35,563 nucleotides of DNA from an uncultured Bacillota bacterium. GTDB lineage: Bacteria > Bacillota_I > Bacilli_A > Izemoplasmatales > Hujiaoplasmataceae. Positions 1-35,563 of the stretch are shown here, piece after piece. Both the position numbers and the translations under genes were made by a program. Position 1 is the stretch's first letter. Each line of letters starts with the position of its first letter. The notes under the pieces are model-generated. The model was not told the DNA's origin, ran no database searches, and saw only the letters and a list, made by a program, of their open reading frames with translations. The stretch covers positions 1-35,563 of the forward strand of contig CALMFM010000211.1 in the NCBI GenBank assembly GCA_937862575.1, read 5' to 3'.

Positions 1-7
1 TTTGGTT

Positions 8-13
8 TATAAT
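8..13 (+). promoter_or_regulatory. Candidate -10 box of the first gene
   Basis: A perfect TATAAT lies about 58 bases before the first start codon. Any -35 box would fall outside the window, so this rests on the -10 alone. Confidence 0.35.
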
Positions 14-70
14 GATAATATATGCAGCGCTTCTTTTGTAACTTGAATATTGTTTGAAAGGGAATAGATT

Positions 71-2839
71 ATGAAATTGAAATCTTTGGATAATGTCCGC
101 AAATTAATATTTGAGTCAAACTTGTCTGAAAAAGGAAAGAGTGCGATTTTTTCTGAAATTCAGCAGTTTGTTTTTGATTTGGAACATAATAATTCTGTAA
201 ATCAACATCAACAAGAAGATAAGACTGGCTTAATAAATAATCCTTTGCTGAAATCTAGTCTTGGAAACCAAAAAAACGTGATTATATTGGCGATAGACTC
301 AAATTACAACTATTTGTATTTTAATCAAGCCTATAAGAATTCAATGAAGATTGCATATGGAGTAGACGTTGTTGTAGGTATGAATCTCTTAGATTGTATC
401 TCCTCAAAAGAAGATATAGATAAGTCCAAAACTAATTTTGATTTGGCACTCTCTGGCAAATCCCATTCAACCATTCAGGAATACGGAGATATCAGCAAGG
501 CGACCTATGAGTCATTCTATAATCCAATCTATAATGATAAAAACGAAATAATTGGAACATCTCTCTTTGCAATAGACATAAGTAAAAGAATCGAATCTGA
601 AAAAGAATTAAAGTATGAACGGAATCTCGCAAGGATGTATTTTGATGTTGCAGGAGTGATTCTTTTAGTTCTTGACTCAGAAGGAAATGTGTCTCTTATC
701 AATAAAAAAGGTTGTGAAGTCATAGGGTTGCCCGAAAATGAAATCATTGGCAAAAATTGGTTTGATCATTTCATACCCAAATCAAATATCGATACAGTAA
801 AAAAGGTTTTCGACGATGTATTCAATAAAGGCAGGGAGTTTGCAGCTCATTTCGAAAATCCAATTTTAAATTCCAATGGCAAGGAACGAATCATCAAATG
901 GTATAACACAATTATTTATGACGTGAACGAACTACCCATAGGCGTCTTAAGTTCTGGAGAAGACATTACTGATAGTTTGCTTACTGAGGAGCAACTTGTT
1001 CTTAGCACCAAAAATCTTCTTGAATCACAACGTATCGCTCATCTAGGAACCTGGAGACTCGATGTAAAAACCAATAAAGTTATTTGGACAGAGGAATTAT
1101 ATAAGATGTATGGCTTTGATCCGACATTGCCACCGCCAGATTATACAGAGCATATGAAATTGTTTACTAAAGAGAGTTGGGAGAAATTATCGACCTCTTT
1201 ATCATTGACAAGTACAAAGGGAATACCCTATGAACTGGAGCTCGAAACTGTCACTAAAGATGGCAGCAATGGATGGATGTGGGTAAGAGGAGAAGCGGAA
1301 AAAAACGATAATGGAGAGATTGTCGCAATTTGGGGAGCTGCTCAAGACATTACCGAACGAGTAAAAACACTTCAACTGGTCAAAGAAAGTCAAAGTCGAC
1401 TAGATATGTTTTTCAATCAGTCGCTTACCGGCTTTTTCATCATGATGATTGATAAGCCTATCTTATGGAATGAAACAGTTGACAAAGAAGAAGTATTGGA
1501 CTATGTTTTTAAACATCAAAAATGCACAAGAGTCAATCAAGCTCTTTTGAACCAATATGGAATCGAACTGGATGACTTCTTGAATAAAACGCCAAACGAA
1601 ATGTTTGCACACGATATTCAAGGGGGTAAATACGTATGGCGAAAGATGTTTGACGACGGGGTTCTTCAAACAATTACAGACGAAAGAAAATCCGATGGAA
1701 CGCAGATTTTTATCGAAGGGCACTACATATGTATGTATGACTCCGAAGGAAGAATCATCGGTCATTTCGGTAATCAGCTCGATGTTACTTCCAAAATTCA
1801 ACGGCAACAGGAAATTGAGTATTTAAGCAATCACGATTATTTGACTGGTCTTTTCAATCGGAGATATTACTTCGAGCAAATTAAAAAGCTTGATATTGAT
1901 GCCCATTATCCTCTGGGAATCATGATGCTTGATGTCAACGGACTGAAAATCATCAATGACGCTTTTGGACACTATGCTGGAGATAATGCACTAATTAAAC
2001 TTGGAAATGTGTTAAAGCATATTTTTGGAAAAAATAACATAGTTGCCAGAATCGGAGGAGATGAATTTGCAGTTCTATTATCCAATTCATCAATTGCCAA
2101 ACTTCAGTTCTATAAAGATCAAATCGTGGAGACCGTAAAGAAAGAGCGAATTGAGAACATTGAATTGTCTCTTGCGGTAGGCTATGAACTTAAACTACAT
2201 GAAAGCGACAATATTGAGGACATTTTGAAAGCTTCAGAAAACCACATGTATCGACATAAAACAACAGTAGGAACAAGCATTCGAAATAAGGCCATTAGTG
2301 CAATTCTAGAGACTTTGACAGAAAAGTATGAGAACGAGCGTAAGCATTCACAGAGAGTTAGCTCATACTGTAGGTTAATAGGCCAACAATTAAAACTGAG
2401 AAGCGACGAAATCAAAGAACTGGAACAAGCTGGTTTATTTCATGATATCGGAAAAATATCTATTCCTGACAGCATTCTAAATAAACCTGATAAATTGACG
2501 AAAGAAGAGTATGAAATAATCAAGTCGCATACCGAAGTAGGTTATCAAATTTTGAGAGCAGCTGATGAGTATTCCGATTTGGCAATTCAGGCTCTTCATC
2601 ATCACGAAAGATGGGATGGGTTTGGATACCCGAATGGGCTTAAAGAAACCGACATTCCGCTATTTTCAAGAATCATCGGAGTTGTCGATGCCTATGAGGC
2701 GATGACAGCTGACCGTCCCTATCGGAAAAGATTGACCACACAAGAAGCCATTTCTGAGATGAAAAAAAATTCGGGAACTCAATTTGACCCTAAAATAGTC
2801 AAAGTATTTTTGGAAAAGGTATTGAAAATACAAAATTAA
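71..2839 (+). CDS. PAS-GGDEF-HD-GYP cyclic-di-GMP turnover protein
   Basis: This 922-residue protein would make and/or break cyclic di-GMP in response to a signal. About four PAS-type sensor domains fill residues 60-580; the third (about 315-430) has the PAS_3 look with a WMWVRG segment. A GGDEF cyclase domain follows with an intact GGDEF at 662-666. The inhibitory I-site RxxD that should lie five residues upstream reads GKNN, so feedback inhibition by product is probably absent. An HD-GYP phosphodiesterase ends the protein, with HD at 791-792, a later HHHERWDG and GYP at 852-854. There are no obvious membrane helices or signal peptide, so it is probably cytoplasmic. GAAAGGGA stands upstream as a ribosome site. 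It is a single-gene unit closed by the hairpin at 2862. Domain calls are secure; the signal sensed is unknown, and which activity dominates cannot be read from sequence. Confidence 0.93.
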   Translation: MKLKSLDNVRKLIFESNLSEKGKSAIFSEIQQFVFDLEHNNSVNQHQQEDKTGLINNPLLKSSLGNQKNVIILAIDSNYNYLYFNQAYKNSMKIAYGVDVVVGMNLLDCISSKEDIDKSKTNFDLALSGKSHSTIQEYGDISKATYESFYNPIYNDKNEIIGTSLFAIDISKRIESEKELKYERNLARMYFDVAGVILLVLDSEGNVSLINKKGCEVIGLPENEIIGKNWFDHFIPKSNIDTVKKVFDDVFNKGREFAAHFENPILNSNGKERIIKWYNTIIYDVNELPIGVLSSGEDITDSLLTEEQLVLSTKNLLESQRIAHLGTWRLDVKTNKVIWTEELYKMYGFDPTLPPPDYTEHMKLFTKESWEKLSTSLSLTSTKGIPYELELETVTKDGSNGWMWVRGEAEKNDNGEIVAIWGAAQDITERVKTLQLVKESQSRLDMFFNQSLTGFFIMMIDKPILWNETVDKEEVLDYVFKHQKCTRVNQALLNQYGIELDDFLNKTPNEMFAHDIQGGKYVWRKMFDDGVLQTITDERKSDGTQIFIEGHYICMYDSEGRIIGHFGNQLDVTSKIQRQQEIEYLSNHDYLTGLFNRRYYFEQIKKLDIDAHYPLGIMMLDVNGLKIINDAFGHYAGDNALIKLGNVLKHIFGKNNIVARIGGDEFAVLLSNSSIAKLQFYKDQIVETVKKERIENIELSLAVGYELKLHESDNIEDILKASENHMYRHKTTVGTSIRNKAISAILETLTEKYENERKHSQRVSSYCRLIGQQLKLRSDEIKELEQAGLFHDIGKISIPDSILNKPDKLTKEEYEIIKSHTEVGYQILRAADEYSDLAIQALHHHERWDGFGYPNGLKETDIPLFSRIIGVVDAYEAMTADRPYRKRLTTQEAISEMKKNSGTQFDPKIVKVFLEKVLKIQN

Positions 2840-2861
2840 TTTTATCGTTTTCACAAAAAAA

Positions 2862-2881
2862 GGATCGCTTAACCGCGATCC
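2862..2881. terminator. Bidirectional terminator between convergent genes
   Basis: A perfect 7-bp stem, GGATCGC and GCGATCC, encloses a 6-base loop. A run of A lies on the left (U tail for the minus gene) and TTATTTT on the right. It sits between the stop codons of the GGDEF/HD-GYP gene and the flavodoxin-like gene. Confidence 0.85.
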
Positions 2882-3304
2882 TTATTTTACTAGTTCATTG
2901 TTTACATAAACTGCTTCCTCAACAATCTCGTTACTCGGATCCAAGAAAGCTCTAAATGTTATGAAATAGTTCTTGTATCCGCCTTCACATGAAGCGATAA
3001 TATGGACTTTTTTGTTTTTTATTTGGTATTGTTTCAAAAATGCTTTCATGTATGCATTGATTCTTCCCGCCCAAACAGGTGAGACCAGATAGACTTCATC
3101 ATACTTCGAAAGATCAATATCCATTGGTTTGATCTTAACTGATTTGTTCGTGACGGTTTGAAATCCATAAAAAAAAAGTTGAGCGAATCGAGATTTGTAT
3201 ACAGGTTTTAGATGCTCAATACGGTACATTTCACCTTCATAATTTTTAGCGATTTTCAATGACATTTCTTTGGAACTTGTTGAATGTACAATGATTGCTT
3301 TCAT
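2882..3304 (-). CDS. Flavodoxin-like protein
   Basis: This 140-residue protein has the alternating beta/alpha pattern of a short-chain flavodoxin. The N-terminal strand MKAIIVHS runs into a Ser/Thr-rich loop (residues 8-12) where flavodoxins bind the FMN phosphate. SPVWAGR at 75-81 matches the second FMN loop, with Trp78 able to stack on the flavin. It is probably a cytoplasmic electron carrier or an NAD(P)H-quinone/menaquinone-type redox protein. The closest textbook relatives are the protoporphyrinogen oxidase-like and flavodoxin_4/5 groups, which I cannot tell apart here. The start is fixed by GGAGGG just upstream. It is monocistronic, with its own TTGTTT/TATAAT promoter. Confidence 0.8.
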   Translation of the reverse strand: MKAIIVHSTSSKEMSLKIAKNYEGEMYRIEHLKPVYKSRFAQLFFYGFQTVTNKSVKIKPMDIDLSKYDEVYLVSPVWAGRINAYMKAFLKQYQIKNKKVHIIASCEGGYKNYFITFRAFLDPSNEIVEEAVYVNNELVK

Positions 3305-3330
3305 ATATGCCCTCCATAAATTTCACTGAC

Positions 3331-3359
3331 ATTATACACTATATTCAATCTTCAAACAA
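3331..3359 (-). promoter_or_regulatory. Promoter of the flavodoxin-like gene
   Basis: On the minus strand TTGTTT (3354-3359) is followed after 17 bases by a perfect TATAAT (3331-3336), about 25 bases before the start codon. Confidence 0.7.
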
Positions 3360-3736
3360 TCTAATAAATGAAAAAGAAGACCATACCTTCAAATTCGATA
3401 TAAATCAGAATTGACGCCATTAAGTTTAGTGAGATAATATCAACATATCACCAAAATTACAAGCAAATGGTATTGGTTCGAAAAAAATATTAATAAGAAA
3501 TTGTATTTGTCGATCCAAGAACTGAGTTTGCACCGATTGAGAATTGCATGGGGGCATAAATTTAAATAGAGGTGTTCTTGTAGAATCAATATCAATGAAA
3601 CGTATAATAAATTGCAAAGAATAATTGCTTGTTTAGGTTAATTGATATACAATTGTTTTGTATAAGAATTTAATATATAGGAAAAAAATTAAATATATTG
3701 AACCTCTATAACATTTACAAGATTACGGTGATTTTT
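3360..3736. other. Gene-poor AT-rich stretch before the MFS gene, possible gene remnant
   Basis: No convincing gene is present. In one plus-strand frame about 41 codons are open (roughly 3439-3576) and read like ordinary protein, with a segment KWYWFEKN and an end RIAWGHKFK followed by a stop, but there is no start codon or ribosome site. It could be the tail of a decayed gene. A TTGTTT at 3653-3658 with a TATATA at 3674-3679 is a poor promoter candidate for the MFS gene. Confidence 0.25.
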
Positions 3737-4972
3737 ATGAGTGATAGGTTTAAATATAATCTCAGAATCTTTATTATTTTTGGAATTTTGTTTGAATTAA
3801 TGACTGTATTTTATAATCCCTATGCGATGAAATTTCTTGAGAGAATCGGTGGGGATGAGTTTGATTTTTCGTTAGTTAATTCTACAAAAGGAATAATAAT
3901 GATTTTTACAACTTTACCGGCAGCTTTCATTATCAATAAAATAGTTGATAAGCAAAAAGTAACTGCCATTGTAGTTCTTTCTATGGCAGTTATTATCATG
4001 TCGATGTTTTTTGTACCGATGCTTCCAGCTAATTATCAGGTTATTTCTTTTATTGCTATTCTAACATTACTGATGATTCCAATTTCAATCTATAATATTA
4101 GTTATCAAAATATAACGGGTGAAATATTCCCACAAAGAAGGGCTAGAGTATTATCTAAAAGGAGTATTTATACAATAATATTTACAACTACAGTTACGAT
4201 AACATCGGGATTGATTTTTAAATATTTTGCACAAGAAAACAGTGAGTTTATTCTAATTTATCGAATATTTTATATTATTGCATTCCTATTTGGATTAATA
4301 GCTTTCTTTGTTTTTATGAAGCTAGATTACACACCTACTAAATCGATAGAACCTATTAAAATTAAAGGTAGTTTTAAAAAAGTATTTAAGAACAAACGTT
4401 TTACTAAGTTTGCGTTGAGTTCGACGATATTTCATTTTGGTTGGCAGATGGGTTGGCCTTTATTCTCTATCTATACTATAAAGACATTAGGCGCAGATGA
4501 GTTTTGGTTATCCTTAATTACTGTAGGATCCGCTATTGCAATGCTATTTTCACTTCGCATATGGCCTAAATTAATTGAGAGATATGGGAACGAGAAAATA
4601 GCTTATATATGTACATTCGGGATGGCTATTACACCAATATTATATGTAATCTCTAAAAGCCTAATTGTCCTCGTTATATTTGCTTCTTTATCAGGAGTAT
4701 TTACTTCTGGAACTATAACAGTTTTATTTAGTGATATGTTGGAAGTGGTTCCTGAAAAAAATAGAATTATTTATGTTGGATATTATAATGTATTGACTAG
4801 TATTACTTTGGCTATATCCCCTTTTGTCGGGCATTATTTTTATGAACAAAAAGGTATTATATATGCATTGATTATAACTACTGTATTTAGACTTTTAGGG
4901 GGTTTGGCATTCATGGTGCGAGAACGTTCTGAAAGAAAATATAAGCTGAGAAGCGAGGATTCTTCTCTTTGA
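3737..4972 (+). CDS. Major facilitator superfamily transporter
   Basis: About 411 residues made of 11-12 hydrophobic helices, with a charged central loop (near MKLDYTPTKSIEPIKIKG) dividing two six-helix halves as in MFS permeases. Basic and Gly-rich loops follow helix 2 (INKIVDKQK) and helix 8. The substrate cannot be inferred. A TTG at 3698 would add 13 residues; I prefer the ATG at 3737 because GGTGA precedes it and hydrophobic sequence begins soon after. The gene is visibly richer in A/T and in ATA/TTA codons than the ABC genes downstream, which may mean horizontal origin. It is a separate unit closed by the hairpin at 5016. Confidence 0.82.
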   Translation: MSDRFKYNLRIFIIFGILFELMTVFYNPYAMKFLERIGGDEFDFSLVNSTKGIIMIFTTLPAAFIINKIVDKQKVTAIVVLSMAVIIMSMFFVPMLPANYQVISFIAILTLLMIPISIYNISYQNITGEIFPQRRARVLSKRSIYTIIFTTTVTITSGLIFKYFAQENSEFILIYRIFYIIAFLFGLIAFFVFMKLDYTPTKSIEPIKIKGSFKKVFKNKRFTKFALSSTIFHFGWQMGWPLFSIYTIKTLGADEFWLSLITVGSAIAMLFSLRIWPKLIERYGNEKIAYICTFGMAITPILYVISKSLIVLVIFASLSGVFTSGTITVLFSDMLEVVPEKNRIIYVGYYNVLTSITLAISPFVGHYFYEQKGIIYALIITTVFRLLGGLAFMVRERSERKYKLRSEDSSL

Positions 4973-5015
4973 AGAAGCAAGAGAACTGCCTGCCGTCAGA
5001 ACCCAAAATCATGTT

Positions 5016-5038
5016 AACTCCCAGCCGGGAGTTTTTTT
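5016..5038 (+). terminator. Terminator after the MFS gene
   Basis: A 7-bp stem AACTCCC/GGGAGTT with a 4-base loop AGCC is followed by a run of seven T. Confidence 0.9.
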
Positions 5039-5117
5039 CTTCATTAAAAAAGATATATATATCTATCTAAAAAAAATCTTCTTTGACAATATAAAGTGTA
5101 TATTCTACGCTTTTTTA

Positions 5118-5146
5118 TTGACTTTGATATACTCATTATATATAAT
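5118..5146 (+). promoter_or_regulatory. Promoter of the marR-ABC operon
   Basis: TTGACT (5118-5123), a 17-base spacer and a perfect TATAAT (5141-5146), about 42 bases before the MarR start codon. It is the best sigma-A-type promoter in this half of the window. Confidence 0.85.
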
Positions 5147-5168
5147 TAGGTCATACCTAACTAATTAT
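5142..5168. promoter_or_regulatory. Palindromic MarR-type operator
   Basis: Two nested inverted repeats lie on the -10 box and the transcription start. The inner is TTAGGT-CAT-ACCTAA (5146-5160). The outer is ATAATTAG (5142-5149) with CTAATTAT (5161-5168). MarR-family dimers bind such palindromes over their own promoters, so autorepression by the adjacent regulator is the natural reading. Binding itself is inferred. Confidence 0.72.
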
Positions 5169-5187
5169 AATGTATAAGGAGTTTTTT

Positions 5188-5613
5188 ATGGATAGAGAAG
5201 TTGTAAGAAAATCTTTCAATCGCTTACTGAAAATGTATTTCAACAGTTCGAAGGAAGTGTATGAAGAGATAAATTTCAAAGAGATCACGGGAACTCAATT
5301 CAAGTATCTGAAACTGATTCGCGAGAAACAAAAGGCCACATTTACGGAACTTGCGGAATTGTTCAACATATCAAAACCGACACTTACAGAAACGATAAAC
5401 AAGTTTTTAAAAGCAAAACTTGTCAAAAAGACACGTTGTAATAACGATCAAAGAGTCTACTACATTTCTCTTACTAAAAAAGGCGAAAAATTAGCTATGA
5501 CAAATGAACTTGAAAGTATGAAGGCCGTATCAAAGATATTTGAGAGATTGACAGAAGAAGAAATAGAAATAGCAGTCAAACTTTTTGACAAAATTGGAGA
5601 AGACAGCATATGA
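5188..5613 (+). CDS. MarR family transcriptional regulator
   Basis: This 141-residue protein carries a winged helix-turn-helix at about 36-100. The recognition region is FTELAELFNISKPTLTETI, and the wing is KTRCNNDQRVYYISLTKKG. An N-terminal and a C-terminal helix would form the dimer. An upstream in-frame ATG at 5170 exists, but AAGGAG at 5176-5181 places the real start at 5188, six bases later. The stop overlaps the next start (ATGA), so it is translationally coupled to the first ABC half-transporter. By context it probably represses the exporter until a toxic ligand binds. No redox-type cysteine pair is present; there is a single Cys in the wing. Confidence 0.9.
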   Translation: MDREVVRKSFNRLLKMYFNSSKEVYEEINFKEITGTQFKYLKLIREKQKATFTELAELFNISKPTLTETINKFLKAKLVKKTRCNNDQRVYYISLTKKGEKLAMTNELESMKAVSKIFERLTEEEIEIAVKLFDKIGEDSI

Positions 5614-7382
5614 TTTTTGGAAAACTTGTAAATAAATATTACTTAAAATATTGGTATATGTTCCTGTTGGGATTTATTACCTTGGGACTGGTTGATTACT
5701 ATCAATTACTGATACCTCAAGCTGTCGCAAGGATAATCGACGCAATCGATAAAGGAACTTTGGAAGTGGCTTATCTATTAACTCAGATAGGTTTGATTGC
5801 CATATTCGCGGCGGTTATAACTGTAGGACGTTTCTTTTGGAGAATCTTCATTTTCGGAGCTTCAAGAACTATCGGATATGATATACGCAATGAGATGTTC
5901 GCTCATAGCGAAAAATTAAGCAATGAATACTATTCCAGACATAAAGTCGGTGGATTGATGGCTCATTACATTAACGATCTTGAAGCCGTAAGAAATGCCA
6001 TGGGACCAGGAATAATCATGCTATTCGACGCATTGTTCATGGGTATCCTGACTTTTTGGATGATGGCAAAAGTCAATTTTAAACTGACTTTCGTAGCTGC
6101 GATACCTTTAGTAATTTTGGCTATATTCGGTGGTATTATTGGCGCATATCTTAGAAAAAAATTCAAGGAGCGTCAACAAGCGTTTGAGGACATGAGTGAT
6201 TTCACAAATGAAAACTTCAGTGGGATTTCAGTCGTCAAGGCATTCGTCAAAGAAGATGTTGAAATCAAGGAATTCACCAAGATAAATCATGATTTAAAAA
6301 ATAAAACCATAACCTTTGTTAAAACGTCTACATTATTTGATATATTCATCAGAACTTTGATTTCCACCGTATTTGTTATACTCATCGCTTATGGTGGCTA
6401 TTTGGTTATAAGCACAAAAGGATTACCTGATAATCAAAGCCTTTCTATAAGCGAATTGGTATTGTTGATTCAATACTTTGGAATGCTGATCTGGCCGATG
6501 TTAGCTATCGGAATGGTTATCAACACCGCAAGTCAAGGGAATGCTTCTCGTTTGAGAATAGAGTCGATACTTAATGCTGTAGTCGATGTTAAAGATGGAG
6601 ACGACCTGATAGAAATTGATCATCTTGATGGAAATATCGAATTCAAAGATCTGACTTTCACATATCCGGGAGAGACAAAACCAGTCTTGAAGAATCTTTC
6701 ATTTAAGATTGCACAAGGCGAAATGGTGGGAATTATCGGTAGAACCGGATCGGGAAAGACCAGCCTTGTAGACTTGTTGCTGAGGATTTATAACATTGAA
6801 GATAATAAGTTGACGCTCGACAACAAAGACATAATGCATCTTCCTATTGATATTGTGCGAAGCCAAATTGGGTATGTGCCTCAAGATGGATTTTTGTTTA
6901 GCGACACCATCAACAACAATATTTCTCTAGGAATCAATAGGGATGGCAATTACTTGGAAAACATCATCAGCAGCGCTAAATTGAGCGATGTTCATGACAA
7001 TATAATTGATTTCTCTGAAGGTTATGAAACCTTGATTGGCGAAAGAGGAGTTACTTTATCGGGTGGGCAACGTCAAAGAATCTCAATTGCCAGAGCTTTG
7101 ATTAAGGAACCGCCAATTCTAATTTTGGATGACTCCGTTAGTGCAGTAGATACAAACACCGAAGAGATAATACTGAAGAATCTCAAAACAGTTCGTAAAA
7201 ATAAGACGACAATTTTGATTGCGCACAGAATCACGACCATTAAAGACGCAAATAAAATCATTGTGATCGATGACGGGGAAATAATCGGTATCGGAACTCA
7301 TAAGGAAGTGATGTCGTCTTGCATCTTTTATAAAGACATGGTCGAGAGACAAAAACTCGAAGACGAATTGGAGGTGGCTTAA
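5610..7382 (+). CDS. Heterodimeric ABC exporter subunit with degenerate catalytic site
   Basis: A 590-residue half-transporter: six membrane helices in about residues 15-320, then an ATPase domain. Walker A is GRTGSGKT (377-384), the signature is a canonical LSGGQ (483-487), and the switch is IAHRIT. The Walker B motif reads ILILDD (Asp507-Asp508), so the catalytic glutamate is replaced by Asp. This is the hallmark of the non-catalytic-site partner in heterodimeric multidrug exporters of the BmrC/LmrC/TM287 type. It overlaps marR by four bases and is followed by its partner after one base. The likely role is drug or lipid export, but substrate is not visible. Confidence 0.93.
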   Translation: MIFGKLVNKYYLKYWYMFLLGFITLGLVDYYQLLIPQAVARIIDAIDKGTLEVAYLLTQIGLIAIFAAVITVGRFFWRIFIFGASRTIGYDIRNEMFAHSEKLSNEYYSRHKVGGLMAHYINDLEAVRNAMGPGIIMLFDALFMGILTFWMMAKVNFKLTFVAAIPLVILAIFGGIIGAYLRKKFKERQQAFEDMSDFTNENFSGISVVKAFVKEDVEIKEFTKINHDLKNKTITFVKTSTLFDIFIRTLISTVFVILIAYGGYLVISTKGLPDNQSLSISELVLLIQYFGMLIWPMLAIGMVINTASQGNASRLRIESILNAVVDVKDGDDLIEIDHLDGNIEFKDLTFTYPGETKPVLKNLSFKIAQGEMVGIIGRTGSGKTSLVDLLLRIYNIEDNKLTLDNKDIMHLPIDIVRSQIGYVPQDGFLFSDTINNNISLGINRDGNYLENIISSAKLSDVHDNIIDFSEGYETLIGERGVTLSGGQRQRISIARALIKEPPILILDDSVSAVDTNTEEIILKNLKTVRKNKTTILIAHRITTIKDANKIIVIDDGEIIGIGTHKEVMSSCIFYKDMVERQKLEDELEVA

Positions 7383-7383
7383 G

Positions 7384-9189
7384 ATGGCAAGAGGACAAAA
7401 CCTTTCAGTTGAGGAAAGACAACATACAATGAGCGACAAGGTCATCATCAAACGTCTTATGTCGTATGCCAAGCCATATTATTTAAGATTCGGTGGAGTT
7501 TTGCTATTGATGATTATTACAGTTTTGGTTGGCTTGCTGGAACCGTTCATAATCGGTGAAAGCGTGGATATTTTGACAGCGGATGAAGTCGATGTAAAAA
7601 TGCTGATAATTTACCTTAGCATATTTGGAGCTTCTATCGTAATCAATGCGTTCGTAACATATTATCAGGTATTGATGCTACAAAGAATAGGACAGTCAAT
7701 CGTATTTAACATCAGAGAAGAAGTTTTCACTCATCTTGAAAGACAGGATATCGAATATCATAATAACAAACCTACAGGGGTTTTGGTAACCAGAGTTACA
7801 AATGATACCAATACCCTTAATGAAATGTATACTTCGGTTATCGTCAATTTCATCAGGAACGTGCTGATGATAATCGGAATCGTTATCGCCATGAGTTTGA
7901 TAAATTACAAACAAGCCGGCAATATTCGGCTCACTCTATTGGCGATGACAGTAATGCCACTAGTTGTGATAGCGTCGTTCGTTTTCAGAAAATATTCCAG
8001 AGCCGCATATCGGGAAGTTCGTAAGTATCTAGCCATAGTCAATGCCTTCTTGAGCGAACACCTCTCAGGCATGAAAATCATTCAAATTTTCAACCAACAA
8101 AAAAGAAAATACAAGGAATTCAGTGACAAAAACAATGATCTCAGAAAAGCCTATATGAAACAACTCGTGATCTTTGGTGTTTACCGCCCGACAGTTTACA
8201 TGTTCTATATTGGCGCTTTGATCTTAATCTATTATTACGGTGGACTACAAGCCATCAGCGGAGTGATAACTGTTGGATTCCTCGTTGCTTTCGCACAGTA
8301 TATCGGTAGATTCTTTGAGCCAATCCAACAGTTGGCTGAACAATTCAACGTCTTGCAGGCGGCTTTTGCCTCCAGTGAAAGAATTTTCGGCATCTTGGAT
8401 GAAAAACCTTTAGTGGTAGACACCGAAGGAGCAGTAGATCTTGAAGAGATTAGAGGAGATATCGAATTCAAAAATGTGTGGTTTGCTTATAAAGAAGACG
8501 AATGGATTCTTAAGGATGTTTCATTCAAGGTGAATGCTAAAGAAAGCGTGGCTTTTGTTGGCGCAACCGGCGCTGGAAAGACAACGATACTATCGTTAAT
8601 CGTAAGAAATTACGATATCCAGAAGGGACAAATATTGATTGATGGGATCGACATCAAGAAGATCAAAATTAGTTCACTTAGATCTTTTATCGGGCAGATG
8701 TTACAAGAAGTATTCATGTTTAGCGGAACCATCGCCTCCAACATAAAACTGAGAGAAGATTCGATTACCGATGAAAAAATGATTGAAGCCTCAAAATATG
8801 TAAACGCTGATAAATTCATAAATAAACTTGATAATCAATACAATGAAGAGGTACGAGAAAGAGGAAACAATTTCTCGTCTGGTCAAAGACAATTGCTATC
8901 ATTTTCAAGAACGTTGGTTCATAATCCTAGAGTAATGATTTTGGATGAAGCCACCGCAAACATCGATACCGAAACAGAACAATTAATTCAGGATTCACTG
9001 AAAAAGATGATGACAATAGGAACGATGTTGATTGTAGCACATCGTCTTTCAACAATCCAACATGTCGATCAAATAATAGTTCTACATAAAGGTGAGATAA
9101 TTGAAAGAGGAAATCATCAAGTCTTATTGAAACAAAAAGGCATGTATTACGATCTATACAAACTTCAATATCAAGAAAGATCAGTATAG
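7384..9189 (+). CDS. Heterodimeric ABC exporter subunit with catalytic glutamate
   Basis: A 601-residue half-transporter: six membrane helices in about residues 30-330, then an ATPase domain with Walker A GATGAGKT (393-400), Walker B MILDE (Asp521-Glu522) and H-loop VAHRLS. Its signature motif is FSSGQ (497-501) instead of LSGGQ. The complex with the upstream subunit would therefore have one normal site (this Walker A/B with the partner's LSGGQ) and one degenerate site (the partner's Asp508 with this FSSGQ), exactly as in BmrCD, LmrCD and TM287/288. GGAGGT stands 8 bases before the start. It ends the marR operon; the hairpin at 9254 closes it. Confidence 0.93.
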   Translation: MARGQNLSVEERQHTMSDKVIIKRLMSYAKPYYLRFGGVLLLMIITVLVGLLEPFIIGESVDILTADEVDVKMLIIYLSIFGASIVINAFVTYYQVLMLQRIGQSIVFNIREEVFTHLERQDIEYHNNKPTGVLVTRVTNDTNTLNEMYTSVIVNFIRNVLMIIGIVIAMSLINYKQAGNIRLTLLAMTVMPLVVIASFVFRKYSRAAYREVRKYLAIVNAFLSEHLSGMKIIQIFNQQKRKYKEFSDKNNDLRKAYMKQLVIFGVYRPTVYMFYIGALILIYYYGGLQAISGVITVGFLVAFAQYIGRFFEPIQQLAEQFNVLQAAFASSERIFGILDEKPLVVDTEGAVDLEEIRGDIEFKNVWFAYKEDEWILKDVSFKVNAKESVAFVGATGAGKTTILSLIVRNYDIQKGQILIDGIDIKKIKISSLRSFIGQMLQEVFMFSGTIASNIKLREDSITDEKMIEASKYVNADKFINKLDNQYNEEVRERGNNFSSGQRQLLSFSRTLVHNPRVMILDEATANIDTETEQLIQDSLKKMMTIGTMLIVAHRLSTIQHVDQIIVLHKGEIIERGNHQVLLKQKGMYYDLYKLQYQERSV

Positions 9190-9253
9190 TCTTAGGAACC
9201 ATAAGTATGATTTTAATCAGGCACTACTGAACATAGGAATTGTTTATATACAT

Positions 9254-9290
9254 AAAGCAATCAGATGAGATTTCACTGATTGCTTTATTC
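9254..9290 (+). terminator. Terminator of the marR-ABC operon
   Basis: A perfect 11-bp stem, AAAGCAATCAG and CTGATTGCTTT, with an 11-base loop, then ATTCTATTTAT. The tail is not a pure U run. Confidence 0.8.
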
Positions 9291-9585
9291 TATTTATGGC
9301 AGATATTTATTTCTTATGATTTGAATTTATAAAAATTCATGAACAAAAATATATTTGTTTATACTAACAAAATGTCAATCTAAAGAAACTATAAAAATAG
9401 TGATTTTTCTTACGATATTCCTATTGAAAATCCTATACTAAAGTGTATAATGAAAGTAGTGAGACATAGTGTAGTTTCACTCACCCCATTGCAAAAATCC
9501 ATAATAAAGATTCGAAACAATGTCAAGTGTTAACTGATTTTGTTTTTTTTTATGAAATCGAATATCGAGGAAAGGAGAAAAAATC
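9291..9585 (+). promoter_or_regulatory. Promoter and long leader of the 33-residue peptide gene
   Basis: No gene lies here. TTGAAA (9424-9429), a 16-base spacer and TATAAT (9446-9451) form a good promoter. Transcription would then give a leader of roughly 125-130 bases. The leader holds a weak GTGAG/CTCAC pairing soon after the start and a run of nine T near 9542-9550. The rest upstream is AT-rich with nothing recognisable. Confidence 0.6.
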
Positions 9586-9687
9586 ATGACAGCTAAAGAT
9601 ACAGGCGCAAAACCAGCACCAAAGCCAGTTGCTCCAGCAGCTAAACCAGTACAAAAACCAGTACAAAAACCAACAGCGAAAAAATAA
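9586..9687 (+). CDS. 33-residue Ala/Pro/Lys-rich basic peptide
   Basis: This short frame encodes 33 residues starting MTAKDTGAKPAPK. It contains only Met, Thr, Ala, Lys, Asp, Gly, Pro, Val and Gln, with a doubled PVQK unit near the end and a C-terminal KK. It has a very good ribosome site (AAAGGAG, about 7 bases upstream), a promoter at 9424 and its own terminator at 9746, so it looks like a deliberate gene. The composition resembles the Lys/Ala/Pro tails of nucleoid-binding or ribosome-associated proteins, but standing alone it has no function I can name. No signal peptide or hydrophobic stretch. The antisense frame over it is hydrophobic only as a mirror of this composition. Confidence 0.65.
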   Translation: MTAKDTGAKPAPKPVAPAAKPVQKPVQKPTAKK

Positions 9688-9745
9688 GGCTTTCTTAGAA
9701 AGGCATAAAATATAGCCATCAGTTTTTTAAACGGTGAAAATCAAT

Positions 9746-9776
9746 AGGGTTAATCTTGGAAACGATTAACCCTTTT
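9746..9776 (+). terminator. Terminator of the small peptide gene
   Basis: A 10-bp perfect stem AGGGTTAATC/GATTAACCCT with an 8-base loop followed by TTTTCTATTT. Confidence 0.85.
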
Positions 9777-9860
9777 CTATTTCACACAAAATTTGATACA
9801 GTGCCAGTATAAATATGATTTTCTATATGCAATACTTATTTGATGGAATATATTTTCATA

Positions 9861-9914
9861 TTGACATATGTGTGCAAATTATATCAAGTATATTATCGAA
9901 ATATTAATTATAAT
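9861..9914 (+). promoter_or_regulatory. Possible promoter region of the 101-residue gene
   Basis: TTGACA at 9861-9866 has no -10 at a normal distance (TATATC is only 13 bases away). A perfect TATAAT at 9909-9914 lacks a clear -35. Either may be used. Confidence 0.3.
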
Positions 9915-9983
9915 AGAGGTAAAGAAAGAGTATGACATATGTAATGGAATGTATCCGTTTTGATATTCAGGGAGGGAAAGGGA

Positions 9984-10289
9984 ATGAATTTCAAAAAGAT
10001 TCTGCAGGAGGAAGACTGCAGAAGGAATGTCAATGCATTCGTAAATTACTACAACGCATACAGCTACTGGGACCAATGTGGAACTACAAAGAATCAAGAT
10101 AACAGAAAAAACGAATTACTAGGCACCAAACCGGTTTTGATTAAAAAAAGCGAAGCAAAGGCACCAGAAGAGCTTAGCTTGAAACAACAAAGACATTCTT
10201 TCAGTAAAACCTTATTTTCGCACATCTTCCATCATCACAAAAAAGCGCGGAATGCTAATCTGCTAGAACCCTTATCGATTGGTCGATAA
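9984..10289 (+). CDS. Unknown 101-residue charged protein
   Basis: I do not recognise this protein. It starts MNFKKILQEEDCRRN, has an aromatic stretch NYYNAYSYWDQ near residues 20-31, a Lys/Glu-rich middle and a basic His-rich end with IFHHHKK. There are two Cys (12 and 32), no signal peptide and no membrane helix. The ATG at 9984 is preceded by GGGAGGG, the strongest ribosome site nearby; a TTG at 9960 would lengthen it without support. A second open frame of 56 codons (9932-10102) overlaps its first third. The gene stands alone and ends before a hairpin. Confidence 0.6.
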   Translation: MNFKKILQEEDCRRNVNAFVNYYNAYSYWDQCGTTKNQDNRKNELLGTKPVLIKKSEAKAPEELSLKQQRHSFSKTLFSHIFHHHKKARNANLLEPLSIGR

Positions 10290-10318
10290 CTAATCGTTGA
10301 GTTCAAGATTAATAAACA

Positions 10319-10356
10319 GGAGTCTTCCATCATTTGAAGGGATGGCTCCTTTTTTG
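10319..10356 (+). terminator. Terminator after the 101-residue gene
   Basis: GGAG pairs with CTCC and CCATC with GATGG, giving an interrupted stem, followed by seven T. An alternative CTTC/GAAG pairing competes in the middle. Confidence 0.7.
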
Positions 10357-10421
10357 TAAATCAAAATTACTATTAAACTTATTTTTATTTTCTAAATCCA
10401 GATGATAATATCTCCATATTT

Positions 10422-10430
10422 TGGTATAAT
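10422..10430 (+). promoter_or_regulatory. Extended -10 promoter of the GGDEF membrane protein
   Basis: TGG directly before a perfect TATAAT (10425-10430) makes an extended -10 element. No clear -35. It lies inside the longest open frame, so the protein start must be downstream. Confidence 0.6.
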
Positions 10431-10515
10431 GATTAAAAGAAATATGGACAAATGTCAAAATAATTATTTGAATTTAGCAGGAAAGACAAGACATGAATTA
10501 GAGGTATGCAAAGAT

Positions 10516-11577
10516 ATGATTGATAAGATAAAGCAGATTTTTCAAAATTTTCTAGCAAAATACAACGAACAAGATGGCAGAAGAGCTTTGATACTCTTCT
10601 ATTTCCAGCATGTTTTGATAGTAATATTGATTTCGCTTATCGCATTACTTTTGGCTCTACATTACGACAATGAGGTGTTCTACCTTTCGATGATAATTAG
10701 TCTTTTGGTTATCATTATCGTTGCCTTAAGATTTAATCTTGCGGGTAAATACAAGATTGCGTCTATCATCACCATGATCAGTGCTACGATTGGCCCATGG
10801 CTATCGATAATTTTCGATGAATCGGTTCGAGCTGGCGATGTAATTCCAATGATATACATCGTATTGATTGTACATTTAAGTTCTATTTTCTTTTCACTAA
10901 GAACTACCATTCTTTTGGCGATTGTTCAATTCATAGGTGTTACCGTCTTATGTTTTACAAGCCCTGAGTTATTGGCACAGAATCTTCCAAGCCTTTTCTC
11001 ATTCTTCATCATTGCTTCAGTGCTTGTTGTATTGGGAAGTTATATAAACAAAAAGCAGATTGAACAGATTGAAGACCAAAATCTGAAATATCTGGAAAAA
11101 GATATTGAGATGCGAGACTTGTTGATACATGACCCAATGACAAATTTATACAACAGAACTCATTTGAACGATATCATGCAAAACGAGAACGCTTTGAAGA
11201 ATTACAGCGTCTTCATGTTCGATATCGACGGATTGAAAAAGATCAACGACAAATTCGGACATCTTGAAGGCGACAATCTGATAATTAATGCCGCAAACGT
11301 TATCAAAAGATGCTTTAGAGAATCAGACATGGTGGGCAGAATCGGCGGCGATGAGTTCATCGCCGTAGTATATGGAGCCGATTTGAAATTGACCCAAGAA
11401 ATCCGCGATAAGATTCACTATGAAGTGGAAGCCTATAACAAGAATTGTTCTCACAAACATCTCATTCTGAATCTCTCTTGTGGCTATGCTATATCAAGCA
11501 TCGAGAAGGTTAAATTCGAAAACCTCATGAGAATTGCGGATGACAGAATGTACGAAATGAAGAATTCCAAGAAATAA
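10516..11577 (+). CDS. Membrane-bound diguanylate cyclase (GGDEF)
   Basis: About 353 residues from the chosen start. Some six hydrophobic segments occupy roughly residues 22-175, followed by a short coiled linker (KKQIEQIEDQNLKYLEK) and one GGDEF domain. The active motif GGDEF is intact at 277-281, and the allosteric I-site RESD is present at 268-271, so product feedback is expected, unlike the first gene of the window. It would convert two GTP to cyclic di-GMP at the membrane. The open frame begins at 10402, but the promoter -10 at 10425 rules that out; the ATG at 10444 would leave almost no leader, so I choose 10516, which has GAGG upstream. The start is the uncertain part, the function is not. 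Confidence 0.85.
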   Translation: MIDKIKQIFQNFLAKYNEQDGRRALILFYFQHVLIVILISLIALLLALHYDNEVFYLSMIISLLVIIIVALRFNLAGKYKIASIITMISATIGPWLSIIFDESVRAGDVIPMIYIVLIVHLSSIFFSLRTTILLAIVQFIGVTVLCFTSPELLAQNLPSLFSFFIIASVLVVLGSYINKKQIEQIEDQNLKYLEKDIEMRDLLIHDPMTNLYNRTHLNDIMQNENALKNYSVFMFDIDGLKKINDKFGHLEGDNLIINAANVIKRCFRESDMVGRIGGDEFIAVVYGADLKLTQEIRDKIHYEVEAYNKNCSHKHLILNLSCGYAISSIEKVKFENLMRIADDRMYEMKNSKK

Positions 11578-11595
11578 AGAAAGAGATCATAAAAC

Positions 11596-11624
11596 AAACA
11601 GGTTCAGCAGAGCCTGTTTTCTTT
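11596..11624 (+). terminator. Terminator after the GGDEF membrane protein
   Basis: AAACAGGTTC pairs with GAGCCTGTTT (one G-U) around AGCA, followed by TCTTTT. It could also serve the convergent lipoprotein gene. Confidence 0.8.
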
Positions 11625-11641
11625 TAAATTTGATTTACAAA

Positions 11642-12253
11642 CTATATTGAAGGAGTCAATAAAGGAATCAAATATTCACCATCAATAAAGCCAGAAGACA
11701 AAAGGTTGGCTACTGGGACGAATTCTCCATCCACTTCCATAAAGAGAATATGTTCTTCAAGACAACCGTTGGCAGTATATTCATACTCTTCGCCATCTAT
11801 AGTAAAAGTCTCCGTGCCCATCTGATCACATTCGCCTCCGGCATATGCGTAAACAACTCTTCCCATAATATGGAAATCAAGCCAGTAATAGTCGGTTTCA
11901 TCAGAGGATATCTCTTCTGGATGGCGTTCTAGTTGAACCATCAGAGGCATCAATGATTCGATTGTTATAAATCCTTCATTAAGAGCGTCAAGTAGGTAGA
12001 CATAATCTCCATCATGAATGATGAAGAATGTCATGGCCGGACTGCATCCTTCAAATACAAATCCATAATTGAAGGTTTCTCCACTATAATAGACATCTTC
12101 ATAATATGTATTGCAAAAAAGTCCTTTATGTTCTAACTCATATATATAATATCCATCCACTTGAGTTTCACTGAATATCTGATAATCTTCAGGTGAATTT
12201 GCACATGATAACAGTAGAAAAGGCAATATAAGAACAAGTATAATCTTTTTCAT
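11642..12253 (-). CDS. Small acidic lipoprotein
   Basis: 203 residues with a textbook lipoprotein signal: MKK, a hydrophobic core and LLSC, giving lipidated Cys17. The mature part is rich in Asp, Glu and Tyr, has three further Cys in its first two thirds (CNTYY, EGCSP, GGECDQ) and a fourth near the end (NGCLEE), and looks like a beta-rich extracellular domain. I recognise no family. GGGAGGTG precedes the start. It stands alone, convergent with the GGDEF gene, and the minus-strand TATAAT at 12274-12279 probably drives it. Confidence 0.8.
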   Translation of the reverse strand: MKKIILVLILPFLLLSCANSPEDYQIFSETQVDGYYIYELEHKGLFCNTYYEDVYYSGETFNYGFVFEGCSPAMTFFIIHDGDYVYLLDALNEGFITIESLMPLMVQLERHPEEISSDETDYYWLDFHIMGRVVYAYAGGECDQMGTETFTIDGEEYEYTANGCLEEHILFMEVDGEFVPVANLLSSGFIDGEYLIPLLTPSI

Positions 12254-12273
12254 AGATGCACCTCCCTAATCCC

Positions 12274-12279
12274 ATTATA
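12274..12279 (-). promoter_or_regulatory. -10 box of the small lipoprotein gene
   Basis: A perfect TATAAT on the minus strand about 20 bases before the start codon. No good -35 is visible 16-18 bases further up. Confidence 0.45.
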
Positions 12280-12398
12280 CTACCTTTGATATAAAAATGC
12301 ATATTAGCGATAAGCCATATGAAGGCCTAATAGAATGATTTTTTGAATAAATTTAGACAAATTGGCTAATTTGACTGAAAAAAAACAAAGTTTCAAGT

Positions 12399-12404
12399 TA
12401 TAAT
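12399..12404 (+). promoter_or_regulatory. -10 box of the GNAT-like gene
   Basis: A perfect TATAAT about 50 bases before the start. TTGACT at 12371-12376 is 22 bases away, too far to be the usual -35. Confidence 0.4.
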
Positions 12405-12454
12405 ATAAAATATGAAATAATCCACTAATAACTAAAAGCGAGGAGAGAATGATT

Positions 12455-13576
12455 ATGGCTGTAGAAATCAAAGTTGTCACCACAAAAAAAGATGTTAAGA
12501 AATTCATGGAATTCGCGGATATACTATATAGAGACGAACCTAAATACATCCCGCCGATTTTTTCGGATGAGATGAAATCCGCAGATCCTAAATATAATCT
12601 GAATCTTGAATATTGTGATTCCATATTATTGTTAGCATATAGAGACGGAAAAATAGTAGGAAGATTAAGAGGCGTAGTAAATAGAAAATACAATGATAAG
12701 AACGGACTTAAGCACTTAAGATTCAATCACTTCGATGTCATTGATGATATCGAAGTATCGAAAGCTTTATTTACTCGTTTGATTGAATGGGGTAAAGAAC
12801 ACGGCATGACGGAAATCAATGGACCAATCGGATTCAATGATCTCGACAAGCAAGGTCTGCTTATCGAAGGATTTGATTTGGAAGGTATGTTCATTACTTA
12901 CTATAATTTCCCTTATCATATGGAACACTTAAAACAAATGGGATTTGAAAAGGATGTTGACTGGGTTGAATACCGCGTCCACGTTCCAACAGAAATCAAT
13001 CCACGTATTACCAAAATATCGGATAGATTACTGGAAAGAAGTAATTTCTCCATTAAGAAAATTACCAACAAAAGAGAACTGAAACCTTACTTGTATAAGA
13101 TATTCGACATTTACAATGAAGCTTTCGCACCGCTTCACGGCGTTGTCGAACTGACCAAAGGTCAAATCGACCAATATGTTAATCAATATCTGCCAATCAT
13201 CAATCTTGATTTCTTATCTGTTATTGTCGATAAGAGTGATAATGTAGTTGCTTTTGGTTTGTTAGGACCTAGTCTGAATGAACCGATGAGAAAGATACGA
13301 GGCAAACTCTTCCCATTCGGATTCATTACATTGTTAAGAAGCTTGAAACGCACAAAGGTATTGGATATGTATCTAGTAGCTGTAAAACCGGATATGCAAG
13401 GCTTGGGACTTAATTCAATACTGATGAATGACATTACTAATAACGCAATCAGAAACAAGATACTTTATGCGGAGACCGGACCAGAATTGGAAGACAATGA
13501 CAAGATTACAAGTTTCTGGAAGAATTATGACGCCGAACAAGTCAGACGCAGACGATGCTATATTAAGAAAATCTAA
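12455..13576 (+). CDS. GNAT-fold N-acetyltransferase-like protein
   Basis: 373 residues belonging to a widespread bacterial family usually annotated as GNAT acetyltransferase, with two GNAT-like halves. The N-terminal half has the RDEPKYIPPI and INGPIGFNDLDKQGLL signatures. The C-terminal half has VKPDMQGLGLNS (the acetyl-CoA pyrophosphate loop) and ends with a Trp-Lys-Asn-Tyr and Arg-rich tail ending RRRRCYIKKI, typical of this family. Cytoplasmic; substrate unknown. ATG codons occur at 12449 and 12455; AGGAG at 12441-12445 is too close to the first, so I take the second. Single-gene unit with its own terminator. Confidence 0.85.
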   Translation: MAVEIKVVTTKKDVKKFMEFADILYRDEPKYIPPIFSDEMKSADPKYNLNLEYCDSILLLAYRDGKIVGRLRGVVNRKYNDKNGLKHLRFNHFDVIDDIEVSKALFTRLIEWGKEHGMTEINGPIGFNDLDKQGLLIEGFDLEGMFITYYNFPYHMEHLKQMGFEKDVDWVEYRVHVPTEINPRITKISDRLLERSNFSIKKITNKRELKPYLYKIFDIYNEAFAPLHGVVELTKGQIDQYVNQYLPIINLDFLSVIVDKSDNVVAFGLLGPSLNEPMRKIRGKLFPFGFITLLRSLKRTKVLDMYLVAVKPDMQGLGLNSILMNDITNNAIRNKILYAETGPELEDNDKITSFWKNYDAEQVRRRRCYIKKI

Positions 13577-13586
13577 TAGAAAAGTA

Positions 13587-13613
13587 AAAACCAACTCAGG
13601 CAGAGTTGGTTTT
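13587..13613 (+). terminator. Terminator after the GNAT-like gene
   Basis: A perfect 11-bp stem AAAACCAACTC/GAGTTGGTTTT with a 5-base loop; the stem itself supplies the T run. Confidence 0.9.
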
Positions 13614-13635
13614 ATATTTATACTAGGTTAGTCTA

Positions 13636-13664
13636 TTGACAAATGCATTGATTGGTTATAAAAT
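13636..13664 (+). promoter_or_regulatory. Promoter of the 129-residue lipoprotein gene
   Basis: A perfect TTGACA (13636-13641), 17 bases, then TAAAAT (13659-13664); a TATAAA at 13657-13662 is an alternative at 15 bases. Confidence 0.65.
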
Positions 13665-13687
13665 GGCTTATAAAAGCGAGGAACACT

Positions 13688-14077
13688 ATGAGAATCATAA
13701 AAATATTTTACCTATTTTTTATAGCTTTAACATTTATGGTTGTAACTGTTGGATGTGGAGACGTCCAAAACGAATATTATGAGGTTCATCAGATAACAGT
13801 TGATGACCAACCATTCTATTATATAGACCCATATGATGGAAAAGATACCTTAAAGGCTAATAGTTTAGGCACAGGAGAATCAATGTTCATTTACATGTAT
13901 GAGACACCTGAAGACGATATTTTCAGAGCCGATCAATATTATATAAACATTGGTTTTCATTTTGTTGAAACAAACGTTGCCACTGGAAAATTATACATAT
14001 TATCAAGCGTTGAAATCGATAACTTGATAACGCAATTTTGCATTGATCAGGACGCTTGGGAATCCACGCAAACATAG
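13688..14077 (+). CDS. Small putative lipoprotein
   Basis: 129 residues from the ATG at 13688: a basic start (MRIIK), a hydrophobic stretch and TVGC, making Cys23 the likely lipidation site; Thr at -3 is a little unusual for a lipobox. The mature part is acidic with many Tyr and Asp, likely extracellular. No family recognised. An in-frame ATG at 13652 would give a longer product, but it lies inside the promoter, whereas GAGG stands a few bases before 13688. The gene is convergent with the large lipoprotein downstream. Confidence 0.75.
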   Translation: MRIIKIFYLFFIALTFMVVTVGCGDVQNEYYEVHQITVDDQPFYYIDPYDGKDTLKANSLGTGESMFIYMYETPEDDIFRADQYYINIGFHFVETNVATGKLYILSSVEIDNLITQFCIDQDAWESTQT

Positions 14078-14098
14078 AATCAATAATAAAAATCTAAC

Positions 14099-14129
14099 AA
14101 AAGGCAAGAATCCAAGATTCCTGCCTTTT
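14099..14129. terminator. Bidirectional terminator between two lipoprotein genes
   Basis: AAAAGGCA pairs with TGCCTTTT and GAATC with GATTC, with one mismatch between, around a 3-base loop. A-rich on the left and T-rich on the right. Confidence 0.85.
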
Positions 14130-14147
14130 CTTATTGTTAAATAGGAA

Positions 14148-17033
14148 TTAATTTATTGGAGAAACTCTTACTACTTCACGTTCCACATATACAGTGTCAA
14201 TTGTTACTACTCCATCTACTGATATAACTCCCGATATGTCATGAACGAAGTTATCTACGCCCTTAAAATACAACGTTCCATCATAATCTACAATTAGCTC
14301 ATTTATCGCATTTATCAATAAGCCTTCAGTCAGATTCTCTGAATCAAAGTAGTAGAAATATTCTGTGGAAAGACTATCGTTCAATATCAATTTAAGAATG
14401 GCTGTTTTGTCTCCATTTATGGCGATGAAAGAATCACCTGATATTTGAATAGTGTCCATATTAGCCAAATTAGTGTAAGTAAGAAGGTATTTATCTTCAG
14501 TGACGTCTATTTCAATGATTACATTATACATGGGACTAAAGGCTGTGTTATTGTATATAAGAAATAGATTTTCGGTAAGTTCGACTAAATCGATTGACTG
14601 GTCGGTCAAGATTCTTGGTTGAAGGTAATAAGTATAATATTCGATATTTGAAATAGTGAAAACAGGAACGAATTCTCCAGAAGGCAATATATCTCCATAT
14701 TCAAATGAAACAGGTATGTAGACGTTATTTGAATAATACTCGCTGGCTATGTCAACTCCAAATTCATTTAGTATCTCAAAAGTCTCGGTTACGATTATAC
14801 ATCCCTCCTCATCCCTACAGTACAATAGGTCACTAGTAGATGTCGGCTGGGTTTCTGGTTCAAATACGATGCTCTCGATAATCTGGTCTCCTTGATTATA
14901 CATGACTTGCATATCGATCAACATAATTAATTCAGGTGGTTCATTGCCTGAATCTATAAATACAAATATATTACCCATAGTATTGTCTGTTAGAGCAGTA
15001 GTACCCGTATAATTAATTTGAGTCTGACTATTAAAAGTATATGTAATTGTAAATGGTGGCAGTGGATCTGCAGGAGTTACTGATACTGTTGTATTGGCTT
15101 CGGCAAATAAAGATCCATCTTCATACAAGAAAATGTAGGTGACGTCATAATAACATATGGATTCGGTACAGGCTGGTCTTGCGGTCTCATAATCGCCTAA
15201 ATCAGTCAAGGTAAGATCAGCTGACTTGATTATTGAATCTCCTTCATAATATTCGATAGCCACCGCTCCATTCAATCCTTCACCATAAAGTACTCCATAT
15301 TGGTCATACAGTTCATATAAAATATAATTTCCATCACACTTTTCTTCTTCACAAAGCGAATCCATGACACCGAGTTCCAGGTTTTCATGATGAAGCGTGC
15401 CATCGCTGCCAACATAATATAGCAACAAGGTATCGTAACCTAATTCAGTCACATATTCAGTAGTATTTTTCATAAAGAACAATCTTCCATCTACAAAGAT
15501 AAATGAATGTAAATTGGCGGAATCAGTAATTGTTTTCAAACCAGACACAGAAGAATACACCTGCATATTTCTACCGGACTCCAACGGATTGTAAATTATA
15601 TTTCCGGTTTCAGGATCTCGGATGATTTCTGAATTAGTCATTGTAAAACCTGAACGAGTAAGATTGAGGTATTCTTCCACAACGATTTCCTCGGTTTCGA
15701 GATCAAAAGACATTTTCATCAGAATATTTTCCACTTGAGTATCACCTTGAACAGTCTTTATAAAGTACAGTTCACTCTCGCCAATTGCGAATCCCCAAGT
15801 TGATAGTACATATGTCTTGTTTTGGCGATAATCCCAGTTAAAATACTTACTTACAATTTTACTGACCAATCTTTCGGCTAGTGGAGTAAGAGCGTTATCC
15901 GCAACATTTGCATAATAATCTGTATAGTTAACTGTTCTAATATCTTCGATATATAAATCAATCTCAAATTCATTAAGATAAATAGGATTGCCTTGACCAT
16001 CAGTAACCGGTACGGCTCTATCTTCATAGACAAGATTCCCATTATTATCTCTTACTTCTTTCTCGATGATATCGTATTTCTGTTGATTTGTATCAGGATC
16101 AAGAACCGGGTTTCCGTTATTATCGAACAAAGGCACCTTATAATATTCGACTTTCACCACATTTTGAACAGCCGTCTGAATAGGACCTTGAGTGAAAATC
16201 AGTTGATTTCCGTCTGCGTCTAATACCGGAACTTGAACTTCGTCATAGATTAAATCTCCATATTCATCCAGTACCGGATCACCGAATTCATCGACCCTCA
16301 ATATTTCTTGAGTCTCATAGATTGGTTCGTCAACAGTCACGGTTATATGGATTGTTCTAGAATGGTTTTCTGTCTCCGAATGATAACTTTCTGAAAAATC
16401 AAAGGTTTTGGTCGGGAACATCTTTCCGCTTTCATTGTGAATTATATAGATTCCGCCTTCAGACAAGGAATCGTAGACTTTTGTCATAAAGGAAGTAGAG
16501 CTATCATACTGATCAGGATGAACCTCGAACACTACGACAGTGTAATCACCCATAACGTCTAGTGTCAAAGGGTTAGCCGAGATGTTGACAAAAGTTCCTT
16601 CTCCATTCATAAAGTCGACAGCCTCAAAAAAACCTTCTTCAGTTAATTTAACAATGATGTTCTCAGCATTTTCCGTTTCTGTCAAAAGAGCCATCTCTTT
16701 GAGGATGTCTGTATTATATCTAGTTGAACTAACTGTTGATTGCTCATAGATATCGATAGGGATAACGGCCAAACCAACAGAATCACTAAGATCAGCAAAA
16801 TAGTCAACCATTAGGGTATCGGCCCCATAGATATTTGCATCTGTTCCTTCACTTTCAATTGAAATGGATTCTTCAATGTCATCACCATAGACAATACACT
16901 GTCCGTCGATAACGACGAAATTTTCTGAACCGTCGCACAAGTCCATCAACTCACTAGATACTTCAGAATCGCTACAACCAAATAAAGCAAGCATCATAAG
17001 CGAAAAAAATATATACACAAATGTCTTTTTCAT
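14148..17033 (-). CDS. Large lipoprotein with Asp/Gly/Asn repeats
   Basis: 961 residues. The signal peptide ends in LFGC, so Cys20 is lipidated and the protein sits outside the membrane. Residues 30-240 hold a first domain with a DLCDGSENFVVIDGQCIVYG stretch. Residues about 247-355 contain repeated units with a D-x-x-G-[DN]-[PLQ] core (EFGDP, EYGDL, ADGNQ, NNGNP, NNGNL, GQGNP), each followed by a short strand. The remaining 600 residues look like many beta strands, possibly propeller-like blades (recurring DGRLFFMK, DGSLFAEA, DGTLYFKG), with cysteine pairs at CxxxxxC and CRDEEGC. No enzyme motif. AGGAGAG precedes the start. It is alone in its unit. Function unknown; adhesion or envelope structure is possible. 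Confidence 0.8.
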   Translation of the reverse strand: MKKTFVYIFFSLMMLALFGCSDSEVSSELMDLCDGSENFVVIDGQCIVYGDDIEESISIESEGTDANIYGADTLMVDYFADLSDSVGLAVIPIDIYEQSTVSSTRYNTDILKEMALLTETENAENIIVKLTEEGFFEAVDFMNGEGTFVNISANPLTLDVMGDYTVVVFEVHPDQYDSSTSFMTKVYDSLSEGGIYIIHNESGKMFPTKTFDFSESYHSETENHSRTIHITVTVDEPIYETQEILRVDEFGDPVLDEYGDLIYDEVQVPVLDADGNQLIFTQGPIQTAVQNVVKVEYYKVPLFDNNGNPVLDPDTNQQKYDIIEKEVRDNNGNLVYEDRAVPVTDGQGNPIYLNEFEIDLYIEDIRTVNYTDYYANVADNALTPLAERLVSKIVSKYFNWDYRQNKTYVLSTWGFAIGESELYFIKTVQGDTQVENILMKMSFDLETEEIVVEEYLNLTRSGFTMTNSEIIRDPETGNIIYNPLESGRNMQVYSSVSGLKTITDSANLHSFIFVDGRLFFMKNTTEYVTELGYDTLLLYYVGSDGTLHHENLELGVMDSLCEEEKCDGNYILYELYDQYGVLYGEGLNGAVAIEYYEGDSIIKSADLTLTDLGDYETARPACTESICYYDVTYIFLYEDGSLFAEANTTVSVTPADPLPPFTITYTFNSQTQINYTGTTALTDNTMGNIFVFIDSGNEPPELIMLIDMQVMYNQGDQIIESIVFEPETQPTSTSDLLYCRDEEGCIIVTETFEILNEFGVDIASEYYSNNVYIPVSFEYGDILPSGEFVPVFTISNIEYYTYYLQPRILTDQSIDLVELTENLFLIYNNTAFSPMYNVIIEIDVTEDKYLLTYTNLANMDTIQISGDSFIAINGDKTAILKLILNDSLSTEYFYYFDSENLTEGLLINAINELIVDYDGTLYFKGVDNFVHDISGVISVDGVVTIDTVYVEREVVRVSPIN
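15969..16295 (-). repeat. Degenerate protein-level repeats in the large lipoprotein
   Basis: At least six short units with a D/N-x-x-G-D/N core followed by a hydrophobic strand occur at irregular spacing over about 110 codons. They are recognisable as protein, not as DNA repeats. Confidence 0.5.
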
Positions 17034-17301
17034 TTTCTCTCCTTATTTATTACTGGCATAATTTCATTAATGCATTATATTGATGTAATTGCATTCACAA
17101 TAAAAATAATACGACCTAACATTTGTCGTATCATCGAGTATTACTCATCTGTCATCAAGAACATGCAATAGTCAGTATCATGCATATAATAACAAATATT
17201 TTATTTCATATATTTCAAATCTAACTCAATTATAACACAACATTAGAAGTAGATTATCATAAATCCTATTTTTGACATAAGTTTTAAATGTTGGAAAAAT
17301 A
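17034..17301. other. Upstream region of the large lipoprotein gene
   Basis: No gene. On the minus strand a TATAAT (17074-17079) with TTGTGA (17095-17100) only 15 bases up is a possible promoter. Just beyond is a 7-bp inverted repeat ATACGAC (17109-17115) and GTCGTAT (17125-17131), which may be an operator. The rest is AT-rich and featureless. Confidence 0.4.
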
Positions 17302-17343
17302 AAAGGTCTAATGAGTCTCGTAAAAACGAGCTAGTAGACCTTT
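17302..17343 (-). terminator. Terminator of the LemA operon
   Basis: AAAGGTCTA pairs with TAGACCTTT, with an inner CTCG/CGAG helix. Read on the minus strand it is followed by TTATTTTTCC, about 40 bases after the lemA stop. Confidence 0.8.
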
Positions 17344-17379
17344 AATTTTCATTCTATTAAATCAAAATTTGTCAAGTTA

Positions 17380-18045
17380 TCAGAAAAACTTCGCTCTGGC
17401 TTGTTCCTTGGTTTCTTTGCTGGCGGTGAAAGGAATACGTGTAACATATCCGGCCTTTGAAGCAACGATCATCTTAGTCGGCCATGCAAAAATATCTTGG
17501 TTCCATTTTAGTACTGTGTCATTATAAACTTCTCTGGCTGCGGTAATCTCTCTTTGCAAGTAGCTATTCTGTTGCATAGCGTCAGCTAAAGATTGATGCG
17601 CTTTCAGATCAGGATAAGCCTCAAAAGCAACATTGATGCTTCTCATTGCTGAATCCAACTTGTTGGCTACCTCGCTACGAGTCTCCTCAGTAGGGTTAGC
17701 ACCGCCTCTGAAGGCAGCCACTGTCTTCATTACGTCTTTATCCAAGTCGATGGATTTTTGAACGATACCGACTACGTTCTGTAAAATCTGAACCCTTTGT
17801 TCGAGATAGTTGTCGATTTGCGAAGCGTTGTGTTGGATTTTTTGTTGCAACTGACGGAAGTATTTCTGTGCATTGATCTTCATGAACAAGAAAATCAATC
17901 CCGGAAGAATACCGAGAAGCCACAAAGCGACTTCGAACACGATGGAACCGGCCCCTGTCTTCGCCGGAAGCTGTTTCTCTATTACGTTGATGTCACGCCC
18001 TTCTTTGTTGACTGGACCAGTCATTTCATCTAATTCGTTTGCCAT
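17380..18045 (-). CDS. lemA: LemA family membrane protein
   Basis: 221 residues. A short N-terminal tail is followed by one membrane helix (about 34-56), then long helices forming the LemA bundle. Family marks seen are the LQQKIQ start of the bundle, NVAFEAYPDLKAHQSL and YNDTVLKWNQDIFAWPTKM near the end. LemA proteins are anchored in the membrane with a helical soluble domain; their biochemical role is not established. It is the second gene of an operon, 47 bases after the 600-residue membrane protein, and starts after GGGAGGT. The pairing with a large membrane protein is common for LemA and suggests joint function. Confidence 0.92.
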   Translation of the reverse strand: MANELDEMTGPVNKEGRDINVIEKQLPAKTGAGSIVFEVALWLLGILPGLIFLFMKINAQKYFRQLQQKIQHNASQIDNYLEQRVQILQNVVGIVQKSIDLDKDVMKTVAAFRGGANPTEETRSEVANKLDSAMRSINVAFEAYPDLKAHQSLADAMQQNSYLQREITAAREVYNDTVLKWNQDIFAWPTKMIVASKAGYVTRIPFTASKETKEQARAKFF

Positions 18046-18092
18046 GTTATTACCTCCCTTTATTAGGCATTTAAATTAAAAATATTCATGTA

Positions 18093-19895
18093 TTACTTAA
18101 TCGTATAAACGAAGAAAGTACCTAGATTATACATATCGTTGGCCGATATTTTTCTGTTCTTTAAATCTTCAACCATTTGTTTGAATTTCTCGGCTGGAGT
18201 TAATTCTTTGGCTTCAGTTACGATATTGACTTCCATAACAGTGTTCTTTTCAACTGGGATGTATTCCACCCAGTTGACAGGTACTTGATGGTTTCTGCCA
18301 TCGCCACCGAAGACCCAAATGATGTCGGTTCTGTTCACTGTCTGATAGCCATATGCTGTAACTTGGATTGTATCACAGTTCTTATCGCTTTTAACTACGG
18401 TGGTCTTCAGGATATTCTCTGTTTGCGATAACGGATGTTTGAATTCGTTCGCATTCATCTTATTGGCTACTTTTTCATGTTCATAGAAGCTTACATAACT
18501 ATTATACAAGTCTTTGTATATATATTCATGAGGTTTTTGTTGCTGATATAATGGAATTGCGAAGATTGGAGCGAATGCGAAGTAGACTGACTTGAAATAC
18601 TCATCATTGTAGCCGATGAAGTCTCTTTTCATCGCTTCATAATCATATCCGGTAAATGAACCCGGCTCTCGTTCCATGTTGATTCTTGCCAAATGTTCAG
18701 GGTAAATATAATTTATCATATTACGTTTGACGAAGTCGAAGTCATCTCCATAGGCTATTTCTTTGTCTTTCATCAAATCAAGCATTTGTTTTTGTGCCAA
18801 AGGTGTGAATAACAAGCGGAATTGAACTTCGTTATTACGGTTTTTAGCTCCCCAGAGAACTTCAAACTCTGAGTTTGCCATTACTGTGTAGTTGGCTCCG
18901 TTCATTGTACTTTTTTCCGAGGCTCTGTTCAATTTCTTGATATCCTTATTGACTACACGGTCAATTTTCTTTTGGTCCATTAATTCAGCGTCGGAGTCTT
19001 GTCTTGAGAAGAATAGGTCAGGAGCCGCTTCATTTCCATAAATAAGGTATGTTGAATTACTGTAGTATGGACAAGGTTTTGTTACAGTAGCTGTTAAAGT
19101 TTGTGAATGGTATTCGGTATACGTTTTTCCGTTGATTGTGGTTGTGGTCGTCCATGTAATCACTATGGAACCGGAATATGTTTTGGTTCCCAACTGGTGG
19201 ATCAAGTCTTTGCAGAAGAAGAAAGGATTTCCATACATATCGCCAGATTGGACGAATAATGTCGAACGGTTTTTGTCTAGATTTGGCTGGTAACCGAATT
19301 TGTTGATTAGGTAATCCAATCTACGACTGTCAAACATCTTGTCCAAGATGATTTGAGGTAGTGTTTTCTTGAACAGTTCAATATGCATGCCTCTTTTGAA
19401 CAAGGCGTTCAAAGGAGCCATTTGTTGGGTTGCCTTGGTCTTGAGTTCACTTATTTTTCTATCCAATTCTGCCTTGGCTTGTTTTAATTTTTTTGTCTTT
19501 GGCACTATGCTTTGAGTGATTATGACAATAAATAATATGATCAAAACACCGGAACCAATTGCAATATACAAATAAGGAGTCATAAGTGAGAATTCGACAA
19601 TTTGATAGATGCTATATCCTATTCCTGCTAAACCAACTATTATTAAGAAAATTAAAAAACCCTGTGTTGATTGCAATTTCCTAATTTGCTTTGCTTCTTC
19701 ATTGCTTTCGGCTTGCAATTTTTTAATCTGTTTGACGGTTTCTTGGTTCTCAGGGATATTTATCTTGGACTCATCGACCATTTTATCAAAGTACTCAGAT
19801 GCATTCTGGTGATGTTTTTCCTTAAAAACATCCTTGTAAGAAACTAGAGGATCATATATATAAGTGCTATCGTTGTTCAATTCATTGGTTACCAT
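18093..19895 (-). CDS. 600-residue membrane protein partner of LemA
   Basis: I do not recognise a named family with certainty; by position and shape it resembles the large membrane proteins encoded beside lemA (DUF3137-like in other bacteria). From the ATG at 19895, residues 1-77 are acidic/helical, with two hydrophobic segments at about 78-100 and 107-130, then a Lys-rich coiled coil (131-160) and a large soluble domain of 440 residues with a Thr run near the ITWTTTTTINGKTY segment. The open frame extends back to 20120, but ACCTCC (GGAGGT on the coding strand) at 19902-19907 is placed for 19895, and the upstream part is the structured leader. Transcribed with lemA from the promoter at 20157-20185. 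Confidence 0.82.
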   Translation of the reverse strand: MVTNELNNDSTYIYDPLVSYKDVFKEKHHQNASEYFDKMVDESKINIPENQETVKQIKKLQAESNEEAKQIRKLQSTQGFLIFLIIVGLAGIGYSIYQIVEFSLMTPYLYIAIGSGVLIILFIVIITQSIVPKTKKLKQAKAELDRKISELKTKATQQMAPLNALFKRGMHIELFKKTLPQIILDKMFDSRRLDYLINKFGYQPNLDKNRSTLFVQSGDMYGNPFFFCKDLIHQLGTKTYSGSIVITWTTTTTINGKTYTEYHSQTLTATVTKPCPYYSNSTYLIYGNEAAPDLFFSRQDSDAELMDQKKIDRVVNKDIKKLNRASEKSTMNGANYTVMANSEFEVLWGAKNRNNEVQFRLLFTPLAQKQMLDLMKDKEIAYGDDFDFVKRNMINYIYPEHLARINMEREPGSFTGYDYEAMKRDFIGYNDEYFKSVYFAFAPIFAIPLYQQQKPHEYIYKDLYNSYVSFYEHEKVANKMNANEFKHPLSQTENILKTTVVKSDKNCDTIQVTAYGYQTVNRTDIIWVFGGDGRNHQVPVNWVEYIPVEKNTVMEVNIVTEAKELTPAEKFKQMVEDLKNRKISANDMYNLGTFFVYTIK

Positions 19896-20150
19896 TTTTA
19901 CACCTCCAAAATAAAAACAACTCATCAATAAAATGTACCAAGTAATCACAGCTGCACATCCTGTATGTACGGATGTATGTCGATTATTTGAGATGCATGT
20001 CGATGAGTTGACTATGTCCGTTGGACTTGCTTCTGGGTGTTTCTTCATAATAATCTTATGAAGTTTTGAAAAACATGATTTACCCGATTGGGTCAAAATA
20101 ATGACTGTGTCACTGTGCATGAAATCAAATTTGACTATGAAATCAATACA
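19896..20150 (-). promoter_or_regulatory. Long leader of the LemA operon able to fold
   Basis: About 250 bases lie between the predicted transcription start and the first gene. Several pairings are visible: CTTCATAA/TTATGAAG (20043-20063, loop of 5), GTCC/GGAC (20016-20026), ACCC/GGGT, ACATCC/GGATGT (19956-19976) and a 9-bp closing stem CAACTCATC/GATGAGTTG (19918-19926 with 20002-20010). On the RNA the right arm of that stem is followed directly by UUUUUAUUUU and then the ribosome site, so it could act as an attenuator. I match it to no known riboswitch class. Confidence 0.4.
19973..20004. repeat. Direct repeat in the LemA leader
   Basis: ATGTATGTCGAT (19973-19984) recurs as ATGCATGTCGAT (19993-20004), 11 of 12 bases identical, 20 bases apart. 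Confidence 0.5.
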
Positions 20151-20156
20151 ATTATT

Positions 20157-20185
20157 ATTATAAATGCATATGACCTAAAATACAA
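20157..20185 (-). promoter_or_regulatory. Promoter of the LemA operon with MarR-like half-site
   Basis: On the minus strand TTGTAT (20180-20185), 17 bases, then a perfect TATAAT (20157-20162). Inside the spacer lies TTAGGTCATA (20169-20178), identical over ten bases to the left half plus spacer of the palindrome at the marR promoter. Confidence 0.55.
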
Positions 20186-20514
20186 TAATCATTATGATAA
20201 TAATATAAATAATCGATAGTTAAAGTGATGGATTTATGTCAAATTAAGTTGCCTAGATGTCGAAAATATTTCTAAAGGAACAGATTATTGTTTCCCGATT
20301 ATTTCTAGTATTTTTACACGCAGTAAAATCTCGATTTCAATTGTAAAACTAGGTTAAACAATGGATTAATTTTTAGAGAATACCGTGATATGATATTTAG
20401 ATATTTTAGTGTATGAATAATTGAATAACGCTAATAAGGCTTGATTTGATTATTTTGCCTTATTAAATTATCGATTAAAAAATGATTTTTGATCTGATTT
20501 TTTTCGATATAAAG
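20186..20514. other. Gene-free stretch with one inverted repeat
   Basis: No gene is supported. The only structure is a 9-bp inverted repeat TAATAAGGC (20432-20440) and GCCTTATTA (20457-20465) with a 16-base loop and no adjoining U run. It could be the end of an unseen small RNA or a relic. Confidence 0.35.
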
Positions 20515-20543
20515 TTTTGATTCAAAAGACATTATGCTATAAT
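20515..20543 (+). promoter_or_regulatory. Promoter of the DUF1801-GNAT pair
   Basis: TGC directly before a perfect TATAAT (20538-20543) makes an extended -10; TTTTGA at 20515-20520 is a weak -35 at 17 bases. Confidence 0.65.
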
Positions 20544-20587
20544 ATGCATATGCAAGAGTCTACGAAACTCAATTTAAGGAGTCAAAA

Positions 20588-20932
20588 ATGGGTGTTATCA
20601 AAGATTATATCAAATCTCAAGATTCTTCCGATCAACAAACCTGTCTAAAACTTCATCACTTGATTCTAAAAGAGGTTCCTCAAGCTATTGAAGCAATCAA
20701 GTACGGCATGCCAACATATGTATATCATGAAAACATGATTCATTTCGCAGTGTTTAAAAACCATCTTGGTTTGTATCCAACACCAAACGCCATTAAAGCT
20801 TTTGAACCACGACTAAAAGAATATAAATACTCAAAAGGCGCCATACAATTTCCTAAAGACTCGGTTCCTTTTGAACTGGTCAGAGAAATAGTGCTGTATA
20901 GAAAAAAAGAAATCGAGAAGAAACACCAGTGA
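20588..20932 (+). CDS. DUF1801 protein (YdhG-like)
   Basis: 114 residues with the whole DUF1801 signature: an early helix pair, EAIKYGMPTYVYHENMIHFA, then FKNHLGLYPTPNAIKAF and YSKGAIQFP. The family is small, cytoplasmic and proposed, without firm proof, to resemble iron chaperones of the frataxin fold. Its stop overlaps the GTG start of the following acetyltransferase, so the two are coupled. AAGGAG precedes the ATG. Confidence 0.85.
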   Translation: MGVIKDYIKSQDSSDQQTCLKLHHLILKEVPQAIEAIKYGMPTYVYHENMIHFAVFKNHLGLYPTPNAIKAFEPRLKEYKYSKGAIQFPKDSVPFELVREIVLYRKKEIEKKHQ

Positions 20933-21378
20933 TTGAGTATATCAGGATTGATAAGAATCAAATCCAGAGAATCAAACCTTTATGGTCCAATCTAATAAAT
21001 TATCTATACGATAAATCGAAAAATTTCAAGAACGAATTCCAAAACAAGGTTTTTGAGAATCGGTTTGAATCTTTTCTTAATAACAAAGAAGAAGATTGTT
21101 TGATTGTCGTAGTTGTGGATACTGATAGAGAGACAGATATTGGCTATATAGCAGCTCATATTTTCGAAGATTCAGGTGAGATTGATTCGTTGTATGTGAA
21201 TGAAGAAATACAATCAAAAGGCATAGGCAAAACATTAATGGATAAGGCTTTAGATTTCTTCTCTAGCAAAGGAATCAAAAACCAGTTTCTGTACGTGTCG
21301 GAAGGAAATGAAGAAGTGATTAATTTTTATGTGAAATTCGGATTCGTAATTAGAAAATATTATCTGGTACGTAAATAA
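20929..21378 (+). CDS. GNAT family acetyltransferase
   Basis: 149 residues with a GNAT core: IGYIAAHIFE strand, EIDSLYVNEEIQSKGIGKTLM (acetyl-CoA loop QSKGIG at 95-100), then NFYVKFGFV near the end. It would acetylate an amine of an unknown substrate. It starts with GTG inside the stop of the DUF1801 gene (GTGA overlap). The overlap plus GAGAAG upstream support this start over a later ATG. Closed by the hairpin at 21395. Confidence 0.88.
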   Translation: MIEYIRIDKNQIQRIKPLWSNLINYLYDKSKNFKNEFQNKVFENRFESFLNNKEEDCLIVVVVDTDRETDIGYIAAHIFEDSGEIDSLYVNEEIQSKGIGKTLMDKALDFFSSKGIKNQFLYVSEGNEEVINFYVKFGFVIRKYYLVRK

Positions 21379-21394
21379 CAATCTTTTTGCGAGG

Positions 21395-21427
21395 AGTCCA
21401 TCGCAATGGACTTTGTATTTTTCTTCC
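21395..21427 (+). terminator. Terminator after the GNAT gene
   Basis: AGTCCAT pairs with ATGGACT around CGCA (7 bp), followed by TTGTATTTTTC. Confidence 0.8.
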
Positions 21428-21487
21428 TTGCTACAAATTATGAAATATGTATGTGATAATTTTTTATAAAAAAGGAGACTATAAATA

Positions 21488-21811
21488 ATGAGAAAATTAA
21501 CCATGATAAGAAAGAAAACCTTCGTTGCCTCGTTAATGAGCGCATACCTTTTTGTAGAAGTCCAGGGTCAAGGAGAAATGGAACTTAGAGGAGTTCAATG
21601 TGCACAGGTGGCCACTATAAAGAATGGCCAAAGTGCAACTGTTTCTATACCTGAAACTGCAGTGAGGATATTTATCGTTTTTGACAAAATTATGCCAAAA
21701 ACATTTAATACTGTGTACGATTTAGGAACCGGAGCTGAAGATGTCACTCTGTATACAAAAGCCAAATACAATCCATTTAAAGGTAATCCGTTTGTAATCA
21801 CAGAAAACTAG
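21488..21811 (+). CDS. Unknown 107-residue protein
   Basis: I recognise no family. The N-terminus is basic (MRKLTMIRKK) followed by a weakly hydrophobic stretch TFVASLMSAYLFVEV; it is too polar to be a clear signal peptide. The rest looks beta-rich (ATVSIPETAVRIFIVFDKI, EDVTLYTKAKY). AGGAG stands ten bases upstream of the ATG. It is followed after 35 bases by a membrane-anchored protein with which it probably forms an operon. TGT-GATAAT near 21452-21460 is a weak promoter candidate. Confidence 0.65.
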   Translation: MRKLTMIRKKTFVASLMSAYLFVEVQGQGEMELRGVQCAQVATIKNGQSATVSIPETAVRIFIVFDKIMPKTFNTVYDLGTGAEDVTLYTKAKYNPFKGNPFVITEN

Positions 21812-21846
21812 TTAAATTGACATCCAAATTGATTGGAGATAAAGAA

Positions 21847-22647
21847 ATGATCTTAATTATTGGCCCAACTTTTATAGTGGGTTTAACTTTAGTTGTAATT
21901 TTTGGCAGCGTTGCAGCGGTAATAGTAGCCATTTCTGTAATGAACAGAAATCGCAAGCTCTATGAGCAAGCGCCTGAAAAGCACGCTAGAGGAGAAGTAA
22001 CCAAACTAATTACCAGAGAAAGATATTCTAATATATCAGGATTAAATACTGATCCGGAATTAGAAAAATGGCATTATCGCAAAGGTAATTATCTTGTTCA
22101 AGTTTTACGCGATGATGGAATATTCATGCTGTTTTCTTGTGGGGAAAAACCTTATAAGAAACTAATTGTAGGATATTATGGTCAGTTCACTTATAAAGCC
22201 AATATTCTTCTTGATTTTCGTCGAAATAAAAGTCACGAACTAGAAAGACAAAGAATGAAGGAAGACAAGCCATATTTCTTCAAAAATAGAGAAACAAAAG
22301 GAAAAACTGTAGGATTTGAAGTTGAAGCTCCTTCATTTCAAATAAAAATACTTCATGACAGCATGATTCAATGTGATTTGGATGAAGTCTTAGAGTATGC
22401 AAAACACATGTTTGAAAATACTGCAGAAAACAATTTCGGTCTTAAAGATGGCGAGAGATACATACAATTTTTCAATAATGGGAAAGATGAAGTTGTCTGG
22501 CTTGATATACCAGCCAAAGAGAAACTTGGTATTTATCAAGGCAAGATAGACCGTGTAGAAGATTTGTTTGAAATCATAGAGGCTTTTTTTGAAGAGAAAA
22601 ACATCTTGGATTTGATTGATACAGAATTCATGGATTTAAACAAATAA
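21847..22647 (+). CDS. Unknown membrane-anchored protein
   Basis: 266 residues from the ATG at 21847, chosen for GGAG at 21835-21838; a TTG at 21817 would add ten residues. An N-terminal membrane helix (about residues 4-32) ends with MNRNRK, so the 230-residue soluble domain should be cytoplasmic. That domain mixes strands and helices (YLVQVLRDDGIFMLFSCG, VWLDIPAKEKLGIYQ) and ends in a helical FEIIEAFFEEKN segment. No catalytic motif or named family. Second gene of a two-gene unit. Confidence 0.7.
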   Translation: MILIIGPTFIVGLTLVVIFGSVAAVIVAISVMNRNRKLYEQAPEKHARGEVTKLITRERYSNISGLNTDPELEKWHYRKGNYLVQVLRDDGIFMLFSCGEKPYKKLIVGYYGQFTYKANILLDFRRNKSHELERQRMKEDKPYFFKNRETKGKTVGFEVEAPSFQIKILHDSMIQCDLDEVLEYAKHMFENTAENNFGLKDGERYIQFFNNGKDEVVWLDIPAKEKLGIYQGKIDRVEDLFEIIEAFFEEKNILDLIDTEFMDLNK

Positions 22648-22652
22648 AACAA

Positions 22653-22685
22653 GAGCAACCCCAATTTGGGATTGCTCATTTTTTT
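22653..22685. terminator. Bidirectional terminator before the amylase gene end
   Basis: GAGCAA pairs with TTGCTC and CCCA with TGGG, with one mismatch, then seven T. On the minus strand the tail reads TTGTTTTATTT, serving the convergent amylase gene. Confidence 0.85.
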
Positions 22686-24183
22686 ATATTCTTTTGTAAG
22701 CTGTATAACTTTTCAATACCTTTGTCAAAGGTTTGACCACTATAAAAGATTTCGGTTCGAGAGTTATATTCAGAAATCCGGCTACGAAATGTGTATCCAC
22801 AGGATTTCCAAGCAAGTACTCAAATTTTGTATAACTCATCAGGTCGGAGTCTGGCATCAAAATTGTATCAGAAACCACTTTATCAGTAGGATTTATCAAG
22901 ACAATCACAGTATCGTTCACTCTATCTGTTTTTCGTTCAAAACCAATTAATTTGTCCGACAAGATTGGAATATAATCGCCAACTTTTAGCGCTCTTTCAT
23001 TCTTATGCATATTCACCAGTTTTTTAGTCCAAACCAGTTCAGGATTGCTTTCGCTTAGCATATCCCAACGCATCGGCGCTCTATTCATCGGATCGTTTGC
23101 GCCGTCCATACCAAGTTCTGTTCCATAATAGAGGTTTGGTGATCCAGGTAATGTGAATTGAAGAACTTGAGCCAACTTTCTATCGTTTTGCTCTTTAAAC
23201 AGATTCTTTAATCTCGGAACATCATGATTATCCAATAGATTCCATGACTTCAAGATTGATTCAATACCGGCCGATTCGATAACATTATTGAAGAAAAGAT
23301 TGGCTTGATTTGGAGAAATATCGCCCTTCAATACTCTGATAATAATTTCTCTAAAAGTAAAATTCATGACGCCATCAATGGATTTTAACCATTTCTGAGG
23401 GTAATTCCAGATTTCACCGATAATAACCGAGCCCGGTTTTTCTTCATGCGCGGAATCTGTTATACCTTTCAAATACTCATAACCGATATCGAAAGCAACA
23501 TCTAATCTCCATCCGTCAATACCATTTCTCAAGTATGATTTTATTACAGAATCATTACCTTTATAGATGTATTCTTGAACCTCTGGGTTTTCCAAATTCA
23601 ATTCAGGTAAACTTCTGACATCTGCCCAAAGTCTTACACCTTCAGGGTACTTGTCATTGAAGTCAAACCATTTGTGTTTAGGATTCTTTGAGTCCTTTGC
23701 ATTTTGGAAAAGATCAGAATTAATTCCAACATGATTAAATACTCCATCAAGAATCAGTTTCCTTCCTGATTGATGCAAGGTATCAGTAAGTCTCTTAAGT
23801 TCCTCTTTTGTTCCGTATTCTGGCGAAATTTCCATATAATCACTGGCATCATATTTATGGTTGGAAAGCGACTTTACTATTGGGTTGAGATATAGAACGT
23901 CAACACCCAATGATTTTATATAATCAAGTCTAGAATAGAGACTATTGAGATCGCCTCCCCAATACTCTAACTCATGAGTATGATATCTGGTATTAGGGTC
24001 ATATTGTCCGGGTTTTGGAGTCTCCGACCAATTTTTAAGCACCTTTGGATAATCATATTGATGTCTTTTTGATTCAATATTTATAGCTGGCGCAAAACGG
24101 TCAACTATCACTTGATAGACAATTGCTCCGTTACGCCAATCTTTTTCTCTTTCAAGATATGTTTGCTTCTTGTTTTCTGACAT
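22684..24183 (-). CDS. Cytoplasmic GH13 alpha-amylase family enzyme
   Basis: 499 residues forming a GH13 barrel that hydrolyses alpha-glucans or maltooligosaccharides. Region I DGVFNHVG ends at His151, nucleophile Asp228 lies in GWRLDVAF, acid/base Glu257 in IIGEIW, and Asp321 in LLDNHD. WGGDLNSLYSRLDYIKSLGVD and HKYDASDYMEI place it near the neopullulanase, maltogenic amylase and cyclomaltodextrinase group, but it lacks their N-terminal CBM34 domain and starts right at the barrel. No signal peptide, so it works on imported or stored glucans. The start at 24183 is preceded by GAGGTGA; seven more residues are open upstream. A TTACTT/17/TATAAT promoter lies just upstream. Confidence 0.9.
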   Translation of the reverse strand: MSENKKQTYLEREKDWRNGAIVYQVIVDRFAPAINIESKRHQYDYPKVLKNWSETPKPGQYDPNTRYHTHELEYWGGDLNSLYSRLDYIKSLGVDVLYLNPIVKSLSNHKYDASDYMEISPEYGTKEELKRLTDTLHQSGRKLILDGVFNHVGINSDLFQNAKDSKNPKHKWFDFNDKYPEGVRLWADVRSLPELNLENPEVQEYIYKGNDSVIKSYLRNGIDGWRLDVAFDIGYEYLKGITDSAHEEKPGSVIIGEIWNYPQKWLKSIDGVMNFTFREIIIRVLKGDISPNQANLFFNNVIESAGIESILKSWNLLDNHDVPRLKNLFKEQNDRKLAQVLQFTLPGSPNLYYGTELGMDGANDPMNRAPMRWDMLSESNPELVWTKKLVNMHKNERALKVGDYIPILSDKLIGFERKTDRVNDTVIVLINPTDKVVSDTILMPDSDLMSYTKFEYLLGNPVDTHFVAGFLNITLEPKSFIVVKPLTKVLKSYTAYKRI

Positions 24184-24208
24184 GAAAATCACCTCATATT
24201 TCAATATT

Positions 24209-24237
24209 ATTATACTACTTTAAGAAGTTTTAAGTAA
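24209..24237 (-). promoter_or_regulatory. Promoter of the amylase gene
   Basis: Minus strand TTACTT (24232-24237), 17 bases, TATAAT (24209-24214), about 30 bases before the start codon. Confidence 0.6.
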
Positions 24238-24249
24238 AAGGAAATGCTA

Positions 24250-24263
24250 TGGAAACGGTTGAA
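24250..24263 (+). promoter_or_regulatory. Imperfect cre-like site between amylase and cyclophilin
   Basis: TGGAAACGGTTGAA resembles the CcpA site consensus TGWAARCGNTWNCW with about two mismatches. It lies just upstream of the amylase -35 box and next to the cyclophilin -10. Confidence 0.3.
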
Positions 24264-24265
24264 TA

Positions 24266-24274
24266 TGTTATAAT
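24266..24274 (+). promoter_or_regulatory. Extended -10 promoter of the cyclophilin gene
   Basis: TGT directly before a perfect TATAAT (24269-24274), about 33 bases before the start. Confidence 0.65.
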
Positions 24275-24306
24275 ATTCACAGAATGTAAATATTGGAGGT
24301 ATAGAT

Positions 24307-24825
24307 ATGAATAACCCAGTTGTAACTATAGAAATGAAGAGCGGCAACAAGATTGTAGTGGAATTGTATCCGGATATTGCAGAGAACACAGTCAATAATT
24401 TCATCAGTCTTGTTCAAAAAGGATTTTATAACGGAACAATCTTTCACCGAGTCATTGAGAATTTCATGATTCAAGGTGGAGACCCAAATGGTACCGGTAT
24501 GGGTGGACCAGGATATACAATTCCCGGAGAATTCAGCAAGAACGGATTCAAGAATGATCTTATGCACAAACGCGGAGTAATCTCAATGGCGAGATCCCAA
24601 CATCCTGATTCAGCTGGTTCTCAATTCTTTATAATGCACATGGATTCATCGCATTTGGACGGGTCATACGCAGCTTTCGGAAAAGTTGTATCCGGAATGG
24701 AAGAAGTTGACCGTATAGCGACAGTTAAGAAGAATTTCAGAGATAAACCGCTTCAAGATGAAGTAATGGAGACTTTAAAGGTAGAACTAAACAGCCATGT
24801 ATTCAAAGAACCGAAGAAATATTAA
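24307..24825 (+). CDS. Cyclophilin-type peptidyl-prolyl isomerase
   Basis: 172 residues covering a full cyclophilin domain: FHRVIENFMIQGGDP (catalytic Arg48), GSQFFIM (105-110) and LDGSYAAFGKV. The position before LDG, where human cyclophilin A has the cyclosporin-binding Trp, is His116 here, as in many bacterial forms with low drug affinity. No signal peptide, so it folds proteins in the cytoplasm. GGAGGT precedes the start. Single gene, divergent from the amylase gene and convergent with the micro-membrane genes. Confidence 0.93.
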   Translation: MNNPVVTIEMKSGNKIVVELYPDIAENTVNNFISLVQKGFYNGTIFHRVIENFMIQGGDPNGTGMGGPGYTIPGEFSKNGFKNDLMHKRGVISMARSQHPDSAGSQFFIMHMDSSHLDGSYAAFGKVVSGMEEVDRIATVKKNFRDKPLQDEVMETLKVELNSHVFKEPKKY

Positions 24826-24834
24826 TTAAAAGAA

Positions 24835-24869
24835 AAGGATAATGATTCAATCACTATCCTTCTTTTTTT
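24835..24869. terminator. Terminator of the cyclophilin gene, overlapping a coding end
   Basis: AAGGATA pairs with TATCCTT and TGAT with ATCA around TCA, followed by seven T. Its right arm is also the last codons of the minus-strand 58-residue gene, whose stop codon lies in the loop. Confidence 0.85.
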
Positions 24870-25023
24870 GTAATAAATAGGAAAAACTATATTTAGGATC
24901 GACTTCAACCATAACAATGAAAGTAAGCATACCGATGCCACCTTGACCTTGACCGGTAACATATCCTAATAGAACTTGTAGAGCCATTGCGACGATGGCA
25001 TATATTATGAACCGAAACTTCAT
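24847..25023 (-). CDS. 58-residue micro-membrane protein, paralogue of its upstream neighbour
   Basis: A short gene, MKFRFIIYAIVAMALQVLLG at the start, then a Gly/Gln-rich turn (TGQGQGGIGM), a second hydrophobic segment ending in MVEVDPKYSFSYLL and a Lys-rich tail. It is plainly related to the neighbouring 68-residue protein in order and in motifs (IxYAI, LxGYxTGxGQG, VxDPxxSFxYL). Two membrane helices form a hairpin with a charged tail. The ATG follows the neighbour's TAA without a gap, with AAAGGAAG as ribosome site. The 3' end runs into the terminator hairpin of the convergent cyclophilin gene. Function unknown. Confidence 0.8.
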   Translation of the reverse strand: MKFRFIIYAIVAMALQVLLGYVTGQGQGGIGMLTFIVMVEVDPKYSFSYLLQKKKDSD

Positions 25024-25230
25024 TTATTTTTCTTCCTTTCTCTTTGGATTGCCTTTGACTTTAGTATTTACATTACTTACCAGATACCGAAAACTGAAGT
25101 CCGGATCAATCTCAACAATGATTACGAATAACAGTAACCCCAAACTACCTTGACCGAATCCAGTCCAATATCCAATTAAAACCTGAAAAGCTATCGAAAT
25201 TATAGCATATAAAATAATTTTAAGTTTCAT
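25024..25230 (-). CDS. 68-residue micro-membrane protein
   Basis: Starts MKLKIILYAIISIAFQVLIG, then YWTGFGQGSLGLLLF, a second helix, VEIDPDFSFRYLVSN and a basic tail NPKRKEEK. Two membrane helices with a Gly-rich turn. The open frame begins 11 codons earlier, but the promoter -10 at 25255-25260 lies there, so the ATG at 25230 is taken; GGAAG is its weak ribosome site. First gene of a two-gene unit with its 58-residue paralogue. No family recognised. Confidence 0.75.
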   Translation of the reverse strand: MKLKIILYAIISIAFQVLIGYWTGFGQGSLGLLLFVIIVEIDPDFSFRYLVSNVNTKVKGNPKRKEEK

Positions 25231-25254
25231 ATCAAATAACTTCCGTTTGTTTTG

Positions 25255-25283
25255 ATTATACAATATTAAAAGTTCATTGTAAA
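25255..25283 (-). promoter_or_regulatory. Promoter of the micro-membrane gene pair
   Basis: Minus strand TTTACA (25278-25283), 17 bases, perfect TATAAT (25255-25260), about 25 bases before the start. Confidence 0.8.
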
Positions 25284-25381
25284 ATGAGCAGACAAAATTA
25301 CCTTAAAATTATCAATTTATGTCAAATAGGCAATTTTCCAAAAAAAATATCTTTAATAGACAGAAAATATATAATATTCAG

Positions 25382-25410
25382 TTAACAAACTAAGATTTTT
25401 TTGTTATAAT
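25382..25410 (+). promoter_or_regulatory. Promoter of the zinc-ribbon cluster
   Basis: TTAACA (25382-25387), 17 bases, TATAAT (25405-25410) with TGT directly before it, so both -35 and extended -10 are present. Confidence 0.8.
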
Positions 25411-25449
25411 AAATTCAATGAAGAAACAATAGCATTAAAGGAGATAATC

Positions 25450-25749
25450 ATGGCATATTGCATAAAATGCGGAAGTCAAATCTCAGATGAAGCGGTTGTA
25501 TGTCCAAAATGTGGGGTTCAAGTGAAGCCATTGTCAGATACAACGAATCAAATCGATAATTCAGATGGTATCGGATTTGGGTTTTTAGGCTTTTTTGTGC
25601 CTATTGCCGGGTTGATTCTTTATCTGATTTGGAAAGATGACAAACCGAAAAAAGCAAAAGCAGCCGGAATCGGAGCTTTAATAAATTTAGCTTTTGATTT
25701 GGTTGTTGGAATTATTTGGTTCTTGTTTCTTGTAATTGTGTACGCTTAA
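25450..25749 (+). CDS. Zinc-ribbon membrane protein, copy 1
   Basis: 99 residues. An N-terminal zinc ribbon with Cys4, Cys7, Cys18, Cys21 (MAYCIKCG and VCPKCG) is followed by a polar linker and two hydrophobic segments (about 41-61 and 72-99). The ribbon would lie in the cytoplasm or bind a partner at the membrane. First of three tandem paralogues behind one promoter. This architecture is very common in low-GC bacteria, with no assigned role. Confidence 0.88.
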   Translation: MAYCIKCGSQISDEAVVCPKCGVQVKPLSDTTNQIDNSDGIGFGFLGFFVPIAGLILYLIWKDDKPKKAKAAGIGALINLAFDLVVGIIWFLFLVIVYA

Positions 25750-25776
25750 AGCATTATATATTTGAAGGGAGAAAGT

Positions 25777-26088
25777 ATGGCATATTGCAGAAATTGTGGT
25801 AGTGAAGTTAGTGATGAAGCAGTAGTATGTCCACATTGTGGTGTACAGGTTAAGGAATTGGCAAAAACAAAGTCTGGTGCTCACATAGTCGATTCGGGTG
25901 GATTCGGCTGGGGACTGTTGGGATTTTGCATTCCGGTAGTAGGCTTAGTTTTGTATCTGGTTTGGCGATATGATCGACCTTTGACATCCAAGGCATTGGG
26001 TATAGGTGCACTGGTTGGTTTTATATCCTCAATCATAATCTATGTAGTCTATTTTATTTTCTTTTTTGATTATTTATACTTGTATTAA
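25777..26088 (+). CDS. Zinc-ribbon membrane protein, copy 2
   Basis: 103 residues, MAYCRNCG and VCPHCG giving four zinc cysteines, then GGFGWGLLGFCIPVVGLVLYL and a second helix ending in an aromatic run. AGGGAGA precedes the ATG at 25777; a TTG at 25762 is also open but has no support. It is closer to copy 3 than to copy 1 (shared SDEAVVCPHCGVQVK and GFGWGLLGFCIP). Confidence 0.88.
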   Translation: MAYCRNCGSEVSDEAVVCPHCGVQVKELAKTKSGAHIVDSGGFGWGLLGFCIPVVGLVLYLVWRYDRPLTSKALGIGALVGFISSIIIYVVYFIFFFDYLYLY

Positions 26089-26107
26089 TAGAATATAGGA
26101 GGAGAGT

Positions 26108-26401
26108 ATGGCTTATTGTAAAAATTGCGGTAAAGAAATTAGCGACGAGGCGGTTGTTTGCCCACATTGTGGAGTTCAAGTAAAACAATTGGCAACAACT
26201 ACAACTTCCGGAGGAGCTGATGACACTGGTGGATTCGGTTGGGGACTTCTAGGATTTTGTATTCCAATCGTCGGTCTGATCTTGTATCTGGTCTGGATGA
26301 ATTCCAAACCTTTGAATGCGAAAGCGGCCGGCACTGGTGCTTTGATCGGATTTGTTCTTGGCGTAATTTCAGGTATTATATCAGCGACTTTAGGGGCCTG
26401 A
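26108..26401 (+). CDS. Zinc-ribbon membrane protein, copy 3
   Basis: 97 residues, MAYCKNCG and VCPHCG, Thr/Gly linker, GFGWGLLGFCIPIVGLILYL and a last Gly-rich helix ending SATLGA. AGGAGGAG precedes the ATG 20 bases after copy 2. It ends the array; the hairpin at 26417 follows. Copies 2 and 3 look like a recent duplication. Confidence 0.88.
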   Translation: MAYCKNCGKEISDEAVVCPHCGVQVKQLATTTTSGGADDTGGFGWGLLGFCIPIVGLILYLVWMNSKPLNAKAAGTGALIGFVLGVISGIISATLGA

Positions 26402-26416
26402 TAATTGTTTTCAATC

Positions 26417-26449
26417 AAAGTCTCGCTAAGGCGAGGCTTTATTGTTTTA
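26417..26449 (+). terminator. Terminator of the zinc-ribbon cluster
   Basis: AAAGTCTCGC pairs with GCGAGGCTTT (one G-U) around TAAG, followed by ATTGTTTT. Confidence 0.85.
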
Positions 26450-26452
26450 TTA

Positions 26453-26461
26453 TGATATAAT
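26453..26461 (+). promoter_or_regulatory. Extended -10 promoter of the DUF2085 gene
   Basis: TGA directly before TATAAT (26456-26461), with no clear -35, 25 bases before the start. Confidence 0.55.
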
Positions 26462-26485
26462 TTATTTCAAAGGTAAGGTGACATC

Positions 26486-27067
26486 ATGTTTTGCGAACAT
26501 TGCGGAAGAGAAATTTTGGAAAAATGCATCTGTTTGAGAACTAATCGGATTCGTTGGTGGGAATCCGGTTTGATTCTATTGGCGATGCTTGTTATACCAG
26601 TACATTTTCTTGTTAGAGAGTCTTTAGGAGTATCTGTCTTTTCAATTGATTTCATATTGATTTCCAATATGGTTCTCTCCACTATTTTACTGATTTTGAC
26701 CATATTGCATTTTACCTTTAAGCGACCATATCTAGCCTTATTTTTCGGATGCCATCAAAGAGTTGAGAGAAGTTTTCAGTTGTTTGGGAAGAATCTTCCC
26801 TTATGCTCTCGATGCACTGGGATCTATCTTGGAACCTTTCTTGTTTTAGCCGTAAATTATTACTTTGATTTCCCGTTTTACATTTACCTGATTGCAGGTG
26901 TTCCTTTGCTTGTAGACGGACTATTGCAGAGATATTCGCAATATACTAGCACAAACTCAAGAAGATTTATTACCGGTCTATTGTTCAGCTTGACGCTCGT
27001 ATATCTATTCTCGCTTTATAATGCATTGGTTGTTACGGTAGCCAAATGGATAATCACATTATTTTGA
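26486..27067 (+). CDS. DUF2085 membrane protein with N-terminal zinc knuckle
   Basis: 193 residues. The DUF2085 core is FFGCHQRVERSF and LPLCSRCTGIYLG (Cys89, His90, Cys107, Cys110), between several membrane helices. In addition the first 16 residues carry Cys3, Cys6, Cys14 and Cys16 (MFCEHCG and KCICL), a zinc-ribbon-like cap that plain DUF2085 proteins do not need and that echoes the three preceding genes. The family is unassigned; conserved Cys/His suggest metal binding at the membrane. AAGGTGA precedes the ATG. Confidence 0.82.
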   Translation: MFCEHCGREILEKCICLRTNRIRWWESGLILLAMLVIPVHFLVRESLGVSVFSIDFILISNMVLSTILLILTILHFTFKRPYLALFFGCHQRVERSFQLFGKNLPLCSRCTGIYLGTFLVLAVNYYFDFPFYIYLIAGVPLLVDGLLQRYSQYTSTNSRRFITGLLFSLTLVYLFSLYNALVVTVAKWIITLF

Positions 27068-27119
27068 CGATAGCATTAATTGTGTTAAACTAATACCAAA
27101 ATGATTCAGGAGGTGTGTC

Positions 27120-27452
27120 ATGCCACAATATCTAACTGATTTGCCGACTTTAATATCAAGAAAGAAAATGCGTATTCCATATATCAATAACAGATTCATC
27201 TTGCTTGCATATATTGATAATCAAGTATATGCCATCCAAGACAAATGTCCACACATGGGAGCTTCTTTATATCCTGGCAAGATAGAAGATGACGTGGTTT
27301 TCTGTAAAGATCATAACTTGGGAATATCTCTTAGAACTGGGGTGGTTGTCAATGATAGTCAAGCAGACTTTTTACGACTGGACACATATAACCGATACGT
27401 GAAAACCTACAAAGTCATCGTCAAAGACGGTAAAATATATTTAGACAATTAG
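27120..27452 (+). CDS. Stand-alone Rieske [2Fe-2S] protein
   Basis: 110 residues with both Rieske boxes: CPHMG (Cys43, His45) and CKDH (Cys62, His65), able to hold a Rieske [2Fe-2S] cluster. It is the size of the NirD/ferredoxin-component type, soluble and cytoplasmic, an electron donor to an oxygenase or reductase not encoded here. AGGAGGT stands before the ATG. It lies 52 bases behind DUF2085 and may be co-transcribed; no strong promoter lies between. The hairpin at 27470 ends the unit. Confidence 0.9.
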   Translation: MPQYLTDLPTLISRKKMRIPYINNRFILLAYIDNQVYAIQDKCPHMGASLYPGKIEDDVVFCKDHNLGISLRTGVVVNDSQADFLRLDTYNRYVKTYKVIVKDGKIYLDN

Positions 27453-27469
27453 ATACATTTAATTATGGC

Positions 27470-27508
27470 AAATCCCCTTCATTATAAATGAATGGGGATT
27501 TTCTTTTT
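27470..27508 (+). terminator. Terminator after the Rieske gene
   Basis: AAATCCCC pairs with GGGGATTT and TTCATT with AATGAA, one bulge, followed by TCTTTTT. Confidence 0.9.
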
Positions 27509-27547
27509 GGTATTTTCCTTATGAACCTTTAATAAATAAGGCATTTA

Positions 27548-27556
27548 TGCTATTAT
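27548..27556 (+). promoter_or_regulatory. Possible extended -10 of the 1465-residue gene
   Basis: TGC before TATTAT (27551-27556), 30 bases before the start; -35 poor. Confidence 0.4.
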
Positions 27557-27585
27557 TTCAATAAGAATTTCAATGAGAGGTAGAT

Positions 27586-30500
27586 ATGAAAAAAATTGCT
27601 ATAGTCTTATTCCTAACCATTTTGGGAGTCTTATTCTTTGAATTTAACATGCAAATATATGCTGAAGAAGATATCATCGGCTCTTACAATATGATTGGAA
27701 TAGAAAACTATGACTACGAATTAAGGCTAGAGGCAGTCAAACGTAGCCAGACTTTTGCTTTGGACGAAGAAAAAATAAGTTTTTATATGCTTGGAGGTGA
27801 CCTCGTCAATCAAAGTAATGGCTACTATGAATTTATTGAAAGGGATTCGGATTTAGGCTTTAAAATAGTTTTTATATCTCCTGAGGCAGGTAGATTAACC
27901 GGTGATGATTATCAAACAAAGAATTTCTATCCCGACTTGAATTCAATATTAAGAATAATTAATGCCGATAGTCTTATTTATAGATTTGTTGAAGAATCAT
28001 GGCAAGTCGAGATTGTGGATGACGACAATGACCTATTATTGTATTATGAAGAGAAAGATGGCACAAGAACGCTTTTGGAATCCGCTAATGATCCCGAATA
28101 TTCGGATGAGCAATATATCATCTCATTGGATAACTATACATTGCATAAGGAATTCAGTCATTTCGAGATGGATCATGTCTTTTCAGTTAACAGTCCCCTA
28201 AATATTGCCTTTGGGTATTCCAAAATTACTTTTAAGTCTGAGGAAATTATGTTTAGAACCTATGAAACCAGGTTATCCAAGGCTAATGAATCGGATCATA
28301 TAGAAGTTACAAGAAGGCCTTCTGATACTCTAATTGGAACAGTATTGAGGTTTGGATCTGATAGCGATGAAGGTGATAATTTGGCGATAGTTCAATCTGT
28401 GGATGAAGCCAACAACAAGATATATATCAAATACGTCAATGTATTATCATATAATACCCATGATGAAGGAACTTGGTTAAGAGCTTTTAATGATTATACA
28501 AACGGTACTGTATATGCCAATGAATATCCCAAAGTATATTTAGAACCGACATTTTGGGCGGTTGAAGAATCAGCTTTGCAGTCATTGATGGATTTCATAA
28601 CTGAAAAAGATCCATCCGGTATGTTATCGGATGTTACAGTCGAACTTGAGGATGAAGATGCTTTTGGTTATAAATTGCAGGACGTCACTTATTCTCGTGA
28701 CGGATTAAACTTCACTGGGGGTTTTAGCGGAGCATTCTATGTAGGATTTGAGTGGAATATTTTTGGTTGGTCGGTAGATGTAGGTCCTGTTAGATTAGAT
28801 TATGGCTCAGCCATGAGCGCTTTAGCCGATCAGATTTTAAGAATTAACACTTATAAAGTTGAAGCATTTAGATTTTATTTCAATCCTAACATTTTTGAAT
28901 CATATGCCGACTGGAAGATGATTAGTTTTAATCCGCCTTCAGTCTTTCCACTGACTTTCAGGCTTTATTTCGATAAAGAGTTTGAACTCATCGGTGGTAA
29001 TGTCAGATTCAATCTACCGGGGTCTGGTATCCCTTTACCTGGCGGGTTAATCTATATTGACAATATTGGTGGCGGGTTCATGTGTCCCGAGACATACGAA
29101 GTAGGAGCTAGATTTCAATCCTATGAAGGAGGATACGGTTTTCCGCTTTGGAACGCCGACGTCGACATGAGATTGGCACTAGATCAAGATTATCTCTATT
29201 TAACTGGAAGAAGTTGGTTCTTTAACAAAACCATAAGCATTGGTAATTTCGATGCGCTTGTATCCTGGAGTTACACGGAAGGCAAACAGTTCAAAGGGGT
29301 TGAAATACACGGTCAAACCGGTATAGGAGCATACAAAGTAAATGCCATTATTGATTTGACTTTCAAATTCAAGAAATACAAATCGGACGGAGAAACAAAT
29401 ACTTATATAGGAGGTTCTGGCAGCGCTTCTGTTGAAGTGTTTGGCTATACCTTTGCCGGAGTAAAGATTTCCGCAAATACATCAAGATTCCGAGGTAGTG
29501 TCAAAGTGCCAGTCATTGGTACAAAATCATTTAGTATTTATTATGAAGATGTATTAGAAAATATAACCAGTCTTGCATATATGGAAACTGCTTACGGCGG
29601 AGTCGCCAGATTGATTAACGAACAAGGCAATATGATTGTGTTGATTCCTGAGGCAAGAAAGTTAATTCAGCCAACCAATATTATCTCTTTAAGCACAAAC
29701 ACACAGGCAACCATCTTGCAACTGGACGATTTTATATCAGAAGCCGCCATTACAATAGATTACACAGGTGAGTTGGACACGGTGACGGTTGAAATGCCAG
29801 ACGGTTCGATACTGCCTGTAGAAATTGCCAGCGAAAGCACAGTTCCTGTTGAAGGCAAACTATATGCAATGGATTATGAGATAGCCGATGGCGTGAGACA
29901 ATTATATATTCAATTATTGGATGCCGATTTGGGTGATTACCAAGTTGAATATGGAAACACTGTAGTTCAAGATGTCTCCATTTATGAAATAACACAACTT
30001 CCGGAAATCGATAACTCGGAAATAATCTCCAATGTTGTAGACGATGAGCTTACATTGAGTTGGAATTTGACAAACGAGATACCGGAAACTGAGTATCATT
30101 TGACTCTGGTTTCTTTGGATGATCAAGACAATATTATAGAAAGGTATCCGATATATGAAGATGTGGTTATCGATTCAACCGATGAAATCGAAGAGAGATA
30201 TGTAGACTCTAGAGCTTTGCTTATCGATGGCACTTCATACGAGTTAAAACTAAAAATGCCTGAAAACTTGCCCTTAGGAAGGTATGCGGTTATCTTGGAA
30301 GGTGTTCTTGTTGATTCCGAAAATGAAAATCTTTACGGTGAAGCCGTAATTTCTCAGGCTTTTACTTATTCAGGAGTATCATTGTTGGCTACCCCGGACA
30401 ATCTACAGATTGAATACATCGGAAACGGTCAAAACAATATCAGTTGGTCTGATGACAGTGAAGTATCATATTGGTCTATCTTGGCAATGGACGCCTCTGG

Positions 30501-31983
30501 CAATTTGGTTGATAGTTTTACTGTCACAAGAGAAGAAATCCTTAATGGTGGGCTAATTGATGATTCCTCGGGTAGCGACTTGGTTAGTTTGGTCACTTCT
30601 ATCGGAAACAGTGACCAAACCCCTTATGTGTTTACGGCTTTAGCTTATGATACAACTTATTATTTCACAGTAGTAGCTCATCAAGAAAACACGATTATTT
30701 TATCTGACCCTTATGATTCGATCTTAAACATTATTGATATAGGAATGGTTATAGCCGGTCAAAATGAAGGAACGGTTACTTATTCTGCATTTAGTGACAT
30801 CATATCTGCTCAATATGACAGTCCGAATCATTTTGATACCGTTTTGGAGATTTATGAAGACCCGGAAGAAGTCCCGGTTTCAGAACATGAATTGAACCAA
30901 ACCCCTGAATCGAATTTGGATTATGAATATGATATGGAAGAAAACACTGATACCGAATTCTTACGTCAATCATATTCAGAAACTTTGGTTTTTAACACAT
31001 CAGTATTTGGATTAATAAGTCTAGTTCCTAACCAAGAAATCATCGGATTCGGATTAACTGTGTTACGTTCCGACGGTTCAACATTAATTGATATTCCGAC
31101 GCTGGAACTCTCATTGATTACTGATTCTGCAAACTGGTTCACTTTGCTTGCTACTTTGAATTCGGGAATTTATGATTTTACTCCTGAGGAAATAGATTTG
31201 ATATTAGATATCTATAGTAGCGGAGCGATTTCGGTAGGCGATGATTTGCGTCTGAACATCGACTTCAATCTATTGGAGACTTCTTGTATAATTGACACTA
31301 TTGCAGACGATAGATACTACCTAATGCTTGATTTTGTCAATGCCAGTCAAGATGAGACAATCTATAATTTCGAGATAATTTTAAGTCGATTTGTTCCTTC
31401 ACTATTTCTTGATTCTCTTTTGGAAGAGGATGGACTTATTAATATAACAGGTTTGGTAAATGGAGCTGCTTCATTGACTATTAACGAAGTGGAAGCGTCA
31501 ATCATCAATGGATATTTCGAAGTATCTGTTGAACTTGATGACGGGATTATTGATTATGAAATCGTTGATATTCTAGGAAATATCTATTCGGGAACAATCA
31601 CCATCGATGATGATTTATTCGCTCCGACAATAGAACTTTCGTCTTATGAGGATATAACTATCTATGTTGGAGAAAACTATGAACTTCCAACCTGTTCGGT
31701 TACTGATAATGTCGATTCGAATTTGGTTTGCCAAATCAGTGGAACCCCGGATAACATCTATATCACCGGTGAATATACCGTGGTCTTCAAAGCTATTGAT
31801 TATGCAGGTAATTCCAGTGAAGAAGTTTCGATTCTTTTGACCATATTGATGCAAGATAATCCGACACCATCACCAGTCAATCCATTGACACAGGTTCTGA
31901 CTTACATATCAATTACTATCGGTGTAATAGCCACTGGGGCTGGAACTTTCTTGTTATGGAAGAAATTCCGAATATTGCATTGA
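27586..31983 (+). CDS. Very large surface protein with Ig-like end and C-terminal membrane anchor
   Basis: 1465 residues. A signal peptide (MKKIAIVLFL to about Ala26) exports it. The body is almost entirely beta-rich: residues about 380-680 are strand-heavy and Gly/aromatic-rich (FSGAFYVGFEWNIFGW, SGSASVEVFGYTFAGVK), about 936-1045 look like a fibronectin-III module (TPDNLQIEYIG, ISWSDDSEVSYW), and about 1346-1421 form an HYR/DUF5011-type Ig domain (VTDNVDSNLVC, YAGNSSEEVSI). A Pro-rich spacer leads to one membrane helix (about 1434-1457) and the basic tail KKFRILH. There is no LPXTG motif, so it is held in the membrane. Acidic overall. It stands alone. A role in adhesion or as a giant envelope protein is inference. 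Confidence 0.85.
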   Translation: MKKIAIVLFLTILGVLFFEFNMQIYAEEDIIGSYNMIGIENYDYELRLEAVKRSQTFALDEEKISFYMLGGDLVNQSNGYYEFIERDSDLGFKIVFISPEAGRLTGDDYQTKNFYPDLNSILRIINADSLIYRFVEESWQVEIVDDDNDLLLYYEEKDGTRTLLESANDPEYSDEQYIISLDNYTLHKEFSHFEMDHVFSVNSPLNIAFGYSKITFKSEEIMFRTYETRLSKANESDHIEVTRRPSDTLIGTVLRFGSDSDEGDNLAIVQSVDEANNKIYIKYVNVLSYNTHDEGTWLRAFNDYTNGTVYANEYPKVYLEPTFWAVEESALQSLMDFITEKDPSGMLSDVTVELEDEDAFGYKLQDVTYSRDGLNFTGGFSGAFYVGFEWNIFGWSVDVGPVRLDYGSAMSALADQILRINTYKVEAFRFYFNPNIFESYADWKMISFNPPSVFPLTFRLYFDKEFELIGGNVRFNLPGSGIPLPGGLIYIDNIGGGFMCPETYEVGARFQSYEGGYGFPLWNADVDMRLALDQDYLYLTGRSWFFNKTISIGNFDALVSWSYTEGKQFKGVEIHGQTGIGAYKVNAIIDLTFKFKKYKSDGETNTYIGGSGSASVEVFGYTFAGVKISANTSRFRGSVKVPVIGTKSFSIYYEDVLENITSLAYMETAYGGVARLINEQGNMIVLIPEARKLIQPTNIISLSTNTQATILQLDDFISEAAITIDYTGELDTVTVEMPDGSILPVEIASESTVPVEGKLYAMDYEIADGVRQLYIQLLDADLGDYQVEYGNTVVQDVSIYEITQLPEIDNSEIISNVVDDELTLSWNLTNEIPETEYHLTLVSLDDQDNIIERYPIYEDVVIDSTDEIEERYVDSRALLIDGTSYELKLKMPENLPLGRYAVILEGVLVDSENENLYGEAVISQAFTYSGVSLLATPDNLQIEYIGNGQNNISWSDDSEVSYWSILAMDASGNLVDSFTVTREEILNGGLIDDSSGSDLVSLVTSIGNSDQTPYVFTALAYDTTYYFTVVAHQENTIILSDPYDSILNIIDIGMVIAGQNEGTVTYSAFSDIISAQYDSPNHFDTVLEIYEDPEEVPVSEHELNQTPESNLDYEYDMEENTDTEFLRQSYSETLVFNTSVFGLISLVPNQEIIGFGLTVLRSDGSTLIDIPTLELSLITDSANWFTLLATLNSGIYDFTPEEIDLILDIYSSGAISVGDDLRLNIDFNLLETSCIIDTIADDRYYLMLDFVNASQDETIYNFEIILSRFVPSLFLDSLLEEDGLINITGLVNGAASLTINEVEASIINGYFEVSVELDDGIIDYEIVDILGNIYSGTITIDDDLFAPTIELSSYEDITIYVGENYELPTCSVTDNVDSNLVCQISGTPDNIYITGEYTVVFKAIDYAGNSSEEVSILLTILMQDNPTPSPVNPLTQVLTYISITIGVIATGAGTFLLWKKFRILH

Positions 31984-31993
31984 AAACAAATTA

Positions 31994-32022
31994 AAAGGCT
32001 AGGGTTTAACCAAGCCTTTTTC
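31994..32022. terminator. Bidirectional terminator between the surface protein and McrC-like genes
   Basis: AAAGGCT pairs with AGCCTTT and GG with CC, followed by TTTTCT; A-rich on the left side. Confidence 0.8.
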
Positions 32023-32036
32023 TAATATATACTATT

Positions 32037-33581
32037 TCATTCCTCATGTATTCTATTACAATGCGGACAGACTATCTCACCTTTGTTATTTATCTTGGTG
32101 ATATTTCTAAAAAACATGAGTGATTCAATTTGTCTGTCGTAATACCAATATTCGTCTTGTTTGAAATTTGATTTGTTAATAACATGCTTTTTTAAATGAG
32201 TGTCGTCGGTGTAGAAGTACGTTTTTCCGGTTTCTTCGCAGACGTTTTGTTTAATTTGCGTAAAGCAGTCTTCACACTCGTAAAAGTCATGATACTTGTC
32301 CTTATGTAGTCTGCTCCCGCAGAATGGACATACTTCCCTAGTTGTGTCAGAATAGATCATTCCGCGCAGAATTATTTGTTGGACTCTTCGGAAGGAATCG
32401 ATATCCTCCATACTGATATATACGTCGTCTCTTTCAAGATAATCGTCATCGAACTGGTTGACTACGACCACTTCGTCGACTTTATAATCCTTCTTGTATT
32501 TATTTAGAGTCTCGATATAATAGACATCACTGGTAATAATGATTCCATATGGTTTATCCTTTGTGAATCTTAGGATTATCTCATTGTCGTCATTATTGGT
32601 AATATCCAATTGCCAACCTTTAAAATTAAAGGAGATTTCCAGTGAATTCAAGTTGATTTTAGCTTTAGGGTCGATGATGAAATTGAAATGTCCAACTGCG
32701 AAAATTGTAAGAATTTGCACATACATCAAATAGTTTCTTCGAAGTGATTCATAGTCGAAATCAGCCGGCTTTTCTTCAATCTTAATTTGGTTGCTCAACA
32801 AAAGTTTATAGGTTCGATAGATTAAACGATAATCTTTTTGCATCAAGAAGATATTCGTCTTCTTAAGTGAGAGATTTCTATTTCGCTTGAGATTTCTTTT
32901 ATAAATCGGCTTAATTAATCGCGGATTGATTGTTTGGCTAATAAATGATAGCTCACTTAACATTTTTTTGGATAATGTCAGATATTGACTGAAATCTCTA
33001 ATATATCCAGTATGTAACTTACCTAAAGCCAAGAAGTAGTTCAAATGATTGACCTTCTCCAATAAATTGAATTTCAAAACAGAATTGGCATATAACATAC
33101 TATTCAAGGTTCGGCTGTTTTTTCTGATCCAAGATAGAATATCATCTATATAATTACAAAAAATCACATTTTCATAAATGCTATAATCGTCTTCATATAT
33201 TCTAGTTAATAATTTTCGGGGTTTAACACCCTTTTTTGTTATATTGGATACATATTGAGCGTGGTTCGCCAAATGAAGTAGCGTGTTTTGATTTATCACT
33301 CTGGCGTTCTCAACTGGGAATACGTCATCGGTGTCTTTAAGAATAATTATCGGCTTACTGAAAATCCTTTTGATTGCGGGAGTTGTCTTTTTGATATTGA
33401 AAATCATAGTCTCAAGTTTCTCGAAATCAAAATCCGGTTCGACCGAAAATAATGTCATATCGTGAACCACATAGTAGTCGAACTCGATATATGACATTAT
33501 TTGGTGATTATTCGCAAATTCCTTAATGCCTTCCAGAAGCGAAGAAAAGCGATTGTATTCCTCTATTTTTGATCTGTCCAT
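32037..33581 (-). CDS. McrC/DUF2357-like zinc-ribbon protein, apparently lacking nuclease residues
   Basis: 514 residues, encoded 13 bases after an McrB-type ATPase and surely its partner. Residues about 125-165 (PRKLLTRIYEDDYSIYENV and following helix) match the helical region of DUF2357/McrC-like proteins with their Tyr-Glu-Asn mark. Residues about 285-390 would correspond to the PD-(D/E)XK nuclease, but I cannot find the PD and (D/E)xK residues there; NEIILRFTKDKPYGIIIT stands where DAKYK is usual. The C-terminal 100 residues carry two zinc sites: Cys418/Cys421 with Cys436/Cys439, and Cys505/Cys508 (CPHCNRIH). No signal or membrane helix. The family link is moderate, the loss of catalysis is inference. 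Confidence 0.65.
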   Translation of the reverse strand: MDRSKIEEYNRFSSLLEGIKEFANNHQIMSYIEFDYYVVHDMTLFSVEPDFDFEKLETMIFNIKKTTPAIKRIFSKPIIILKDTDDVFPVENARVINQNTLLHLANHAQYVSNITKKGVKPRKLLTRIYEDDYSIYENVIFCNYIDDILSWIRKNSRTLNSMLYANSVLKFNLLEKVNHLNYFLALGKLHTGYIRDFSQYLTLSKKMLSELSFISQTINPRLIKPIYKRNLKRNRNLSLKKTNIFLMQKDYRLIYRTYKLLLSNQIKIEEKPADFDYESLRRNYLMYVQILTIFAVGHFNFIIDPKAKINLNSLEISFNFKGWQLDITNNDDNEIILRFTKDKPYGIIITSDVYYIETLNKYKKDYKVDEVVVVNQFDDDYLERDDVYISMEDIDSFRRVQQIILRGMIYSDTTREVCPFCGSRLHKDKYHDFYECEDCFTQIKQNVCEETGKTYFYTDDTHLKKHVINKSNFKQDEYWYYDRQIESLMFFRNITKINNKGEIVCPHCNRIHEE

Positions 33582-33594
33582 GTATCATTTCACA

Positions 33595-35563
33595 TCATTC
33601 GTTATCAAGTAATTTAATGAAGTTTGCGCATTGGTTAAGGTTCAATTTGCGGAAGTCCATTTCCAGTTTTTCCTTATCGTCGATAGTCTTGACTTCCAAT
33701 TTGGCAACGACTTTACTCAAAAGGATTTTTTCAATGGCTTCGCTCTCCACATTACCATCTGGGAAACAGGCCTTATAAATATTTACAAAGTCTTCTATTT
33801 GATTGAGAATTCTATTGCCAAACGAGATATTATAAGGTGCGAGAAGTACCTCTACGCTCTTTATCAAAACGCTGTTTTCAGCATCAAAATCACCTTTTCC
33901 CTTGGCTTCAATGAAAAGGCTGTTTATGGTTTCATAATCATAGTACTTCTTCGGAATAGGTTCAGTGAAGTTGCGCACTTTAGGTGCACGTTTCGTGAAA
34001 TTCATCGTGTGAGCACGGTCATAAACTTTATCAGAAATAACAAAGGTTGACTCGTCGCGGTTGGCTGTCCCGATAAACCAGACATTGGACGGAACTTTTA
34101 ATGTGTTTCCGTTATCTAGCGCTAGATACTCAATCTCCTTATCCTTTTCTTTTCTGTTTAATTTAATGTTGATTAATTTGATTTCTCTATGACCTTCTTC
34201 ATTTTCCATTAGCGATAGAAAGTCGGAGAAGTAGTATTCGATTCTTGATAGATTCATTTCATCAAGAAGAATGAAGGTAAATATTTCTTGGTTCAAAGCG
34301 GCTTTATATAAAGCCAATGTGAACTTTTTAGGAGTATATTTCATGGAGAACTCATTATAGTATCCCAATAATTCGTTCTTGTCTTTCCAAGAAGATTCAA
34401 CCTCGACAATTTCACAGTTTCCGAAGACAGCTTCAGAGAAAATCTTAGGCAAACTGGTTTTCCCGGTACCGGACATTCCTTGTAATATTGAAAGCTTGCT
34501 GGCACCTATTCCGGCCACGAAAGTAGCGATATCTTGTGGTGTATAAGATAGATGAAGTCTTGAATTTCTAGCGTACTCCAACACGAAATTGACAAGCTCG
34601 TTCAATGAGGTTTCTTTTACTATAGAAGCCTTACGATTTTTCAAATCAGCCTTGTAAAAATCTGTTTTTGAATCGATATCTGTAAAAGCAGGACAAGGAT
34701 CGAAATGTTGGAATGTATCATCTTCAATCTCACCGGTCGATGAACCATCGCCGGAAGTTAAAGCATTGTTGAGCGACAACTCCGCTTCCAACACTGTCAA
34801 ATCATCTCTGTCAAAAGCTTTTCTGACAAACATCAAGGTAAGAACACCAAGAGACGCGATAAGAGCGTAGACGGCATTAGTGCTTACGATGTAATCAAAG
34901 GAATAACCACCAGGCAAACTGATTCCGTAGAAAGTAAGAAGATCCATTATTATGACTTGATTAATTTCTTTGGCTATTTGGAAATAGTAACCTGAGATAC
35001 CTATTATAAACACAAAGAAAACATTAACTGCCGCAGCTAATTTGACGATGGAATTATATTGTTTGTATTTTGAAAGATATCCGGAAAGTGCAACCACCAA
35101 GGTAAGTCCAACAGACATAAGCATTACTGCAAGGACAAAGGCAATTAATCGATAACCTGTGTCCAAACTGGCATAGTCCCTTAGTATTGCAAAACCGGTC
35201 ATATTTATGTTGTACAAGTAGGCACCGGAAGCAACATCTATCCTTACTATTGGCAAGAAAAGCATTGCGACAGTAACTCCTGTCAACAATATTACAAGTA
35301 ATAGAGGTTCAATCTTAGGATATTTGATTTGATTGATCTTTTCGGTAAAATTACCATCGATGCTATATTTACCCTTGAGTATTGAATATGCCAGTATCAC
35401 TGCCAAAAGTAAAAACAAAGGAATGAATGAGACCGTCTGAACAACCTCGCCACCTAATGTATAATATACATCCATTGCCAAACCGCCAAGGAAGAATATC
35501 AAAGTTGCGGCGAATGTGAAGCCTAACAATGTTTTTGATTTCTTGATGAAGTTCTCTTTATTG
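33595..35563 (-). CDS. Membrane-anchored McrB-type AAA+ ATPase (5' end outside window)
   Basis: At least 655 codons; the frame stays open to the window edge, so the start lies outside, probably only a codon or so away (NKENFIKKSK reads as a natural N-terminus). Numbering from the TTG at 35529: six membrane helices fill residues 5-236, a linker follows, and from about 310 comes an McrB/MoxR-clade AAA+ module. Walker A is GMSGTGKT (351-358), then the McrB mark WKDKNELLGYYNEF, Walker B LLDEMNLSR (Asp423, Glu424), sensor GTANRDES (487-494) and DRAHTMNF. McrB is GTP-driven in E. coli and part of type IV restriction; the six-helix anchor here is unusual. It forms an operon with the McrC-like gene. 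Confidence 0.85.
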   Translation of the reverse strand, partial: NKENFIKKSKTLLGFTFAATLIFFLGGLAMDVYYTLGGEVVQTVSFIPLFLLLAVILAYSILKGKYSIDGNFTEKINQIKYPKIEPLLLVILLTGVTVAMLFLPIVRIDVASGAYLYNINMTGFAILRDYASLDTGYRLIAFVLAVMLMSVGLTLVVALSGYLSKYKQYNSIVKLAAAVNVFFVFIIGISGYYFQIAKEINQVIIMDLLTFYGISLPGGYSFDYIVSTNAVYALIASLGVLTLMFVRKAFDRDDLTVLEAELSLNNALTSGDGSSTGEIEDDTFQHFDPCPAFTDIDSKTDFYKADLKNRKASIVKETSLNELVNFVLEYARNSRLHLSYTPQDIATFVAGIGASKLSILQGMSGTGKTSLPKIFSEAVFGNCEIVEVESSWKDKNELLGYYNEFSMKYTPKKFTLALYKAALNQEIFTFILLDEMNLSRIEYYFSDFLSLMENEEGHREIKLINIKLNRKEKDKEIEYLALDNGNTLKVPSNVWFIGTANRDESTFVISDKVYDRAHTMNFTKRAPKVRNFTEPIPKKYYDYETINSLFIEAKGKGDFDAENSVLIKSVEVLLAPYNISFGNRILNQIEDFVNIYKACFPDGNVESEAIEKILLSKVVAKLEVKTIDDKEKLEMDFRKLNLNQCANFIKLLDNE

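Follow-up and report, generated by a model that had tools for sequence, protein, structure and literature searches.

McrBC systems are known for cutting nucleic acids. Their motor, their activator and the coupling between the two are established biochemistry, as summarized in the main text of PMC11090510. According to the same text, an NxD motif defines the CoCoNuT/CoCoPALM branch of these systems, and where the McrC nuclease of a CoCoNuT is dead, as is often the case, partner nucleases make up for it. The only transmembrane McrB fusions that appear in this main text are the FtsB-like CoCoPALM proteins.

Here we describe two genes, A and B, at the right end of a contig from a draft genome of 1.89 Mb. 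The nearest named relatives of the genome are Acholeplasmataceae and other Tenericutes-type bacteria. The window, that is, the whole stretch of 35,563 nucleotides that was analyzed, comprises the entire contig. The sequences show that A spans the membrane several times and contains a complete NTPase domain of the McrB type, and that B resembles CnuC, carries zinc sites and is nuclease-dead. We found no description of the architecture of A in the main texts of the papers searched, PMC11090510 included. The pair is a membrane-embedded, nuclease-dead sister of the CoCoNuT/CoCoPALM systems and is probably in conflict with mobile elements.

The motor protein A and its partner B

Both open reading frames were verified (Table 1), and A runs off the end of the contig. 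In most relatives, A and B overlap by up to 35 bases and are otherwise a few bases apart. Because the reading frames overlap in most relatives, the two genes are probably translationally coupled.

Table 1. Features of the A/B locus, with positions in the window
Feature	Position	Strand	Basis
Gene A, NxD McrB-like AAA motor embedded in the membrane, 655 aa visible	33595..35562	-	ORF, relatives, alignment
Missing N-terminus of A, about 240 aa and about 6 helices	beyond contig end
Half of the polytopic membrane domain that lies in the window, six predicted helices	34825..35562	-	hydropathy; 11-12 helices in full-length relatives
Walker A, GMSGTGKTS	34453..34479	-	sequence; invariant in alignment
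Walker B, LLDEMNLSR	34243..34269	-	sequence; DEMNLSR invariant in alignment
NxD signature / sensor 1, GTANRDES	34048..34071	-	sequence; motif scan
A-B spacer, 13 bases	33582..33594	-
Gene B, McrC-like partner, 514 aa	32037..33581	-	ORF, conservation, tblastn, hhalign
DUF2357-like (McrC N-terminal) region with YEN motif	32787..33404	-	tblastn to DUF2357 proteins; hhalign to CnuC
Putative decayed PD-(D/E)xK-like region, F339-x-K341 replacing ExK	32349..32753	-	AlphaFold elements, conservation; presumed fold
Zinc site 1, CPFC...C..C (C418, C421, C436, C439)	32265..32330	-	invariant; zinc-ribbon matches
Zinc site 2, CPHC...H (C505, C508, H512), probably with C448	32046..32069	-	conservation

The gene for a 1,465-aa secreted protein, apparently membrane-anchored and with a weak match to a bacterial Ig-like domain, is convergent with B (27586-31983, +). 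An intergenic hairpin between the two genes (AAAAGGCT...AGCCTTTT) could be a shared terminator. Elsewhere in the window, PAS-GGDEF-HD and GGDEF proteins (71-2839 and 10402-11577, both +) point to cyclic-di-GMP signaling in an Acholeplasma-type genome. Two large proteins of 961 and 675 aa (14148-17033 and 18093-20120, both -) had no Pfam match at E 1e-4.

The McrB-clade motifs that had been noticed in A from its sequence (GMSGTGKTS, LLGYYNEF, LLDEMNLSR and GTANRDES) are all present, and their core residues were invariant in 18 aligned relatives. The signature is of the NxD type (NRD-E), with GTANRD or GTANKD found in 21 of 21 sequences by a motif scan. Pfam returned a weak AAA_5 match alone, and the PADLOC candidate-defense model PDC-M26A matched A at 1e-49. 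A search of PDB sequences with A and B retrieved no McrB or McrC.

The sequence-only reading had counted six membrane helices in A. Six are indeed visible in the window, but the count had to be revised for the complete protein, since complete relatives (889-923 aa, about 895) have 11-12 helices predicted by hydropathy; the six are therefore half of the membrane domain of A. The fusion to the motor, in turn, was upheld as a conserved feature, being kept in every relative. The membrane domain is the fastest-diverging part of A, and the motor shows about 80% conservation among relatives.

AlphaFold models of A and B were mediocre (pLDDT 62 and 68). With the low-confidence model of A, Foldseek gave LetA as the best match (E 1.6e-3), followed by weaker matches to TARP and claudin, and we take this likeness as a resemblance of fold at most. 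Three tandem four-helix repeats were suggested by the order of AlphaFold elements and by the LetA/TARP matches, but hhalign of the three segments performed no better than reversed controls and gave them no support in sequence. At one locus in a near-complete genome (L071, G173, 10223-12885), A is frameshifted just before Walker B, which may reflect decay, a sequencing error or a programmed shift.

For B, the proposed DUF2357/McrC-like nature was borne out by tblastn matches to annotated DUF2357 proteins on plasmids (E 2e-6 and 5e-7) and by profile alignment to CnuC of a CoCoNuT-like operon in MT835511.1 (hhalign 99.6%, E 7.8e-24; BLAST 1e-19 and 3e-9), although the Pfam model of DUF2357 did not match. 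The alignment to CnuC takes in the DUF2357 part as well as the DIxSFRR-CPxC zinc block at the C-terminus. Pfam detected weak zinc ribbons alone in B, and its sole matches among PDB sequences were ribosomal eL43 zinc ribbons. The two C-terminal zinc sites seen earlier were likewise well conserved in 29 sequences, with C418, C421, C436, C439 and C448 invariant and C505 and C508 conserved at 97%.

The middle part of B is predicted by AlphaFold to be alpha-beta-beta-beta-beta-alpha-beta-alpha, which is the order of elements expected of a PD-(D/E)xK fold. Since Foldseek of B was uninformative and returned no matches, this fold stays presumptive. Across the 29 sequences, we found neither a conserved PD-(D/E)xK triad nor an invariant acidic pair, in agreement with the earlier observation that these residues were not recognizable. 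K341 is the sole invariant residue of catalytic type in the core, and F339 occupies the position where ExK has its acid. The only highly conserved acid in the core, E370, lies outside any such motif. From the lack of an invariant acid pair and the replacement of ExK by FxK, the loss of nuclease function in B is well supported, as far as the sequence tells.

Distribution and neighborhoods of the gene pair

The pair is kept in more than 20 genomes, with B identities of 57-73%, far above chance. The two genes occurred together at every locus where the contig was long enough, and no conserved third gene, including any nuclease, was found beside them at about 27 loci. Full-length B was detected in 8 of the 34 genomes of the family and in 14 of 392 in a wider sample. 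A/B was missing from most relatives, near-complete genomes included.

The mean identity of B was 63% within the family (f1) and also 63% between f1 and f4, a group from another order of the same class, whereas that of rpoB dropped from 83% to 61%. B of the window is 67-70% identical to f4 copies versus 59-61% to copies of its own genus. In one genus (g34), the pair occupies three unrelated places in three species: beside DRT3, beside AbiE and flanked by beta-lactamase-like and aldo/keto reductase genes. The aldo/keto reductase gene has counterparts at other places in the remaining two species. An empty-site comparison in this genus was discarded, as one flank was found at other loci and the other flank was absent, which shows non-orthology only.

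Judging by this patchiness, by the unrelated loci within one genus and by the equal similarity across orders and within the family, we conclude that A/B spreads horizontally, with loss, and is not a core gene. An initial interpretation as a vertical core gene, based on the high conservation, was rejected on the strength of the rpoB comparison and the locus positions. In another genus (g125) the flanks of the pair are conserved; thus, the pair can also be inherited for some time.

A location in defense islands had been considered, and this was borne out for a minority of loci: a known defense system or gene adjoins the pair at 4 of the 27 (G194, L017, L071 and L022), whereas 22 have none close by. 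At G194, brxA-brxB-brxC-pglX-pglZ-brxL and a small lipoprotein-like gene precede A and B in the same direction. This region (L139/L078, G194:C1, about 99600-119300) holds a complete BREX system, in which pglX is split into pieces, and a gene of the RhuM type (PDC-S05), and it runs straight into A-B. DRT3 adjoins the pair at L017, AbiEi/AbiEii at L071 and a DUF262/HEC-06 protein at L022; at L011, SoFic lies two genes from the pair. For comparison, 104 proteins encoded at random positions in these genomes served as controls, and their listed PADLOC matches contained no BREX, DRT or AbiE. Cysteine desulfurase (SspA/DndA) and TnpB-like proteins (Cas12f model) were matched among the controls, and we judge these to be general paralogues. 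Few loci account for the excess of defense genes, and the neighborhood of the majority is ordinary. The membrane version was not found in viral contigs or in phage or plasmid records.

At one locus (L074, G315:C17, 106-10502), two TasA-like genes come immediately after the pair, and with them the genes for a SipW-like peptidase, a McrB-like protein with four helices and a McrC-like protein that carries a zinc ribbon. This possibly represents an intermediate between the A/B and CoCoPALM architectures.

Possible functions of A and B

The chances are about even that A/B is a mobile two-gene conflict module, likeliest directed against phages or plasmids, that derives from the NxD branch of McrBC and whose membrane part would serve as effector or anchor. 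This reading draws on the NxD motor with all catalytic motifs, the matches to CnuC and CnuB, the decayed nuclease of B with no conserved third gene to supply another, the patchy horizontal spread, the defense neighbors and the match to PDC-M26A. It has to be weighed against the majority of loci that lack a defense neighbor, the lack of a phage or plasmid carrier and the TasA/SipW genes with which CoCoPALM and the G315 pair are located. Of the two possibilities raised initially, a divergent defense system acting at the membrane or a housekeeping machine, the first fits the patchy distribution, the horizontal spread and the defense neighbors better.

By analogy with McrBC biochemistry, A would assemble beneath the membrane as a ring, on which B would dock with its DUF2357 stalk to stimulate hydrolysis. 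More speculatively, the CnuC-like domains suggest that B might use its zinc ribbons and inactive nuclease fold to sense foreign or aberrant nucleic acid, and hydrolysis might drive the membrane domain as an effector, either changing permeability or blocking the entry of nucleic acid. Since the nuclease is missing, we read the membrane domain as the effector that would replace the nuclease of other McrBC systems, which is the most economical guess. It is only tentatively that we propose the complete scheme, in which a nucleic-acid-sensing dead McrC drives a hexameric McrB GTPase and a 12-helix effector opens or remodels the membrane of the infected cell.

Alternatively, the pair could be a machine for envelope or surface-fiber assembly, with a motor that remodels or exports surface proteins (TasA-like fibers, SipW-type processing). 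We consider this possible, if rather unlikely. CoCoPALM paralogues mostly lie beside SipW-like and/or TasA-like genes, and the G315 pair has the same company. Surface genes likewise spread horizontally, so that the spread of A/B would reflect turnover of surface structures, and the fastest divergence in the membrane domain would also suit such a role. However, G315 is the sole one of about 28 pair loci with TasA/SipW genes beside the pair, and several pair loci adjoin defense systems. Further, B shares its zinc ribbons and nuclease relic with CnuC, whereas no CxxC zinc motif occurs in those CoCoPALM partners that were examined.

We regard as improbable a membrane-tethered nucleic-acid motor, in which the membrane domain serves only to anchor the ring where DNA enters, and B stalls or recruits an unlinked host nuclease. 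The precedent of CoCoNuTs, where partner nucleases offset the dead McrC nuclease (main text of PMC11090510), and the CnuC-like C-terminus kept in B argue for it, but the pair has no linked nuclease gene and a 12-helix domain exceeds the needs of a tether. A vertically inherited housekeeping machine made of McrBC parts would account for the strongly conserved motor, the conserved gene pair and the constant flanks in g125, but it is very unlikely given the absence of A/B from most relatives, a gene identity that departs from rpoB and loci that differ within one genus.

If a mobile conflict module is the correct reading, A/B would represent a branch that keeps motor and activator but has a large membrane domain where other systems have coiled coil and nuclease, and it would widen the repertoire to immunity that acts at the membrane. 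The module consists of only two genes and has relatives in Tenericutes bacterium MO-XQ (complete genome) and Paracholeplasma vituli, which makes it directly testable.

Comparison with known McrBC systems

With E. coli McrBC, the pair shares a McrB-type AAA motor and a DUF2357 activator encoded downstream. The E. coli motor has the NxxD motif, whereas A has NxD; it also carries a DNA-binding N-terminal domain, which A lacks and in place of which a membrane domain is present. Canonical McrC has an intact PD-(D/E)xK nuclease, whereas these residues are lost in B. Canonical McrBC, a Type IV restriction system, hydrolyzes GTP rather than ATP and restricts modified DNA. The PADLOC candidate PDC-M26A has the motor region in common with A, to which the match is mainly confined. 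In the papers searched, this candidate is not described, and nothing on CoCoPALM function or PDC-M26 was found besides PMC11090510 and its preprint. LetA/TARP-type modules have tandem four-helix units with an extracellular beta hairpin; A shows the weak Foldseek match but no support for repeats in its sequence.

CoCoNuTs share the NxD motor with A, and the motor of A is 40% identical to CnuB of the MT835511.1 operon. B resembles Type II CnuC in its DUF2357 region, inactivated PD-(D/E)xK region and CPxC zinc sites, but it is shorter than CoCoNuT CnuC. The CoCoNuT motor bears a long coiled coil where A has about 12 membrane helices. In addition, CoCoNuTs whose McrC is inactive encode a HEPN or other nuclease alongside it, whereas A/B has no linked nuclease or helicase. 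The operon used here (L113, MT835511.1, 36490-45916) encodes a helicase-like protein, a 535-aa protein, CnuB and CnuC, with a LexA-like repressor nearby. Its record is an unannotated, unverified 'Bacteriophage sp.' entry and may be a bacterial scaffold under a wrong label.

CoCoPALMs have a membrane-anchored NxD motor in common with A. The motor of A is 38-43% identical to CoCoPALM copies of the source genus, including one on contig C73 of its own genome. This locus (L003, G000:C73:1-6186) combines a one-helix NxD McrB-like motor and a McrC-like partner without zinc sites with a SipW-like signal peptidase and TasA/camelysin-like secreted proteins, and similar SipW/TasA neighborhoods were found at most of 20 further CoCoPALM-type loci. 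CoCoPALM motors carry a single FtsB-like helix and a coiled coil instead of about 12 helices, and their genes are linked to signal peptidase or pilus-type genes. In the tree, A-type motors form one clade (100/100) and CoCoPALM another (99/97), and the branching order among the A clade, CoCoPALM and CoCoNuT is left open due to long branches. Architecture, gene context and the tree thus rule out A/B as a member of CoCoPALM. If the proposed relationship is true, A/B would link CoCoNuTs with the membrane-bound CoCoPALMs.
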